Of a DNA stretch of 64,000 bases, positions 1 through 64,000 are shown piece after piece. This DNA comes from Mumia sp. Pv4-285. GTDB taxonomy: Bacteria > Actinomycetota > Actinomycetes > Propionibacteriales > Nocardioidaceae. Each line of letters starts with the position of its first letter. Within the stretch, counting starts at the first letter, position 1. A program made the position numbers and the translations under genes. Under the pieces are notes generated by a model. It was not told where the DNA came from, ran no database searches, and was given only the letters and a program-made list of their open reading frames with translations. Location: contig NZ_CP162023.1 in NCBI RefSeq assembly GCF_041320275.1, forward strand, positions 434,001-498,000. The letters are read 5' to 3'.

Positions 1-299
1 AGGCGGTCACCGAGATGCGCGTGGCGGGGGCCGGCCGTGTGGCTGTAGATGAGGATCCGCTTGGTCTCCCCATCGGCGTAGCCGTTGCCCCAGTCGTTGT
101 AGCACCGCGGGTCGACTCCGCGGCAGACCCCGTAGTCGCTGATCTCGTCGGTGTAGACGCTGGCGGCCGACGAGCTGTTGCCGCCGCGCCGGTCGTCGTG
201 CCCCTGGTAGGCGTCCACGCCGACGGTCGGGACCAGCAGCGCGAGGACCGCTGCGGCTCCGACGCCTGCCTTCGTGGCGAGGCTGGATGAAAAGCTCAT
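1..299 (-). CDS. Secreted ThuA-domain-like protein, N-terminal part (runs off the left edge)
   Basis: Only the first 99 codons are in the window. The start has a short polar stretch and then a hydrophobic segment (about residues 10-30, rich in Ala, Val and Leu) that looks like a signal peptide. A Ser-rich linker and two Cys residues follow, and then the stretch RILIYSHTAGPRHAHLGDRL. That stretch resembles the first beta strand and loop of ThuA-like domains, where a form such as VLVYSHTAGFRH is usual. ThuA-like domains are glutamine-amidotransferase-fold modules often found in large secreted sugar-binding proteins of actinobacteria. GGAG lies 8 nt before the ATG. The family call rests on one motif, and the domain order after it is unknown. 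Confidence 0.6.
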   Translation of the reverse strand, partial: MSFSSSLATKAGVGAAAVLALLVPTVGVDAYQGHDDRRGGNSSSAASVYTDEISDYGVCRGVDPRCYNDWGNGYADGETKRILIYSHTAGPRHAHLGDR

Positions 300-374
300 G
301 CCGTGTGCTCCGTTCCACTAGGCGGACCAATTGATCCGACTGATGGTTGGACGGTAGCGCGCGTGATGTGATCC

Positions 375-428
375 TGGCAACACACGAGCCGGCGTTGACG
401 CGGATGGCAACTAGTGGCAACAGGTTGC
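375..428. repeat. Three TGGCAAC repeats in a divergent promoter region
   Basis: TGGCAAC occurs at 375-381, 405-411 and 415-421, and an inverted half (GGTTGC) sits at 423-428. They lie just upstream of and over the -35 region of the phosphotriesterase-like gene, and between it and the divergent ThuA-like gene. This could be a regulator site; nothing in the window identifies the regulator. Confidence 0.3.
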
Positions 429-454
429 ATACACGGTCGGCCGTTCCCTAGATT
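425..454 (+). promoter_or_regulatory. Leaderless promoter of the phosphotriesterase-like gene
   Basis: TTGCAT (425-430), an 18-bp spacer and TAGATT (449-454). The -10 box ends 6 nt before the ATG at 461, so transcription would begin at or next to the start codon. Confidence 0.45.
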
Positions 455-460
455 CGCTCG

Positions 461-1459
461 ATGCAGGTCCCCGAGTCGCGGTGCGCCGGAACCCCCGTGC
501 CGACGTACCGCGGCCCGGTCCCCGCAGCCGTCCTCGGCCCCACGCTCATGCACGAGCACCTCTTCGTCCTGAGCCCTGAGCTCGACGGCGACTACCCCCA
601 CCCCGAGTGGGACCGACGCGCCGCGATCGCCACGGCGGTCGCGACCCTCGACTCCTTGTGGGAGCTCGGTGTCCGGACCGTCGTGGACCTCACGGTGCCG
701 GGTCTGGGGCGGGACGTACTCCTCGTCGGTGAGGTCGCGGCCCGGAGCCGGATGAACCTGGTCGCCGCAACGGGGTGGTACGGCTGCGGCGGCCTCCCCC
801 CGTACTTCGGCACCCACGGCCCCGGTCGTCTGGTGGGCGGCGGTGACCCTCTGGTCCAGATGTTCCTCCGTGACGTGCGGCACGGCATCGGCGACAGCGG
901 CGTACGCGCCGGGATGCTGCGGGTGGTCGTGGACGAGGCGGGCCTCGCCCCGGATGCCGTCCGCGTCCTGGAGGCCGCGGCCGAGGTGCACGACGCCTGC
1001 GGAGTCCCGATCACGGTGCACGGCGACCCGTCCCTGCGTGGCGGGCTCGACCAGCTCGCCTTCCTCGCCGAACGCGGCGTGGACCCCGCTCGCCTGGTGG
1101 TCGGCCACACGGGCGACACCGACGACGTCGACTACCTCGTACGACTGATGGACGCCGGTGCGACAGTCGCGTTCGACCGTTTCGGGATGACGCACGTCGG
1201 CGACGACGACAAGCGCGTCGCTACCCTGGTCGCGGTGCTCTGCGCCGGGTACGCCGACCGCGTCGTCCTCTCGCACGGCAGCGCCGTCTTCAGTCGCGTG
1301 ACTCCGCCGGCCTGGCGACGAGCGCACGCCCCTTGCTGGACCCTTGACCACCTGTCGCGGCGGGTCGTTCCCCGCCTTCGTGCGGTCGGCGTGTCCGACG
1401 AGCAGCTCGAGCAGATGATGGTCACCAACCCGCAGCGGCTGCTGGTCGGCCGACCCTGA
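461..1459 (+). CDS. Phosphotriesterase-family amidohydrolase-like protein with altered metal site
   Basis: A 332-residue TIM-barrel protein of the phosphotriesterase / phosphotriesterase-like-lactonase family, which normally hydrolyses phosphotriesters or lactones with a two-metal centre. The HxH pair is present (H31, H33 in MHEHLF), as are the two later His ligands (H187 in TVHGD, H216 in VGHTGD). The position of the carboxylated lysine is R154 (GMLRVVV), and the usual Asp of the LSHD motif is G273 (VLSHGSAV). The spacing R154-H187-H216-G273 (33, 29, 57) equals that of known lactonase members, so the alignment is firm. Two of six ligands are therefore lost, and the protein may bind one metal, be inactive, or use different chemistry. 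It is convergent with the next gene and appears leaderless. Confidence 0.8.
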   Translation: MQVPESRCAGTPVPTYRGPVPAAVLGPTLMHEHLFVLSPELDGDYPHPEWDRRAAIATAVATLDSLWELGVRTVVDLTVPGLGRDVLLVGEVAARSRMNLVAATGWYGCGGLPPYFGTHGPGRLVGGGDPLVQMFLRDVRHGIGDSGVRAGMLRVVVDEAGLAPDAVRVLEAAAEVHDACGVPITVHGDPSLRGGLDQLAFLAERGVDPARLVVGHTGDTDDVDYLVRLMDAGATVAFDRFGMTHVGDDDKRVATLVAVLCAGYADRVVLSHGSAVFSRVTPPAWRRAHAPCWTLDHLSRRVVPRLRAVGVSDEQLEQMMVTNPQRLLVGRP

Positions 1460-1465
1460 CCCGGC

Positions 1466-2062
1466 TCACCCCCAGCGGCTCGCGAACCACGGCTCGCGCA
1501 GGTCGAGGTAGCGCAGCTCGGCCGTGGACGGCGACACGGTGGCGCGTACGTCGGTGAGTGCGTTCTGCGGCGCGCCACGGCGCGCCGACGCCTCGTCGGT
1601 GAACGCGACGGTCTCGGTGAAGGTGCCGTCCTCGTCGACCGCGAGCGTGGCGCCGATGACCTCGGGCCGCTCGTCGAGAAGCTCCTGCATCTCCGCCGCG
1701 AGCGACTCGAGATGGTCCGGGTCGTCGGCACGCCCCTGGATCACCTGGACGAACCGCGCCTCGTCGAACCCGTCGTCGACGGCGAACGCGACCTGAGAGC
1801 AGTTGTGGAAGACCGGTTCACCGGCGAAGAGCCGACGGGTACGCGCCCACCACTCGCTGTGCTCGCGGGTCTCCGTGTTCTGCCGCGCATCCTCGCGCGA
1901 CGCGAACCGGACGACCGCCACGAAGACGTCGTCCTCGGTGAAGCCGTAGGTGCCGCCGAGCCATCCGACGACGTCGGGTGCGCGCTCGTCCCGCCACTCC
2001 TCGATGGCGCCCCGCATGTCGTGGTGGCGGAAGCACTTTCCTTGGATGACCTGGATGAACAC
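1466..2062 (-). CDS. Protein of two ferredoxin-like (ABM-type) repeats, unknown function
   Basis: About 198 residues made of two similar halves. Each begins with a strand of the form F-I/V-Q-V-I-Q-G (residues about 2-8 and 103-109), followed by a helix and a strand pair ending in a VAVVRF- or ETVAFT-like strand and an EDAR / EASAR helix start. This is the pattern of a duplicated alpha/beta ferredoxin-like fold, as in antibiotic-biosynthesis-monooxygenase or EthD-like proteins. I recognise no catalytic motif. GTG at 2062 is chosen because GGAGG lies 9 nt upstream; an in-frame TTG at 2071 directly abuts that GGAGG. It is the last gene of the leftward block and may be part of it. Confidence 0.6.
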   Translation of the reverse strand: MFIQVIQGKCFRHHDMRGAIEEWRDERAPDVVGWLGGTYGFTEDDVFVAVVRFASREDARQNTETREHSEWWARTRRLFAGEPVFHNCSQVAFAVDDGFDEARFVQVIQGRADDPDHLESLAAEMQELLDERPEVIGATLAVDEDGTFTETVAFTDEASARRGAPQNALTDVRATVSPSTAELRYLDLREPWFASRWG

Positions 2063-2151
2063 GGCTGTCAACCTCCGGCGGGGCGGTGGCGGGAGACGCC
2101 CCTGACGTTACGCGCATCCCGGCGCGACGGGAAGAAGCGCCCGCCGAGGTG

Positions 2152-3021
2152 TCACCGCTTCGTACGGACCAGGGCCTCCTGGCTCACCTGGCACACCGCG
2201 CCGCCGCTGGTGTCGAAGACGGCGGCGTTCACGAGTGCGCGCCCCGCGTACGCCATCGGTGTCGTGTGCTCGAACAGCAGCCACTCGTCGGCGCGCAGGT
2301 CACCCTGGAACCACAGCGTGTGGTCCAGCGAGACCGCCCACCACTGCTCCGCCATCGTCCGTTCGTGACCGGTGACAGCGCCGTGCGGCGCCACCGCGGT
2401 CGCCATCAGCATCAGGTCGCTGGCGTAGGCGAGGGCGGCGCGGTGGAGGAGCGGGTCGTCGGGCAGCCGGTCGGTCGCGCGCATCCAGATGTTGCGTGGG
2501 GCCACGGCCGAGTGAGGCACCTCGACACCGTCCTCGATCGGCGCGACGCGCACCTCGACTGCTGCGAACCCGTCCCAGAACTCGCCGAGACCACCGTCCT
2601 CCTCGGCGAGCACCTGCAGGGCGGTGCTGTCCTCCGGAGCCGCCGTCGTCGGGACCGGCCGCTCGTGCTGCACGCCGTCGTCGTCCGTGGCCGACGACAC
2701 GATGGTCCGGCAGACCAGCCGGTCGTCCTGCCAGGCGCTGACCTCGTGGACGGAGTGCCGGCGGCCGTCGCGCAGCGGCTCCACGGTGTAGCGGACGGGG
2801 ACGTGCGACGCGCCGGGACGGAGGAACGCCGTGTGGGAGGAGTGCACGCGCTTCGCCTCGCCTGCCGAGCGCCCACCAGCGACGATCGACTGCGCGACCA
2901 GCTGTCCGCCGAAGAGCTGCGGCAGCGGGATCACGTCGCTCGCGCCGAGCCAGGTGTCCGCGCCGGTCTGCTCGAGGTCGAACAGGCCGGCGAGCGTCCC
3001 CTCCGTCTGGGCGGTCGTCAT
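2152..3021 (-). CDS. Acyl-CoA thioesterase II (TesB-like)
   Basis: A 289-residue double-hotdog protein that would hydrolyse acyl-CoA to free acid and CoA in the cytoplasm. The N-terminal half has the family strand FGGQLVAQSIVAG and the later RPGASHVPVRYTVE region. The C-terminal half has ALAYASDL (catalytic Asp), SLDHTLWF (Thr) and the final CQVSQEALVR strand (Gln), the Asp-Thr-Gln triad of TesB enzymes. The start ATG overlaps the upstream DUF1295 stop as ATGA, so translation is probably coupled. In this operon it may release a CoA ester end-product or recycle CoA from dead-end thioesters. Confidence 0.88.
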   Translation of the reverse strand: MTTAQTEGTLAGLFDLEQTGADTWLGASDVIPLPQLFGGQLVAQSIVAGGRSAGEAKRVHSSHTAFLRPGASHVPVRYTVEPLRDGRRHSVHEVSAWQDDRLVCRTIVSSATDDDGVQHERPVPTTAAPEDSTALQVLAEEDGGLGEFWDGFAAVEVRVAPIEDGVEVPHSAVAPRNIWMRATDRLPDDPLLHRAALAYASDLMLMATAVAPHGAVTGHERTMAEQWWAVSLDHTLWFQGDLRADEWLLFEHTTPMAYAGRALVNAAVFDTSGGAVCQVSQEALVRTKR

Positions 3022-3854
3022 CCGGCGACCTCGGTGGCGGACGCCGGACGGCGACGCGGAGGACGCGGGAAGAACCCGCTCGTGCGGGCCACGTACTCGT
3101 CGTACGCCGCGCCCTTGCTGCGGCGCATCCCCTTCTCGAGCAGCGCCTTGCCGCTGAAGCGGAGCAGCAGCACGGTCATGACGATCGGCGAGATGACGGT
3201 GACCAGGCCGATGGGGTGGCCGAGGGCGAGCAGCCACAGGCCGAACCACACGCAGGAGTCGCCGAAGTAGTTCGGGTGGCGGGTCCACGCCCACAGGCCG
3301 CGGTCCATGATCTTGCCCGCGTTGGCGGGGTCGGCCTTGAAGCGTGCGAGCTGCCAGTCGCCGACCGCCTCGAACGAGAAGCCGACCAGCCACAGGGCGA
3401 TGCCGAGCCCGTCGAGGACGCCGAGCGAGGAGCTCTCGTACATCGCGACCTGCACGGGAAGGGACACCACGAACAGCAGCACGCCCTGGAGGCCGTAGAT
3501 CTTGCGGATCAGGAACCCGACGAGCGAGCCGGTCTGGTGGCGCATGAGTGCGGTGTAGCGCTTGTCCTCGCCGTGCCCGCGGTTGCGGTTGCCGATGTAG
3601 AGGCCGAGCCGCAGGCCCCACGCGGCGGTGAGGAGCAGGACGACGAGCCGTCGGGTGTCGTCGCCGGAGGAGGAGGCCGAGACCAGGTAGGAGACCAGGG
3701 CGACGACGACGAAGCCGGGGCCCCAGAAGATGTCGATGATCGACTGGTTCTTGATCGCGACCGCGGTCGCCATGATCGCGCCCATCAGCACGACGACAGC
3801 GGCCGCGCTCACGAGCAGGTTCAGGGCGAGGTCGCCCCAGGGGAAGTCGGACAT
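3018..3854 (-). CDS. DUF1295 / steroid-5-alpha-reductase-like membrane protein
   Basis: 278 residues with about seven hydrophobic segments (first about 9-32, others near 40-60, 70-87, 120-140, 150-170, 195-235). The C-terminal third has the family hallmark WTRHPNYFGD followed by FGLWLLALGHP. This motif is shared by DUF1295, NnrU and isoprenylcysteine-methyltransferase-type membrane enzymes. Members are thought to be NAD(P)H-dependent reductases of hydrophobic enones or membrane methyltransferases, and few are tested. Its place between an SDR and a thioesterase suggests a reduction step on a lipophilic intermediate, but that is inference. About 30 nt separate it from the SDR stop, and it overlaps the thioesterase by 4 nt. 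Confidence 0.82.
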   Translation of the reverse strand: MSDFPWGDLALNLLVSAAAVVVLMGAIMATAVAIKNQSIIDIFWGPGFVVVALVSYLVSASSSGDDTRRLVVLLLTAAWGLRLGLYIGNRNRGHGEDKRYTALMRHQTGSLVGFLIRKIYGLQGVLLFVVSLPVQVAMYESSSLGVLDGLGIALWLVGFSFEAVGDWQLARFKADPANAGKIMDRGLWAWTRHPNYFGDSCVWFGLWLLALGHPIGLVTVISPIVMTVLLLRFSGKALLEKGMRRSKGAAYDEYVARTSGFFPRPPRRRPASATEVAG

Positions 3855-3883
3855 GGTTGGGTGATCGCTCTCGCTCGGTGGGG

Positions 3884-4777
3884 TCAGACCAGGTCTGCGG
3901 CGAAGCCCTGGAAGGCCGCCTGTGCTTCGAGGTACGTGTGCTTCTCGCCGGCGCGGCTCTCGTCGACGAGCGCCGCGAGCGTGTCGGGGTCGAGCGGTCC
4001 GTCGGGCAGGCGGACCGTGCCGTGCTCGACGGAGTCGGCGACCCGGATGCCTGCGGCGCCGGCGACGACGACCTGGCCGTTCAGGGTCGAACGCGGGTCC
4101 ACGAGGGCGGACGCGACCGGAGCGACCGACTCCGAGGTCATGGACTCGGCGTAGCGCGGATCCATGCCGCCCTCGGTCATCTGCGTGGTCGCGTACGGCA
4201 GGAGGACGTTCGTCAGCACGCCGCGACGCTGGCCCTCGACGGCCACCGTGCGGCCGAGCGCGATGACCGCACCCTTGCTGGCGGCGTACGCGGAGACCGT
4301 CGGCTCGCCGTGCAGGCCCGCGGTCGAGGCGACGAGGAGGATGCGTCCGGACCTCGCCTCGCGCATGACCTTGAGCGCGGCGGAGGCGACGAGCGCGGTG
4401 CCGGTGACGTTGACGCCGAGGACGGTGGCGAGGTTCTCGGGCGTCGTGCTGTGGAACATCTGCGGGCTGCTGATGCCGGCGCTGGTGATGCAGATGTCGA
4501 GGCGTCCCCACTTCTCGAGCGCGGTCTCGACGAGCGTGGTCGCGGTTGCGGGGTCTTCGACGGAGCCGTAGTCGGCGATGGCACTGCCGCCCGCGGCATC
4601 GATCTCGGCGACGACGTAGTCGGCGGCGCTGCGGCCGTCGGCGTCGACCTCACGGTTGCGGTTGTTGACGACGACGGCGGCGCCGCGTGCGGCGAGGTCG
4701 AGCGCGAAAGCGCGGCCGAGGCCCTTGCCGCCGCCGGTGACGATCGCGACCTGGCCTTCCAGCGGGCGCGCGCTCAT
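3884..4777 (-). CDS. Short-chain dehydrogenase/reductase (SDR)
   Basis: 297 residues with a classical Rossmann start, VAIVTGGGKGLGRAF (TGxxxGxG, residues about 10-24). It also has the NNRNRE segment, the SAGIS loop (in place of NNAG), the Ser of LLVASTAG and the YAASK pair (catalytic Tyr and Lys). The fold resembles the hydroxyacyl-CoA dehydrogenase part of peroxisomal multifunctional enzyme type 2, which fits a beta-oxidation-like role. A tail of about 60 residues after the SDR core is longer than in minimal SDRs. The ATG overlaps the thiolase stop (ATGA), indicating coupled expression. Confidence 0.87.
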   Translation of the reverse strand: MSARPLEGQVAIVTGGGKGLGRAFALDLAARGAAVVVNNRNREVDADGRSAADYVVAEIDAAGGSAIADYGSVEDPATATTLVETALEKWGRLDICITSAGISSPQMFHSTTPENLATVLGVNVTGTALVASAALKVMREARSGRILLVASTAGLHGEPTVSAYAASKGAVIALGRTVAVEGQRRGVLTNVLLPYATTQMTEGGMDPRYAESMTSESVAPVASALVDPRSTLNGQVVVAGAAGIRVADSVEHGTVRLPDGPLDPDTLAALVDESRAGEKHTYLEAQAAFQGFAADLV

Positions 4778-5988
4778 GCGTTGACCAGCCTCTCGACCAG
4801 GACCGCCACGCCGAGGCCGGCCGCGCCGCTGACCGCGGCGACGCCGTACCGGCCCTCGCGGCGTTCGAGCTCCTCGACGCAGCTGCCCACGAGGATCGCG
4901 CCCGTCGCGCCGAACGCGTGGCCCATCGCCATCGTTCCTCCGTTGGGGTTCATCCGGTCGGGGCCGGCGTCGAGGTCGCGGCGGAACCGCAGGCACAGGG
5001 CGGAGAAGGCCTCGGCGAACTCGAACACGTCGATGTCGGACGGGCGCAGGCCTGCGCGGGCGATGACCGTCTCGACGGCCGTCTGCCCTGCCGTGAGCAT
5101 GAGCACGGGGTTGACCGAGGTCGAGGCGGCGCCGATCACGCGGGCCCGCGGCCGCAGACCCGTACGCTCCGCGGCGGCGTGGTCACCGATCAGCAGGAGC
5201 GCTGCGGCGTCGGCCATCGCCGGGGACGTACCGACGGTGTGCAGGTGGTCGATCGCGTCCACGACGGGGTACGCGCCGAGGGCGATCGCGTCCTGCCCCT
5301 GGGCACCGAGCTCGGCGAAGGCCGGCGGCAGCTCCGCGAGGCCCTCCAGCGTCGTGCCGGGGCGTACGAGCTCGTCGTGGTCGAGACCAGGCGCGGACTC
5401 GGTCGGGAGCACCGGGACGATCGAGCCCGAGAAGACTCCGGCGGCGTGCGCGGCGGCGGCCTTCTGCTGCGTCTCGAGGCCGTACGCGTCGAGCTCGGCG
5501 CGGGTGAAGCCCTCGATCGTCGCGTTGAGGTCGGCGGCGACACCCATGTGGACCGAGCCGATCCGCTTGATGGTGGCCGGGTCGCTCCACAGCGGGCCGC
5601 GGTCCACGAACATGGGGACGCGAGAGACGCTCTCGACCCCGCCGGCCACGGCCAGCCCCAGGTCGCCGGCGCGGACCCGTGCGGCCGTCTGCCCGACGGC
5701 GTCGACGCCCGAGGCGCAGAAGCGGTTGATCGTCGCACCGGGGACGTCGTCGCCCCAGCCGGCGAGGAGGGCGGCGGTGCGCGCGATGTTCGATCCCTGC
5801 TCGTCGACCTGCGAGGCGCAGCCGAGGGTCACGTCGTCGACGCCCGCGGGGTCGATCCCGGTCCGCTCGACGAGCGCGTTCTGGAGGTGGACGACGAGGT
5901 CGGTCGGGCTCTGCGAGTGCAGCGACCCCTTCGGGGACGCCTTGCCGCGGGGCGTGCGGACGTAGTCCAGGACGAGTGCCTCGGCCAT
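4774..5988 (-). CDS. Thiolase-family protein (acetyl-CoA acetyltransferase type) with non-canonical C-terminal active site
   Basis: 404 residues of thiolase fold. The acyl-accepting Cys is present at C91 (INRFCASG), and the active His is in GHAFGATG (H357). Two usual residues differ. The NEAF motif reads FAEAF, so Asn is Ala near residue 325. The final CxGGGxG motif reads VSGAAGLG, so the base Cys is Ser at about 387. Thiolases cleave 3-ketoacyl-CoA with CoA or run the reverse condensation; loss of the second Cys usually weakens or changes this. It is the first gene of the leftward operon, with AAGGAG 6 nt before the ATG. The shared operator-like element lies 48-85 nt upstream. Confidence 0.85.
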   Translation of the reverse strand: MAEALVLDYVRTPRGKASPKGSLHSQSPTDLVVHLQNALVERTGIDPAGVDDVTLGCASQVDEQGSNIARTAALLAGWGDDVPGATINRFCASGVDAVGQTAARVRAGDLGLAVAGGVESVSRVPMFVDRGPLWSDPATIKRIGSVHMGVAADLNATIEGFTRAELDAYGLETQQKAAAAHAAGVFSGSIVPVLPTESAPGLDHDELVRPGTTLEGLAELPPAFAELGAQGQDAIALGAYPVVDAIDHLHTVGTSPAMADAAALLLIGDHAAAERTGLRPRARVIGAASTSVNPVLMLTAGQTAVETVIARAGLRPSDIDVFEFAEAFSALCLRFRRDLDAGPDRMNPNGGTMAMGHAFGATGAILVGSCVEELERREGRYGVAAVSGAAGLGVAVLVERLVNA

Positions 5989-6035
5989 CGGGGCTCCTTG
6001 GTCGGTGTGTGGCGCAACGATATGTGTGATCTACG

Positions 6036-6073
6036 GCGCTTCAACTGGTGGATTCACTCCGTTAGTTGTAGTA
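6036..6073. promoter_or_regulatory. Shared operator-like element, copy A
   Basis: A 38-bp element beginning GCGCTTC and ending CTCCGTTAGTTGTAGTA. It aligns without gaps to 16370-16407 with 30 of 38 identical positions. It lies in the gap between divergent thiolase genes. It is not a clean palindrome. On the minus strand a possible promoter for the leftward operon (TTGAAG, 16 bp, TATCGT) overlaps its left end. Confidence 0.6.
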
Positions 6074-6143
6074 CGGTTGGACAGCAGTTGGCAACCCGGC
6101 GCCGGTGCGCGCCGTGCAGGAGACTCGAGAGATGGAGCGACGG

Positions 6144-7370
6144 ATGAGCGACAAGAACATCTGGGTCCTCGGTGGCTACCAGAGCGACTTCGCCCGCAAC
6201 CTGACGCGCGAGGGCCTCGACTTCGCCGACCTGACGCGAGAGGTCGTCGACGGCACGCTGACGGCCGCATCGGTCGACGGTCACGCGATCGAGGTCGTGC
6301 ACGTCGGCAACGCGTTCGGGCAGCTCTTCTCCCACCAGGGCCAGCTCGGCGCGATGCCGGCGACCGTCCGCGAGGAGCTCTGGGGCCTCCCGTCCTCGCG
6401 CCACGAGGCCGCGTGTGCCTCCGGCAGCATCGCCGTCCTCTCCGCGATGGCCGACCTGCGGTCCGGCTCGTACGACTCAGCGCTGGTGGTCGGCGTCGAG
6501 CTCGAGAAGACCGTGTCCGGCGACGACGCCGCCCGCAACCTGGGTGCTGCGGCGTGGGTCGGGCACGAGGGCGAGGAGGCCACCTTCATGTGGCCGTACA
6601 TGTTCGACCAGGTCGCCGACGAGTACGACCGTCGCTACGGCCTCGACGACGCGCACCTGCGGGCGATCTCCCAGCTCAACTTCGCCAACGCCCGCCGCAA
6701 CCCGCTCGCGCAGACCCGCGGCTGGGACGTCCCTGACCTCGCCGCCCGCGGGCACGACGACGCGGTCAACCCCGTGATCGAGGGCCGCGTACGCCGCTTC
6801 GACTGCAGCCAGATCACCGACGGCGGTGCGGGCGTCGTCCTCGTCAACGACGCCTACCTGCGCGCCCACCCCGACGCCCGGCCGATCGCTCGCATCGACG
6901 GCTGGGGGCACCGCACCGTCGGTCTCGGCCTCCAGCGCAAGCTCGAGGTCTCCGCGGACCAGCCGTACGTGATGCCGCACCTGCGGCAGACCGTGCTCGA
7001 CGCGTTCGACCGCGCCCAGGTCACGCTCGACGACCTGGACGGGCTCGAGACGCACGACTGCTTCTCGCCGAGCGAGTACGTCGCGATCGACCACATCGGC
7101 CTCACCGGTCCCGGCGAGTCGTGGAAGGCGATCGAGAACGGCGACATCGCTCCCGGCGGCGTCCTCCCGATCAACCCCAGCGGTGGGCTGATCGGCGGAG
7201 GCCACCCCGTCGGTGCGAGCGGGGTGCGGATGCTGCTCGACGCGTCCAAGCAGGTCAGCGGCACCGCCGGTGACTACCAGGTCGAGGGCGCACGCACGTT
7301 CGGCACGCTCAACTTCGGTGGCAGCACCGCGACCACGGTCAGCCTCGTCGTCGGCGCCCCTCCCGAGTGA
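6144..7370 (+). CDS. Thiolase-like protein (lipid-transfer / acetyl-CoA acetyltransferase family)
   Basis: About 408 residues of the SCP-x/lipid-transfer thiolase branch. A Cys sits in EAACASGSIA (nucleophile position), a His in ETHDCFSPSE, and the C-terminal GGLIGGGHPVGASG holds the second active His. The final part reads TFGTLNFGGST rather than the CxGGGxG of degradative thiolases, as is common in this branch. It may cleave a 3-ketoacyl-CoA of a bulky substrate. Two ATGs compete: 6144 (GGAG 6 nt upstream) and 6132 (AGGAG 9 nt upstream). I use 6144 because MSDKNIWVLGG looks like the family start. It is the first gene of the rightward operon containing the oxygenase. Confidence 0.83.
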   Translation: MSDKNIWVLGGYQSDFARNLTREGLDFADLTREVVDGTLTAASVDGHAIEVVHVGNAFGQLFSHQGQLGAMPATVREELWGLPSSRHEAACASGSIAVLSAMADLRSGSYDSALVVGVELEKTVSGDDAARNLGAAAWVGHEGEEATFMWPYMFDQVADEYDRRYGLDDAHLRAISQLNFANARRNPLAQTRGWDVPDLAARGHDDAVNPVIEGRVRRFDCSQITDGGAGVVLVNDAYLRAHPDARPIARIDGWGHRTVGLGLQRKLEVSADQPYVMPHLRQTVLDAFDRAQVTLDDLDGLETHDCFSPSEYVAIDHIGLTGPGESWKAIENGDIAPGGVLPINPSGGLIGGGHPVGASGVRMLLDASKQVSGTAGDYQVEGARTFGTLNFGGSTATTVSLVVGAPPE

Positions 7371-7432
7371 CACAGACCGCCTGACAGCCGGCCTCCGCGC
7401 AGGCCCCACCCCACGCACGTCGAAGGAGAAGC

Positions 7433-8950
7433 ATGGACATGGAGATCGTCGGCAGGATGCTGTCGACCCTTCCCGAGGACGACGACCACCCCTACCGGAC
7501 CGGTCCGTGGCGTCCGCAGACGAACGAGTGGAAGGCCGACGACCTCGAGGTCGTGGAGGGTGAGATCCCGCGTGATCTCGACGGGATCTACCTGCGCAAC
7601 ACCGAGAACCCGCTCCACCCGTCGCTGAAGAACTACCACCCGTTCGACGGTGACGGCATGATCCACGTCGTCGGGTTCCGCGACGGCACGGCGTTCTACC
7701 GCAACCGCTTCATCCGTACTGACGGGCTCGTCGCGGAGTCCGAGGCGGGCGGACCGCTGTGGGCCGGACTCGCCGAGGCGCCGTCGTCCGCGCCGCGCGA
7801 GGACGGATGGGGTGCACGTCGACGGATGAAGGACGCGTCGAGCACCGACGTCGTGGTCCACCGCGGTACGGCGCTCACCAGCTTCTACCAGTGCGGCGAC
7901 CTCTACCGCGTGGACCCGTTCACCGCCCAGACGCTGGGCAAGGAGAGCTGGAACGGCCACTTCCCGTTCGACTGGGGAGTCTCCGCGCACCCGAAGGTGG
8001 ACGACAAGACCGGCGAGATGCTGTTCTTCAACTACAGCAAAGAGGCGCCGTACATGAACTACGGCGTCGTCGACGAGAACAACGACCTCGTCCACTACAC
8101 CGACATCCCGCTCCCCGGGCCGCGGCTGCCGCACGACATGGCGTACACCGAGAACTACGCGATCCTCAACGACTTCCCGCTCTTCTGGGACCCGGACGCC
8201 CTCAAGAAGGACGCCCACATCGCCCGCTTCCACAAGGACATGCCCTCGCGCTTCGCCGTGATCCCGCGGCGCGGCCAGAGCAAGGACATCATGTGGTTCG
8301 AGGCGGAGGCGACGTACGTCCTGCACTTCGTGAACGCCTACGAGGACGGCGACGAGATCGTGCTCGACGGGTTCTTCCAGGGCGACCCGGAGCCTGCGGA
8401 CAACGGCATGGGCGACAAGTGGCAGCGGGCGTTCCGCTTCCTCGCGCTCGACCGGATGCAGTCCCGCCTGCACCGCTGGCGGCTCAACCTGGTGACCGGC
8501 CTGGTCAAGGAGGAGCAGCTGAGCGACAGCGTGACCGAGTTCGGCATGATGAACGGCTCCTACTACGGCGGAAGCTACCGCTACGCGTACGCCGCGACGG
8601 GCAAGCCGTCCTGGTTCCTGTTCGACGGGCTCGTGAAGCACGACCTGCTCGACGGCACGGAGGAGCGCTACTCCTTCGGCGACGGCGTGTACGGCAGCGA
8701 GACGGCGATGGCGCCACGGGTCGGCAGCACCGGTGAGGACGACGGCTACCTCGTCACCCTCACGACGGACATGAACGCCGACGCCTCGTACTGCGTGATC
8801 TTCGACGCCGCCCGCGTCGGCGACGGTCCGGTGTGCAAGCTCAAGCTCCCTGAGCGGATCTCGAGCGGGACCCACTCGACCTGGGCGCCGGGCGAGGAGC
8901 TGCGTCGCTGGCAGACTGCGGACTCGGCCGCGAGCGCGGTCGGGCTCTAG
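7433..8950 (+). CDS. Carotenoid-cleavage-type oxygenase (lignostilbene dioxygenase family)
   Basis: A 505-residue seven-bladed propeller enzyme of the carotenoid oxygenase family. Members use one Fe(II) held by four His to cleave a conjugated or styrene-type C=C bond with O2 into two carbonyl products. All four ligands are visible: H186 (SAHPK), H234 (LPHDMAYT), H298 (YVLHFVNAYE) and H481 (GTHSTWAP). A probable second-shell Glu is in SVTEFGMMN (about 369). The N-terminal GIYLRNTENP and YHPFDGDGMIH motifs are typical. No signal peptide is seen, so it acts in the cytoplasm. AAGGAGAA precedes the ATG. It is the defining enzyme of this gene set; whether its substrate is an apocarotenoid, stilbene, isoeugenol-like or terpenoid compound cannot be read from sequence. 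Confidence 0.9.
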   Translation: MDMEIVGRMLSTLPEDDDHPYRTGPWRPQTNEWKADDLEVVEGEIPRDLDGIYLRNTENPLHPSLKNYHPFDGDGMIHVVGFRDGTAFYRNRFIRTDGLVAESEAGGPLWAGLAEAPSSAPREDGWGARRRMKDASSTDVVVHRGTALTSFYQCGDLYRVDPFTAQTLGKESWNGHFPFDWGVSAHPKVDDKTGEMLFFNYSKEAPYMNYGVVDENNDLVHYTDIPLPGPRLPHDMAYTENYAILNDFPLFWDPDALKKDAHIARFHKDMPSRFAVIPRRGQSKDIMWFEAEATYVLHFVNAYEDGDEIVLDGFFQGDPEPADNGMGDKWQRAFRFLALDRMQSRLHRWRLNLVTGLVKEEQLSDSVTEFGMMNGSYYGGSYRYAYAATGKPSWFLFDGLVKHDLLDGTEERYSFGDGVYGSETAMAPRVGSTGEDDGYLVTLTTDMNADASYCVIFDAARVGDGPVCKLKLPERISSGTHSTWAPGEELRRWQTADSAASAVGL

Positions 8951-8971
8951 CCCCCGACGTACGAGGTGACC

Positions 8972-9919
8972 ATGGACGACCCCACAGCGCCGACTCTCCT
9001 GGAGGCCGGCGAGACGAACGCCGTCGGGCGGATGCTCGGCCTGCTCGGCGACGAGTGGACGCTCCTGGTGCTTCAGCGTGCCCTCACGGGTGTCACCCGT
9101 TACGCCCAGTTCCGGGCCGACCTCCCGATCTCCAACTCCGTTCTCACAGCACGGCTGCAGCTGCTCACCGACGAGCAGCTGCTGGAGCGGAACGTCTACC
9201 AGACCAACCCGCTCCGCGCCGAGTACCTGGTGACGGCCCGCGGCCGGTCGCTGTGGCCGGTGATGCTGTCGATCTGGGAGTGGGAGCGCCACTGGGTGGC
9301 CGAGCGCCCGGAGGACCTACCGGTCATGCACCACGACGTGTGCGGGCGCGACTTCGCTCCGGTGCTGTCGTGCCGCGCGTGCGGCAAGCCCGCGGCGGTC
9401 CGCGACATCGGGGCCGAGTGGGGCCCGAGCGGGACGTGGAAGCGGTCCGTCCCGGAGGGTGCGCGTCGCCGTCGCTCCGAGTCGGACTCGAGCCGGTCCC
9501 AGGCGGGGCTCTTCCCGGAGACGATGACGATCTTCGGCAACCGCTGGGCGTCCGCGCTCATGGGCGCGGCGTTCCGCGGCATCACCCGGTTCAGCGACTT
9601 CGAGTCCGCGCTCGGCGCCCCTCCGACCCTGGTGGCCGACCGCCTCAAGGCCTTCTGCGCGCTGGGTGTGCTCGAGGCGACGCAGAACGCCAAGCGGCCC
9701 GACTGGGCCGAGTACCACCTGACCGAGAAGGGGCGTGCCTTCTTCCCGGTCGTCGCCGCGTCTCTCCAGTGGGCCGACCACTGGTTCAAGGCGCCCGAGG
9801 GTCCTGCCCTCGTCCTCAGCCACCTGCCGTGCGGAGCCGAGTTCGTCGCCACGTTCACGTGCGACCAGTGCAACGCCCCGCTCGCCGGTCACGACATCAG
9901 CATCATCCCCGCCTCCTGA
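8972..9919 (+). CDS. Fused double HxlR-type regulator with two Cys-rich tails
   Basis: About 315 residues made of two winged-helix HxlR domains in tandem (about 10-110 and 185-280). Each ends in a Cys-containing tail: H-x-x-V-C-G-R-D-F then CRACG in the first, and H-L-P-C-G-A-E-F then CDQC in the second. HxlR proteins normally act as homodimers of about 110 residues, so this chain is a covalent pseudo-dimer. The tails (C...CxxC with a nearby His) could bind zinc or sense redox state. ATG 8972 has GAGGTG just upstream. It lies inside the oxygenase operon, 21 nt after the oxygenase and 34 nt before a CoA ligase, so it is the best local candidate to control the regulon. Confidence 0.85.
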   Translation: MDDPTAPTLLEAGETNAVGRMLGLLGDEWTLLVLQRALTGVTRYAQFRADLPISNSVLTARLQLLTDEQLLERNVYQTNPLRAEYLVTARGRSLWPVMLSIWEWERHWVAERPEDLPVMHHDVCGRDFAPVLSCRACGKPAAVRDIGAEWGPSGTWKRSVPEGARRRRSESDSSRSQAGLFPETMTIFGNRWASALMGAAFRGITRFSDFESALGAPPTLVADRLKAFCALGVLEATQNAKRPDWAEYHLTEKGRAFFPVVAASLQWADHWFKAPEGPALVLSHLPCGAEFVATFTCDQCNAPLAGHDISIIPAS

Positions 9920-9953
9920 CCCGAGGCGAGTCACGACGAAGGAGTCGCCACCC

Positions 9954-11513
9954 ATGACCGAGCACGCCACTCTCGCGGACATCGTCCGTACGACGGCCAA
10001 ACAGACTCCCGATGCACCGGCGATCGTCGGCGAGGGACGCTCCGTGACCCACGGCGAGCTCGCGGCCCGCTCCGACGCGTTGGGCTCGGGGCTCGTCTCG
10101 CTCGGCCTCGAGGTCGGAGACCGGGTGGCGTACCTCGCGCGCAACGCCACCGAGTACTGGGAGCTGTTCTTCGCTGCCGCCAAGGCGGGTCTGGTCATCG
10201 TGCCGCTCAACTTCCGGCTCTCCGCGGACGAGGTCTCCTGGATCCTCGGAGACGCCGAACCCGCCGCGGTCCTGGTCGAGGACCATCTCGCGCACCTGGT
10301 CCCCCGCGACTTCGCCGGGCCGCGCCTGGTGTTCTCGCAGGACGGCGACCCGCAGGTGCCGGACGGATGGCAGGGGTACGAGGCGTGGCTGGCGACGCTG
10401 CCCGTGGTCGACCCGCACCGCGAGGTCTCGGGCGACGCGCTGTTCTCGCTGATGTACTCGTCGGGCACGACCGGCCGACCCAAGGGCGTGACGACCACGG
10501 TCGCGGGGTTCCTGTGGGCCGTCGAGGCGTTCGGTGCGCAGTTCGACGTGTCGCCGGCGTCGGTGAGCCTCGTCCCGACGCCGTACTACCACATCGCCGC
10601 CGGCGGCTGGTCTCTCATCGCGCTGGCCGCGGGCGGTCGCATCGTGCAGTTCACCGAGGTCACGCCGCAGAACATGCTCGGGCTGCTGGTGGGCCACCGA
10701 GCCACCCACGTGATCATGGTCCCGACCGTGATGCAGCTGTTCATCACGAGCCCGGAGGCGTCGAAGGCCGACTACTCCAGCGTCGAGTGGGTGGTCTACG
10801 GCGGCTCGCCGATCTCCGAGACGGTGATGGTCGGTGCCAAGAGGGTCTTCGGGGCGGAGCTCGCTCAGAGCTACGGCCTCACGGAGACGATCGGTGTCAC
10901 GACCATCCTCGGAGCGGGCGACCACGTCGTGGGCGCCACCAAGCTCCGCTCGGCCGGCCGCGCCGTGCCGGGCGTCGAGGTCGCGATCTTCGATCCCGAG
11001 ACCGGCGAGGAGTGCCCGACCGGTGAGGTCGGCGAGGTCGTCACGCGCGGCCCCGGCGTCACCAAGGCGTACTGGCGACGCCCCGACGAGACGGCTGCTT
11101 CGTACTGGCCGGGCGGGTGGTTCCGGACCGGCGACGCGGGCTACGTCGACGACGAGGGATACGTCTTCCTCAAGGACCGCATCAAGGACCTGCTGATGTC
11201 CGGCGGCGAGAACATCTACCCGGCCGAGGTCGAGAACGCGATCATGACGCACCCCGACGTCCAGGAGGTCGCGGTCATCGGCATCCCGTCGGAGAAGTGG
11301 GGCGAGACGCCGCACGCGGTGGTCGTCGCGAAGCCCGGCCAGGAGATCGACGGCGACCAGCTGATCGCGCACACGCGCGAGCGCCTGGCGCACTACAAGT
11401 GTCCGACCTCCGTCACGGTGGTCGACGCCCTCCCGCGCAACCCGTCCGGGAAGGTACTCAAGCGCGAGCTCCGCGCCCCGTGGTGGGCCGGGCACGAGAG
11501 GAGCATCGGATGA
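9954..11513 (+). CDS. Acyl-CoA synthetase (adenylate-forming ligase 1)
   Basis: 519 residues, of the expected length for a fatty/aromatic acyl-CoA ligase that makes acyl-AMP from acid and ATP and then the CoA thioester. Motifs in order: YSSGTTGRPKG (phosphate loop), VPTPYYHIAAGG, SYGLTET, TGDAGYVDDEGYVFLKDR (hinge region), SGGENIYPAEVE and the C-terminal PRNPSGKVLK with the catalytic Lys. No membrane segment. It sits 34 nt after the HxlR regulator and overlaps the VOC gene start by 4 nt. Substrate is unknown; it is one of four ligases in the gene set. Confidence 0.9.
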   Translation: MTEHATLADIVRTTAKQTPDAPAIVGEGRSVTHGELAARSDALGSGLVSLGLEVGDRVAYLARNATEYWELFFAAAKAGLVIVPLNFRLSADEVSWILGDAEPAAVLVEDHLAHLVPRDFAGPRLVFSQDGDPQVPDGWQGYEAWLATLPVVDPHREVSGDALFSLMYSSGTTGRPKGVTTTVAGFLWAVEAFGAQFDVSPASVSLVPTPYYHIAAGGWSLIALAAGGRIVQFTEVTPQNMLGLLVGHRATHVIMVPTVMQLFITSPEASKADYSSVEWVVYGGSPISETVMVGAKRVFGAELAQSYGLTETIGVTTILGAGDHVVGATKLRSAGRAVPGVEVAIFDPETGEECPTGEVGEVVTRGPGVTKAYWRRPDETAASYWPGGWFRTGDAGYVDDEGYVFLKDRIKDLLMSGGENIYPAEVENAIMTHPDVQEVAVIGIPSEKWGETPHAVVVAKPGQEIDGDQLIAHTRERLAHYKCPTSVTVVDALPRNPSGKVLKRELRAPWWAGHERSIG

Positions 11514-12238
11514 CGACCGAGCAGGCAGGCTGGGCGATCCTTCGCCAGACCGTGATCGGGTCGGCGGAGATCGAGACCACGAGCAAGGAGCTGCGCGAGA
11601 CGTTCGGCCTCTCGGAGGGTTTCGCGGACCCGATCCTCGAGGAGGTCGGCCTCGCGGACGAGACGATCCGCGTCGGTCCGCAGACGCACCTCGAGGTCGT
11701 GGGTGCGCTGCGCGACGACGTCTCGATCGCGCAGTGGATCGCGAAGGGCGGCGGGGGCGGCGGCTACGCGCTCTCGATCCAGGTGCCCGATGCGGCCGCG
11801 CTGGTTGCTGCCGCGCAGGCCCAGGGCGTACGGACCGTCGCGGACCAGGAGGTCTACGGCCACCGGATCGTCCAGCTGCACCCCAAGGACATGGGTCTCC
11901 TCGTCGAGCTCGACGAGATCGTCGACCCGGGGGTGTGGTTCTGGGACGACATCGTCACGACGACGCCGAGCGACCCGGTGATCGACGACGTGGTGGCGGT
12001 CGAGGTGGCATCCGCCGACCCCGCCGCGCAGGCCGCGCGCTGGAGCGCCGTCTTCGGCATCGCGGTGGACGACGTCGACGGTGTCCCGCAGATCTCGCTC
12101 GGGCACCGCGTGGTGCGGTTCGTGCGAGGCGACCGGCCGATGCTCACCGCGATCGACGTGGCGCTGACGCCGGCGCACACCGAGCGTGCGGGAGAGGTCG
12201 AGATCTCCGGAGTGCGCTTCCGCCTGCTCGCCGACTGA
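11510..12238 (+). CDS. VOC-fold (glyoxalase-like) protein
   Basis: 242 residues that look like a duplicated vicinal-oxygen-chelate fold. The first half contains THLEVVGAL and ALSIQVPDA strands with the Gly run GGGGGG between them. The second half has VVAVEVASADPAAQAARW and ISLGHRVVRFV. VOC proteins include glyoxalases, extradiol dioxygenases and CoA-ester epimerases such as methylmalonyl-CoA epimerase. The His and Glu ligands are not clear enough to choose among these. ATG overlaps the ligase stop (ATGA), so it is translationally coupled to the ligase. A long hairpin follows the stop codon. Confidence 0.72.
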   Translation: MTTEQAGWAILRQTVIGSAEIETTSKELRETFGLSEGFADPILEEVGLADETIRVGPQTHLEVVGALRDDVSIAQWIAKGGGGGGYALSIQVPDAAALVAAAQAQGVRTVADQEVYGHRIVQLHPKDMGLLVELDEIVDPGVWFWDDIVTTTPSDPVIDDVVAVEVASADPAAQAARWSAVFGIAVDDVDGVPQISLGHRVVRFVRGDRPMLTAIDVALTPAHTERAGEVEISGVRFRLLAD

Positions 12239-12245
12239 CCGTCCC

Positions 12246-12314
12246 GTCCCCGATTTGGCGAGTTCGACAAGGAATGCGGTGCCGATTCCTTGTCCAACTC
12301 ACCAAATCGGGGAC
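12246..12314. repeat. Long near-perfect inverted repeat between convergent operons
   Basis: Two 30-nt arms (12246-12275 and 12285-12314) match as inverted copies with only two mismatches, around a 9-nt loop. The left arm begins GTCCCCGATTTGGCGAGTTC. It fills the gap between two convergent operons, so it can act as a terminator in both directions. The arms are less GC-rich than their surroundings, so it may instead be a dispersed repeat that landed here. Confidence 0.75.
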
Positions 12315-12320
12315 GAGGCG

Positions 12321-13934
12321 TCAGGCTCCGTACTCCGAGCGCAGGGCTGTCTTCAGCAGCTTGCCGCTCGCGTTGAGCGGGAGCGTCTCGACGAACGCGA
12401 CGCCGACCGGGCACTTGAAGTGCGCCATGCGCTCGCGCGCCCAGGCGATGATCTCTCCCTCGGTCACGGTCGCACCCGGTGTCGGGACGACGACCGCGTA
12501 CGCCGACTCTCCCCAGCGCTCGGACGGCACGCCGATGACGGCGACCTGGGCGATCGAGGGGTGGCCGGTGAGCGTGCTCTCGACCTCTGCGGGATACACG
12601 TTCTCGCCGCCGGACACGATCATGTCCTTCAGCCGGTCGTGCAGGTACAGGTAGCCGTCCTCGTCGAACGAGCCCCCGTCACCGGTGCGCAGCCAGCCGT
12701 CGTCGGTGATGGCCGCCGCTGTCGCTGAGTCGTTGCGCCAGTAGCGCTTCATCACGTGACCGCCGCCGATCAGCACCTCGCCGCGCTCGCCGGGAGGGAG
12801 GTCGGCGAGGGTCGTGGGGTCGACGACCCGCACCGGCACGTTCGGCATCGGCCGCCCGACCGACCGCAGGCGGTGCGCCGTCTCCGGCGTCGGGCGGTGG
12901 TCCTCCGGCGACAGCATCGTGACGCCGCCGGTCGACTCCGTGAGGCCGTACGACTGGAGGAACTTGCACCCGAAGACCTCGGTCGCCTCGCGCAGGACGG
13001 GCTCGGGGATCGGCGACGACCCGTAGATCAGGTACTTCAGCGCGCTCCAGTCGGCGGTGCGTGCCTCGGGCTGAGCCACCATGAACTGGATGAGTGTCGG
13101 CACGGCGACGGCGTGCGAGACCCGGTACTCCTGCAGGATGCTCAGCAGGTCGGCCGGCGACGTCTGGTTGCGCAGCAGCAGCGCCGCACCGTTCACGCCG
13201 GCGACGAGCGCGAGCCCGAGTCCCGACACGTGGAAGAACGGGACGGGCGCGAGGGCGACCGACGTGGTGTCCAGCTCGAGCAGGTAGTGCATCGCGGCGA
13301 TCGCCTTGCCGATGTTCGGCCCGGTCAGCTCGATGCCCTTCGGGTGTCCCGTCGTGCCCGAGGTGTAGAACATCAGCGCGCTCTCGTCCGGCCCGCGCGA
13401 GTAGCCGGGGTCGGTCGCGGGCACGTCGGCCAGCCAGTCGTCGTACGAGGTGGTGCCAGGGTGCCCGGCGAGCGTGACGACGAGCCTCACGCCGGCGTCC
13501 TGCGCGACCGGTACGAGGTGCTCCATGCCGCGCCCGAGGACGATGGCCGCCGGCTCCGCGTTGCCGAGGATGTAGGCGACCTCCGGGCCGGCGAGGCGGA
13601 AGTTGAGCGCGGTCGGGACCGCGCCCATCTTCGAGGCGCCGTACATCACGGCGAGGAACGACGGCGCGTTCTCACCGACGTACGCGACCCGGTCGCCGGC
13701 TGCGACGCCGCCCGCGAGCAGCGCCTGCGCCACCTGGCTGGCCTCGAGGTCGAGGTCCAGGAACGTCGTCGTCGCCTCGGGGGTGATGACGGCCACCGCG
13801 TCGGGCGTGACCGCGGCGCGGCGCCGGGTGATGTCCTCGAGCCGCTCGACCCGCGTGCCGTCGGGATGCAGCGCGTACTCGGGGTCGCGGTACTCCGGCG
13901 GCGTCGGGACGAGGGTGGGGGTGGTGGTCTGCAT
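12321..13934 (-). CDS. Acyl-CoA synthetase (adenylate-forming ligase 2)
   Basis: 537 residues. Motifs: FYTSGTTGHPKG, APVPFFHVSGLG, SYGLTEST, TGDGGSFDEDGYLYLHDR, SGGENVYPAEVE and LNASGKLLK (catalytic Lys). It is clearly paralogous to ligase 1 but transcribed in the opposite direction as the last gene of the leftward SnoaL operon. Its ATG overlaps the stop of the dehydrogenase gene as TGATG. A cytoplasmic enzyme that would activate a carboxylic acid from the pathway; the acid is not identified. Confidence 0.9.
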   Translation of the reverse strand: MQTTTPTLVPTPPEYRDPEYALHPDGTRVERLEDITRRRAAVTPDAVAVITPEATTTFLDLDLEASQVAQALLAGGVAAGDRVAYVGENAPSFLAVMYGASKMGAVPTALNFRLAGPEVAYILGNAEPAAIVLGRGMEHLVPVAQDAGVRLVVTLAGHPGTTSYDDWLADVPATDPGYSRGPDESALMFYTSGTTGHPKGIELTGPNIGKAIAAMHYLLELDTTSVALAPVPFFHVSGLGLALVAGVNGAALLLRNQTSPADLLSILQEYRVSHAVAVPTLIQFMVAQPEARTADWSALKYLIYGSSPIPEPVLREATEVFGCKFLQSYGLTESTGGVTMLSPEDHRPTPETAHRLRSVGRPMPNVPVRVVDPTTLADLPPGERGEVLIGGGHVMKRYWRNDSATAAAITDDGWLRTGDGGSFDEDGYLYLHDRLKDMIVSGGENVYPAEVESTLTGHPSIAQVAVIGVPSERWGESAYAVVVPTPGATVTEGEIIAWARERMAHFKCPVGVAFVETLPLNASGKLLKTALRSEYGA

Positions 13935-14989
13935 CAGGACTCCTGGGCGAGCTGGAACGGAGCGAAGACCGGCGGCTCGAAGATGCCGGGCGGTGCATCG
14001 ACGACGGGGCGGATCGCCCGCAGCGCGGGACCGGCCGTCACGAACTGGCCGGCGGTCGTACGGCTGGTCGGGTCGTCGGGCTCGACGAGGTTGACCGTCA
14101 TGACCATCTCGGGCTTGCCGTACAGGTGGATCTCCCAGTGGTCGCGGCCGGCGTACTCCTCGCGGTCCGGCTCCATCGTCCAGATGATCGCGAGGGTGAG
14201 GAACGGCTTGCCGTCCCGCATCGCGTGCCAGCGCCACTCGGTGGACCCGACGGTGCCTGCGGCGATGTGCCCGGCGGCGACCTCGAGGTCCTGCGAGGCC
14301 GGCACGACCCGGTGGTCGGCGACGACCTCGTCGTACGTGACGCCCATGCGCTCGCACATGAACGCGATCGTCTCGAGGTAGAGCGAGGCGTACAGCGTCG
14401 GGAGCGGCCCGGACTGGTCGAGCGTCGCGGGATCGGACCCCATGCCCATCACCGTGAACGCGAAGTCCGGGTCGGGCATCCGACGGGCGTCGAGGACCTC
14501 GTCGATCGTGATGCGGTCGAGCGTCATGCTGGCGCCGGTCAGCGCGAGCGTCAGACGCTCGCCGATGATGCCGGGGCTGACGCCGATGCCGAACAGCGTG
14601 CTGCCGCCCTTCTCGCAGGCGTCCAGGAACATCTGCTCGCGGGCGGACCCGTGGGCGCGCGGAAAGTGCTGACCGGCGGTCGTGATGACGTTGATGCCGG
14701 CGCCGAGCAGACGGACGAGGTCGGCGTCGTGGGTCTCGTACGGCACCTGCAGGCGCGGGGCGTGCATGACCACGTCGGGCTCGGCCGCGATGATCGCGTC
14801 GATGTCGCGCGTCGCGAGGACGCCCGTGGGCTCCCTGCGGGCGATGTCGCCGGCGTCGCGACCGGCCTTCTTGTCGCCGTAGACGTAGAGCCCGACGAGC
14901 TCGAGGTCGTCACGGTCGAGGACGCCGCGCAGGATCGTCTTGCCGACGGCGCCGGTCGCCCACTGCGCGACCCGGATCGGGCGGCTCAC
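13934..14989 (-). CDS. Dihydrodipicolinate-reductase-like NAD(P)-dependent dehydrogenase
   Basis: 351 residues starting with a Rossmann motif of the form VAQWATGAVGKTILRGVL (GxxGxxG-like, residues about 6-23), then LVGLYVYG. This N-terminal domain matches the DapB-like, NAD(P)H-dependent amine/alcohol dehydrogenase family that includes 2,4-diaminopentanoate dehydrogenase. DapB itself is far shorter (about 250 residues) and has different substrate motifs, so it is unlikely to make lysine precursors here. The GTG at 14989 overlaps the SDR stop (GTGA). Homologues of this size are commonly seen near CoA ligases and SDRs of lipid-like catabolism. A redox step on a pathway intermediate is inferred. 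Confidence 0.75.
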   Translation of the reverse strand: MSRPIRVAQWATGAVGKTILRGVLDRDDLELVGLYVYGDKKAGRDAGDIARREPTGVLATRDIDAIIAAEPDVVMHAPRLQVPYETHDADLVRLLGAGINVITTAGQHFPRAHGSAREQMFLDACEKGGSTLFGIGVSPGIIGERLTLALTGASMTLDRITIDEVLDARRMPDPDFAFTVMGMGSDPATLDQSGPLPTLYASLYLETIAFMCERMGVTYDEVVADHRVVPASQDLEVAAGHIAAGTVGSTEWRWHAMRDGKPFLTLAIIWTMEPDREEYAGRDHWEIHLYGKPEMVMTVNLVEPDDPTSRTTAGQFVTAGPALRAIRPVVDAPPGIFEPPVFAPFQLAQES

Positions 14990-15756
14990 GGCTTCGTCCT
15001 GAGCTCGGCCGCGAACAGGAGCTTGCCGAGCCCGCGCTCGTAGCGGACGGGGTCGCGTGCGAGGCGTGCCCGGGACTCGATCGCCATGCGGTCGGTGTCG
15101 CACACCCACTCGCCGCGCTCCATGGCCTTCAACCCGGTCGCTGCGATGTCGCGGGGGTCTTCCTTCTTGCCCTCCACGTGCGACGCCATCCGGGTGTCGA
15201 CGGAGCCGACGATCAGCGACGTCACGGAGATGCCGTACTGCTCGAGCTCCGCGCGGGCGATGCCACCGAGGTAGAGGGCGGCCGCCTTCGACGGGGAGTA
15301 GCCCCCCATGAACGCCGTCGGTGCGATGGCAGCGACGGAGAGGACGTTGACGAACGACCCGCCGCCGTTCGTCGCGAGCACCGGCGCGAACGCGCGTGTG
15401 GTCCGCAGCGGACCGAAGTAGTTGACTTCCATCTCCGCGCGGGCCGCGTCGGGGTCGGACGCCTCGATGAGCCGGTCGCCGGCGTGGAGTCCGGCGTTGT
15501 TGACGACGACGTTCGCGTCCGGGCAGGCCTTGGCGGCGGCCTCGACGTCGCTGTCGCTGGTCACCTCGAGGGCGACGATCTCGGCACCGGTCGCGCGCAG
15601 CTCGTCGGTCACCGAGTCGACGTCGCGCACCCCGGCGTACACCTTCGCCGCTCCGCGGGCGAACGCCTCCTCGACGAACGCGAGGCCGATGCCACGGTTC
15701 GCGCCAGTGACGACGACGCGCGAGCCTTCGACCGCTGCACCCCGCAGGGCGCTCAT
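14986..15756 (-). CDS. Short-chain dehydrogenase/reductase (SDR)
   Basis: 256 residues. TGANRGIGLAF (cofactor loop), VVVNNAGLH, the Ser of VNVLSVAAI and the YSPSK active pair are all present, so it should be active. The stretch YAGVRDVDS after the first strand suggests NADP preference, which is inference. It probably oxidises or reduces an alcohol/ketone on the pathway. Its ATG overlaps the SnoaL stop by ATGA and its stop overlaps the next GTG, so all four genes of this operon are coupled. Confidence 0.88.
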   Translation of the reverse strand: MSALRGAAVEGSRVVVTGANRGIGLAFVEEAFARGAAKVYAGVRDVDSVTDELRATGAEIVALEVTSDSDVEAAAKACPDANVVVNNAGLHAGDRLIEASDPDAARAEMEVNYFGPLRTTRAFAPVLATNGGGSFVNVLSVAAIAPTAFMGGYSPSKAAALYLGGIARAELEQYGISVTSLIVGSVDTRMASHVEGKKEDPRDIAATGLKAMERGEWVCDTDRMAIESRARLARDPVRYERGLGKLLFAAELRTKP

Positions 15757-16331
15757 GCGGAGGCTCCGGCGGCCCCGGCGTACACGACGTCCTCGGGGTA
15801 CTTCGCGCTCTTCTTCATGTGCTCACGATCCACCAGCATCCCGAAGACCCAGCCCTCGGACCGCTCCATGTCGTGGTTCCAGTCCCAGCGCAGCGCCCGG
15901 TGGCGGATGCCCCAGCGGCCGTCCTCGTAGCCGAGCTCGTCGACCATCCGCGCCGAGGTGAGGGTGTCGCCGACGACGCCGTCGGGGCGACGTACGCGGG
16001 CGAACGCGAGCACGTACGACTCGGCGCGGGCGGTCGTACCGTCCACGTCGACCAGCACGTTGGTCATCGCGTGGGTGGTGACGGCGCGGGGGTTCTCGAG
16101 GCTGCCGGCGATCGACGCGACGTACTCGGCTGCGGGCCCCTCGAAGACGCCGCCGTGGTCCTCGGTGGCGCCGGCGAGGTAGCAGGCGCGCAGCGTCTCG
16201 ACGTCCCCGCGGTCGACGGCGCGGAGGTAGCGCGCGAGCAGGTCGTGGATGTCCTGCTTCGCGAGCAGCGTGGCCAGCCGCTCGTCGAGGTCGGGCGTCG
16301 TGGGGGGAGCGGTGAGACCTACGTCAGTCAC
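15753..16331 (-). CDS. SnoaL-like (NTF2-fold) protein
   Basis: About 192 residues with an NTF2-like pattern: a helical start KQDIHDLLARYLRAVDRGD, then CYLAGATEDHGG, HAMTNVLVDVDG and a C-terminal DWNHDMERSEGWVFG. SnoaL_4-type proteins include small subunits of ring-hydroxylating dioxygenases, dehydratases and isomerases; the role here is open. GTG at 16331 is preferred: residues upstream in the same frame look non-coding, and AAGGA lies about 11 nt upstream. First gene of the leftward operon, divergent from the ABC importer across the shared element. Confidence 0.72.
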   Translation of the reverse strand: MTDVGLTAPPTTPDLDERLATLLAKQDIHDLLARYLRAVDRGDVETLRACYLAGATEDHGGVFEGPAAEYVASIAGSLENPRAVTTHAMTNVLVDVDGTTARAESYVLAFARVRRPDGVVGDTLTSARMVDELGYEDGRWGIRHRALRWDWNHDMERSEGWVFGMLVDREHMKKSAKYPEDVVYAGAAGASA

Positions 16332-16369
16332 GGGCAACGCGTCCTTTCGTGTGGGAGGGAGAGAGGTCA

Positions 16370-16407
16370 GCGCTTCGGTTGACGGACTCACTCCGTTTGC
16401 TGTAGTA
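16370..16407. promoter_or_regulatory. Shared operator-like element, copy B
   Basis: The second copy of the element at 6036-6073. It begins GCGCTTC and ends CTCCGTTTGCTGTAGTA. A possible rightward promoter overlaps it: TTGACG (16379-16384), 18 bp, TAGTAA (16403-16408). The -35 is not kept in copy A while the CTCCGTT and TGTAGTA parts are, so conservation is better explained by a regulator site than by core promoter alone. Confidence 0.6.
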
Positions 16408-16456
16408 ATCTCTATCACACTGTTAATTGAAGTGTCACGAGTGGAAGGCCAGCGGA

Positions 16457-17272
16457 GTGAGCCCAGAAACACCCCAGCAACCCGGTCGGGCTGCCGCGGC
16501 TCCCGACGGCGCGTTGCTGACGCTGCGCGACGTCACGATCGGGTTCGGAGGCGTGACCGCCCTCGATGCCGTCGGGTTCGACGTCCAGCCAGGGCAGATC
16601 CTCGGACTGATCGGTCCGAACGGCGCCGGCAAGACGACGCTCTTCAACTGCATCACCCGCATCTACCAGCCCGACTCCGGAGAGATCCGTTGGCAGGGCA
16701 AGGACCTGCTCCGCGTGCCGGCCCACCACCTGCCCCGTCGCGGGATCGCCCGGACGTTCCAGAACCTCGCGCTCTTCGGCGGCATGTCGGTCTTCGACAA
16801 CACGATGGCCGGAGGCACCTCGCAGGCCCGCATCGGTGCCACGAGCGGACTCGTCGGCTGGCCGCCCGCCCGCTCTCGGACCAAGAAGCTCCGCGCCCAG
16901 GCGTGGGAGCTGCTCGAGCGGCTCGATCTCGTCGAGCTCGCCGACGCGCCGGCGGCGGGGCTGCCGTTCGGCACGCTGAAGCGCGTCGAGCTCGCCCGCG
17001 CGCTGATGGCCGACCCCAAGCTGCTCCTCCTCGACGAGCCGGCAGGCGGCCTGACCCACAGCGAGGTCAAGGCGCTCGGTGAGCTCATCGTGTCGCTGCG
17101 CGACGACTTCGGCTTCGCCGCTCTCCTCGTCGAGCACCACATGGGCCTGGTCCTCGGCATCAGCGACCACGTCGTCGCCCTCGACTTCGGGCACAAGATC
17201 TTCGAAGGCAGCCCCGAGCAGGTCAAGCACGACCCCGCCGTCATCGCGGCCTACCTCGGGAGGGCGGCATGA
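16457..17272 (+). CDS. Branched-chain-type ABC importer ATPase (LivG-like)
   Basis: About 271 residues. Walker A is GPNGAGKTT, the Q loop lies in RTFQNLALF, the signature is a shortened LPFGTLKRVELARAL (as usual for LivG proteins) and Walker B is LLLLDEPAGG. It energises import across the membrane with the LivF-like partner. GTG 16457 is used; an in-frame TTG at 16427 would add ten residues with no family similarity. First of five importer genes, and its ATG/GTG-coupled neighbours suggest one transcript from the region at 16370-16456. Such importers carry amino acids but in catabolic clusters often carry aromatic or other carboxylates. Confidence 0.9.
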   Translation: MSPETPQQPGRAAAAPDGALLTLRDVTIGFGGVTALDAVGFDVQPGQILGLIGPNGAGKTTLFNCITRIYQPDSGEIRWQGKDLLRVPAHHLPRRGIARTFQNLALFGGMSVFDNTMAGGTSQARIGATSGLVGWPPARSRTKKLRAQAWELLERLDLVELADAPAAGLPFGTLKRVELARALMADPKLLLLDEPAGGLTHSEVKALGELIVSLRDDFGFAALLVEHHMGLVLGISDHVVALDFGHKIFEGSPEQVKHDPAVIAAYLGRAA

Positions 17273-17976
17273 GTCTCCTCAGCATCCGCGACCTCCGCGC
17301 CGGGTACGGCTCGGCCGACGTGCTCCACGGCATCTCGATGGACGTCGACCCCGGCCAGGTCGTCGTCGTCCTCGGCGCCAACGGAGCAGGCAAGACCACC
17401 ACGATGCGAGCCATCGCCGGCCTCGTCGCACGTCGCGGCACCATCGAGCTCGACGGCTCGCCTCTCGGCAAGCGCCCGGAGCAGGTCGTCGGCGCGGGCA
17501 TCAGCCTCGTGCCCCAGGGTCGCGGCACGCTCGGACAGCTCACGGTCATGGACAACCTGCGGGTCGGCGCCGCGCTGCGCAAGGACAAGGACGGCGTCGC
17601 GGCGGACATCGAGCGCTGGACCGAGGTGTTCCCGGTGCTCGGCCGTCGGTCGCAGCAGATCGCCGGGTCCCTCTCGGGAGGTGAGCAGCAGATGCTCGCC
17701 GTGGCGCGCGCGCTGATGAGCCGCCCCCGCCTCCTGCTCTGCGACGAGCCGAGCCTCGGTCTCGCCCCGATCGTCGTGCAGGAGCTCTTCGCGACGCTCG
17801 GACAGATCAACCAGACCGACGGCACGGCTCTCCTGATCGTGGAGCAGAACGCCGAGCTCGCGATGGACCTCGCCGACACCGTCTACCTGCTGGACGTCGG
17901 CACCATCGCCGCCACCGGCACCCCGTCCGAGTTCCGGTCCGACGACGCGGTACGCAGCGCGTACCTCGGCTACTAG
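17269..17976 (+). CDS. Branched-chain-type ABC importer ATPase (LivF-like)
   Basis: 235 residues, the usual LivF length. Walker A GANGAGKTT, Q-loop VPQGRG, signature SLSGGEQQMLAVARAL and Walker B LLLCDEPSLGL are intact. It pairs with the LivG-like ATPase. The ATG overlaps the LivG stop (ATGA) and the next gene starts 9 nt after its stop. Confidence 0.92.
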   Translation: MSLLSIRDLRAGYGSADVLHGISMDVDPGQVVVVLGANGAGKTTTMRAIAGLVARRGTIELDGSPLGKRPEQVVGAGISLVPQGRGTLGQLTVMDNLRVGAALRKDKDGVAADIERWTEVFPVLGRRSQQIAGSLSGGEQQMLAVARALMSRPRLLLCDEPSLGLAPIVVQELFATLGQINQTDGTALLIVEQNAELAMDLADTVYLLDVGTIAATGTPSEFRSDDAVRSAYLGY

Positions 17977-17985
17977 GAGTCCTCC

Positions 17986-18882
17986 GTGGAGCTCTTCCTC
18001 GAACGTCTCATCACCGGCCTCACGAACGGGTCGGTCTACGCGCTGCTCGCGCTCGCCCTCGTCGTGGTCTTCCGCGGCACCGGCACCCTCAACTTCGCCC
18101 AGGGCGAGCTCGCGCTCTTCACGACCTTCTTCGCGTGGTGGCTGACGACGGAGTCGATCCCCGTGTGGATCGCGATCATCGCCTCCTTGATCGCCGGTTT
18201 CGTGCTCGGCGCCCTGATCGAGCGGCTGCTGATCCGGCCGGTGCAACGGCGCAACGACATGGCGGTCCTCATCGTCGCCCTAGGGTTGTTCACCGGGTTG
18301 AACTCCTTAGCCGGGTTGATCTGGGGCAGCGAGACCAAGATCATGCCGAGCCCGTTCCCGAACGGGATCGACGACTACGTCTCGGTGGGTGGTGCGCGGC
18401 TCTACTTCGACGCTCTCGGAGTGGTCGGTGCGCTCGTGGCGCTCATGATCGTCCTGACGCTGCTGTTCCGCTACACCCGCGTCGGGCTGCACATGCGTGC
18501 GGTGGCCGACAACGGTGAGTCGGCCACGCTCGCCGGCGTGCGGACCAGCCGGATCCTCGCGATCGGGTGGGGCCTGTCAGGTGCGATCGGGGCGCTGGCC
18601 GGCGTGCTGGTCACGCCGCTCTCCCCGCAACAGCTCGGTCTCACGACGATGTTCCACGTCTTCATCGCAGCGTCCGCCGCGGCACTGTTCGGCGGGCTCG
18701 ACAGCCTGACCGGGGCGGTGGTCGGCGGCATCACGATCGGCGTCCTCGAGGCGATGCTGACCGGCTACGTCTCCTTCATCGGAGGCTCGCTCCAGCAGAC
18801 GTCGGCGCTGTTCATCATCGTCGCGATCCTCTTCCTGCGACCCAACGGCCTCTTCGGAACCAAGCGATTGGTGAGGGTATGA
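17986..18882 (+). CDS. Branched-chain-type ABC importer permease (LivH-like)
   Basis: 298 residues with about eight hydrophobic segments. The opening LITGLTNGSVYALLALALVVVF and the cytoplasmic GLHMRAVADNGESATLAGV loop (EAA-like coupling region) are typical of LivH permeases. GTG start with GGAG about 8 nt upstream. Forms the membrane channel together with the following LivM-like protein. Confidence 0.92.
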   Translation: MELFLERLITGLTNGSVYALLALALVVVFRGTGTLNFAQGELALFTTFFAWWLTTESIPVWIAIIASLIAGFVLGALIERLLIRPVQRRNDMAVLIVALGLFTGLNSLAGLIWGSETKIMPSPFPNGIDDYVSVGGARLYFDALGVVGALVALMIVLTLLFRYTRVGLHMRAVADNGESATLAGVRTSRILAIGWGLSGAIGALAGVLVTPLSPQQLGLTTMFHVFIAASAAALFGGLDSLTGAVVGGITIGVLEAMLTGYVSFIGGSLQQTSALFIIVAILFLRPNGLFGTKRLVRV

Positions 18883-20018
18883 CGACCATCGACGAGACCG
18901 CCGCACCATCGGCGGCGAAGCACGGCGCGACGCGAGGGGGCGGACCCAAGGGCCCACGCTTCCTCGTGGTCCAGGGGACGCTGCCCTACCGCGGGCTGCA
19001 GCTCGCCGCCGTCGTGCTGGTGGCGCTCCTCCTGCTGTGGGCGTCAGGGCTGCCCGCCTTCCGGATGGGCCAGATCACGAACGTCTTCATCATCGCGATC
19101 GCGATCGCGGGCCTGAACCTGGTGACCGGCTACACCGGCCTCCTGTCGATCGGCCACTCGGCGTTCTTCGGCCTCGGGGCGTACACGACCGGCATCCTGA
19201 TCGTGAAGTACGAGTTCGCGCCGCTGAGCACCATCCCGGTCGCGATCGGACTCTGCTTCGTCCTCGGCCTGCTCGTCGGGCTGCCGTCGTTGCGGATCCA
19301 CGGCCTCTACCTCGCCCTGGTCACGCTCGCCGTCGCGGTGTCGTTCCCGGAGATCGTCCGTCGTGCCGAGGACCTCACCGGTGGTGCCGCGGGCATGGTG
19401 GTCCGATCCCGCTTCCTGGCGCCGCCCGAGTGGACCGGACTCGTCCGGGCCGAGCGAGGCATCTGGATGTTCTGGCTCTCCGCAGGCGTCCTCGCCGTCG
19501 TCCTGCTGCTGTGCCGCAACCTCGTACGCAGCCGCTTCGGCATCGCGATGCGCTCCACGCGCGACAACGAGATCGCGGCGGCCGCCAACGGGATCAGCGT
19601 CGCGCGCACCAAGATCGTGGCGTTCGGGATCTCGGGTGCGATCACCGGGCTCGCAGGCTCGCTCTTCACGATGTACATGGGGGCGCTCTCGCCCGACGGC
19701 TCGTTCACGCTGATGAAGTCGATCGAGTTCATCACCGGACTCGTCCTCGGCGGTGTAGCCACCCAGATCGGGCCGCTCGTCGGCGCGTTCGCGGTGGTCT
19801 TCCTCCCCTACCTCACCGCCTCCTACACCGAGGGTCCGCTCGCCGGCGTCGTGTTCGGCGTCGTCCTCATCGTGATCGTCTTCCTCATGCCCGAGGGGAT
19901 CGTCGGTCGCGTCGGGATCCTCGCCCGCAAGGTCGTCCGCATCGTCCCTGCGGACCATCCCCGTCTCGGCCGCGCTCCCCGGGAAGGACCTCCCGAACCC
20001 GCGCACGCCGAGCGCTGA
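18879..20018 (+). CDS. Branched-chain-type ABC importer permease (LivM-like)
   Basis: 379 residues. A 45-residue polar N-terminal extension precedes about nine or ten membrane segments. Family marks are GLNLVTGYTGLLSIGHSAFFG, the coupling-loop stretch RSTRDNEIAAAANGI and GAITGLAGSLF. The last about 35 residues are polar and Pro-rich, probably cytoplasmic. The start overlaps the LivH stop by ATGA. Confidence 0.92.
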   Translation: MTTIDETAAPSAAKHGATRGGGPKGPRFLVVQGTLPYRGLQLAAVVLVALLLLWASGLPAFRMGQITNVFIIAIAIAGLNLVTGYTGLLSIGHSAFFGLGAYTTGILIVKYEFAPLSTIPVAIGLCFVLGLLVGLPSLRIHGLYLALVTLAVAVSFPEIVRRAEDLTGGAAGMVVRSRFLAPPEWTGLVRAERGIWMFWLSAGVLAVVLLLCRNLVRSRFGIAMRSTRDNEIAAAANGISVARTKIVAFGISGAITGLAGSLFTMYMGALSPDGSFTLMKSIEFITGLVLGGVATQIGPLVGAFAVVFLPYLTASYTEGPLAGVVFGVVLIVIVFLMPEGIVGRVGILARKVVRIVPADHPRLGRAPREGPPEPAHAER

Positions 20019-20075
20019 ACCACGGCAACACGTCAACCACCACCCTGATCCGACCTCACCGACAAAGGAACACCC

Positions 20076-21359
20076 ATGAACCGACTCCTGCGCGTGGCGG
20101 CTGCCGTGTCAGCCACCACGCTCGTACTCACCGCGTGCGGCTCGAACTCGGGAGCCTCCGACGACAGTGACTCCGGCGCGTCGGGCGTCATCACCGCCGA
20201 CGACTGCGCCGACCCTGACGCCGCCTCGGCCGAGATCACCGACACCCTCAAGGTCGGCTGGACAGCAGCCACGTCCGGCCCCCTCGCCGACGCCGTCGGC
20301 AACGTCATCGAGGGCATGGAGGCGCGCTTCGCCGTGGCGAACGAGGCCGGCGGCATCGACGGCGTCAAGCTCGAGGTCATCGTCAAGGACGACGCCTTCA
20401 ACCCCGAGCGGGCCAAGGCCAACGTCGGTGAGCTGATCCAGAAGGACAAGGTCGACGTCCTCGACACCTTCGGCTCCGGCCAGGTCGACGCGATCGCCGA
20501 CGACCAGAACGACGCCTGCGTCCCGCTGCTCTTCGCGCAGGCCAGCGTCCCGGCGTACCGCGACATCGAGAACTTCCCGTGGACCACGGAGTACCTCCCG
20601 TCGGCCGACGTCGAGATGGCCGTCGTCGTCGAGGGCCTGAAGAAGCAGTACCCGGACGGCGCCGACGTGGCGCTCGCGGTCAACCAGACCGAGTCGGGCC
20701 AGGGCATCGCGGACGGCTTCAAGAAGGCCGCCGAGGGCACGAACCTGAAGATCGTCGCCGAGGAGCCCCTCACGGATCCGAAGACGGCCGCCTCGACGCT
20801 GAAGGCGAGCAACGCCCAGGTCCTCGTCGACGCGGGTGTGACGACCGACTGCCTCGCGCTGACCCAGGCGATCGCGCGTGTCGGGTGGAAGCCCGAGACC
20901 GTGATCCAGCCGTCGAACTGTGCCGACGGTGCGACGCTCTACGAGCCCGCCGGTGAGGCTGCCGACGGCCAGCAGATCCTGCGCTGGCTGAAGGATCCCG
21001 CCAACGACGAGTTCAAGGACGACGAGGCCGTCAAGGAGTACCTCGAGCAGTCCGCGGCCAACGGCGCCGACTCGCCGACCAACAGCTACACGGTCAACGG
21101 CTGGGCGATCGCCGACCTGATGATCGACAACTTCACCCGCGCCGCGGAGTCGGAGGACGGGCTGTCGCGCCTCTCGATCATGGAGGCCGCACGCACGCAG
21201 GACTACCAGCCCCCGATGTTCATCGACGGGATCAAGTTCATGATGAGCCCGAGCCAGTCGTACGGGATCCTCGCGTTCAAGCCGTACACGTGGGACGCCG
21301 CCGGGACGACCTTCGTCCCCGCCGGTGAGGTCATCGACATCTCGTCCAGCTACGAGTGA
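20076..21359 (+). CDS. ABC importer substrate-binding lipoprotein (LivK-like)
   Basis: 427 residues. A signal peptide with lipobox LVLTAC (Cys about 19) anchors it outside the membrane. The mature part has the type I periplasmic-binding fold: LKVGWTAATSGPLADAVG near the start, then NEAGGIDGVKLEVIVKDDAF, a hinge, and the C-terminal TYSVNG-like segment SYTVNGWAIADLM. It is longer than amino-acid-binding LivK (about 370), as often seen when the ligand is not an amino acid. Ligand unknown. A 17-bp hairpin lies directly after the stop and could limit read-through into the ligase genes. Confidence 0.9.
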   Translation: MNRLLRVAAAVSATTLVLTACGSNSGASDDSDSGASGVITADDCADPDAASAEITDTLKVGWTAATSGPLADAVGNVIEGMEARFAVANEAGGIDGVKLEVIVKDDAFNPERAKANVGELIQKDKVDVLDTFGSGQVDAIADDQNDACVPLLFAQASVPAYRDIENFPWTTEYLPSADVEMAVVVEGLKKQYPDGADVALAVNQTESGQGIADGFKKAAEGTNLKIVAEEPLTDPKTAASTLKASNAQVLVDAGVTTDCLALTQAIARVGWKPETVIQPSNCADGATLYEPAGEAADGQQILRWLKDPANDEFKDDEAVKEYLEQSAANGADSPTNSYTVNGWAIADLMIDNFTRAAESEDGLSRLSIMEAARTQDYQPPMFIDGIKFMMSPSQSYGILAFKPYTWDAAGTTFVPAGEVIDISSSYE

Positions 21360-21363
21360 TCTA

Positions 21364-21404
21364 CCGTCGCGCGTCCCGGGCCATGGACCCGGGGCGCGCG
21401 ACGG
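21364..21404 (+). terminator. GC-rich 17-bp hairpin after the binding-protein gene
   Basis: CCGTCGCGCGTCCCGGG (21364-21380), a 7-nt loop, and its inverted copy (21388-21404) with one T-G pair. It starts 4 nt after the stop codon. No U-run follows, so it may stabilise the upstream message or attenuate rather than fully terminate. Confidence 0.55.
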
Positions 21405-21459
21405 CGTGCCCGGCCCGGGACAGGGCCACCATCGAACACAGGCAGGAGAGGCGGGGACC

Positions 21460-23205
21460 ATGACGGACGGACGTGGACTCCACCCGCGGGCGCGGGTCGA
21501 GGACTACACGAGCAAGGGCTGGTGGAGCGACGAGACGGCTGACCAGGTCTTCAGGGACCAGGTCGCCGCGCGCGGTGACGCGCTCGCGGTCGTCGACCCC
21601 GCCAACCGCGTTGCCCTGCTCGGGACCGAGCCCCGACGGCTCACGTGGAACGAGCTCGACGAGGAGGTGACCTTCCTGGCGGCCCGTCTGCTTGACCTGG
21701 GCCTGGAGCGGGGAGACGTCCTCGGTGTCCAGCTGCCCAACACCATCGAGCTCGTCGAGGTCTACCTCGCCGCATGGACGCTCGGCGTGATCGTCTCGCC
21801 GCTGCCGATGCAGTACCGCGAGCGCGAGGTCGTCGGGATGGCCAACCAGGCCGAGTTCGCCGGCTTCGTCACGACGTACGCGTTCGGTGACCGTCGCCCG
21901 GCCGACGACGCGGTCGCGGTCCGGGACAAGATCCCGTCGCTGCGATCCGTCGTCGGGCTGGGGCTGCCGGGCGAAGAGGCCGGTGACACCTCGGCCGAGG
22001 TCGTCCAGCTCGTCCCGGCCGCCGCCGGAGCGGATGACGCGGCGCGGGTCGCGGCGTACCGTGAGGCCGACCCGAACGATCCCAACGACTGCCTCACGAT
22101 CTGCTGGACCTCGGGCACCGAGAGCGAGCCGAAGGGCGTCCCGCGCTGCCACTACGACTGGCTCGCGATCTCGTGGGCCACGGTCGACGCGCCGCGGGTG
22201 ACCGCCGACGACGTCCTGCTCAACCCTTTCCCGATGGTCAACATGGCGGGCATCAACGGCATGTTCCTGCCGTGGCTGCGCACCGGCGGGGTGCTCGTCC
22301 AGCACCACCCGTTCGACCTCCCGACCTTCCTGGGGCAGATCGCGACGGAGCGTGCGACGTACACGGTGGCGCCGCCGGCCCTCCTTTGGATGCTGCTCCA
22401 CGACGAGGCGCTCCTCTCCAAGGTGGACCTCTCGAGCCTCACCCGGATCGGGTCCGGCTCGGTGCCGCTCCAGCCGGCGATGGTCCGCGGCTGGCAGGAC
22501 CGGGGCATCCCGGTGATCAACTTCTTCGGCTCGAACGAGGGCATCGGGCTGCTCTCGAGCTTCGAGGACTTTCCTGATCCCGACGAGCGGGCCCAGTACT
22601 TCCCCCGGTACGGCGCCCCTGACGTCCACTGGTCGTCGCGGGTGTCGGAGTGGATGCACGTCAAGCTCGTCGACGTGCTGACCGGTGAGGAGATCACCGA
22701 GCCTGGCCGCAGCGGAGAGCTGCACATCATCGGTCCGACGGTGTTCGCCGGCTACCTCCACGGCGACCGCCGCCCCACGCCCTTCGACGACGAGGGCTAC
22801 CTCAAGACCGGCGACCTGTTCGAGATCGCCGGCGACCGGGGCCAGTTCCTGCACTACCTCGACCGAGCGAAGGACCTCGTGATCCGCGGCGGGATGAACA
22901 TCGCGCCGGCCGAGCTCGAGGGTCTGATCGGAGCGCACCCCGCCGTCGCCGACGTCGCGGTGATCGGAGATCCAGACGAGGTCCTCGGTGAACGGGTCGC
23001 GGCCGTGGTGACCCTCAAGCCCGGGTCCACGCTCACTCTCGAGGAGCTCGTCGGCTTCCTCAAGGACCAGAAGATCGCCTCCTTCAAGCTGCCGGAGCGG
23101 CTCGAGGTGAGCGACGACCTCCCGCGCAACCCCGTCGGCAAGATCCTCAAGCGAGCGCTGCGACGGACCGAGCACGCCACCACGACGACAGGAGCAGGCG
23201 CATGA
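21460..23205 (+). CDS. Adenylate-forming CoA ligase 3 (variant phosphate loop)
   Basis: 581 residues, longer than ligases 1, 2 and 4. The phosphate loop reads CWTSGTESEPKG where TSGTTGxPKG is usual, and the A5 region reads NFFGSNEG instead of YGxTE. The hinge (LHYLDRAKDLVIRGGMNIAPAE) and catalytic Lys (PRNPVGKILK) are intact, so activity is likely. The changes suggest a distinct substrate class within the family. AGGAGAGG lies upstream of the ATG. Its stop overlaps the start of the epoxide-hydrolase-like gene. Confidence 0.88.
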   Translation: MTDGRGLHPRARVEDYTSKGWWSDETADQVFRDQVAARGDALAVVDPANRVALLGTEPRRLTWNELDEEVTFLAARLLDLGLERGDVLGVQLPNTIELVEVYLAAWTLGVIVSPLPMQYREREVVGMANQAEFAGFVTTYAFGDRRPADDAVAVRDKIPSLRSVVGLGLPGEEAGDTSAEVVQLVPAAAGADDAARVAAYREADPNDPNDCLTICWTSGTESEPKGVPRCHYDWLAISWATVDAPRVTADDVLLNPFPMVNMAGINGMFLPWLRTGGVLVQHHPFDLPTFLGQIATERATYTVAPPALLWMLLHDEALLSKVDLSSLTRIGSGSVPLQPAMVRGWQDRGIPVINFFGSNEGIGLLSSFEDFPDPDERAQYFPRYGAPDVHWSSRVSEWMHVKLVDVLTGEEITEPGRSGELHIIGPTVFAGYLHGDRRPTPFDDEGYLKTGDLFEIAGDRGQFLHYLDRAKDLVIRGGMNIAPAELEGLIGAHPAVADVAVIGDPDEVLGERVAAVVTLKPGSTLTLEELVGFLKDQKIASFKLPERLEVSDDLPRNPVGKILKRALRRTEHATTTTGAGA

Positions 23206-23627
23206 GCACAGCGGCGACGGACACGGCACCGATGACCGACGAGGCCAAGCTCGCCCTGGCCCGACGGATGTTCGACGCATGGGACGCACTGGACTGGGAC
23301 CTCGTCCTGGACCTGTTCGCCGACGACGGCGTGCTGCACAGCGTCATGCAGGAGCCGGTCGTCGGGCGCGAGGCGATCCGTGACCGGCTGGCGATCCTGG
23401 GGTCCAAGGCCGAGAGCATCACGCTGCGGATCAAGGCGCTCGGGGTGATCGACGGGCGGGTGTTCGTCGAGCGCGTCGACGACTTCTGGTTCGACGGGCA
23501 CCATGGCGAGGTCCCTGTCGTCGGCATCCTCCGCATGTCCGGAGACCGGGTGACGGAGTGGCTCGAGTACTACGACCGTCCGACGCTGCTGGCCGGCATG
23601 GGCATCTCCGAGGACTTCGGGCACTGA
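23202..23627 (+). CDS. Limonene-1,2-epoxide-hydrolase-like NTF2-fold protein
   Basis: 141 residues. Unlike a generic SnoaL protein, it keeps the limonene epoxide hydrolase active-site pattern: VERVD (R91 and D93) and EYYD (D125), with spacing close to the Arg99-Asp101-Asp132 triad of the Rhodococcus enzyme. It also has the loop VVGREAIRD. The Tyr and Asn that position the water in that enzyme appear to be His46 and Val48 here, so activity is not certain. If active, it would open an epoxide to a diol without metal or cofactor. Overlaps ligase 3 and ligase 4 at both ends (ATGA and TGATG). This supports a terpenoid-like or epoxide intermediate. Confidence 0.68.
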   Translation: MSTAATDTAPMTDEAKLALARRMFDAWDALDWDLVLDLFADDGVLHSVMQEPVVGREAIRDRLAILGSKAESITLRIKALGVIDGRVFVERVDDFWFDGHHGEVPVVGILRMSGDRVTEWLEYYDRPTLLAGMGISEDFGH

Positions 23628-25180
23628 TGCCGTCGGGCAGCTGGGCACGCACCGCCGTGTCCGCGATGGGTCGGGCCGCGCCGGAGGCCGTCGCCTTCCG
23701 CGGCCACGGCACGGTCCGGACCCACGCGGAGTCACGCCGGCGTGCGATCGCCTTCGCCCACGCGCTCGTGGCGCGCGGCATCGGACCCGGGGACCGCGTC
23801 GCGCTGGTCGTCGAGGACCGCGCCGACGCTGTCGAGGCGTACCTCGGGGTAGGCCTCGCGGGGGCCACCGCCGTCCAGGTCAACGACCGGCTCCAGGTCG
23901 CGGAGATCGACGAGGTCCTGGGCCTCGCCGGGGTCCGCGCGGTCGTCCACACGGCGGGCCACGCGAAGCGGCTCGAGGACCTGCTGCGCGGCGCCGGTAC
24001 GGACGTCGTCTCGGTCGGCACCCGCACGGCGGCCACCACACTGACGTACGAGGACGCGGTCGCAGCGTCCGCCTCCCTCGACCTTCCGCACCTGGCGTTC
24101 GACGCCGACGCGCCGGGGATCGTGGGCTTCACCAGCGGCACCACGGGTCGGCCGAAGGGTGTCGTGCACACCCATGCGAACCTCGACCGGATCGTGCGGC
24201 ACATGCCTGTCCACGACGGGATCCGGTGGGGGAGCCGGTGCGGCTTCACCGGCACTCTGGCGTTCGCGGCCGGCATCTGGGGAGTCGTGCTCCCGCACCT
24301 GTACGTCGGCGGCGAGGTCTCGTTCATGGCCGGGCTCGACCCCGAGGCGTGGGTCGAGAGGATGCTCACCGAGCGCACGACGTTCACCTACGCGCCCACC
24401 CCCCTCATGGGCGCGTTCGCCGACCGGGTGCGCGAGAGCCCCGGCGTCCTCGACCACCTCGACGTGGTGCTGCACTCCGGATCGCTCGCCCCGCGCGAGT
24501 CGGTGGAGGACCTCGTCGACGCGATCGGGCACCGCTATGTCGAGACGTACGGGATGACCGAGACGGGGGCGCCGGTGACCGCGACGGTCCCCGACGACTG
24601 GCGGGCGGGTTCGACGGCCGACGATCCGTACGCCTCCGCCGGGCGCCCGGTGACGATCGCCGAGATCCGGATCACCGACGCCGCCGGCACAGCGCTCCGG
24701 CCCGGCGAGGTCGGTGAGATCGAGGTGGCGAGCGAGACGCTGTTCGCGGGCTACCTCGACCAGCCCGACCTCACCGCCGAGGCCCTGCACGACGGCTGGT
24801 TGAAGACCGGTGACCTCGGCTCGCTCGACGCCTCCGGCCGCCTCTACGTCCGGGGCCGCGCCAAGGACATGATCGTCACCGGCGGGATGAACGTGTATCC
24901 CGCCGAGGTGGAGCGGGTCCTCGTGCAGGCCGTCGGCATCGCCGACGCGGCGGTCTTCGGTGTCGCGCACCCGCGGTGGGGCGAGACCGTGACGGCCGCG
25001 GTCGTCGCGGCGCCCGGGGTCGCCGTCGACCTCGACGGCCTCACGGCGTACGTGCGCGAGCGCCTCGCCGGATACAAGAAGCCGACCGCGATCCACGTGG
25101 TCGAGGCGTTGCCGCGCAACGCCAGCCTGAAGGTCCGCAAGGACGAGCTCCGCAGGAGGTTCGAGCATGCCGACGACTGA
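23627..25180 (+). CDS. Acyl-CoA synthetase (adenylate-forming ligase 4)
   Basis: 517 residues. Motifs: GFTSGTTGRPKG, TYGMTETG, TGDLGSLDASGRLYVRGR, TGGMNVYPAEVE and a C-terminal PRNASLKVRK, where the catalytic Lys is kept although the usual Gly before it is Leu. The GRAKD hinge is intact. Start ATG shares bases with the previous stop (TGATG). It overlaps the flavoprotein gene by 14 nt. One of four ligases; having several distinct ones suggests either several related acids or repeated activation after bond cleavage. Confidence 0.88.
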   Translation: MPSGSWARTAVSAMGRAAPEAVAFRGHGTVRTHAESRRRAIAFAHALVARGIGPGDRVALVVEDRADAVEAYLGVGLAGATAVQVNDRLQVAEIDEVLGLAGVRAVVHTAGHAKRLEDLLRGAGTDVVSVGTRTAATTLTYEDAVAASASLDLPHLAFDADAPGIVGFTSGTTGRPKGVVHTHANLDRIVRHMPVHDGIRWGSRCGFTGTLAFAAGIWGVVLPHLYVGGEVSFMAGLDPEAWVERMLTERTTFTYAPTPLMGAFADRVRESPGVLDHLDVVLHSGSLAPRESVEDLVDAIGHRYVETYGMTETGAPVTATVPDDWRAGSTADDPYASAGRPVTIAEIRITDAAGTALRPGEVGEIEVASETLFAGYLDQPDLTAEALHDGWLKTGDLGSLDASGRLYVRGRAKDMIVTGGMNVYPAEVERVLVQAVGIADAAVFGVAHPRWGETVTAAVVAAPGVAVDLDGLTAYVRERLAGYKKPTAIHVVEALPRNASLKVRKDELRRRFEHADD

Positions 25181-26123
25181 CCGGACACGTATCGACGCGA
25201 TCCTCGAACGGCTCCGGCTGCCGGTCCTGGCGGCGCCGATGTTCCTCGTGTCGGGGCCCGAGCTCGTGGTCGCGTCCTCGCGTGCCGGCGTGATGGGCTC
25301 GTTCCCGTCGCCGAACTGCCGGACCACCGCCGAGCTCGACGCGTGGCTCGGGGCGATCACCGACGGCCTGCGGGGTGTCGACACGCCCTGGGCGCTGAAC
25401 CTCGTCACGCACCGCACCAACACGCGCCTCGACGACGACCTTCGGCTGGTCAAGGAGTACGAGCCGCCCGTCGTCGTGACCGCGCTCGGGTCTCCGGCGC
25501 CAGCCCTCGACGTCGTGCACGCGTACGGCGGGGTCGTCGTCGCCGACGTGGTGAGCCTGCGCCTCGCGAAGAAGGCGGTCGGCATGGGAGCCGACGGCCT
25601 GGGCCTCGTGTCGGCCGGTGCCGGCGGACACACCGGCCACCTGTCGCCGTTCGCGTTCGTGTCGGCCGTCCGCGAGTTCTTCGACGGCCTGGTGATGGTC
25701 GGCGGCGGGATCAGCGACGGGGCCGGGGCTGCCGGGGCCGTCGCGGCCGGGGCAGACCTGGTCTCGATCGGCACACGTTTCCTCGCGACGACCGAGAGCA
25801 TGGCGGTCGATCCCTACAAGGAGATGGTGGTCGCGCACGGCGTCGACGACCTCGTGGTCAGCGCTGGTGTGACGGGCACGCCGGCCTCGTGGCTGAGGCC
25901 GAGCCTGGTCGCGAACGGTCTCGACCCGGATGCGATGACGTTCGACGGCGAGCGCACCTACGATGCCGCTGCGTCGCCGGGCGGACGGTGGAAGGACATC
26001 TGGGCAGCTGGACAGGGGCTGGGGACGATCCACGCCGTCGAGCCGGTCGCCTCGGTCGTGGACCGGCTGGAGGCGGAGTACGTCGCGGCGCTCGACCGGG
26101 TCAGCGGGCTCCGCCGGCGCTGA
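25167..26123 (+). CDS. Nitronate-monooxygenase-like FMN protein
   Basis: 318 residues, TIM barrel of the 2-nitropropane-dioxygenase family. PVLAAPMFLVSGPELV at the start, SAGAGGHTG (FMN phosphate site with the His), and GGGISDG plus SIGTRFLAT near the C-terminus are family marks. Members include nitronate oxidases and NAD(P)H-dependent flavin reductases; the IpdC type acts on CoA thioesters in steroid ring degradation. The latter role fits a gene coupled to CoA ligases better than nitroalkane oxidation. AGGAGG lies 7 nt before the ATG. It is the last gene of the importer operon and is convergent with the IclR gene. Confidence 0.87.
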   Translation: MPTTDRTRIDAILERLRLPVLAAPMFLVSGPELVVASSRAGVMGSFPSPNCRTTAELDAWLGAITDGLRGVDTPWALNLVTHRTNTRLDDDLRLVKEYEPPVVVTALGSPAPALDVVHAYGGVVVADVVSLRLAKKAVGMGADGLGLVSAGAGGHTGHLSPFAFVSAVREFFDGLVMVGGGISDGAGAAGAVAAGADLVSIGTRFLATTESMAVDPYKEMVVAHGVDDLVVSAGVTGTPASWLRPSLVANGLDPDAMTFDGERTYDAAASPGGRWKDIWAAGQGLGTIHAVEPVASVVDRLEAEYVAALDRVSGLRRR

Positions 26124-26126
26124 GCG

Positions 26127-26810
26127 TCACCCCCGCGCGGCGTCGCCGATCCGACGCGCCGCCTCGCGGACGAGCGACTCTGCGCGCTCGGCCACGTCGG
26201 GGCGGCTCGTGATCACGGTGACGGCCGCGCGCACGCTGCGCAGGCCGGGGACAGGCGCAGCGATGCCGTACGCACCGGGGTTGAGCTCGGCGTGCGTCGT
26301 CACGACGCCGGCCTCGCGCACCGCAACGACACGTGCTGGCTCGTCGAGCACCGCTGGTCCGGCAGCCAGGGCGGCGAGGCCACCGGCTCCGCGGTCGAGC
26401 GGGTCGCGGTTGCCGAGCCGGTAGGAGAAGCGCGGACCGTCGGTCGGGGGCTCCGCGACCACGGTCGTGACGGCGGCGTCCGCGACGACCTCGACCAGGC
26501 TCGCGGTCGCGTCCAGGGTGACGGCGAGGTCGTGCAGGACGGGCTCGGCGACGGCGTGCAGCCGCGGACGCGCACGGTCCGCGAGCGTGGTGAGCATCCG
26601 GCCCACCTGATAGCGGCCGGCTCCGTCCCTCGCCACGTACCCCGTGCGTTCCAGGCTGACGAGCAGTCGATGGACGATCGAGCGGTGCAGCCCCGCCCGC
26701 GCGGTGATCTCGGTCGCCGTGGCACCCGGGCTCTCCGCCACCACCTGGAGCACGAGCAGACCACGCTCGAGCGTCTGCGACCCGCCCGCCGCTCCGTCCG
26801 CGATCGACAT
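26127..26810 (-). CDS. IclR-family transcription regulator
   Basis: 227 residues. An N-terminal winged helix (QTLERGLLVLQVVAESP, then ATATEITARAGLHRSIVHRLL) is followed by an IclR effector domain ending in PGAYGIAAPVPG. IclR proteins commonly govern catabolic operons and bind small acids. It lies head to tail at the right end of the catabolic set, 3 nt from the flavoprotein stop, so it may control the set or only the neighbouring importer operon. The start is leaderless-like (see the box at 26817). Confidence 0.9.
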   Translation of the reverse strand: MSIADGAAGGSQTLERGLLVLQVVAESPGATATEITARAGLHRSIVHRLLVSLERTGYVARDGAGRYQVGRMLTTLADRARPRLHAVAEPVLHDLAVTLDATASLVEVVADAAVTTVVAEPPTDGPRFSYRLGNRDPLDRGAGGLAALAAGPAVLDEPARVVAVREAGVVTTHAELNPGAYGIAAPVPGLRSVRAAVTVITSRPDVAERAESLVREAARRIGDAARG

Positions 26811-26816
26811 ACCGGC

Positions 26817-26822
26817 ACCCTA
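26817..26822 (-). promoter_or_regulatory. Leaderless -10 box of the IclR gene
   Basis: TAGGGT on the minus strand ends 6 nt before the ATG at 26810; no ribosome-binding site is seen. Confidence 0.5.
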
Positions 26823-26837
26823 GTCGCGCCGTCCCGG

Positions 26838-28517
26838 TCAGGACTGACGTGCGATCCACGCCCGCGCGTCGGCGACCGCGCGGGTGAGCGCCTCGCCGAC
26901 CACCTCGGTCCCCTCGTAGACACGCTCCAGGCCGAGCGTGCGGCCGGTGCGGTGGCGCCGCAGCTGTGCTGTCAGGCGGGGGTTGTCCGTGACGACGACG
27001 AGCCTGCTCCCCGTCTCGCGCAACTCGCTCGCGTAGTCGTCGAGGGCGTCGAGCAGGGTGAGGCCCGCCTCGTCGGCCCCTCGGATCCGCAGGATCACCA
27101 CCGATCCCTGCGAGCGTGCCGTCACCGACGGGAGCTGGCGGTGCAGCGCATCGGTCGAGGCGAAGAACAACGGTCCGTACGGCTGGAGCACGACGACGGT
27201 ACGAGGCGGGAGCGTGCTGGGCGGTGGGCCTTCGATCACGCGGCCCTGCTCGTCGAGCGTGAGCCTTCGCAGCGTCAGACGTGTCGACTGCTGGATGACG
27301 AACATGAGGACGGACATGCCGACCCCGACCAGCACCGCGTACTGCAGCGGCACCACCAGGGTCAGCGCGAACGTCACCACCATCACGGCGACGGGCACCG
27401 GTCCGGTGCGGAAGGCCGCCACGATCTGCGGGATGCGTACGGCCCCGGCCCCGACGACGATGAGCAGACCTGCGAGCGACGGCATGGCGACGCGCTCGAC
27501 GACGGGGGCGAGAGCGAAGATCACGACCGCCATCACGGCTGCTCCGACGAGCAGCGCTCGACGTCCGTGCGCGCCGGCGGTCGCCACGAGGGAGCTCGCG
27601 CCCATGGATCCGCCGACAGGGTTTCCCTGGAAGAGGCCGGAGAGGAGGTTGCCGGCGCCCTGCCCGACGAAGTCCTGCGAGGCGTCGGGACGAGCCGCCC
27701 CGTGCCTGGCCGGGAACGCGCTCGCGACGGCGGCGCCCTGGACGAGACCGACGAACGCGAGGGAGAGCGCGGGCAGCAGCAGCCAAGGGATCTCGCCGAG
27801 CGCCGGGAGGACCGGCGCGGGGAGTGACCGCGGCACGTCCGCGACATCGGCGACGACCGCCACGTCCGAGCCGGCACTGTTGAGGGCGAGCGCGAGGAGC
27901 GACGTCGCCGCGACGGCCACGACGAGGCCCATCGCGCCGAGCCGGGTGTGCCGCAGGCCCAGGATGCCGAGGATCGTCAGCGCTCCCACGAGCAGCGTCG
28001 CCGGATCGATGGCCCACGGGTGGAGCAGGAGGTCCAGCGCTCGGAGCACCCGGTTCGCGCCGTGCGAGACGTAGCCGGTCAGGTTGTCGAGCTGGCCGAG
28101 CACGATGTTGATGCCGACCGCGGTGACGAAACCGGTCATCACCGACGTCGACACGAACCGCAGGAAGCGTGCGAGACCCAGCAGCCCGGCGGCCACCATG
28201 ACGACCCCCGTGAGGACGGTCAGGGTGAAGAGCGACCGCATCGGGTCGTCGGTCGAGTCGAGGTCCACGTCGGAGACGATGATCGCCATCGCGCCGGTGC
28301 CCTGGACGGCCATGAGCCCGCTCCCCGTGACGAGCGCGCCGCCGACGAGGCCGTACAGGTAGGCGTAGAGACCCGCCACCGGGTTGACGCCGGCGAGCAG
28401 CCCGTTGGCCAGGCCGTCGGGGACGCTCTCGACGCCGAGGATCGTGCCCGCCACCAGGTCGTCGCCCAGCCCGCGGCGACGGAACAGTGTCCGGGGACGC
28501 GTGAACGGAAGGTCGAT
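26838..28517 (-). CDS. SulP-family anion transporter with STAS domain (start uncertain)
   Basis: About 560 residues: a SulP membrane domain of 10-14 segments and a C-terminal STAS domain (about 440-550; VVVLQPYGPLFFAS). Family marks are GVESVPDGLANGLLAGVNP in the first helices and GNLLSGLFQGNPVGGSMGAS. It probably moves sulfate or another anion by secondary transport. No ATG, GTG or TTG lies in frame at the expected position. A perfect AGGAG sits 7 nt before an ATC codon at 28517, and the next in-frame GTG (28454) would delete part of helix 1. I mark the ATC position as the start. It is divergent from an alkylsulfatase gene, which suggests a sulfate-scavenging pair. Confidence 0.8.
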   Translation of the reverse strand: MDLPFTRPRTLFRRRGLGDDLVAGTILGVESVPDGLANGLLAGVNPVAGLYAYLYGLVGGALVTGSGLMAVQGTGAMAIIVSDVDLDSTDDPMRSLFTLTVLTGVVMVAAGLLGLARFLRFVSTSVMTGFVTAVGINIVLGQLDNLTGYVSHGANRVLRALDLLLHPWAIDPATLLVGALTILGILGLRHTRLGAMGLVVAVAATSLLALALNSAGSDVAVVADVADVPRSLPAPVLPALGEIPWLLLPALSLAFVGLVQGAAVASAFPARHGAARPDASQDFVGQGAGNLLSGLFQGNPVGGSMGASSLVATAGAHGRRALLVGAAVMAVVIFALAPVVERVAMPSLAGLLIVVGAGAVRIPQIVAAFRTGPVPVAVMVVTFALTLVVPLQYAVLVGVGMSVLMFVIQQSTRLTLRRLTLDEQGRVIEGPPPSTLPPRTVVVLQPYGPLFFASTDALHRQLPSVTARSQGSVVILRIRGADEAGLTLLDALDDYASELRETGSRLVVVTDNPRLTAQLRRHRTGRTLGLERVYEGTEVVGEALTRAVADARAWIARQS

Positions 28518-28643
28518 GGCCCGACTCCTCTCAACGCGCCGGTCGAGGACAACTGTCGTACGAAGCGCGTGCGGCGGCCACCCCAGCAGACCGGTCGCCT
28601 GGTGAGGGTGCAGGGGCTGTGCCCCCGTGCGATGCTCGGACGC

Positions 28644-30518
28644 ATGTCGACACCCAAGCCAGCTTCCCCCACCATTCTCGGACAGCAGCAGGCACTGCGT
28701 GACTCCTTGCCCTTCGGTGACACCCAGGACTTCGACGACGCCTCGCGGGGCCTTCTCGGTGCACGTGAGCCGGGCGCGATCGCGGCGACGGACGGTCGCG
28801 TCGTCTGGGACGGCGACACCTACAGCTTTCTCGAGGGCGAGGCTCCCGACTCGGTCAACCCGAGTCTGTGGAGGCAGTCGCAGCTCGTTGCTCGCCAAGG
28901 TCTGTACGAGGTCGTCGAGGGCATCTACCAGGTGCGCGGGTTCGACCTCTCGAACATCACCTTCGTCGAGGGCGACTCCGGGGTCGTCGTCATCGACCCG
29001 CTCATCTCGACGGAGACGGCCGCCGCTGCCCTCGCGCTGTACCACGAGCACCGCGGCGAGCGACCCGTCACGGCAGTGATCTACACCCACTCGCACGTCG
29101 ACCACTTCGGTGGGGTGAAGGGTGTGACCACTCAGGAGGACGTCGATGCCGGTCGTGTGCCGGTCCTCGCGCCCTCGGGCTTCGTCGAGCACGCGGTGGC
29201 GGAGAACGTGTACGCGGGCACCGCGATGGCCCGTCGCGCCGGGTACATGTACGGCGCCGTGCTGGCGCGAGGCCCCCAGGGGCAGGTCGGTGCGGGCCTC
29301 GGCCAGACCACTTCCACAGGCACGGTGACGCTGATCGCGCCGACCCACGAGATCACGACGACCGGCCAGGAGGAGGTCGTCGACGGCGTCCGGATCGTGT
29401 TCCAGATGGCACCGGACACCGAGGCGCCGTCGGAGATGCTGTTCTACTTCCCCGACCACAAGGCGCTGTGCGCCGCCGAGGATGCGACCCACAACCTCCA
29501 CAACCTGCTGACGCTGCGCGGCGCGGTCGTCCGGGACCCGCACGGCTGGTCGAAGTACCTCACGGAGACGATCGACCTGTTCGGTGGTGAGGTCGAGGTT
29601 GTGTTCGCCTCGCACCACTGGCCCACCTGGGGCAATCAGCGCGTCGTCGAGTTCCTCTCGCTCCAGCGCGACCTCTACGCCTACCTGCACGATCAGACTC
29701 TTCGTCTTCTGAACCAGGGTCTCACTGGCGCGGAGATCGCCGAGGAGATCGCGCTGCCCCCGGCACTCGAGAACGCGTGGAGCACGCGCGGCTACTACGG
29801 ATCGGTGAGCCACAACGTCAAGGCGATCTACCAGCGCTACATGGGCTGGTTCAACGGCAACCCGGCCACGCTCTGGGAGCACACACCCGTGGAGCGGGCG
29901 AAGCGCTACGTCGACCTCGGGGGCGGCGCGGACGCCGTCGTCGAGAAGGCTCGTACGGCGTTCGACTCGGGTGACTACCGCTGGGCGGCCGAGCTGCTCA
30001 ACCACGTGGTCTTCGCGCAGCAGGACCATGCTGCGGCCCGTGACCTGCTGGCCGACACGTACGAGCAGCTCGGCTACGGCTCGGAGAACGGGACCTGGCG
30101 CAACTTCTACCTGTCAGGTGCGACGGAGCTGCGCGACGGGGCATTCGGGACGCCGACCCAGACGAGCTCGCCCGACATGGTCAGCCAGCTCTCGCCGGAG
30201 ATGCTGTTCGACGCCCTCGCGGTCCAGGTCGACGGCCCGCGCGCGTGGGACGAGAAGCTGTCGATCGACGTGGTCCTCACCGACGTCGACGAGCGGTATC
30301 GTCTGCGACTCGCCAACGGCGTCCTCACCTACAGCGCTGCGCCGCAGACGGGCGACGCCGACGCCACACTCACCACGACGAAGCGCGCCCTGCCGGCGCT
30401 CGCCACCGGCAAGCTCGCCGAGGCCGGCATCGAGGTCACGGGTGACGCCGCCGTGCTCGGACGCCTCACCGGTCTCCTCGATCCGGGCGACAAGGACTTC
30501 GCCATCGTGACGCCATAG
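28644..30518 (+). CDS. Alkyl sulfatase (class III, metallo-beta-lactamase fold)
   Basis: 624 residues. The catalytic zinc motif is THSHVDHFGG, preceded by LYEVVEGIYQVRGFDLSNI and GVVVIDPL. Later ligands are in AEDATHNLHN and ASHHWPTWG. A dimerisation region follows (YYGSVSHNVKAIYQRYMGWFNG begins it), then an SCP2-like C-terminal domain (about 500-620). This order matches SdsA1-type enzymes, which release sulfate from primary alkyl sulfates. SdsA1 is secreted, but no clear signal peptide is seen here. ATG 28644 fits a leaderless start with GATGCT 7 nt upstream; an in-frame ATG at 28632 overlaps that box. Divergent from SulP. Confidence 0.9.
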   Translation: MSTPKPASPTILGQQQALRDSLPFGDTQDFDDASRGLLGAREPGAIAATDGRVVWDGDTYSFLEGEAPDSVNPSLWRQSQLVARQGLYEVVEGIYQVRGFDLSNITFVEGDSGVVVIDPLISTETAAAALALYHEHRGERPVTAVIYTHSHVDHFGGVKGVTTQEDVDAGRVPVLAPSGFVEHAVAENVYAGTAMARRAGYMYGAVLARGPQGQVGAGLGQTTSTGTVTLIAPTHEITTTGQEEVVDGVRIVFQMAPDTEAPSEMLFYFPDHKALCAAEDATHNLHNLLTLRGAVVRDPHGWSKYLTETIDLFGGEVEVVFASHHWPTWGNQRVVEFLSLQRDLYAYLHDQTLRLLNQGLTGAEIAEEIALPPALENAWSTRGYYGSVSHNVKAIYQRYMGWFNGNPATLWEHTPVERAKRYVDLGGGADAVVEKARTAFDSGDYRWAAELLNHVVFAQQDHAAARDLLADTYEQLGYGSENGTWRNFYLSGATELRDGAFGTPTQTSSPDMVSQLSPEMLFDALAVQVDGPRAWDEKLSIDVVLTDVDERYRLRLANGVLTYSAAPQTGDADATLTTTKRALPALATGKLAEAGIEVTGDAAVLGRLTGLLDPGDKDFAIVTP

Positions 30519-30566
30519 CCGGCCGTTCGGGAGACCGGGTCGACCCCGGGGCGAGCGAGAGGTAAG

Positions 30567-30585
30567 TTAGGCCAGGCTTATCTCA
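30567..30585 (+). promoter_or_regulatory. DtxR/IdeR-type iron box before efeUOB
   Basis: The 19-bp stretch TTAGGCCAGGCTTATCTCA agrees with the IdeR/DtxR consensus TTAGGTTAGSCTAACCTAA at 14 positions. It lies 18 nt before the EfeU start, so iron-loaded repressor would block the operon when iron is sufficient. Confidence 0.7.
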
Positions 30586-30603
30586 CGCTCGAAGGGGACC
30601 CTG

Positions 30604-31491
30604 GTGTTCGCCAACTACCTCATCGGCCTGCGCGAGGGGCTCGAGGCAGCGCTCGTGGTGAGCATCCTCATCGCCTACCTCGTGAAGACCGAACGGCGCC
30701 GTCTGGTGCCCCAGATCTGGCTCGGGGTGGGGATCGCCGTCGTCATCAGCCTCGGGTTCGGTGCGCTGCTGACGTTCGGGCCGCGCGGTCTCACGTTCGA
30801 GGCTCAGGAGGCCATCGGGGGCGCGCTCAGCATCGTCGCCGTCGGGTTCGTGACCTGGATGGTCTTCTGGATGGCCGGTGCGGCCAAGGGCTTGAGCGGT
30901 GAGCTGCGCAGCAAGATCGACGACGCTGCCGAGGGGGCACGCTGGTCCTTGATCGTGGTGGCGCTCCTTGCCGTAGGACGTGAGGGCCTGGAGACTGCCC
31001 TTTTCCTGTGGGCCGCGACGCAGACTGCGACCGCAGACGGCACGACGGCGACCTGGGAGCCGCTGCTCGGAGCGGCGCTCGGGCTCGCGACCGCGGTGGT
31101 GCTCGGCTATCTCTTCTACCGCGGCGCGATCCGGATCAACCTCAGCCGGTTCTTCCTCTGGACCGGTGCCTTCCTGATCGTGGTCGCCGCCGGTGTGCTG
31201 TCGTACGGCGTCCACGATCTCCAAGAGGCCGGGATCCTGCCCGGGCTCGGCAACGTGTTGTTCGACGTCTCCGACGTGATCGACCCGACGACCTGGTACG
31301 CCACCGTGCTCAAGGGCGTCTTCAACTTCTCGCCCGCGACCACCGTGCTCGAGGGGCTGGCCTGGCTGCTCTACCTCGTGCCGACCATGACCCTCTTCCT
31401 GCTGAAGATGCGGCGCCGCGAGCGTCAGACCGAACCCCCGAGCAGCGCATCGCTGCCTGAGTCGAAGGACCGTCCCCACCATGCGTCGTAG
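30604..31491 (+). CDS. efeU: EfeU iron permease (FTR1 family)
   Basis: 295 residues with seven predicted membrane helices. Both REXLE motifs of FTR1 permeases are present: LREGLEAAL in helix 1 and GREGLETALFLW in helix 4, whose Glu residues conduct Fe(III). GTG start with GGGGA about 6 nt upstream. First gene of efeUOB, 11-nt overlap with efeO, controlled by the iron box just upstream. The complex takes up iron at low pH or under iron limitation. Confidence 0.93.
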   Translation: MFANYLIGLREGLEAALVVSILIAYLVKTERRRLVPQIWLGVGIAVVISLGFGALLTFGPRGLTFEAQEAIGGALSIVAVGFVTWMVFWMAGAAKGLSGELRSKIDDAAEGARWSLIVVALLAVGREGLETALFLWAATQTATADGTTATWEPLLGAALGLATAVVLGYLFYRGAIRINLSRFFLWTGAFLIVVAAGVLSYGVHDLQEAGILPGLGNVLFDVSDVIDPTTWYATVLKGVFNFSPATTVLEGLAWLLYLVPTMTLFLLKMRRRERQTEPPSSASLPESKDRPHHAS

Positions 31492-32644
31492 CACCATCCC
31501 CGCGGTCGCAGGACTCGTCGTCCTGGCCGTCGGCGCCCTGTCTGGCTGCACCGACAACACCCCGTCCGGCGGTGACGACACGCGCAGCCTGTCGGTGACG
31601 TCGACCGCCGATGCGTGCGATGTGTCGGCGGCAGAGGCTCCGGCCGGCAACCTCACCTTCAGCGTCCGCAACGACGGCTCCGACGTCACCGAGTTCTACC
31701 TGCTCGCCTCCGACGGGCTGCGGATCGTGGGGGAGATCGAGAACATCGGTCCAGGGTTGACGCGTGACCTCGTGGTGACCGCCCCCGAGGGCGACTACGT
31801 GACGGCCTGCAAGCCTGGGATGAAGGGTGAAGGCATCCGTGCCGACTTCGCGGTGACCGCGTCGGACGAGAAGGTCGAGGTCGCCGGCGACGACCAGGCA
31901 CTCGTCGACCAGGCCAACAAGAACTATGCGGCCTACGTCCAGGACCAGAGCGCCCAGCTCCTCGACCAGACGACGAAGTTCGTCGCGCTCTACAAGGCCG
32001 GCAAGGACGACGAGGTACGGGCGCTCTACCCGGTGGCTCGCGTGCACTGGGAGCGCATCGAGACCGTCGCGGAGTCGTTCGGCGACCTCGACCCCAAGAT
32101 GGACGCCCGCGAGGCCGACCTCGAGCCCGGTCAGCGGTGGACCGGCTGGCACCTCATCGAGAAGGACCTCTGGCCCGCGCGCGCCAAGGACTACACGGCG
32201 CTGACGCCCGCCGAGCGCGCGACGTACGCCGACGACCTGCTTCTGAACACCCAGACCCTCGACGACCGCGTCCAGGACCTCACCTACACGGTCGACCAGA
32301 TCGCCAACGGTTCTCGCGGACTGCTCGACGAGGTCGCGACCGGCAAGGTCACCGGCGAGGAGGAGTACTGGTCTCGGACGGACCTGTGGGACTTCCAGGC
32401 CAACGTCGACGGTGCCCGCGTGGCGTTCGAGGGCGTGCAGCCGATCGTGGAGAAGAACGACGAGGCGCTCGCCACCGAGATCGACGACCGGTTCACCGCG
32501 CTGCAGGCGCTGCTCGACCAGCACAAGGACGGCGACGGCTTCGTGTTCTACGACGAGCTGTCGACCGAAGAGATCAAGGCCCTGTCGGACGCCGTCAACG
32601 CCCTGAGCGAGCCGCTGTCCCAGCTCGCGGCTGCGACGGTCTGA
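31481..32644 (+). CDS. efeO: EfeO iron-binding lipoprotein
   Basis: 387 residues. A signal peptide with lipobox GALSGC (Cys about 22) is followed by a cupredoxin-like domain (about 35-130; NLTFSVRNDGSDVTEFYLL) and an imelysin / M75 domain with the HxxE motif in ARVHWERIE. This two-domain EfeO delivers or oxidises iron for EfeU. The cupredoxin Cys and Met candidates are in ACKPGMKGEG. Located between efeU and efeB with close spacing. Confidence 0.93.
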   Translation: MRRSTIPAVAGLVVLAVGALSGCTDNTPSGGDDTRSLSVTSTADACDVSAAEAPAGNLTFSVRNDGSDVTEFYLLASDGLRIVGEIENIGPGLTRDLVVTAPEGDYVTACKPGMKGEGIRADFAVTASDEKVEVAGDDQALVDQANKNYAAYVQDQSAQLLDQTTKFVALYKAGKDDEVRALYPVARVHWERIETVAESFGDLDPKMDAREADLEPGQRWTGWHLIEKDLWPARAKDYTALTPAERATYADDLLLNTQTLDDRVQDLTYTVDQIANGSRGLLDEVATGKVTGEEEYWSRTDLWDFQANVDGARVAFEGVQPIVEKNDEALATEIDDRFTALQALLDQHKDGDGFVFYDELSTEEIKALSDAVNALSEPLSQLAAATV

Positions 32645-32661
32645 GGAGGACCCGCACAACC

Positions 32662-33921
32662 ATGACCGAGGAACGAGGGGGGATCAGCCGCCGCGGGTTG
32701 ATCGGCGGAGGCGCCGCGCTGGGCATCGGAGCGGCCGCCGCCGGCTTCGGCGCGGGGCGCGCCGTGGCCGACGACGCGACGTCGGCGAGCAGGGACCCGG
32801 AGGCGTACTCCCTCTACGGCGCCCACCAGCCGGGCATCGTCACCCCGGTCCAGGACCGGCTCCACTTCGCCGCCTTCGACGTCACCACCGACTCGCGCGC
32901 GGCGCTGGTCGATCTGCTTCGTGCCTGGACCGACGCTGCCGCACGGATGATGCACGGCGAGGGTGCGGGCCCGGCAGGCCCGACGTCGGGCGACTACGAC
33001 GCCCCGCCCGACGACACCGGCGAAGCGATCGGGCTCCCGCCTTCGCGTCTCACGCTGACCTTCGGCTTCGGCGCGTCGCTCTTCGACGACCGCTTCGGGC
33101 TGTCCGGCCGGCGCCCGGCGGCGCTCGCCCCGCTCCCGCACTTTCCCGGCGACAACCTCCAGGAGGAGCGCAGCAACGGCGACCTCTGCGTGCAGGCGTG
33201 CTCCGACGACCCGCAGGTCGCCGTCCACGCGATCCGCAACCTCGCCCGCATCGGGTTCGGCACGGTCGGCATGCGCTGGTCGCAGCTCGGGTTCGGCAGG
33301 ACGTCGACGACGACCCGCGACGAGGCGACGCCGCGGAACCTGTTCGGCTTCAAGGACGGGACGATGAACGTCAAGTCCGAGGACCGAGAGGCGCTCACCG
33401 ACCACGTGTGGGTCGGCGACGACACGGACCAGGCCTGGATGGCCGGCGGGAGCTACCTGGTCGCGCGACGCATCAACATGACGATCGAGATCTGGGATCG
33501 CCAGCCGCTTCGCGAGCAGGAACGCGTGATCGGCCGATCCAAGGCCGAGGGCGCACCGCTGTCGGGTGGCGGGGAGCACGACCAGCCCGACTTCGCCCGT
33601 GCGGGGCGCGAGGGCGAACCGCTGGTCGACACCGGTGCCCACGTCCGCATCGCACACCCCGATCACAACGGAGGTGTCCGCATGCTGCGCCGCGGCTACA
33701 ACTTCGTCGACGGGAGCACCGAGATCGGCCGGATGGACGCCGGCCTCTTCTTCGTCGCCTATGTCGTGGACCCGCGGACCCACTTCGTCCCGGTGCAGAT
33801 GCGCCTGTCGACGCTCGACGGGATGCAGGAGTACGTCCAGCACACGGGATCAGGCCTCTTCGCGGCGCCGCCTGGAGTCCGCAAGGGCGAGTACGTCGGC
33901 CAGCACCTCTTCGGCGCCTGA
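32662..33921 (+). CDS. efeB: EfeB, Tat-exported DyP-type haem peroxidase
   Basis: 419 residues. The N-terminus has a twin-arginine motif (SRRGLIGGGAA) and a hydrophobic stretch ending in AVADD, so the folded haem protein would be exported by Tat. The DyP hallmark GFKDGT (GxxDG) and the proximal His in GAHVRIAHP are present. EfeB oxidises Fe(II) or is proposed to strip iron from haem for EfeO/EfeU. ATG 32662 follows AGGAGGA. Last gene of the iron operon. Confidence 0.93.
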   Translation: MTEERGGISRRGLIGGGAALGIGAAAAGFGAGRAVADDATSASRDPEAYSLYGAHQPGIVTPVQDRLHFAAFDVTTDSRAALVDLLRAWTDAAARMMHGEGAGPAGPTSGDYDAPPDDTGEAIGLPPSRLTLTFGFGASLFDDRFGLSGRRPAALAPLPHFPGDNLQEERSNGDLCVQACSDDPQVAVHAIRNLARIGFGTVGMRWSQLGFGRTSTTTRDEATPRNLFGFKDGTMNVKSEDREALTDHVWVGDDTDQAWMAGGSYLVARRINMTIEIWDRQPLREQERVIGRSKAEGAPLSGGGEHDQPDFARAGREGEPLVDTGAHVRIAHPDHNGGVRMLRRGYNFVDGSTEIGRMDAGLFFVAYVVDPRTHFVPVQMRLSTLDGMQEYVQHTGSGLFAAPPGVRKGEYVGQHLFGA

Positions 33922-33959
33922 GTCTGCGCACAGCCCCGCAGGGTGGCACGTTGGACACC

Positions 33960-34736
33960 ATGGGGAAGCACATGCGTCCGATCGGGGTCGACGTCGGCGG
34001 CAGCGGCATCAAGGGTGCGCCCGTCGATCTCAAGAAGGGTGAGTTCGCCGAGGAGCGGATCCGGATCGAGACACCCGAGGAGTCCACACCCGACGCGGTC
34101 GGTGAGGTGATCGCCGAGATCGTCGACCAGATCTTGGGCAAGGATGGCGCCAAGGGTGACTCCAAGGTGCCCGTCGGCATCACGGTCCCGGCCGTCGTGA
34201 CGCGGGGCCTCGTGCGTACGGCGGCGAACATCGACCGCAGCTGGATCGGCACCGACGCCGTACGGCTGCTGACCGAGCGTCTCGGCAGACCGGTCGTCGT
34301 CATCAACGACGCCGATGCGGCGGGGATCGGTGAGCTCGAGTACGGCGCGGGCCGTGGCACGACGGGTCTCGTCATCATGACGACCCTCGGGACGGGGATC
34401 GGCACCGCGCTCATCAACGACGGCGAGCTGGTGCCGAACAGCGAGCTCGGCCACCTGCGCATCGATGGCGAGGACGCTGAGAGGTCGACCTCGTCGGCGG
34501 CGCGGGAGAACGAGGACCTCTCGTGGGAGGAGTGGGCGGAGCGGCTGCAGCGTTACTACGCGCGACTCGAGGATCTGCTCTGGCCCGACCTGTTCATCGT
34601 CGGAGGCGGCGTGGCCAAGCACGCCGACAAGTACCTGCCGCTGCTGCACCTGCGCGCCCCGATCGTCGCCGCGCGTCTCGGCAACGACGCAGGCATCATC
34701 GGCGCCGCGCTCACCGCCTCGCGCGCGAACGCCTGA
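33960..34736 (+). CDS. ppgK: Polyphosphate glucokinase
   Basis: 258 residues, ROK fold. The phosphate motif IGVDVGGSGIKGAPVDL, the second motif VINDADAAGIGE and TLGTGIGTALINDG then NSELGHL match actinobacterial PpgK, which phosphorylates glucose with polyphosphate or ATP. Length is typical (about 250-270). ATG 33960 or the in-frame ATG 33972 could be the start; the region upstream has CACGTT 7 nt before 33960 and no good Shine-Dalgarno. Convergent with the DUF421 gene. Confidence 0.9.
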   Translation: MGKHMRPIGVDVGGSGIKGAPVDLKKGEFAEERIRIETPEESTPDAVGEVIAEIVDQILGKDGAKGDSKVPVGITVPAVVTRGLVRTAANIDRSWIGTDAVRLLTERLGRPVVVINDADAAGIGELEYGAGRGTTGLVIMTTLGTGIGTALINDGELVPNSELGHLRIDGEDAERSTSSAARENEDLSWEEWAERLQRYYARLEDLLWPDLFIVGGGVAKHADKYLPLLHLRAPIVAARLGNDAGIIGAALTASRANA

Positions 34737-34743
34737 CCCCGGA

Positions 34744-35232
34744 TCACGTCGCCTGCAGGCCGCCGCTGGACGCGCCGTCGGACTGGTCCTCGGCCTCGTG
34801 GGTGAAGAACGAGATCCTGCCGTCGACCTCGAGCACCGCGATCTCGACGTCCGACAGTCGGCGAATGCCCTGCTCGCGGGCGGACGTCGTGAGGTCCTCG
34901 AACGCGAGCCGCTGGTCCTTGAGCACCTTCATGCGCGGCTCCCCGTCCCGCATCACCACCACCGGTGATCCCTTGATGAAGCGCAGCCGGTCGGGGAAGC
35001 GCCACGCCAGCCACGACAACGAGACCGTCAGGAGCGTGAACGTCCCCACCGCGAGCACGGCGCCGGTGATCGACGTGTCCTGCTGTGTGACGGCGCCCTG
35101 GACGAGGTCGCCCATGACGATGAACAGCACCAGCTCGAACGTGCTCAGCTCGCCGAGGGTCGAGCGTCCCACGGCTCGGGTGATGAGCCAGAGGAACGCG
35201 AAGACGATGATCGCTCGGATGACGATCTCCAT
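34744..35232 (-). CDS. DUF421 (YetF-like) membrane protein
   Basis: 162 residues. Three membrane helices at the N-terminus (about 4-20, 33-52, 58-78) are followed by a cytoplasmic domain with VVMRDGEPRMKVLKDQRLAFEDL and DVEIAVLEVDGRISFF. This is the usual DUF421 layout; function is unproven (YetF is linked to spore and membrane properties in Bacillus). It lies 43 nt after a membrane-anchored protein gene in the same direction, probably one operon. Confidence 0.85.
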   Translation of the reverse strand: MEIVIRAIIVFAFLWLITRAVGRSTLGELSTFELVLFIVMGDLVQGAVTQQDTSITGAVLAVGTFTLLTVSLSWLAWRFPDRLRFIKGSPVVVMRDGEPRMKVLKDQRLAFEDLTTSAREQGIRRLSDVEIAVLEVDGRISFFTHEAEDQSDGASSGGLQAT

Positions 35233-35275
35233 CGTCGGTCTCCGTTCTGCCGCAGCCGGCGTCGTACGAGTGGGG

Positions 35276-35785
35276 TCAGGGCAGGAGGGTCGTGCTGATG
35301 TGCGTCTCGGCGATGCGGCTCGTGCCGTCGGAGAGGAAGACGGTTGCCTGCTCTCCCTCCTGGCTCGACGGCTGCACGTAGACGTCGAAGAGGACGGTCA
35401 CCTCTGTCGCGCCCGGCTCCGCGGCGACCGTCAGGTAGAGGTACTCGCCGTCCGTGCTCGTGTCGGTCGGGTCGGGGAAGATCCCTTGGTGCTCGAAGAT
35501 CTCCATGTAGTTCTGCGAGATGCCGACCACGACCTCCTCGCCGACGCCGTCGGGGTTGGACACCGTGATCGAGAGCGGGGTGTCGAGGCCGGCGCGCGCG
35601 ACCCGCGGGTAGTCCACCGACAGCGTGAAGCCACCGCCCTCGTCGGTCGCGGTGAGGTTGCGGACACCGAGGAGACCCACCGCACCGGCGACGACAAAGA
35701 GGAGCAGCGCCGCCAAGGTCACCCGCGTCGTCCACCTCGCGGTGCCGGTGGTGCTGCCCTCGGGTACGTCGTCGTACGTCGTCAC
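35276..35785 (-). CDS. Membrane-anchored beta-rich protein, unknown function
   Basis: 169 residues. A 20-residue polar N-terminus, one membrane helix (about 24-45) and then an external domain with alternating strands (FTLSVDYPRVARAG, TPLSITVSN, VTVLFDVYVQP). This looks like an Ig-like or DUF4352-like outer domain. I do not recognise a family. It is upstream of and in line with the DUF421 gene, so the two may form a membrane complex. Confidence 0.65.
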   Translation of the reverse strand: MTTYDDVPEGSTTGTARWTTRVTLAALLLFVVAGAVGLLGVRNLTATDEGGGFTLSVDYPRVARAGLDTPLSITVSNPDGVGEEVVVGISQNYMEIFEHQGIFPDPTDTSTDGEYLYLTVAAEPGATEVTVLFDVYVQPSSQEGEQATVFLSDGTSRIAETHISTTLLP

Positions 35786-35843
35786 GAGGACATCCTGCCG
35801 TGCGTACGGGCGTCCGTGACCGACCCGGTCGGGCGGGTCGCAC

Positions 35844-35849
35844 TACGGT
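35844..35849 (+). promoter_or_regulatory. Leaderless -10 box of the aldo/keto reductase gene
   Basis: TACGGT ends 7 nt before the ATG at 35857. Confidence 0.45.
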
Positions 35850-35856
35850 GGGAACC

Positions 35857-36867
35857 ATGGATTTCCGTCACCTCGGCAACAGCGGCCTCAAGATCAGCGA
35901 GATCGCGTACGGCAACTGGATCACCCACGGCTCCCAGGTGGAGGCCGACGTCGCGACCGCGTGCGTGCGCCGCGCGCTCGACGAGGGCATCACGACCTTC
36001 GACACGGCTGACGTCTACGCCAACACCGCCGCCGAGTCGGTGCTCGGCGCGGCACTGAAGGACGAGCGTCGCGAGTCGCTCGAGATCTTCACCAAGGTCT
36101 ACTGGCCCACCGGACCGCTCGGTCACAACGACTCGGGCCTGTCCCGCAAGCACATCATGGAGTCGATCAACGGGTCGCTGCGCCGGCTGCAGACCGACTA
36201 CGTCGACCTGTACCAGGCCCACCGCTTCGACACCGAGACCCCGCTCGAGGAGACGATGCAGGCGTTCGCCGACGTCGTCCGCGCCGGCAAGGCGCTCTAC
36301 ATCGGGGTGTCCGAGTGGACCGCCGAGCAGCTCCGCGCCGGTCACGCCCTCGCGCAGGAGCTCGGTGTCCAGCTGATCTCGAGCCAGCCGCAGTACTCGA
36401 TGCTGTGGCGCGTCATCGAGACCGAGATCGTGCCGACGAGCGAAGAGCTCGGGATCGGCCAGATCGTCTGGTCGCCGATCGCGCAGGGCGTGCTCACCGG
36501 CAAGTACCTCCCCGGCCAGGCCCCGCCGGAGGGTTCGCGCGCCACGGACAGCAAGGGTGGCGCCGACTTCGTCGCACGTTTCCTCGAGGACGACGTGCTC
36601 GAGCGTGTGCAGCGCCTCAAGCCGATCGCGGACGACGCCGGGCTCTCGATGGCGCAGCTCGCCGTGGCGTGGGTCCTGCAGAATGACAACGTGTCGGCGG
36701 CGATCATCGGCGCCTCGCGGCCGGAGCAGGTCAGCGACAACGTCAAGGCGAGCGGTGTGCGGCTGGAGGCCGACGTGCTGAAGGCGATCGACGACGCCCT
36801 CGGCGACGTGGTCGTGAGCGACCCCGCGATGACCGCCCGCAACGCGCCGGCGAAGCGTCCGAGCTGA
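35857..36867 (+). CDS. Aldo/keto reductase (Kv-beta-like, AKR6 type)
   Basis: 336 residues. Starts MDFRHLGNSGLKISEIAYGNW, with the catalytic Asp and Tyr in FDTADVYANT, Lys in IFTKVYWPT and His in LYQAHRFD. Late motifs are VWSPIAQGVLTGKY and IIGASRPEQVSDN (NADPH site). Close to voltage-gated-channel beta-subunit-like reductases, which reduce aldehydes and ketones. It appears leaderless and is followed 14 nt later by a flavin-binding protein gene. Confidence 0.92.
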   Translation: MDFRHLGNSGLKISEIAYGNWITHGSQVEADVATACVRRALDEGITTFDTADVYANTAAESVLGAALKDERRESLEIFTKVYWPTGPLGHNDSGLSRKHIMESINGSLRRLQTDYVDLYQAHRFDTETPLEETMQAFADVVRAGKALYIGVSEWTAEQLRAGHALAQELGVQLISSQPQYSMLWRVIETEIVPTSEELGIGQIVWSPIAQGVLTGKYLPGQAPPEGSRATDSKGGADFVARFLEDDVLERVQRLKPIADDAGLSMAQLAVAWVLQNDNVSAAIIGASRPEQVSDNVKASGVRLEADVLKAIDDALGDVVVSDPAMTARNAPAKRPS

Positions 36868-36881
36868 CGGAAGGGGACAGG

Positions 36882-37310
36882 ATGGGAACGTTGGGGGAGA
36901 CCGGGCCGCAGCGGCGTCTCATGCAGCTGTCCGAGCCGGAGTGCTGGGAGCTGCTCGGCACGCAGGAGGTGGGTCGGGTCGGGTTCGTGGCGGAGGGGAC
37001 GCCACAGATCTTCCCGGTGAACTTCCAGGTCCACGAGCGGCGGATCCTGTTCCGGACCACCCCTTACGGCGCTGTCGCGCAGGCGGTCACGGGCGTGCCG
37101 ATCGCCTTCGAGGTGGACACGATCGACGGGGCGAACCAGACGGGCTGGTCGGTGCTGCTCAGTGGAGAGGGCAACCACGAGTCGGATCCGGCGGTCCTTG
37201 CGAACCTGTGGGGCCCGGACCGTGCGACGCCGTGGGCCGACGGCACCCGGGTGCTGTGGATCTCGCTCACGCCGTCGGCCGTCAGCGGGCGCCGGATCGC
37301 CTGGGTCTGA
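36882..37310 (+). CDS. Pyridoxamine-5'-phosphate-oxidase-fold flavin/F420-binding protein
   Basis: 142 residues of split-barrel fold. The start ECWELLGTQEVGRVGFVAEG, then IFPVNFQVHERRILFRT and FEVDTIDG, match the actinobacterial PNPOx-like family that binds FMN or F420. GGGGACAGG precedes the ATG. Probably co-transcribed with the reductase. True pyridoxal synthesis is unlikely at this length. Confidence 0.82.
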   Translation: MGTLGETGPQRRLMQLSEPECWELLGTQEVGRVGFVAEGTPQIFPVNFQVHERRILFRTTPYGAVAQAVTGVPIAFEVDTIDGANQTGWSVLLSGEGNHESDPAVLANLWGPDRATPWADGTRVLWISLTPSAVSGRRIAWV

Positions 37311-37311
37311 C

Positions 37312-37941
37312 TCAGCCGAGCCGAACGACGACGTCCGCGCGGGTCTTCGTCGTCTCGACGAGCCGCGCGTTCGCCTCGTCGCTGCGAGCGACCCACTCCG
37401 CGGCCTCGGCCGACGACTTCCCGTACGCGACGTGGCGGGCGACCAGGCGTCGTACGCGCAGGTCCGCCGCGACGTCGACGTACCAGCACTCGTCGAGCAG
37501 CGCGTGGACCTCGCGCCAGCCCGGCTCGTCCAGGAGCAGGTAGTTGCCCTCGGTGACGACCAGCGACGCGTCACGGGGCACGGCGACCGCCCCCGCGACC
37601 GGCTGCTCGAGATCGCGCTCGAACGCCGGCACGTAGACCACGGGGTCCTCACGCGCCACGATCCGTCGCAGGGCGGCGGCGTATCCGAGGACGTCGAACG
37701 TCTCCGGTGCACCCTTCACCTCGCGGAGGCCGAGCTGGTCGAGCGTCGCGTCGGCCAGGTGGAACCCGTCCATCGGCACGTGCGCGGCCGGGACGCCGTT
37801 CGTGCGCGCGAGGATCTGCTCCACCAGCCACGTCTTCCCGACACCCGGCGGTCCCGTGATGCCGAGGAGCCGACCGCCTGCACCGACGAGCTCGCGTGCG
37901 CGGGCAGCGGCGCTGTCGAGGTCCTCCACGACGATCGTCAC
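37312..37941 (-). CDS. Uridine-kinase / phosphoribulokinase-like P-loop kinase
   Basis: About 209 residues. Walker A is ITGPPGVGKT, then HVPMDGFHLAD, VYVPAFERDLEQP and VTEGNYLLLDEPGW. These are the marks of the PanK/uridine-kinase-like family (YggC/FrcK-like sugar or nucleoside kinases). Substrate not assigned. GTG 37941 is used, with another in-frame GTG at 37947. Its stop is 1 nt from that of the flavin-binding protein, tail to tail. Confidence 0.8.
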   Translation of the reverse strand: MTIVVEDLDSAAARARELVGAGGRLLGITGPPGVGKTWLVEQILARTNGVPAAHVPMDGFHLADATLDQLGLREVKGAPETFDVLGYAAALRRIVAREDPVVYVPAFERDLEQPVAGAVAVPRDASLVVTEGNYLLLDEPGWREVHALLDECWYVDVAADLRVRRLVARHVAYGKSSAEAAEWVARSDEANARLVETTKTRADVVVRLG

Positions 37942-38024
37942 GCACACCAGTGTGGCGTCTGGCGCATACCGGCGTGGGTAGGCGGGTAAAGGACGGGTAC
38001 ACCCTGACCCAGGAGGAGAGCGAG

Positions 38025-38297
38025 ATGCCTCGAGGCAAGTCACCCGGACCGAGCGTCAAGGACAAGAAGCTGTACGAGGACCTTCGCGACGAAGGCAACT
38101 CCAAGCAGAAGTCCGCCCGCATCGCCAACGCCGCCGCCGCCCGTGGTCGTTCATCGGTGGGGCGCAAGGGTGGCAAGAGCGGCGACTACGACGACTGGTC
38201 CAAGAAGGACCTGTACGACCGCGCCAAGGAGGTCGGCGTCGAGGGTCGCTCGTCGATGAGCAAGAAGGAGCTCATCTCGGCACTCCGCAACAGCTGA
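38025..38297 (+). CDS. Small basic protein with Rho N-terminal (SAP-like) domain
   Basis: 90 residues, rich in Lys, Arg and Ser. The first half (PSVKDKKLYEDLRDEGNSKQ, then KSARIANAAA) matches the DUF7218 type. The C-terminal 30 residues (WSKKDLYDRAKEVGV, then MSKKELISALRNS) form a Rho-N/SAP-like helix-extended-helix that may bind nucleic acid. AGGAGGAGAG lies just upstream of the ATG, a very strong ribosome site, suggesting abundant expression. Confidence 0.8.
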   Translation: MPRGKSPGPSVKDKKLYEDLRDEGNSKQKSARIANAAAARGRSSVGRKGGKSGDYDDWSKKDLYDRAKEVGVEGRSSMSKKELISALRNS

Positions 38298-38359
38298 CTC
38301 GCCTGCGGCCACCCGGACCGTACGCCTAGGCTGGTGCCCTCGCAGACGACGGAGGGCGA

Positions 38360-38959
38360 ATGGGCATCGTGACGCGCGGGTTCCGCGGTCGACGGGGTGG
38401 TGGCGACGTGAAGCTCCCGCCCGGGCAGTACCTGGAGACCGGGTTCCCCGTGCTGTCTGCCGGGCCGACCCCGCAGATCGCGCCGGCGGCGTGGGCCTTC
38501 GAGATCACCACGGAGTCGGGCGAGGAGCACCGCTGGAGCTGGGTCGAGCTGCAGGCTCTCCCGCGCGAGGACATCACCGTCGACATCCACTGCGTCACCA
38601 AGTGGTCGAAGCTCGGAAGCCGGTGGACCGGCGTCAGCCTCGACACCCTGCTCTCCGGCATCGACACCCAGGCGTCCTACGCGATGGTGCACTCCTACGG
38701 CGGCTACACGACCAACCTGCCGCTCGACGACCTGCGCAACGGGCAGGCGTGGGTCGCGTACGGCTACGACGACCGTCCGCTGCGCCCCGAGCACGGCGGC
38801 CCTGCGCGACTGCTGGTGCCCCACCTGTACTTCTGGAAGTCCGCCAAGTGGGTGCAGCGGCTCGAGCTGCTCACCGAGGACCGGCTGGGCTTCTGGGAGC
38901 GCGCCGGCTACCACGCCTATGGCGACCCGTGGCGCGAGCAGCGCTACGCGGGCGACTGA
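38360..38959 (+). CDS. Sulfite-oxidase-like molybdopterin protein (cytoplasmic)
   Basis: 199 residues, the molybdopterin core only. The Mo-binding Cys is C78 in DIHCVTKWSKLG, followed by WTGVSLDTLL, HSYGGYTTNLPLDDL, GGPARLLVPHLYFWKSAKWV and the C-terminal GFWERAGYHAYGDPW. Unlike MsrP/YedY it has no Tat signal or membrane segment, so it should work in the cytoplasm. A flavin reductase gene follows 21 nt downstream and is the likely electron partner. Substrate unknown. Confidence 0.88.
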   Translation: MGIVTRGFRGRRGGGDVKLPPGQYLETGFPVLSAGPTPQIAPAAWAFEITTESGEEHRWSWVELQALPREDITVDIHCVTKWSKLGSRWTGVSLDTLLSGIDTQASYAMVHSYGGYTTNLPLDDLRNGQAWVAYGYDDRPLRPEHGGPARLLVPHLYFWKSAKWVQRLELLTEDRLGFWERAGYHAYGDPWREQRYAGD

Positions 38960-38980
38960 CGGGCAGCGGACATGGTGGGG

Positions 38981-39694
38981 ATGCCATGGCGTCGAGCCGT
39001 CGTGCTCGCGCACCGACGCGAGGCGCCGATGGCTGCGACGCTTCTGATGCACGTCGAAGGGCAGCCGGCAGGGCTCGCGGGGCAGCGGGTCGAGGTCCGG
39101 CTCACCGCGGAGGACGGCTACACGGCCGACCGCGAGTACTCGCTGGCCCGGTCCGGAGAGCCCGACCGCGCCGAGATCACCGTCCAGGCGATCGACGGCG
39201 GCGAGGTGTCGCCGTTCCTGGTCGAGGACATCGAGGTCGGTGTCGAGCTCCAGGTGCGCGGACCGATCGGCGGCTGGTTCGTGTGGCGTCCGGAGCAGAC
39301 CGAACCCGTCACGCTGATCGCGGGCGGCTCCGGGGTCGTCCCGCTGATGGCGATGATCCGCGCACGCCGCGCGGCGGGCAGCAAGGCACCGTTCCGGCTG
39401 ATCTACTCGGTGCGGTCGCGAGACGAGATGTTCTACCGGTCAGAGCTGCGCCAGCCGGATCCCGGCGTCGACGTCAGCGTCGTGCACACGCGTGAGGCAC
39501 CGGAGGGCTCGCCGCGACCGGCTGGTCGGATCACCGTGGCCGACGTCAACAACGGCGGCTGGCCGCCCGACTTCGCACCCACCTGCTACGTCTGCGGACC
39601 GACCGGTTTCGTCGAGTCGGTCGCCGACATGCTCGTCGCCCTGGGGCACGATCCTCACCACGTACGCACGGAGAGATTCGGTCCTACGGGCTGA
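38981..39694 (+). CDS. Ferredoxin-reductase-type FAD oxidoreductase
   Basis: About 237 residues. REYSLA (RxYS, FAD), IAGGSGVVPLMAMIR (NAD(P) loop) and CYVCGPTGFVESV (CGP motif) in the right order. It lacks a fused 2Fe-2S domain, so it would pass electrons directly or through a separate carrier. ATG 38981 (MPWRRAVVL) is preferred over 38972 because the family begins with such a strand. Adjacent to the molybdopterin protein and probably its NAD(P)H-linked partner. Confidence 0.85.
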   Translation: MPWRRAVVLAHRREAPMAATLLMHVEGQPAGLAGQRVEVRLTAEDGYTADREYSLARSGEPDRAEITVQAIDGGEVSPFLVEDIEVGVELQVRGPIGGWFVWRPEQTEPVTLIAGGSGVVPLMAMIRARRAAGSKAPFRLIYSVRSRDEMFYRSELRQPDPGVDVSVVHTREAPEGSPRPAGRITVADVNNGGWPPDFAPTCYVCGPTGFVESVADMLVALGHDPHHVRTERFGPTG

Positions 39695-39760
39695 ACGGCG
39701 GATGCGGGTGACCGTGCAGCGGGACATGATGGGCCCAGGACGACCGGAGCGGGGGAAGTG

Positions 39761-40216
39761 ATGACCGACGCAAACGATGCTGTCGAGCTGAGGATCGGTG
39801 GAGGTCTCGCGGGGACGCAGACCGCCGAGCTCGCCGTCTCGGAGCACGGCGCCGCCGATTTGATGGCGGTCCTCGACGCGAACGACATCGGCTACGACGT
39901 GCTCGACAAGCGCATCGAGTCCCTCCCCGGCGGCATCATCCTCTCGGTCGGCTCGTTCCACCTCGGCGAGGAAGGCTCGGGGCTCGGTGTCGCGCTGAGC
40001 GACTACGCGCGGCGCCTGGAGCCGTCGGTCCCGGACGTCACCATCGGTGGTGTCCCGTACGAGATCGGCGAGTCGGCCGCGGTCGCCTCCGCGCTCATCG
40101 CGCTGAGGACCGCGCAGGACCAGGAGGACTCTGCTGCCGTCGAGGCGCGCGCGACGTGGCAGCGCGAGTACGAGCTCGAGCAGGGCGCGGAGGACTCGGA
40201 GGAGCCCAAGGGCTAG
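39761..40216 (+). CDS. Hypothetical acidic protein
   Basis: 151 residues, about one fifth Asp and Glu, no signal peptide or membrane helix. It has alternating strand and helix stretches (TAELAVSEHGAADLMAVLDA, then GGIILSVGSFHLG) and a helical acidic tail. I do not recognise a family. GGGGGAAG lies upstream of ATG 39761. Follows the flavin reductase after 66 nt; a link is possible but unproven. Confidence 0.65.
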   Translation: MTDANDAVELRIGGGLAGTQTAELAVSEHGAADLMAVLDANDIGYDVLDKRIESLPGGIILSVGSFHLGEEGSGLGVALSDYARRLEPSVPDVTIGGVPYEIGESAAVASALIALRTAQDQEDSAAVEARATWQREYELEQGAEDSEEPKG

Positions 40217-40250
40217 GACACCCCGAGGGACGGCGTCGCGAGCGCCGCAC

Positions 40251-41174
40251 TCACGCTGCGTGGAACCACTTGGCGAGCTTGTCGAGCTCGCCCTCGGCTG
40301 ACCGCTTGGGTGCGTCTGGCTCAGGCTCGAGCTCGTCTGCCGGTGGCGCCGGTGCCTCCGGCGCTGTGGCTGGTGCGGGCGGCTCGTGGGCTTCAGAGGC
40401 GGGCACGGCAGGAACAGCGATCTCGACAGGGACCGGCGTGGGCTCCGGCTCCGCCACGGGGAGCCAGTCGGCGGGTATGGGCAGGCTCGGCCGCGGGGCG
40501 CCCGGCTCGTCGAGAAGTGCCGTCAGGCGCTCGATCTCGCGGGCGAGCTGGATCTCCGGCGCGACCTCCTCCTCGACGACGAGGTACTTCGCGACGTTCT
40601 CGTCGACCGTCTGCTCCCGTACGGTCTCCGGCTCGGCGGGCGCGACGCTCGCTGTCGGCGCGACGGGGAGCACGAGGCCACGGCTGTCCAGGCGGGCTGC
40701 GCCGACGCTGCGGACGACCAGGGCGAGCGTGAGCATGAGCGTGACCGTCACCCAGACCGTCACCAACGGCTCGACGGTGACCTCCGGTGCGAGGGGGAGG
40801 ATGACGTTGAACGGCACCAGCGCCGCGCTCAGACCGAGCAGGACCACCGTGCCCAGCGGGCGCCACCAGCGGCTCTCCCACCCGAACAGCGCGCGGTCAC
40901 GGTCGTCGACGCGGGCCCGGTAGGACGGTACGTCGACCTCGAGACTGTCGAGCCAACGGCGCTGAGAGGCACTCGTACGGCGCCAGCTGCGGCGTACGAG
41001 CCAGTCGACGAGCACGCCCGCGACCATCGCGGCGAGCAGCAACGCCAGCACGGGGATCGCGAGAGCGTCGGGCAGACCGGTCAGGGCGAGGACGAGGCTC
41101 ACCGCCGCAGCGACGGTCGTCGTCACCAGCCCTCTCCACAGCGTTGCGGGTGTTCCCGAGCGTCCGGCCTCCAT
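40251..41174 (-). CDS. Membrane protein with long Pro/Glu-rich tail, unknown function
   Basis: 307 residues. Two N-terminal membrane helices (about 14-35, 38-56), a polar loop, two more (about 105-125, 130-150), then a cytoplasmic tail of about 150 residues. The tail is rich in Pro, Ala and Glu and ends in a short basic helix (KRSAEGELDKLAKWFHAA). The tail resembles a flexible linker. No family recognised. GAGGAGGTGG upstream of the ATG is a strong ribosome site. Divergent from the VKOR gene. Confidence 0.65.
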   Translation of the reverse strand: MEAGRSGTPATLWRGLVTTTVAAAVSLVLALTGLPDALAIPVLALLLAAMVAGVLVDWLVRRSWRRTSASQRRWLDSLEVDVPSYRARVDDRDRALFGWESRWWRPLGTVVLLGLSAALVPFNVILPLAPEVTVEPLVTVWVTVTLMLTLALVVRSVGAARLDSRGLVLPVAPTASVAPAEPETVREQTVDENVAKYLVVEEEVAPEIQLAREIERLTALLDEPGAPRPSLPIPADWLPVAEPEPTPVPVEIAVPAVPASEAHEPPAPATAPEAPAPPADELEPEPDAPKRSAEGELDKLAKWFHAA

Positions 41175-41310
41175 GCCACCTCCTCGCACTGCACCCCCCG
41201 ACGGGGTACGAATCCAGTCCAACAGGACAACGTGGACTCGTCCACTCCAAGTTCCGGGTGTCGGGTGAGGTTCATCACCGATGTGGCTCCGACGCTCGCG
41301 GGCACATGCC

Positions 41311-41316
41311 TAGGAT
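41311..41316 (+). promoter_or_regulatory. Leaderless -10 box of the VKOR gene
   Basis: TAGGAT ends 6 nt before the GTG at 41323. Confidence 0.5.
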
Positions 41317-41322
41317 GGGCCC

Positions 41323-41946
41323 GTGATCGACATCGACGACGAGGTGACCCCGCGCGACGGCGCCGTGGACGCGACCGGCACGCGCAGCGCCCTGGCCTGG
41401 TTGATGGCCGTCGGGGGCGCGATCGGTGTCCTGGCGTCGGGGATCCTGACCTACGACAAGATCAAGCTTCTCGAGAACTCCGACGCCCAGCTCGCGTGCT
41501 CGTTCAACCTGTGGGTCGACTGCGGTGGCGTCGTGTCGAGCTCTCAGTCGTCGGTGCTCGGCTTCCCCAACACGTTCATCGGGCTCGTCGGTTTCGCGAT
41601 CGTCACGACGCTCGGTGTGCTGCTGCTGTCAGGGACGCGGCTGCCGGAGTGGTTCTGGGTCGGGCTGCAGATCGGTGTCACCCTCGCGATCGCGCTGATC
41701 TTCTTCCTCCAGTACACGAGCATCTTCACCCTGATGAAGCTCTGCCCCTACTGCATGGTGGTGTGGACGGTGACGATCCCCTTGTTCGTCTCGGTCACGG
41801 CGCGCAACCTGCGGTCGTGGGCGCCGACGTCGGGGTTCACCCGGTTCGTGTCCAACTGGACGTTGCTGATCATCCTGCTCTGGTACGTCACGGTGGTCTC
41901 CGTCATCTGGTTCCAGTTCGGTCCGGAGCGCCTCTTCTCCTCCTGA
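41323..41946 (+). CDS. Vitamin K epoxide reductase (VKOR)-family membrane protein
   Basis: 207 residues, about five membrane helices. The active redox motif CPYC lies in LKLCPYCMV, and the shuttle Cys pair in ACSFNLWVDC, with the conserved Ser/Asn in SSSQSSVLGFPNT. In actinobacteria VKOR reoxidises DsbA-like proteins to form disulfides outside the membrane, with menaquinone as electron acceptor. No DsbA partner is in the window. Confidence 0.92.
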   Translation: MIDIDDEVTPRDGAVDATGTRSALAWLMAVGGAIGVLASGILTYDKIKLLENSDAQLACSFNLWVDCGGVVSSSQSSVLGFPNTFIGLVGFAIVTTLGVLLLSGTRLPEWFWVGLQIGVTLAIALIFFLQYTSIFTLMKLCPYCMVVWTVTIPLFVSVTARNLRSWAPTSGFTRFVSNWTLLIILLWYVTVVSVIWFQFGPERLFSS

Positions 41947-41975
41947 GCCGCCCGCTCGTCGAGGCTGTCCCTCGT

Positions 41976-42110
41976 GCTGGTCGAGGCGGCCCCTTCTTGC
42001 TGGTCGAGGCGCGGAGCCCTTCGAGACGCCCTCGCGAGCTCGGGCTCCTCAGGACGAGCGATCGAGACCGGGTGTCGAGACGGGCTCGTTCCTCGCCCTC
42101 CTCGACCAGC
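41976..42110. repeat. Intergenic GCTGGTCGAG inverted/direct repeat block
   Basis: GCTGGTCGAG occurs at 41976-41985 and 41999-42008, and its inverted copy CTCGACCAGC at 42101-42110. Between them are further inverted pieces (TCGAGAC near 42021 and 42075). It matches in core sequence the repeats at 53681-53737. It lies between the VKOR and GH1 genes, tail to tail, and could also terminate transcription. Confidence 0.6.
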
Positions 42111-42118
42111 GGGAGGTG

Positions 42119-43459
42119 CTACCAGCCGCGCGCGATGCGACCGCGGAACCACTCGTACGAGGCCTTCGGTCTCCGGTCGCCGGTCGCGAAGTCGACGTGC
42201 GTGAGCCCGAAGCGCTGGGTGTAGCCCTCGGCCCACTCGAAGTTGTCGAGCAGCGACCACGCGAGGTAGCCGCGCACGTCCACCCCAGCATCGCGCGCCG
42301 CGCCGACGGCGCTGATGTGTGCGTCGAGGTAGGCGATGCGGTCCGCGTCGTCGACCTCACCGTCGGGCCCGGGCTCGTCCGGGTAGGCGCAGCCGTTCTC
42401 GGTGATCACGACCGGCGGCAGCGCATCGCCGTACGTGTCGCGCAGCCCGACGAGGAGCTCGGTGAGCCCTTCCGGCACGACGGGCCAGCCGAATCCGGTC
42501 GTCGGGTAGCCCTCGATCGGCACCAGCTCGAACGGCAGCGGGTTGTCGGCTCCCGGCGCTGCGACGAGGGTCGGGTTGTAGTAGTTCACGCCCAGCAGGT
42601 CGAGCGGTTGCGAGATCGTGGCGAGGTCACCGTCGTGGACGACGTCGCCCGCCTCGGCGAGCGCGTCCGGATAGGTGCCGAGCAGCACGGTGTCGAGGAA
42701 CATCCGGTTGTGGAAGGCGTCGTAGACGTGGGCCGCCTCGGCGTCCTCGGGTGACGTCGACGTCGCGCGTACGGGGGTCAGGTTGTTGACCAGCATCACC
42801 GGCGTCCCGGGAGAACCCGCACGCAGCGCCTGTGCCGCGAGGCCGTGACCGAGGAGCTGGTGGTGCCCTGCGGCGAACGCGTCGAGCAGCAGGACCTCGC
42901 CCGGCGCGTGCGTGCCGAAGGCGTAGCCGAGCGCCATGTGAACGAAGGGCTCGTTGAGCGTCCCCCAGCAGGCGACGCGGTCTCCGAGCGCGTCGGCGAC
43001 GACGGCGGCGTACTCGGCGAAGCGTTCGGCGGTGTCGCGTGCCATCCACCCTCCGGCGTCCTCCAGCGGCTGGGGAAGGTCCCAGTGGTAGAGCGTCGCG
43101 AACGGGGCGATGCCATGCTCGAGGAGCCCGTCGACGAGGCGGTCGTAGTAGGCGAGACCTGGGGGGTTCACACGCCCGTGGCCCTGCGGCTGGACGCGCG
43201 GCCAGGCGATCGAGAACCGGTACGCGTTCGCGCCGAGCCCGTCCAGGAGCTGGACGTCCTCGCGCCACCGGTCGTACGAGCGGCACGCGTCCGCGCCCGA
43301 CAACCCGTCGGCGATGCGCCCGGGCTCGTCGCAGAACGTGTCCCAGATGCTCCGGCCGCGTCCGTCGGCGTCGACGGCGCCCTCGACCTGGTAGGACGCG
43401 GTGGCCGCGCCCCACCAGAACTGCCCGCTCGCCGGAACCCTGGTCACGTCTCCGTCCAT
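42119..43459 (-). CDS. Beta-glucosidase, glycoside hydrolase family 1
   Basis: 446 residues, the standard GH1 length, no signal peptide. FWWGAATASYQVEGA at the start, the acid/base Glu in TLNEPFVH and the nucleophile Glu in VITENGCAYP are all present, as is DNFEWAEGY near the end. It would hydrolyse cytoplasmic beta-glucosides or similar disaccharides with retention. Divergent from an MFS transporter whose GTG is only 17 nt away, suggesting uptake and cleavage work together. Confidence 0.95.
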   Translation of the reverse strand: MDGDVTRVPASGQFWWGAATASYQVEGAVDADGRGRSIWDTFCDEPGRIADGLSGADACRSYDRWREDVQLLDGLGANAYRFSIAWPRVQPQGHGRVNPPGLAYYDRLVDGLLEHGIAPFATLYHWDLPQPLEDAGGWMARDTAERFAEYAAVVADALGDRVACWGTLNEPFVHMALGYAFGTHAPGEVLLLDAFAAGHHQLLGHGLAAQALRAGSPGTPVMLVNNLTPVRATSTSPEDAEAAHVYDAFHNRMFLDTVLLGTYPDALAEAGDVVHDGDLATISQPLDLLGVNYYNPTLVAAPGADNPLPFELVPIEGYPTTGFGWPVVPEGLTELLVGLRDTYGDALPPVVITENGCAYPDEPGPDGEVDDADRIAYLDAHISAVGAARDAGVDVRGYLAWSLLDNFEWAEGYTQRFGLTHVDFATGDRRPKASYEWFRGRIARGW

Positions 43460-43476
43460 GGGCACATACTGGGCGC

Positions 43477-44694
43477 GTGTCCAACATCACGCAAGCCCCC
43501 GACGCGACGGCGCGGCACGCCCGGGTGGCGACCTCGGTCGGCTTCTTCCTCCAAGCGGCGATCCTTGTCACGATCCTGTCGAGGCTGCCTGACTTCCAGG
43601 ACGAGCGCGGCGTCACCGAGGGCGACGTCACGCTCCTCCTGCTGCTGACCTCGGTCATCGCCGGCGGCGGGTCGCTGCTGGCCGAACGGATCGCGGTTCG
43701 CCGCTCGAGCGCGCTCGCTCTGCGGCTCGCGCTGCTGACGATCAGCGTGATGGTGGTCGTGATCGGGTTCGCCGAGTCCAAGCCGGCGATGTATGCGGCG
43801 TTCGCCGTGTACGGGATCGGCGTGGGCGCGACGGACGCCTCGACCAACATGCAGGGTGTGACCGTCCAGAGGCTGTACGGCCGCAGCATCATGACGAGCT
43901 TCCACGGGATGTGGAGCATCGGTGCAATCTTCGGAGCCCTGTACGCCGCTGGGTGCGCGCAGCTCGAGATCGGGTTGATGCCGTCGCTGGTGGCTGTCGG
44001 AGTGGTCGGCGTCGCCGCCACCCTGGTGATCTCCCCGTACCTGGTCCGTCCGGTCGTCGAGCACCAGGCGAGCGACGTCTCGGAGGTGGAGCGCGCGCCG
44101 ATGCACGTGCCGTGGCGTCCGCTCGTCGCGCTGGGCCTCGTCGTCGTGGTCTTCTACCTGGCCGACACGTCGGTGATGAGCTGGAGCACGATCTACCTCC
44201 ACGACGTCCTCGACGCCGCGAAGTCGGTGGCGCCGCTCGGCTACGCGGCCTACCAGGTCGGTGCCGTCGTCTCCCGGCTGGCGGGTGACCGGTTCGTCGT
44301 CCGGTACGGCGCGGTGGCCGTCGTCCGTGCGGGGACCGTGGTCGGCATCGTCGCGCTGGCACTCGTCGTCGTGGCGCCGTCCCCGGCACTGGCCATCGCC
44401 GCGTTCGGTCTGATGGGCCTCGGCCTCCCGGTCATCATCCCCCTCGCGTTCGCCGCGGCCGGCAACCTGCCCGGCTCTGACGCCGACGTCGCGATCGCCC
44501 GTCTCAACCTCTTCAACTACCTGGGCAACATCATCGGCGCCGGACTCATCGGTGCGCTCGCCACCGAGGGCGCGCTCCGCTGGATCTACGTCGTGCCCCT
44601 CGTGCTGGTGCCGGTGATCCTGCTGGTCGCGCGGGCTTTCGCACCCGAGCGCGAGACGATCGCCGTCGTCGCCGCGGAGGACCCGACTGCCTGA
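43477..44694 (+). CDS. Major facilitator superfamily transporter
   Basis: 405 residues and about twelve membrane helices. FHGMWSIGAIFGALYAAG and GVGATDASTNMQGV resemble the FucP/YbjJ-like branch that carries sugars or other small solutes. Direction cannot be told from sequence. GTG start with CATACT 6 nt before, so it may be leaderless; its promoter would overlap the start of the GH1 gene. Likely functions with the beta-glucosidase, an inference from the shared divergent region. Confidence 0.85.
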   Translation: MSNITQAPDATARHARVATSVGFFLQAAILVTILSRLPDFQDERGVTEGDVTLLLLLTSVIAGGGSLLAERIAVRRSSALALRLALLTISVMVVVIGFAESKPAMYAAFAVYGIGVGATDASTNMQGVTVQRLYGRSIMTSFHGMWSIGAIFGALYAAGCAQLEIGLMPSLVAVGVVGVAATLVISPYLVRPVVEHQASDVSEVERAPMHVPWRPLVALGLVVVVFYLADTSVMSWSTIYLHDVLDAAKSVAPLGYAAYQVGAVVSRLAGDRFVVRYGAVAVVRAGTVVGIVALALVVVAPSPALAIAAFGLMGLGLPVIIPLAFAAAGNLPGSDADVAIARLNLFNYLGNIIGAGLIGALATEGALRWIYVVPLVLVPVILLVARAFAPERETIAVVAAEDPTA

Positions 44695-44744
44695 CGACCG
44701 CGCTGCCACCGATGAGATCCGGGTGGCTGTTCGGTCTCACCGAC

Positions 44745-45125
44745 ATGACGAACACGACTGACGAGGTCATCGACCGCTTCAACCAAGCATTCCGCGAGCG
44801 GGACGTCGGCCTCCTCGAGGACATCATCGCGTCCGACTGCGTCATGGAGAGCGTCCAGCCGGCCCCCGACGGCACCCGCTACGAGGGCTACGAAGCATCC
44901 TTCAACTCGTGGAAGGCGCTCATCGACGACGCCACCAGCCGCTTCGACGTCGAGGACGTGCACACCGGCGACGAGTGGGCGCTCATCCGCTGGCGCTACG
45001 TCTGGGGACCCGGGCCCGACGACTCGGTGCGCGGCGTCAACGTGATGCGGGTCGTCGACGGCAAGATCGTCGAGGCCGCCGGCTACTCGAAGACCGCCCC
45101 GACCGTCGCTGCCCTCGAGAGCTGA
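44745..45125 (+). CDS. SnoaL-like (NTF2-fold) protein
   Basis: 126 residues. DEVIDRFNQAFRERDVGLLE, then IIASDCVMESV, ALIRWRYVWG and NVMRVVDGKIVEAAGY are the NTF2/SnoaL pattern of polyketide cyclase-like or ester-binding proteins. No LEH-type triad. Lies 7 nt before an alpha/beta hydrolase gene, so the pair is probably one transcript. Confidence 0.8.
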   Translation: MTNTTDEVIDRFNQAFRERDVGLLEDIIASDCVMESVQPAPDGTRYEGYEASFNSWKALIDDATSRFDVEDVHTGDEWALIRWRYVWGPGPDDSVRGVNVMRVVDGKIVEAAGYSKTAPTVAALES

Positions 45126-45132
45126 CCCACCC

Positions 45133-45975
45133 GTGACGACGGTCGACGCCAACCAGGTCGCGCTGGGCATCGAGTCGTTCGGCGACGACGACGCACCCCT
45201 CGTCCTGCTCGCAGGCGCGACGACGATGCTCTCCTGGCCAGACGCCCTGTGCGAGCGTCTGGCCGCCGGCGGGCGGCGCGTCGTGCGGTACGACCTGCGT
45301 GACAGCGGCGAGTCGACGACTGCCGACCCCGAGGTCCCTGCCTACACCCTGCGCGACCTCGCCGCCGACGCAGCAGCCCTGGTCGACGCGCTCGACGGCC
45401 GGCCCGCGCACCTCGCGGGGATCGGCGTCGGCGGAATGGTCGCCCAGATCGCCGCGCTCGACCATCCCGGCGCGTTCTCGGCGCTCACCCTGGTCGGCAC
45501 TCGCGCTGTGGCACCCGGTCGGTGCGACGGTGATCTGCCCGACCACGACCCGGCGACGATGCCGCGCCTGTTCTCCCTGCCGATGCCCGAGTGGTCCGAC
45601 CGCGAGGCGGTGGCGGAGTTCGGCGCCGCCCGCGCGGAGGTCCTCGGCAACGACCCCGTCGCCGCACGCACGACCGCCGCGCGCATCTGGGACCGTACCC
45701 CCGGCACCGCACTCTCGACCCAGATGTCGAACCAGCTCGGCATGGTGTTCGCCGCGCTCGACTGCACACCCCGCTGGCGCGAGCGCCTGCCCGAGATCGA
45801 CGTCCCCACGCTCGTCGTCCACGGTCGCCGGGACCCGTTCTTCCCGGTCGGCAACGGCGAGGCGATCGCACGCGAGATCCCCGGAGCACGGCTGCTCGTC
45901 CTCGAGACGGCGGCCACCGCGATCCCCGACGACGCGACCGGTGCGGTCGCCGAGGCCATGCTGTCGCTCGGCTAG
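45133..45975 (+). CDS. Alpha/beta-hydrolase-fold protein lacking nucleophile and His (probable pseudoenzyme)
   Basis: 280 residues of the alpha/beta hydrolase fold. LVLLAGATTM, RYDLRDSGEST and VHGRRDPFFPV (Asp) align well with epoxide-hydrolase/esterase relatives. The nucleophile elbow reads GIGVGG where GxSxGG is expected, so Ser is Gly at position 98. The usual GHxxP near the end reads ATAIP, so His is Thr at 262. Two of three catalytic residues are gone. It may bind a ligand, act as a chaperone or regulator, or be decaying. GTG start, coupled to the SnoaL-like gene. Confidence 0.82.
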   Translation: MTTVDANQVALGIESFGDDDAPLVLLAGATTMLSWPDALCERLAAGGRRVVRYDLRDSGESTTADPEVPAYTLRDLAADAAALVDALDGRPAHLAGIGVGGMVAQIAALDHPGAFSALTLVGTRAVAPGRCDGDLPDHDPATMPRLFSLPMPEWSDREAVAEFGAARAEVLGNDPVAARTTAARIWDRTPGTALSTQMSNQLGMVFAALDCTPRWRERLPEIDVPTLVVHGRRDPFFPVGNGEAIAREIPGARLLVLETAATAIPDDATGAVAEAMLSLG

Positions 45976-46031
45976 CGCCGCACCGCAGCTCGTCGGCGTC
46001 AAGGGCTTGGGGTTCACCCGGACCGAGATGG

Positions 46032-47189
46032 TCAGCGGCGCAGTGCTTGGAGCCGCCGGAGCGCCTCGTCGATCACGCCCTCCTGCTTGCAGAACGCCCA
46101 GCGCACCAGCGGGCGCCCGGCGTCCACGTCGTCGTAGAACACCTGCGTCGGGATCGCGACCACCCCCGCGTCCTCGGGGAGCGAGAGGCAGAACGCTACG
46201 CCGTCGGCGTGGCCGAGCGGACGGATGTCGGTCGTCGCGAAGTAGGTGCCCTGCGGGACGTACGTCGTGAAGCCGACGTCCTCGAGCCCGGCGCAGAGCT
46301 GGTCGCGCCTCGCCTGCAGCGTCAAGGCGTTGCCCTCGAAGTACGCCGAGTCGTGACCGAGGGCGTGGGCGATCGCCGGCTGGAACGGCGCGCCGGAGGT
46401 GTAGGTGAGGAACTGCTTCGCGCCGACCGTCGCCCGGACGAGCGGCTCGGGCCCGCTCACCCAGCCGACCTTCCACCCGGTGAACGAGAACGACTTGCCG
46501 CCGCTGGAGATCGTCAGTGTCCGCTCGCGCATCCCGGGCAGCGTCGCCAGAGGCACGTGCGCGACGCCGTCGAAGGTGAGGTGCTCGTACACCTCGTCGG
46601 TGATCACGACGAGGTCGTGCTCGACGGCGAGGTCCCGGATCGCCTCGCGCTCCTCGGCGTTCAGGACCATGCCCGTCGGGTTGTGCGGGCTGTTGATCAG
46701 CATCGCGGTGGTCCGTGGGCCGACGGCGGCCCGCAGCGCGTCGAGATCGAGCCGGAAGTCGGGCGCCCGCAACGTCACCGGTCTGCGGATGCCGCCCGCG
46801 AACTCGAGCACGGCGACGTACGAGTCGTAGTACGGCTCGAGGACGACAACCTCGTCGCCGGGGTCGACCAGGCCGAGGATCGCGCCGGCGATCGCCTCGG
46901 TCGCCCCGGTCGTGACGGCGACCTCCGTCGCGGGGTCGAGCACGAGGCCGTACCAGCGCTGCTGGTGGGCGGCGATCGCCTCGCGGAGCACGGGGACGCC
47001 GATGCCCGGCGGGTACTGGTTGGCCCCGTTCCGGAGCGCCTGCACGGCCACCTCGATGACGTCGTCGGGTCCGTCGGTGTCGGGGAAGCCCTGCCCGAGG
47101 TTGACCGCCCCGGTGCGGACGGCGAGGGCCGACATCTCGGCGAAGATCGTCGTCCCCAGGTCTGCGACGCGTGCGCTCGTGGTCTTCAT
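46032..47189 (-). CDS. PLP-dependent aminotransferase, class I (DapC/YbdL-like)
   Basis: 385 residues. The PLP Lys lies in SSGGKSFSFTGWKVGW, with NLGQGFPDTDGP at the start, LINSPHNPTGMVL and DEVYEHL. This family includes N-succinyldiaminopimelate aminotransferase DapC of actinobacteria and methionine/kynurenine aminotransferases. DapC is my first choice by overall likeness, not certain. Leaderless start: TAGAGT 7 nt before the ATG. Confidence 0.88.
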   Translation of the reverse strand: MKTTSARVADLGTTIFAEMSALAVRTGAVNLGQGFPDTDGPDDVIEVAVQALRNGANQYPPGIGVPVLREAIAAHQQRWYGLVLDPATEVAVTTGATEAIAGAILGLVDPGDEVVVLEPYYDSYVAVLEFAGGIRRPVTLRAPDFRLDLDALRAAVGPRTTAMLINSPHNPTGMVLNAEEREAIRDLAVEHDLVVITDEVYEHLTFDGVAHVPLATLPGMRERTLTISSGGKSFSFTGWKVGWVSGPEPLVRATVGAKQFLTYTSGAPFQPAIAHALGHDSAYFEGNALTLQARRDQLCAGLEDVGFTTYVPQGTYFATTDIRPLGHADGVAFCLSLPEDAGVVAIPTQVFYDDVDAGRPLVRWAFCKQEGVIDEALRRLQALRR

Positions 47190-47196
47190 CGTCCCG

Positions 47197-47202
47197 ACTC
47201 TA
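47197..47202 (-). promoter_or_regulatory. Leaderless -10 box of the aminotransferase gene
   Basis: TAGAGT on the minus strand ends 7 nt before the ATG at 47189. Confidence 0.5.
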
Positions 47203-47245
47203 GATGCCGGCAGTGCGACGACCGTCCGGGTGCGAGACTGGAGCC

Positions 47246-47929
47246 GTGTCCGTCATGACCCCGTCACCGCCGAAGGGCGGCAGCCGCCGAAAGCGTCGTA
47301 CGCCCATGGGGCGCGTGCTGACGGCATTCGGCGTCGCCCTGATGCTCGTCGGCGTCGGGATGCTGGGCTACGTGGGCTGGCAGTACTTCGGCACCAACAT
47401 CGTCGCCAAGCAGCAGCAGGCAGAGATCCGTGAGGAGCTCGTGCAGTCGTGGGACGCCCCGGCTGCCGAAGAGCCGAAGGACATCAAGGGCGGCGGGTTC
47501 GCGCTGCTGCGGGTGCCGCGCTTCGGTGACGACTTCGAGGTCCCGGTCGTCAACGGCGTCGAGGACGACGACCTCGCCCGCGGGGTCGGGTGGTTCCCCG
47601 ACACCGCCCGACCGGGGAAGGTCGGCAACTTCGCGATCGCCGGCCACCGGGTCACCCACGGCGAGCCGTTCCGTCACTTCCTCGAGCTTCGCAAGGGCGA
47701 CGAGGTGATCGTGGAGACGAAGACGCACGTCTTCACCTACGTGCTCCGCGACGACGGCACGGATCGCGAGCTCGACTTCTCCGAAGGCTGGGTGCTCGAC
47801 CCCGTCCCGGGCGAACCCGGCGTCGAGCCGACGGAGAAGCTCCTCACGATGGTGACCTGCTCGGAGCTCTTCCACACCGACAAACGGTCCGTGGTGTTCG
47901 GTGAGCTCACGTCCGCGGAGAAGAAGTGA
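47246..47929 (+). CDS. Class E sortase
   Basis: 227 residues. A basic N-terminus and one membrane helix (about 32-53) are followed by the sortase domain. Active His is in FAIAGHRVTHG, Cys in LLTMVTCSELF (class E TLxTC-like), and Arg in DKRSVVFGEL. It would attach proteins to the cell wall. GTG 47246 has GAGACT 6 nt before it; an in-frame ATG at 47255 is the alternative. Divergent from the aminotransferase gene; no sortase substrate is seen nearby. Confidence 0.92.
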   Translation: MSVMTPSPPKGGSRRKRRTPMGRVLTAFGVALMLVGVGMLGYVGWQYFGTNIVAKQQQAEIREELVQSWDAPAAEEPKDIKGGGFALLRVPRFGDDFEVPVVNGVEDDDLARGVGWFPDTARPGKVGNFAIAGHRVTHGEPFRHFLELRKGDEVIVETKTHVFTYVLRDDGTDRELDFSEGWVLDPVPGEPGVEPTEKLLTMVTCSELFHTDKRSVVFGELTSAEKK

Positions 47930-47939
47930 GCGCCGCGGA

Positions 47940-47945
47940 TACTCT
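47940..47945 (+). promoter_or_regulatory. Leaderless -10 box of pyrE
   Basis: TACTCT ends 6 nt before the ATG at 47952. Confidence 0.45.
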
Positions 47946-47951
47946 GTGCGC

Positions 47952-48491
47952 ATGAGCGATCGCGACGCCCTCATCGACCAGATCAAGACCAAGGCCGTCA
48001 TCCACGGCAAGGTCACGCTGTCCTCGGGCAAGGAGGCCGACTACTACGTCGACCTGCGCCGGATCACGCTCGACAGCGAGGCGGCACCGCTGGTGGGGCG
48101 TGTGATGCTCGACCTGCTGGACGACCTCGAGTACGACGCGGTCGGGGGGCTCACGCTGGGTGCCGATCCGGTCGCCACGGCGATGATGCACCAAGCGGCC
48201 GCGCAGGGCCGCAGCCTCGACGCCTTCGTCGTCCGCAAGGCGGAGAAGGCCCACGGCCTGCAGCGGCGCGTCGAGGGCCCGGACGTCGCGGGTCGGCGAG
48301 TGGTTGCGGTCGAGGACACGTCGACCACGGGCGGCTCGGTGCTCACTGCCGTGGAGGCGCTGCGCGAGGCCGGAGCCGAGATCGTCGCCGTCGCGGTCAT
48401 CGTGGACCGCGAGACCGACGCGGCCGAGCGGGTGCGCAAGGAAGGGCTCGACTACCGGTACGCCGTGTCGAAGTCCGACCTGGGCCTCTAG
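47952..48491 (+). CDS. pyrE: Orotate phosphoribosyltransferase
   Basis: 179 residues. GKVTLSSGKEADYYVDLRR, the flexible-loop VRKAEKAHGLQRRVEG and the PRPP motif VVAVEDTSTTGGSVL are diagnostic. It makes OMP from orotate and PRPP in pyrimidine synthesis. Its stop TAG shares bases with the stop of the GDPD gene on the other strand (CTAG). Confidence 0.95.
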   Translation: MSDRDALIDQIKTKAVIHGKVTLSSGKEADYYVDLRRITLDSEAAPLVGRVMLDLLDDLEYDAVGGLTLGADPVATAMMHQAAAQGRSLDAFVVRKAEKAHGLQRRVEGPDVAGRRVVAVEDTSTTGGSVLTAVEALREAGAEIVAVAVIVDRETDAAERVRKEGLDYRYAVSKSDLGL

Positions 48492-49534
48492 CCCGGCGAG
48501 CTGACCGGCACTCCCGCAGCGACCGCCGCGACCACGTGGTCGGGCTGGTCCGCGAACACCCCGTCGACCCCCGCCGCGAGCAGCGCGTCGAGCTCGCCTC
48601 GTACGTCGCCCGCGTCCGCGCCGAGCGGGCTGGACCGCAGATCGGTCGGCAGGAACGCGTTCTCGTGCCGCACCGTCCATACGTACACGTCGAGCCCGGC
48701 GGCGTGCGCATCAGCGGTGAGCGTGGTCGGGGAGGTGAGCGTGCCGTCGTGAAGACGCGGCACGACCAGCTCCTTCGGTGCGCCGAGGACGTGGGCGTAC
48801 TCCGCGATGCAGGCGAGCCCGGCCGGGGTCACCATGTCGGCGTACGTCGTGCGTTGGCCCGTGCGCACGCGGTCGTACGGGCCGCCCGCGGGGTCGACGA
48901 GCTGCACGAGCCGGAGCGGGGCTTGTGCAGCAAGGTGCTGAAGGTTGGCGATCTCGAACGACTGCACGGCGAACCCTGACCCGGGGTCGTCCAGTCCCCG
49001 CTCGCGCACGGCGCGCAGCAGCAGCTCCTCGAGGGGGAGACCCAGCCTCCGGGAGTACGTCGACGACTTGAGCTCGGGCATCACGCCGATCCGGCGGCCG
49101 TACCAGCGGCTCGCCAGCTCCGCCAGGTCGAGGATCTCGTCGAGGGTCGGCACCTCGTACCAGCCGTCGTACGCGGTATTGCCTGGGCGGAGCTGAGGGA
49201 TGCGCTCCGTGGCTCGCAGCGTCTTGATCTCGGCGAGCGTGAAGTCCTCGGTGAACCAGCCTGTGACGACGCGGCCGTCGACGACCTTGGTCGTGCGCCG
49301 CGAGGCGAACTCGGGACGCCCCGCGACGTCCGTCGTGCCCCCGATCTCGTTCTCGTGCCGGGCGACCAGGACGCCGTCCGAGGTGCTCACGAGGTCGGGT
49401 TCGATGAGGTCGGCTCCGAGCGCGGCGCCGAGGTGGTACGCCGCGAGCGTGTGCTCGGGTCGGTAGCCGGAGGCGCCGCGGTGCGCGATCACGACCGGCC
49501 GGGTGCTGCCTGCGGGCCCGGGGAGTCCAGACAT
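48488..49534 (-). CDS. Glycerophosphodiester phosphodiesterase
   Basis: 348 residues, no clear signal peptide. The catalytic start VIAHRGASGYRPEHT (first His), DLIEPDLVSTSDGVLVARHE (metal Glu/Asp and second His) and the late VYVWTV / GVDGVFADQPD are the GDPD fold marks. It would split glycerophosphodiesters to glycerol-3-phosphate. Length with inserts suits the Gram-positive GlpQ type, which is usually secreted; the cytoplasmic location here is inferred from the missing signal. Confidence 0.92.
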   Translation of the reverse strand: MSGLPGPAGSTRPVVIAHRGASGYRPEHTLAAYHLGAALGADLIEPDLVSTSDGVLVARHENEIGGTTDVAGRPEFASRRTTKVVDGRVVTGWFTEDFTLAEIKTLRATERIPQLRPGNTAYDGWYEVPTLDEILDLAELASRWYGRRIGVMPELKSSTYSRRLGLPLEELLLRAVRERGLDDPGSGFAVQSFEIANLQHLAAQAPLRLVQLVDPAGGPYDRVRTGQRTTYADMVTPAGLACIAEYAHVLGAPKELVVPRLHDGTLTSPTTLTADAHAAGLDVYVWTVRHENAFLPTDLRSSPLGADAGDVRGELDALLAAGVDGVFADQPDHVVAAVAAGVPVSSPG

Positions 49535-49610
49535 AGCGGGGTCGAGAATACGCCGCGTCGGCAAGCGCTGCGGATCGGCTCGCCGGACGAGACGGGCACC
49601 GTGGACGCCG

Positions 49611-49616
49611 TAGGTT
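49611..49616 (+). promoter_or_regulatory. Leaderless -10 box of the SpoU-type methyltransferase gene
   Basis: TAGGTT ends 7 nt before GTG 49624 and decides the start over the TTG at 49615 and ATG at 49633. Confidence 0.5.
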
Positions 49617-49623
49617 GGAGCGC

Positions 49624-50277
49624 GTGGAGGAGATGGAGGGCGTACCGCCCGGCGCTGAGCCCGAGACCCGAACCGAGGTCGGGGTGGGTCCGTGGGAGGG
49701 CGCGTGGCCGGACGATCCTCGTCTCGACCCGGACCTGCTGCGCGAGGGCGACCGGCGCAACGTCGTCGACGCCTACCGGTACTGGTCGGTCGACGCGATC
49801 GTCGCCGACCTCGACACGCGCCGGCACCCGTTCCACGTGGTCGTCGAGAACTGGCAGCACGACCACAACATCGGGTCGATCGTGCGGACGGCCAACGCCT
49901 TCCTGGCTGCGGAGGTCCACGTCGTCGGCCGCCGCCGCTGGAACAGGCGCGGCGCGATGGTCACCGACCGCTACCAGCACGTACGCCACCACCCGACGGT
50001 CGACGACCTGGTCGCGTGGTCGCGCGGGTCCGGCGTCCCGCTGGTCGCGATCGACAACGTCGAGCGGTCGCAGCCGATCGAGCGGGCGGTGCTGCCGCGC
50101 GAGTGCGCCCTCGTGTTCGGGCAGGAGGGGCCGGGACTCTCGGTAGAGCTGCTCGATGCTGCCGAGTCGGTCCTCGCGATCACGCAGTTCGGGTCGACCC
50201 GATCGATCAACGTCGGTGCGGCCGCCGCGGTCGCGATGCACGCGTGGATCACGCAGCACGCCGCGTTTGGGGTGTGA
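49624..50277 (+). CDS. SpoU/TrmH-family RNA 2'-O-methyltransferase
   Basis: About 217 residues. Knot-fold marks are QHDHNIGSIVRTANAF, ALVFGQEGPGLS and FGSTRSINVGAAAAVAMHAW. It transfers methyl from SAM to a ribose 2'-OH in tRNA or rRNA. The first 40 residues are acidic and not conserved-looking. The stop codon lies inside the left arm of a long inverted repeat. Confidence 0.9.
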   Translation: MEEMEGVPPGAEPETRTEVGVGPWEGAWPDDPRLDPDLLREGDRRNVVDAYRYWSVDAIVADLDTRRHPFHVVVENWQHDHNIGSIVRTANAFLAAEVHVVGRRRWNRRGAMVTDRYQHVRHHPTVDDLVAWSRGSGVPLVAIDNVERSQPIERAVLPRECALVFGQEGPGLSVELLDAAESVLAITQFGSTRSINVGAAAAVAMHAWITQHAAFGV

Positions 50278-50352
50278 ACACCCTTCTTACGCCGATCCCA
50301 CCTCGTACGAGAGGTGGGATCCCGGCGTTGGGGGTGTGAACACCTCAAACGC
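50263..50352. terminator. Nested inverted repeat overlapping the methyltransferase stop codon
   Basis: The centre is a perfect 11-bp stem (GATCCCACCTC, 50294-50304; loop GTACGA; inverted copy 50311-50321). Around it GCGTTTG at 50263-50269 pairs with CAAACGC at 50346-50352, and GGTGT-GA-ACACC occurs twice (50271-50282 and 50333-50344). The whole forms an imperfect hairpin of about 42-nt arms. It likely terminates the methyltransferase transcript. Confidence 0.6.
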
Positions 50353-50370
50353 CGCCGGCGCGATGCGGCC

Positions 50371-50376
50371 TAGTCT
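50371..50376 (+). promoter_or_regulatory. Leaderless -10 box of the CoA-disulfide-reductase-like gene
   Basis: TAGTCT ends 6 nt before the ATG at 50383. Confidence 0.5.
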
Positions 50377-50382
50377 CGACCC

Positions 50383-51747
50383 ATGACCCGCAGACTGCTC
50401 GTCGTCGGAGGAGACGCCGCCGGCATGTCCGCGGCGTCCACCGCCAAGCGTGCGCTCGGCGACCGGCTCGACGTCGTCGTGCTCGAGCGCCAGCCGTGGA
50501 CCTCGTACTCGGCGTGCGGCATCCCGTACTGGGTGGCCGGCGACGTGGCGACGCTCGACGACCTGATCGCCCGTACGCCCCAGCAGCACCGCAAGAACGG
50601 GATCGACGTCCGCACCGGTGCGACGGCGACCGAGATCGACCTCGAGGCGGGCGTAGTCACCGCGTTCACGGACGCCGGCGCCGAGACGTTCGCGTACGAC
50701 GAGCTGCTCGTCGCGACCGGCGCCGAGCCCGTACGCCCGGACGTCCCGGGCGTGGACGCGCAGGGCATCTACGGGGTGCAGACGCTGGCCGACGGTCGTC
50801 GGGTCCTCGACGCGTTGGCGCGCGACCCGGGACGAGTGGTCATCGTCGGGGCCGGCTACATCGGGGTCGAGATGGCCGAGGCGTGCGTACGGCGCGGGCT
50901 CGACACCGTGGTCGTCGGCAAGCACCCGACTCCCATGCCGACGGTCGACGACGACCTCGGGGAGCTCGTCGCGAAGGAGATGCGCTCCGACGGCATCGAC
51001 CTCCGGGTCGGCGTGACCGTGACCGGGTTCGAGGCCGACCTCGACGGGCACGTCCGCGCCGTCGTCACCGACCACGGCGCGATCACGACCGACCTCGTCA
51101 TCCTCGGTGCCGGCGTCCGGCCGCGGACCGAGCTCGCCGCCGGTGCGGGGCTGCGGCTCGGCGTCGACGGTGCGCTCCCGGTGGACCCGCACGGTCGTGC
51201 CGACGTCGAGCGCCGCGTGTGGGCCGCCGGTGACTGCGTCGAGTCGGTCGACCGGATCACCGGACGCGCGTCGTACGTCCCGCTCGGGACCCACGCCAAC
51301 AAGCAGGGCTGGGTGATCGGCCGCAACCTCGCCGGGTACGACGTCTCGTTCCCCGGTGTCCTCGGCACGGCGATGACGAAGGTGATGTCGCTCGAGATCG
51401 CGCGCACCGGGCTCGGCGAGCGAGCGGCGCGCGAGGCCGGGTTCGACCCGGTGTCGGAGCGGATCGAGGCCACGACGAGCGCGGGATACATGCCGGACGC
51501 CCGCACGATGACGGTCAAGGTGGTCGCCGACCGTGGCACACGACGGCTGCTCGGGGCCCAGATCGTGGGGGGCGAGGGCTCCGCGCTGCGGATCGACTCC
51601 TTCGCTCTGGCGCTCTGGAACGAGATGACCGTCGATGCGCTGATGATGACCGACCTCGGCTACGCGCCGCCGTTCGCGTCGGTGTGGGACCCGGTCCAGC
51701 AAGCCGCACGCGCCGCGGTGTCGACGCTCGGATCCCCCCTGCGATAA
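50383..51747 (+). CDS. CoA-disulfide reductase / NADH-oxidase-like flavoprotein
   Basis: 454 residues. FAD site LLVVGGDAAGMSAAS, the single active Cys in SYSACGIPYW, a central NAD(P) site VVIVGAGYIGVEMAE, the second FAD motif RRVWAAGDCVES and a C-terminal dimer domain. The single Cys places it with CoADR, NADH oxidase and persulfide reductases rather than two-Cys reductases. Likely thiol redox maintenance; exact substrate not set. No rhodanese domain is fused. Confidence 0.9.
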   Translation: MTRRLLVVGGDAAGMSAASTAKRALGDRLDVVVLERQPWTSYSACGIPYWVAGDVATLDDLIARTPQQHRKNGIDVRTGATATEIDLEAGVVTAFTDAGAETFAYDELLVATGAEPVRPDVPGVDAQGIYGVQTLADGRRVLDALARDPGRVVIVGAGYIGVEMAEACVRRGLDTVVVGKHPTPMPTVDDDLGELVAKEMRSDGIDLRVGVTVTGFEADLDGHVRAVVTDHGAITTDLVILGAGVRPRTELAAGAGLRLGVDGALPVDPHGRADVERRVWAAGDCVESVDRITGRASYVPLGTHANKQGWVIGRNLAGYDVSFPGVLGTAMTKVMSLEIARTGLGERAAREAGFDPVSERIEATTSAGYMPDARTMTVKVVADRGTRRLLGAQIVGGEGSALRIDSFALALWNEMTVDALMMTDLGYAPPFASVWDPVQQAARAAVSTLGSPLR

Positions 51748-51748
51748 T
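51721..51748 (+). promoter_or_regulatory. Putative fba promoter
   Basis: TCGACG (51721-51726), 16 bp and GATAAT (51743-51748). The -10 overlaps the stop codon of the preceding gene. A leader of about 45 nt would carry GAGGAG before the fba ATG. Confidence 0.4.
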
Positions 51749-51801
51749 GGCCGCACCGCCAGCCGGGAACTGCACAGCCTGAGGCCGATGAGGAGACACC
51801 T

Positions 51802-52824
<1,023 letters not shown>

Positions 52825-52828
52825 CCTC

Positions 52829-53230
52829 GTGACGCCGGGGTCCCAGACCCACCTGCGGGTCGCGCGACCGAGTGCGGACCTCGAGAGGTCGCGGCGGTTC
52901 TGGGTCGACGGTGTCGGAGCCGAGGTGCTGTGGTCCGAGCCTGATCCCGGGCCTGGGGAGCATGCCCTCCTCATGCTCGGGTGGCCCGGTGCGGCGTGGC
53001 ACCTCGAGCTCGTGCACGACCCCGAGCAGGTCGCCGCGAACCCACCGGGGCCGGAAGACGTCCTCGTCCTGTACCTGGGTGAGCTGATCGATCCGGCCTA
53101 CCTGGCGCGCATGGTCGCTGCTGGCGGGACCGAGGTGGCGGCGCGCAACCCGTACTGGGACCGGTGGGGCGTCACCGTCCGCGACCCCGACGGCTATCGC
53201 CTGGTCCTCTCCACGCGCTCCTGGGACTGA
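52829..53230 (+). CDS. VOC-fold (glyoxalase-like) protein
   Basis: 133 residues, one VOC module. THLRVARPSADLERSRRFWV, then WHLELVHDP and WDRWGVTVRDPDGYRLVL. Metal ligand candidates are His in THLRVARP and Glu in HLELVHD. Function unassigned. GTG start 4 nt after the fba stop, hence probably co-transcribed. Confidence 0.82.
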   Translation: MTPGSQTHLRVARPSADLERSRRFWVDGVGAEVLWSEPDPGPGEHALLMLGWPGAAWHLELVHDPEQVAANPPGPEDVLVLYLGELIDPAYLARMVAAGGTEVAARNPYWDRWGVTVRDPDGYRLVLSTRSWD

Positions 53231-53255
53231 TCGAAGTCGCGTCGAGGCCCGGCGC

Positions 53256-53261
53256 TACGGT
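53256..53261 (+). promoter_or_regulatory. Leaderless -10 box of the DUF3151 gene
   Basis: TACGGT ends 6 nt before the ATG at 53268. Confidence 0.5.
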
Positions 53262-53267
53262 GAACGC

Positions 53268-53669
53268 ATGACGAACCTGTTCGGAGAGCCGCCGGAGACC
53301 CTGCTTCCCACCGACCCTGCCGCCTCCGCGGACGGGTCGCCGCAGGACGTCGCCCGCGCGTACCCGTCCTCGAGCCTGGCGTGGGCGCTGTGCGCCGACG
53401 AGGCTCTCGCCGGCGGCGAGGACGTCGTCGCGTACGCGTTCGCCCGGACCGGCTACCACCGCGGCCTCGACGCGCTGCGCCGCAACGGGTGGAAGGGGCA
53501 CGGCCCGGTCCCGTGGACGCACCCCGGCAACCAGGGCTTCCTGCGGGCGCTCGCCGACCTGGCCGAGGCGTCGGAGCGGATCGGCGACCTGGAGGAGGCG
53601 CACCGCTGCCGCGAGTTCCTGCGGGAGTCCAGCAAGGACGCGTACGAGGCGCTGGTGCTCGGGCGGTAG
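53268..53669 (+). CDS. DUF3151 protein
   Basis: 133 residues, helical. SLAWALCADEALA, then YAFARTGYHRGLDALRRNGWK and WTHPGNQGFLRAL are the family signature; the repeat-like helices recall TPR proteins. Function is not known. The gene sits between fba and purA in mycobacteria and relatives, and this order is kept here. Confidence 0.92.
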   Translation: MTNLFGEPPETLLPTDPAASADGSPQDVARAYPSSSLAWALCADEALAGGEDVVAYAFARTGYHRGLDALRRNGWKGHGPVPWTHPGNQGFLRALADLAEASERIGDLEEAHRCREFLRESSKDAYEALVLGR

Positions 53670-53677
53670 CCCTACCC

Positions 53678-53737
53678 CTCGCTGGTCGAGGCGCGAAGCG
53701 GCCTCCCTCGCTGGTCGAGGCGCGAAGCGATCGAGAC
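53678..53737. repeat. Two direct 23-bp copies of a GCTGGTCGAGG repeat
   Basis: CTCGCTGGTCGAGGCGCGAA and the following GCG occur identically at 53678-53700 and 53708-53730; the second is followed by ATCGAGACC. The core matches the block at 41976-42110. Located after the DUF3151 stop. Confidence 0.75.
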
Positions 53738-53749
53738 CACACAGCGCAA

Positions 53750-53800
53750 CAGTGGCCGCGGACTGGAGCCATCCCCCGGTAGACTCCGTCGCGGCCACTG
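53750..53800. terminator. 11-bp perfect inverted repeat between convergent genes
   Basis: CAGTGGCCGCG (53750-53760) and CGCGGCCACTG (53790-53800), 29 nt apart. Lies between DUF3151 and the kinase gene, which face each other; a smaller hairpin (ACCCCGAAGGGGT) follows near 53818. May stop both transcripts. Confidence 0.4.
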
Positions 53801-53849
53801 CCACTGACCCCATTGTCACCCCGAAGGGGTCACTTCGCAATATGTCTGT

Positions 53850-54773
53850 TTACGGCAGATTTCGGGCAGATTCGTCGGCGGCCTCGTCGGAGCTCGGGAT
53901 CAACAGCAGATAGGCGCCCGGGACGACCGTCCAGGTGCGCTCGCGCATGCCGTCGCCCGTCTCGCCGTCGGCGTTCCAGGTCATCGCGTCGCCGGCGATC
54001 GTGACCTTGCGTCCGCGCGTGACCACCACGTCGTCCCGCTCGGTGTGACGGCCGCGCAGGAGCCCCAGCCCGTACGCGAGACGCCGGTGCCGGAGGTTGG
54101 CGTGGGAGATCGTCACGTCGAGGAGACCGTCACCCGGCTCGGCGTCCGGCAGCAACGGAGCCCCACCCCCGACGTACCGGCCGACCCCGACCGCGGCTTG
54201 GACCACGTCGTCGCCGTGGTCGACCAGCTCGCCGTCGACCGTCACGTGCAGTCGCGTCGGGGATCCGACGACGCCGGCCTTGAAGGCGCTGACGGCGTAG
54301 CCGAGCGGTCCGAGCCGCCGCTTCCACGGACCGGCCTCGGCACCCGCCTCCGCCCCGACGCCGACATGGACGGCGTTCACGACCACGTGGTCGTCGTCGT
54401 CCACGGCCAGGTCGATCGGCCGGGCGGCTGCCGACGTGAGCCCGCGGGCGACCTCGACCGGGTCCTCGGCGAGTCCGAGGGTGCGCGCGAAGTCGTTGCC
54501 GGTGCCCATCGGCAGCAGCGCCAGCGTCGCCCCCTTCAGCCGGTCGAGCGACCACAGGGCCTGCACGCACGCGTGGAGGGAGCCGTCACCGCCGGCCACG
54601 ACGACCACGTCGGCGTCCGCATGGGCCTCGAGCGCCTCACGCAGGTCGTCGGCGTCGGACGTCTGCGCGACCTCGACCTCCCATGCGGGTCGCAGGGTCT
54701 CCAGAGCTGCGCTCAGGACCGCGTTGTCGGAGCTGCCGGCGTCGGCGTTGGCGATCACGAGTGCTGTGGTCAT
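53850..54773 (-). CDS. Diacylglycerol-kinase-catalytic-domain lipid kinase
   Basis: 307 residues. VVVVAGGDGSLHACVQAL (GGDGS, ATP site) and LLPMGTGNDFARTLG (GTGNDFAR) then a beta-rich C-terminal half with GDGLLDVTI. Members phosphorylate diacylglycerol, sphingosine or related lipids. No membrane segment. TAGACC ends 6 nt before the ATG, so it is probably leaderless. Divergent from purA. Confidence 0.93.
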   Translation of the reverse strand: MTTALVIANADAGSSDNAVLSAALETLRPAWEVEVAQTSDADDLREALEAHADADVVVVAGGDGSLHACVQALWSLDRLKGATLALLPMGTGNDFARTLGLAEDPVEVARGLTSAAARPIDLAVDDDDHVVVNAVHVGVGAEAGAEAGPWKRRLGPLGYAVSAFKAGVVGSPTRLHVTVDGELVDHGDDVVQAAVGVGRYVGGGAPLLPDAEPGDGLLDVTISHANLRHRRLAYGLGLLRGRHTERDDVVVTRGRKVTIAGDAMTWNADGETGDGMRERTWTVVPGAYLLLIPSSDEAADESARNLP

Positions 54774-54775
54774 GA

Positions 54776-56837
<2,062 letters not shown>

Positions 56838-56840
<3 letters not shown>

Positions 56841-56869
56841 ACGAGTGTATGGTTTCATACGAGTGTATG
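56838..56869. promoter_or_regulatory. Doubled TetR-type operator
   Basis: CATACGAGTGTATG at 56838-56851 and again at 56856-56869, 18 bp centre to centre. Each has CATAC/GTATG arms, so each is a palindromic half-site pair. The second copy overlaps a TATGAT box (56866-56871) that fits the TetR gene, and the first contains the DUF385 start codon. This layout predicts tight repression of both genes. Confidence 0.75.
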
Positions 56870-56878
56870 ATCCTCGGT

Positions 56879-57493
56879 GTGGACCAGATGTCAACCCGTA
56901 GTGCCCGCGAGGCCGCCCTCACCGACGCAGTGATGACCATCGTCGCCGAGCATGGCCTCGAGCGAGTCAGCGTGCGGGAGGTGGCCGGCGCCGCCGGAGT
57001 CTCGATCGGCACCGTCCAGCACTACTTCCCGACGAAGGAGCAGATGCTCGCCGCGGCGTACACGGAGGCGGTCGACCGCATCCGCGCGAGGGTGGAGGCG
57101 CTTCCGCTCGGCAGCGATGCCGGTCGCAACCTCAGGTCGGTGCTCCGCCAGCTCCTCCCGCTCGACGAGTCGCGCCGCGCGGAGAGCCGCGTCTACCTCG
57201 CCTTCGCAGCGGCCGCCGCCACGTCGGCCAGCCTCTCCGAGATCCAGCAGGCGACCCTCACCGAGCTGCACACCGCTCTGACGGACGCTTTCGGGCGGGC
57301 CACCGGTGAGGCCTGGCCACCTTCCCGCTGCCGGCTCGCCGCGCACGCGGTCATCGCGCTCGTCGACGGGCTTGCGTTGCACGCCGTCACGACCGGTGGA
57401 TGGATCGACACCGCCCAGCTGACCGACGCCGTGGACCTCGTCCTCGACGGCCTGCTCGTCGACACTGCGGCGACCCCGAGCGCAACGGCATGA
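56879..57493 (+). CDS. TetR-family repressor
   Basis: About 204 residues. The HTH reads ALTDAVMTIVAEHGLERVSV then VREVAGAAGVSIGTVQHYF, and the ligand-binding helices follow. GTG 56879 is 7 nt after TATGAT, fitting a leaderless start; ATG 56888 is the alternative. It very likely binds the doubled operator next to it and represses itself and the DUF385 gene. Ligand unknown. Confidence 0.9.
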   Translation: MDQMSTRSAREAALTDAVMTIVAEHGLERVSVREVAGAAGVSIGTVQHYFPTKEQMLAAAYTEAVDRIRARVEALPLGSDAGRNLRSVLRQLLPLDESRRAESRVYLAFAAAAATSASLSEIQQATLTELHTALTDAFGRATGEAWPPSRCRLAAHAVIALVDGLALHAVTTGGWIDTAQLTDAVDLVLDGLLVDTAATPSATA

Positions 57494-57535
57494 GCGGCGC
57501 ACGCTCTCGATCCTGGGACGGCGGGGAGCACGGGC

Positions 57536-60500
57536 TCACCGCGCGCGACGCCCGAGCAGTGTCCCGCCCACCCCGCTGAGAACCAGGGCGGCGCCAGCCG
57601 CTGCGACGAACCACGGGAGGGCGGTCGGGATCCCGAGGTGCACCGTCAGTCCGAGGATCCGGGACAGGCCCCAGGGCAGGAGCATCATCTGGTCGTTCCA
57701 CGTGGTCAGCGCCTGCTCGAGGCCGACGAGGCCGACGAACGTCCCGAACACGACGAGCGGGACCCCTGCCGCGAGCGCGACCCGCCCGAGGACGCCGAGC
57801 ACCCGCACCCCGTACGCCCGCCGCAGCACGATGCCCGTCGCGACGAAGAGCCAGCAGAACGCGGCGAACGCGATCGTGACGTAGCGCCCGCGGTCGCTCG
57901 GGTCTGTCCAGAACAGCAGCCAGTAGCGGCCAGGCCCGCGTGCGACCAGCGCCACGAGCAGCACCACGGTGCGCAGGAGCGCGATGCCGCCGACGACCGC
58001 CCACAGCGCGTACGGGTCACGGCCGCGCAGGAGCAGGCGCAGCGTGAGCGCGAACAGCAGCCACGACCCGAGCGTCACCAGCAGGTGCGCGGGCGCCGAG
58101 AACCAGGTGAGCGCGGCGCGGCTCGCGACCAGGAGGACGGCGGGCAGCGCCCACACGACGACGCGATCCACCCGGGAGGCGGGACCGGTCGCCGACAGTC
58201 GCCATGGTGCGAGCGCTCCCAGCACTAGAGCGCGGACGGCGGCGAGACCGGGAACCCGCCGACGACGGAGTACGACCGCCGCGGCGAGCAGCAGGCCGAG
58301 CACGACAGCCAGTGAACGGGCGACCCATGCCATCGCCGGATCGCGCTCGGCCCGTGCGGTGCCGAGGTCGGCGGCGGTGAAGTTGTACGCCGGCAGGTCG
58401 AGGTCGTCGCCGTACCGGCGGGTGTGCTCCGCCCGTGCGGCGCGGAACTCCTCGTCTGCCGTCCTCCACTGGTCGTGCGCCTGCGACGATCCGGTGTCGA
58501 GCCACTGCGTGTGTCGCAGGAACGTCGCTCGGTAGGCGCCGAGGGTACGGAACAGGTCCTGCTCGTAGTCCAAGGTGTCGATCAACCGCTCGCGCAGCGC
58601 CGGGTCGTGCCAGTCCGCGGCGTCCGTGCGCTCGACGAGGGAGCGCATGCGCCCGGTCGTCTCGACCGCGCGGTCGCCCTCGGCGATCGCCTCGTCGACC
58701 TGCCCGCGCGTGATCGCGTAGATGCTGTCGAGGGCGGCGCTGTCGCCGCTGACGAGGTCCCACTCGAAGATCCACATCATCGGCGGCGGCTCCAGCCCCA
58801 GCGCGCGCACGGTCCGGTCGGCGAACGGCCCGACGTAGAGCCCGTCGAGCACCGCCTCACGCGAGGCTGCGAACACCTCGCCCAGCGCACGCACGGTTGC
58901 CGGGTCGGACGAGAAGGTCGCGCGGATCCAGTCCGCCGTCGCGTCGGACGGGTGGATCGACGGGTCGTGCGCGAGCCGGGAGAACACGTAGGCGTTGAGG
59001 TCGGCGAGCTGCCAGAAGCCGTCGCGCAGGTAGAGCGAGCGAGGACCGGCGTAGAGGGGGCCGCCCGTCTGCGTCCAGGTCCAGACGCCCTCGACCTGCG
59101 GGTTGCGCGCGAGGAACTGCTGGAGCGCCGTCTGGGTGAGGTCGCCGAGGTCGTCCGGGAGCGAGCCGAGGCCTTCGTACTCCCTCCGCGCCTGGAGCTC
59201 GACGACGCGTCGTTGCGGCCCGCGCTCGAGCGTCGTGTTGAGCGGCAGCTGGCTGTAGAAGTCGCCGGCGGAGTACTTCGTGGACACGATCAGGCGCGGG
59301 TCGTCGAGGTCGCCCAGCACGGTGTCGTACGAGGTGGCGTTGGTGTGAAGGTCACCGACGGGGCCGACGCCGACGGTCCAGCTGCGGAAGATCAGCTCGG
59401 TGTCGGTCTCGTCGGCGACCTGGAGGAACGAGCGCAGCATGGTCTGCACGGCGGTCGCGGTCGTGACCTCGATCTTCGACGAGAAGTCCCACCCGTCCAT
59501 GGCGTACGCCGAGCCGCCCTCGCCGATCCGCACCATCAGTCCGGAGGCGAACGGCATCGTCGCCATGAGCTCACGGATGCCCTCCTGGTAGACCCGCCAG
59601 AAGTCCGCGTCCTCGACGTCGCCGCCCTGACCGTCGAGGTAGTCCTCGAGCGGGGGCGACACCGCGAGCATGTCCGTCGCGAAGTAGACGCGCAGCCCCT
59701 GGTCGTGGGCGTAGCGCCACACGGGTTCGAACGCCTCCGCCATCGCCTCGGCCCGTGCGGGGTGGGGATCGCCCTCGGGATAGACCTCGTGCCCGTCACC
59801 CACGCCCGCGAACGTGACGTACTCCAGGAACCCTGGAACGACGACTGCGTTGTAACCCTGCGCCAGGCCGTGGTCGACCAGCGTCCGGAACTGCGCGGCG
59901 ATCTCGGTGACGCGGTCGGTGTCCACGTACGGCGGGTCGGGGAGCACGGCCGAGCCGACGACGTCGGAGTTGAGGGTGTAGTCCTCCCCGGCGGCGAAGC
60001 GCGCGGGGTCGTCGTCGAGACCGACCGCGCCGGTGTCGATCATCCGCAGGCCGAGCCGTGGTGCGACCACCCTGCCGTCCTCCGACGACGGGAAGAGCTC
60101 GCGCCCCGACCGCACGAGGTCCGCCAGGACGCGCAGCGCGGTCATGGCTCCGGCCGCCGTTGCGGCGTCCACCTGGTGGCCGGTCGAGGTGGAGCTGGTG
60201 CGGTAGCGCTCGGGGGAGGGTGCCCTGGTCTCGTCTGCTGTGGCGGGAAGCCGCGTGATCCTCACCGCCAGCGTGCGGCGGCCCGAGCTGGGGGTGGCGT
60301 CCGACGGGGTCGCCCCCACCGCAGGGCGCGACGCGCCGGCGTCGGCCAGCGCGTCGGCGAGCGCCTCCGCCGCGACGGCGACGGGCCCGCTGCCGGCGGG
60401 GACCGCGATCGTGTCGAGGCGCGGCGCGGCGACCGGCTCGCGCAGGGCCGCAGCGGCGGCGTCCTCCGGAGGGACGTCGGCCGGTTCGGAGGTCAGCCCG

Positions 60501-60616
60501 AGAGCGTCGCCGAGGAGCGCTGCGACCCCCGCCCCGGAGGCCAGCAGCCCGAGCACGACGACGACGAGAACGACGGGGCGCAGCAGCCGGCGGGCGCGGG
60601 GGAGGTCGCGGGACAC
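57536..60616 (-). CDS. Large membrane-anchored glycoside-hydrolase-like protein (GH67-like barrel plus multi-helix C-terminus)
   Basis: 1026 residues, no close family known to me. One N-terminal helix (about 14-35), a Pro/Ala-rich linker, a beta-rich region to about 190, then a TIM-barrel-like region (about 200-560). In that part, [49 protein letters not shown] and [12 protein letters not shown] recall alpha-glucuronidase (GH67) core strands. A helical domain follows, then about seven membrane helices (775-1020). The barrel would face outside. The GH67 likeness is by eye and distant. Leaderless GTG start (TAGGAT 6 nt before). Confidence 0.6.
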
Positions 60617-60622
60617 GCGGTG

Positions 60623-60628
60623 ATCCTA
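60623..60628 (-). promoter_or_regulatory. Leaderless -10 box of the glycoside-hydrolase-like gene
   Basis: TAGGAT on the minus strand ends 6 nt before GTG 60616. Confidence 0.5.
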
Positions 60629-60674
60629 GGCCCGCGCCCGATGCCTCGGCAGCGGGTCGGTCGTATCGGACGAC

Positions 60675-60680
60675 TAGGGT
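60675..60680 (+). promoter_or_regulatory. Leaderless -10 box of purD
   Basis: TAGGGT ends 8 nt before GTG 60689; its mirror box for the divergent gene is about 50 nt away. Confidence 0.5.
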
Positions 60681-60688
60681 GGGGGCCC

Positions 60689-61951
60689 GTGAAGACCCTC
60701 GTCATCGGCACCGGCGGCCGAGAGCACGCCCTCGCGCTCGCCCTCTCCCGCGATCCCTCCGTCACCGAGGTGCACGCCGCACCCGGCAACCCTGGCATCG
60801 CGCAGGTCGCCAGCCTGCACGACGTGGACCCGCTCGACGGCGTCGCGGTCGCCGATCTCGCCGCTGCCCTCGGCGTCGACCTCGTGGTCGTGGGCCCGGA
60901 GGCGCCGTTGGTCGCGGGTGTCGCGGACGCGGTCCGGGACCGCGGCATCGCGGTCTTCGGCCCGTCCGGCGAGGCCGCCCGGCTCGAGGGGTCGAAGGCG
61001 TTCGCCAAGCAGGTGATGGCGGCCGCGGAGGTGCCGACCGCGATGGCTCACGTCTGCACCACCCCCGACGAGGTCGTCGCTGCGCTCGACGCGTTCGGGC
61101 CGCCGTACGTCGTCAAGGACGACGGGCTCGCCGCCGGCAAGGGTGTCGTCGTCACCGACGACCGGCAGGCGGCGATCGACCATGCGGCCGGGTGCGAGCG
61201 GGTCGTGATCGAGGAGTACCTCGACGGGCCCGAGGTCTCGCTCTTCGCGCTGTGCAGCTGGAGCGAGGACGGCGGTGCGACCGTCGTGCCGCTGCAGCCC
61301 GCGCAGGACTTCAAGCGTGCCTACGACGACGACGCCGGACCGAACACCGGCGGCATGGGCGCGTACACGCCGCTGCCGTGGGCCCCGGACGACCTCGTCG
61401 AGGAGGTCCGCGATCGGGTGCTCCAGCCGACGGTCGACACGATGGCGCAGCGCGGCACGCCGTTCACCGGGCTCCTGTACGCCGGGCTCGCGCTGACGTC
61501 GCGCGGCCTCAAGGTGGTCGAGTTCAACGCGCGGTTCGGTGACCCGGAGACCCAGGCGCTGATGGCGCTGCTCGAGTCACCGATCGGCATCCTCCTGCAG
61601 ACCGCCGCGACCGGCGACCTCGGCCGTCTCCCCGCACCGGTGTGGCGCGACGGTGCAGCGGTCACCGTCGTGGTCGCCGCCGAGGGCTATCCGGTCTCGC
61701 CGCGCAAGGGCGACGTGATCCGGGGGGTCGACGAGGCCGACGCCGTGGACGGGGTCGACGTGATCCACGCCGGGACCGCCCGCAACGCCGACGGCCAGCT
61801 GGTCACGGCGGGCGGTCGGGTCCTCACAGTGACGGCGGCGGGCACCGACCTCGCCGAGGCCCGCCGACGCGCGTACGAGGCCGTCGACCTGATCCACATC
61901 GACGGAGGATTCTCACGGCGCGACATCGCGGCGAAGGCAGCCGGGGCCTGA
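60689..61951 (+). CDS. purD: Phosphoribosylamine-glycine ligase
   Basis: 420 residues of ATP-grasp fold. Starts [48 protein letters not shown] and [13 protein letters not shown] are the diagnostic motifs. It makes glycinamide ribonucleotide in purine synthesis. GTG is fixed by the conserved first strand; no coding signal lies upstream. Confidence 0.97.
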
Positions 61952-61957
61952 GCGTCC

Positions 61958-61963
61958 TAGGGT
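61958..61963 (+). promoter_or_regulatory. Leaderless -10 box of the first Ddn-like gene
   Basis: TAGGGT ends 7 nt before ATG 61971. Confidence 0.45.
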
Positions 61964-61970
61964 GATCGGC

Positions 61971-62414
61971 ATGCCGATCACCGGAGAGTACGAGCCGAGC
62001 GCCTGGAAGATGTCGCGCGACCAGGTCGCCGGGTACGAGGCGTCCGGCGGGCGCACGCACCACACGATCGTAGGCAAGCCCGTCGTGATCGTGACCTACC
62101 GCGGTCACAGGACCGGCCTGGTGCGCAAGACGCCGGTCATGCGGGTCGAGCACGAGGGCGAGTACGCGGTGGTGGCGTCGATCGGCGGGCGCCCGGACAA
62201 CCCGCAGTGGTACGCGAGCATCGTCGCGGACCCGCACGTGATGCTCCAGGACGGACCCGAGCCGCGCGACTACGTGGCGCGTGAGGTGCAAGGAGACGAG
62301 AAGGCGCTGTGGTGGGCGCGCGCGGTGGAGGCGTACCCGTCGTACGCCGACTACCAGAAGAAGACCTCGCGCGAGATCCCGGTCTTCGTGCTGACAGCGG
62401 CCGACGGTGCTTGA
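61971..62414 (+). CDS. Ddn-like (F420-dependent nitroreductase family) protein, copy 1
   Basis: 147 residues. MPITGEYEPSAWKMSRDQVA, then HTIVGKPVVIVTYRGHRTGLVRKTPV is written here in part only: GHRTGLVRKTPVMRVEHEGE marks the F420 phosphate-binding region. YAVVASIGGRPDNPQWYASI follows. Ddn-type proteins use reduced F420 to reduce quinones or enones and activate some nitro drugs. Tandem with copy 2, between purD and purB. Confidence 0.9.
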   Translation: MPITGEYEPSAWKMSRDQVAGYEASGGRTHHTIVGKPVVIVTYRGHRTGLVRKTPVMRVEHEGEYAVVASIGGRPDNPQWYASIVADPHVMLQDGPEPRDYVAREVQGDEKALWWARAVEAYPSYADYQKKTSREIPVFVLTAADGA

Positions 62415-62423
62415 CTGAGGAGC

Positions 62424-62855
62424 ATGCCAGTCACCGGAGAGTACGAGCCGAGCCCCTCGGCGCGCGTGCGCAAGCACGTCGAGGAGATGGAGACGACGGG
62501 CGAGCCGACGAACACGCCGCTGGGCCTGCCGATCGTGATCATGACCTTCCAGAGCCGCAGACCCGGCAAGGTCCACAAGATCGCGGTGATGAAGGTCGAG
62601 CACGACGGCGCTTACGCGCTGGTCGCGTCGAAGGGCGGCGCGCCGCAGCACCCCTCCTGGTACCACGCACTCACCCAGCATCCTGAGATCGACCTCCAGG
62701 ACGGTACGGAGAAGCACGCCCTGCGGATCCGGGAGATCCACGGCGCCGAGCGGTCGGAGTGGTGGGACCGTGCCGTCGAGGCGTACCCGCCGTACGCGGA
62801 GTACCAGACCAAGACCGACCGCGAGATCCCGATCCTGCTCGGCGAGCCGATCTAG
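62424..62855 (+). CDS. Ddn-like (F420-dependent nitroreductase family) protein, copy 2
   Basis: 143 residues and clearly a duplicate of copy 1: both begin MP-I/V-TGEYEPS and share KVEHDGAYALVASKGGAP, then HPSWYHAL and DREIPILL at the end. The charged RRPGKVHKIAVM part replaces GHRTGLVRKTPVM, so the cofactor loop has changed and binding strength may differ. GAGGAG just before ATG 62424. Confidence 0.9.
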   Translation: MPVTGEYEPSPSARVRKHVEEMETTGEPTNTPLGLPIVIMTFQSRRPGKVHKIAVMKVEHDGAYALVASKGGAPQHPSWYHALTQHPEIDLQDGTEKHALRIREIHGAERSEWWDRAVEAYPPYAEYQTKTDREIPILLGEPI

Positions 62856-62902
62856 ACCCGGCGCCACGGAGCCGATCTGGGCGACCTGGGACAATGGGGC
62901 AT

Positions 62903-64000
62903 GTGACGACTCCGAATGTGCTCGCGCTCCGCTACGCCTCGCCCGAGATGGTCCGCATCTGGTCCCCCGAGCACAAGATCGTGCTCGAGCGGCGACTCTG
63001 GATCGCCGTGATGGAGGCGCAGCGTGATCTCGGCATCGAGACGCCCGACGGCGTGATCGAGGCGTACGAGGCCGTCGTCGACCAGGTCGACCTGGAGTCG
63101 ATCGCCGCTCGCGAGCGCGTCACGCGCCACGACGTGAAGGCGCGCATCGAGGAGTTCAACGCCCTCGCCGGCCACGAGCACATCCACAAGGGCATGACGT
63201 CGCGCGACCTCACCGAGAACGTCGAGCAGCTCCAGGTCCGCTCGTCGCTCGCGCTCGTGCGCGACCGCGCGGTGGCTGCCCTCGTGCGGCTGGCCGCGCG
63301 GGCGTCGGAGTACGAGGCGCTCGTGATGGCGGGGCGCAGCCACAACGTGCCGGCTCAGACCACGACTCTCGGCAAGCGGTTCGCGACCGTCGCCGACGAG
63401 ATGCTCGTCGGAGTGCAGCGGATCGAAGAGCTGGTCGCCCGCTACCCGATGCGCGGCATCAAGGGCCCGGTGGGGACGGCGCAGGACCAGCTCGACCTGC
63501 TCGGTGGCGACCGTGAGGCGCTGGCCTCGCTCGAGCAGCGCGTCGCGGACCACCTCGGCTTCGACAACGTGCTCACCAGCGTCGGCCAGGTGTACCCGCG
63601 CTCGCTCGACTTCGACGCCCTGAGTGCGCTCGTCCAGCTCGCCGCCGCGCCGTCGAACCTCGCGACGACGGTCCGGCTGATGGCGGGCAACGAGCTGGTC
63701 ACCGAGGGCTTCAAGCCCGGCCAGGTGGGCTCGTCGGCGATGCCGCACAAGATGAACTCGCGCTCGTGCGAGCGGGTCAACGGGTTCGCCGTCGTGCTGC
63801 GCGGCTACCTGTCGATGATCGGAGAGCTGGCGGGCGACCAGTGGAACGAGGGTGACGTCTCGGACTCCGTCGTACGCCGCGTGGCGCTGCCGGACGCGTT
63901 CTACGCCGCCGACGGCCTGTTCGAGACGTTCTTGACGGTGCTCGACGAGTTCGGAGCGTTCCCGGCGGTGGTGCAGCGCGAGCTCGACCGGTACCTGCCG
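62903..64000 (+). CDS. purB: Adenylosuccinate lyase (5' part; runs off the right edge)
   Basis: The first 366 codons are present. LALRYASPEMVRIWSPEHKI opens it; GHEHIHKGMTSRDLTENVEQ (first His region), AGRSHNVPAQTTTLGKRF and the fumarase-superfamily signature GSSAMPHKMNSRSCERV are intact. It splits adenylosuccinate and SAICAR to release fumarate. GTG 62903 is chosen: the ATG 2 nt before it runs straight into a stop, and GACAAT ends 7 nt upstream. Confidence 0.96.
   Translation, partial: MTTPNVLALRYASPEMVRIWSPEHKIVLERRLWIAVMEAQRDLGIETPDGVIEAYEAVVDQVDLESIAARERVTRHDVKARIEEFNALAGHEHIHKGMTSRDLTENVEQLQVRSSLALVRDRAVAALVRLAARASEYEALVMAGRSHNVPAQTTTLGKRFATVADEMLVGVQRIEELVARYPMRGIKGPVGTAQDQLDLLGGDREALASLEQRVADHLGFDNVLTSVGQVYPRSLDFDALSALVQLAAAPSNLATTVRLMAGNELVTEGFKPGQVGSSAMPHKMNSRSCERVNGFAVVLRGYLSMIGELAGDQWNEGDVSDSVVRRVALPDAFYAADGLFETFLTVLDEFGAFPAVVQRELDRYLP

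Follow-up and report, generated by a model that had tools for sequence, protein, structure and literature searches.

The window examined here is the whole 64,000-nucleotide stretch of Mumia sp. Pv4-285 DNA (contig NZ_CP162023.1, positions 434,001 to 498,000), and the features of interest within it are collected in Table 1. The regulator gene lies third in a run that comprises a thiolase, a carotenoid oxygenase, the HxlR-type regulator itself, a CoA ligase, and a VOC protein, and a divergent run with a second thiolase starts across a 158-bp gap (5989-6146). The oxygenase scores 225 bits against the apocarotenoid model (cut-off 675) and 216 bits against the lignostilbene model (cut-off 800), and two of its relatives likewise fall far below both cut-offs. 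A phosphotriesterase-family hydrolase gene (461-1459) is found near the left end of the cluster. The convergent gap between the VOC and CoA-ligase genes is filled by a 36-nt inverted repeat (12240-12320; 89% complementary, with 9 nt between the arms), perhaps a two-way terminator, in a stretch that holds no T run.

Table 1. Features of the regulator's cluster, in window coordinates.
Feature	Position	Strand	Remark
SDR-type dehydrogenase, divergent operon	3884..4780	-	
Acetyl-CoA acyltransferase (thiolase), start of divergent operon	4774..5988	-	
Predicted operator 1, ACTCCGTTAGTTGTAGTA	6056..6073	+	divergent promoter region between two thiolase genes
Thiolase (Thiolase_C_1 domain) that opens the regulator's operon	6147..7370	+	
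Carotenoid oxygenase (RPE65 family), directly upstream of the regulator	7433..8950	+	
Tandem HxlR regulator gene	8972..9919	+	315 aa and stop; full-length relatives known
HxlR winged-helix domain 1	9041..9304	+	PF01638, 73.5 bits
Tail 1 (about aa 118-150), ligand set H121, C124, C134, C137	9323..9421	+	pLDDT 97-98, blocks 121-140
Inter-half linker (aa 161-180)	9452..9511	+	pLDDT 57-58
HxlR winged-helix domain 2	9533..9790	+	PF01638, 48.6 bits
Tail 2 (about aa 280-312), ligand set H284, C287, C297, C300	9809..9907	+	pLDDT 98, blocks 281-300
AMP-forming acyl-CoA ligase, directly downstream of the regulator	9954..11513	+	
VOC/glyoxalase-like protein, operon end	11510..12238	+	Glyoxalase_4 at 26.4 bits, slightly below its cut-off of 27
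Predicted operator 2, 2 mismatches	16390..16407	+	between divergent SnoaL-like and ABC-transporter genes
Weak additional match to the element at 4 mismatches, 27 bp away from predicted operator 2	16417..16434	+	also in G001 (L038)
ATP-binding subunit of a branched-chain-type ABC transporter, next gene past predicted operator 2	16427..17272	+	

HxlR proteins are usually single-domain dimers. The regulator departs from this usual form of one domain per chain and a homodimer, which the Pfam model does not itself require: its frame, read from ATG to TGA, contains two HxlR domains and no other Pfam match (117.1 bits for the whole protein), with each half above the curated PF01638 cut-off of 20.8 bits, and this is the sole pair in one frame among 11 HxlR matches in the 4.65-Mb genome. 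Mis-joined genes or a frameshift were ruled out, as a fused frame of 294 to 350 aa recurs at no fewer than 62 further intact loci on genome contigs. Each domain is followed by the pattern HxxCGx(8)CxxC, namely H121-x2-C124-G-x8-C134-x2-C137 after the first and H284-x2-C287-G-x8-C297-x2-C300 after the second, and six of the seven cysteines in the chain fall within these tails; the first-pass annotation had thus described the architecture correctly, i.e., two winged-helix domains in one chain, each with a His/Cys...CxxC tail. An arginine is kept in the recognition segment of both halves (R61 in at least 90% of 68 rows, R224 invariant), for which reason both halves look able to bind DNA.

A single chain modelled with AlphaFold2 from a 68-row alignment is predicted with a mean pLDDT of 92.1 and a pTM of 0.90, and confidence is highest in the ligand-bearing blocks of the tails and low in the linker (Table 1). 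The best long structural match is PA1607 of Pseudomonas aeruginosa (2f2e), on whose residues 6-146 model residues 173-314 superimpose (140 residues, rmsd 2.6, Z 11.8), so that, in the model, the fold continues through the tail as the C-terminal subdomain of PA1607-type HxlR proteins does. PA1607 and PA1374 (4gcv) of the same species share with the fused protein a winged helix and this C-terminal subdomain, and both are recovered by profile (E 1.1e-35 and 7.1e-33, respectively); unlike it, they are single-domain proteins whose tails contain none of the His or Cys ligands. The structures of HypR, HxlR, and YodB match the domain core of the model. Bacillus subtilis HxlR and the DUF24 thiol sensors YodB, HypR, and QsrR belong to the same domain family as the fused protein but have chains of 107-131 residues without the tail. 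Fused two-domain SarA-type regulators, SarS and SarU of Staphylococcus aureus, carry two winged helices per chain and thereby form a built-in dimer; the fused HxlR protein would work in the same way, although it is of a different family. Pfam assigns the fused chain to HxlR only, and its Foldseek likeness to SarS (1p4x) is weak (rank 32, 278 alignment columns, TM 0.22-0.27, E 6.7e-3).

Relatives were sought in several collections. A full-length tandem protein (E 1e-20 or better) is present in four of the 98 genomes around and including the window's own (G000, G001, G004, and G041), with identities to the window's protein of 94% in G001, 80% in G004, and 62, 48, and 37% for the three copies in G041. 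Among the best 40 of 476 plasmid records, full-length relatives at 28-33% identity occur in Cupriavidus, Bradyrhizobium, and Rhizobium; among the best 80 loci of the genome-contig scan, 64 matched with both halves and 16 were single-domain. All relatives with a named phylum belong to Actinomycetota or Pseudomonadota. The three paralogues of G041 lie within 28 kb of each other (L035-L036, G041:C1:547047-574738), amid thiolase, oxygenase, and CoA-ligase genes, and similar trios occur in G365 and G441.

For a phylogeny of the halves, both halves of 72 tandem proteins were aligned with 37 single-domain relatives over 136 columns; two short-framed loci (L076 and L102) entered the neighbour counts but neither the 72-row alignment nor the one used for structure prediction, and four single-domain entries were set aside for an internal stop (L018, L022, and L026) or a bad start (L109). 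In the resulting tree, 59 tandem proteins have their N halves gathered on one branch (SH-aLRT 98) and their C halves on a second (99) with identical membership, which indicates that a single old fusion gave rise to 59 of the 72 proteins compared. A recent duplication was ruled out by this separation of the halves; together with the compact AlphaFold2 model, it agrees with the proposal of a built-in pseudo-heterodimer. Neither of the main branches includes the ten rhizobial-type proteins or L059, L092, and L098; the deep order of the tree is unsure, given the few columns and some long branches. Two or more independent fusions were considered and dropped, because trees constrained to keep the C halves of all 72 proteins together, or the N halves, were not rejected (p-AU 0.78 and 0.51, respectively) and score slightly above the free tree; a single fusion for all 72 proteins is, as far as the tree goes, possible. 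The ten rhizobial-type proteins (L033 at 7899-8942, L034, L063, L074, L077, L079-L081, L085, and L095, from Bradyrhizobium, Rhizobium, and their kin) constitute a second tandem group; L033 and L034 reside on plasmids typed as conjugative, and many of the group adjoin genes for 4-hydroxyphenylacetate 3-hydroxylase-like, xanthine dehydrogenase, lactonase, and ABC transporter proteins.

The alignment of the 72 tandem proteins bears directly on the tails. H121, C124, C134, and C137 are conserved in 68, 67, 68, and 68 rows and H284, C287, C297, and C300 in 68, 60, 67, and 68, with the full His-Cys-Cys-Cys set in 67 rows for tail 1 and 59 for tail 2, so that the tails, by their recurrence at these positions in 60 to 68 of the 72 proteins, are judged to lie well beyond chance. 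In a class sample, 26 more tandem genes (one of which, L163, is the same as L036 and already in the alignment) all carry at least one tail, and 21 carry both under the strict pattern. The tail is also present in 32 of the 37 single-domain relatives, four being wholly without it, and is therefore best regarded as an old part of this branch of HxlR proteins; its origin as a product of the fusion was ruled out on the same ground.

The manner in which the ligands are lost is informative. In four Brevundimonas rows (L097, L100, L101, and L103), all eight tail ligands are gone together. C287 alone is lost in eight rows. In seven of these, a His stands one to four residues further on, which is true of 24 of the 60 rows with an intact C287 (Fisher p 0.014, to be taken as a hint, as several of the eight are close kin); the eighth has a Cys one residue earlier, and in tail 1 the single row that lacks C124 but keeps the other ligands also has a nearby His. 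Both the joint loss and the Cys/His pattern agree with a zinc site, and the tails accordingly look more like metal sites than like thiol sensors, as judged by residue conservation; most likely, each tail would hold one structural zinc through His-Cys-Cys-Cys. The suggestion in the first-pass annotation that the tails could hold zinc is thus supported as far as sequence goes, the tail cysteines being conserved among the orthologues. The Brevundimonas loci keep an oxygenase neighbour without the tail ligands and would provide a natural metal-free control.

The first-pass annotation had further proposed that the tails could sense oxidants or aldehydes, the product type of the neighbouring oxygenase. 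The chemistry of the RPE65-type carotenoid oxygenase family should yield aldehydes, and zinc-bound CxxC centres can be redox switches; the conserved tails of the tandem proteins and the oxygenase beside the regulator at 34 of 53 main-clade loci also speak for such a switch acting through the CxxC cysteines. In B. subtilis HxlR, formaldehyde reportedly bridges Cys11 and Lys13, Cys11 is the conserved residue reported as an electrophile or oxidant sensor in other family members, and the reactive Cys stands 13 residues before a conserved Trp (PMC7835342). Counted from that Trp, the fused protein has N16 and V18 in the first half and G179 and F181 in the second, and no Cys occurs at -17 to -8 before W29 or W192 in the 315-aa protein; neither the formaldehyde-sensing Cys-Lys pair nor the reactive Cys of the DUF24 proteins of YodB/HypR type is found. 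The N-terminal Cys by which B. subtilis HxlR, YodB, HypR, and QsrR sense electrophiles is missing from both halves, and the known mechanism is therefore closed to the fused protein. Across the 59 main-clade rows, a Cys occurs in the N-terminal sensing stretch of the first half in 18 and of the second half in none; in the rhizobial group, the sensing Cys is retained in the first half of nine of the ten proteins. Given also that the tail is common in single-domain relatives, that the oxygenase is found at none of the 16 such loci with long flanks, and that ligands vanish as a set or are lost with a His close by, as metal ligands would, we consider a thiol switch in the tails very unlikely, and this part of the earlier proposal is not upheld, with a small chance left that a zinc-bound CxxC responds to oxidants as well.

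The link to the oxygenase itself is nevertheless real. Neighbours were counted by tblastn (at least 100 bits, with the window's and Cupriavidus enzymes as queries) within at most 8 kb per side, or less at contig ends. At the 53 main-clade loci (two with short frames), the oxygenase was found at 34, as noted above, a nitronate monooxygenase-like protein at 32, a Thiolase_C_1 protein at 29, and an AMP ligase at 33, and one or more of the first three at 48; 19 loci gave no oxygenase within these flanks. The corresponding counts are 0, 0, 0, and 7 at 11 other tandem loci and 0, 0, 0, and 1 at the 16 single-domain loci, so that tailed but unfused HxlR proteins differ from the fusion clade in their surroundings. 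On two Cupriavidus plasmids, an oxygenase, an adenylate-forming enzyme, a thiolase, and an SDR protein surround the regulator, along with a porin, transporters, and an aldehyde dehydrogenase. Gene neighbourhood thus ties the fusion clade to a carotenoid-oxygenase/thiolase/CoA-ligase pathway.

A candidate operator, ACTCyGTTAGTTGTAGTA, emerges from comparison of the promoter gaps of close relatives. The window's genome contains two sites at up to two mismatches (6056 and 16390), both in the cluster, and none for the reversed pattern; 100 shuffles of the window yielded no match at three mismatches. The same site as predicted operator 2 is present in G001, and similar sites at three mismatches are present in G004 and G041. 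With its ACT-N11-AGT form, the element is an imperfect palindrome of 17 bp. AC(T)-N11-AGT is common to fourteen collected sites, which are symmetric on average at 4.0 of 8 pairs, compared with 2.0 in shuffles, a score that is partly circular in that the dyad was first read by eye and some of the sites were chosen by that rule. The element's asymmetry is consistent, since position 4 is C in 11 of the 14 sites and its mirror, position 14, carries T in 11 of them where symmetry would demand G; the left arm accordingly reads ACTC and the right arm, on the other strand, ACTA. Tentatively, and with somewhat less than even confidence, it may be proposed that the diverged halves of the regulator read different half-sites and so recognize an oriented operator, and that the regulator and its undescribed pathway form a cassette shared between Actinomycetota and Pseudomonadota.

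The distribution of the element follows that of the fused gene. Within the 98 related genomes, it occurs in all four with a tandem gene and, at two mismatches, in one of the 94 without (G094, where none of the query genes lies within the 3-kb locus), against a reversed-pattern background of 13 in 98. In 394 genomes of the class, the element (at most one mismatch) occurs in 15 and the reversed pattern in five, and all 15 fall among the 21 genomes with a tandem gene (E 1e-45 or better), at distances of 73 to 2,899 bp from it. Four of the six remaining tandem-gene genomes have the element with two or three mismatches close upstream of a thiolase, and two (G311 and G336) have none at four mismatches in the stretch read. 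All 21 possess the oxygenase (E 1e-150 or better), as do seven more genomes that lack the tandem gene; in these seven, both enzymes of the thiolase-oxygenase pair show 74-80% identity to their counterparts in the window, and the element is absent at four mismatches from the 16-18 kb read. The resulting contrast, presence in 19 of the 21 but in none of the 7 (Fisher p 3e-5), is overstated in its p-value because the genomes are related, many coming from one genus. The seven genomes (L166-L172) are of one genus and, judging from a PPE gene beside the cluster in one of them, are perhaps mycobacteria; the gene after the oxygenase encodes a VOC protein (YycE-like) in five of five tested, the upstream neighbours in three tested are two MFS transporters and one PPE protein, and no replacement regulator was found among these VOC, MFS, and PPE genes.

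The element might instead be a promoter feature of the thiolase-oxygenase operon that has nothing to do with the fused regulator, given that it contains a TAGTA stretch resembling a possible -10 region, that the nearest first matched codon of a neighbouring gene lies 12 to 67 bp away at the 15 class sites, and that a thiolase adjoins 11 of them. We regard this as quite unlikely: the element is missing from the seven genomes where the thiolase-oxygenase pair occurs without the fused gene, a consensus scan of 5950-6200 gave no sigma-70-type promoter (with a consensus not made for actinobacteria), and the gene pairs flanking the class sites are not only thiolase/oxygenase but also oxygenase alone (one), HxlR/SDR (three), and HxlR/thiolase (one), with SnoaL/ABC genes at predicted operator 2. 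As it precedes different genes, the element follows the regulator rather than any one gene. It nonetheless appears to be lineage-specific, because ACT-N11-AGT was found in none of 48 proteobacterial upstream regions (200 bp), a result that also ruled out an operator common to all members. Across 1.08 Mb of proteobacterial tandem and single-domain loci, no element was found at up to three mismatches, and six loci had one at four. Visual comparison of the exact inverted repeats (7-base arms) within 260 bp upstream of 64 tandem loci brought out no common motif, and in counts of gapped words no feature reached as many as 12 of the 48 upstream regions.

In the reading that we consider likely, the fused, zinc-tailed pseudo-dimer binds ACT-N11-AGT and controls its own cluster, with release by a small molecule. 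The gene product would covalently join two HxlR winged-helix proteins of PA1607 type; a small subdomain with one structural zinc would complete each half at its C-terminal end, and the chain would bind the 17-bp element at the cluster's divergent promoters with one half-site per half. Its predicted targets are the thiolase/oxygenase/CoA-ligase operon in which it is itself encoded, the divergent operon with the other thiolase, and the operon of the ABC transporter. The expected trigger for release is not thiol oxidation but a small molecule of the pathway, such as a substrate or CoA thioester, bound at the interface between the halves. Alternatively, two chains could join via both halves into a four-domain regulator on two side-by-side operators, as the weak second copy near predicted operator 2 and the recognition-segment arginine in both halves might allow; such an assembly seems unlikely, in that predicted operator 1 has no second copy nearby at four mismatches, four loci of other genomes carry a single site in 18 kb, and the one-chain model is already compact.

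Control by the one-chain pseudo-dimer would most likely be repression, which is suggested by the closeness of the predicted sites to start codons, and the regulator is probably a repressor of the oxygenase pathway. An activator is the less expected case, though one with some chance of being right: the name-giving member of the family is labelled an activator in its PDB name, and formaldehyde is reported to raise the DNA binding and reporter output of B. subtilis HxlR (PMC7835342), but predicted sites 12 to 67 bp from the first matched codon suit promoter blocking.

The HxlR family is known, as are fused winged-helix dimers elsewhere (e.g., SarS); an open-licence PubMed Central search returned, among the matches listed, no paper on tandem or fused HxlR proteins. 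The fused form is old, spread over two phyla, and linked to one catabolic gene set, and the fusion allows one to ask how a symmetric regulator turns asymmetric. The predicted element offers a concrete operator for electrophoretic mobility shift (EMSA) or reporter assays. Lastly, the regulator marks an undescribed oxygenase pathway, the inducer of which may be found with an operator reporter.
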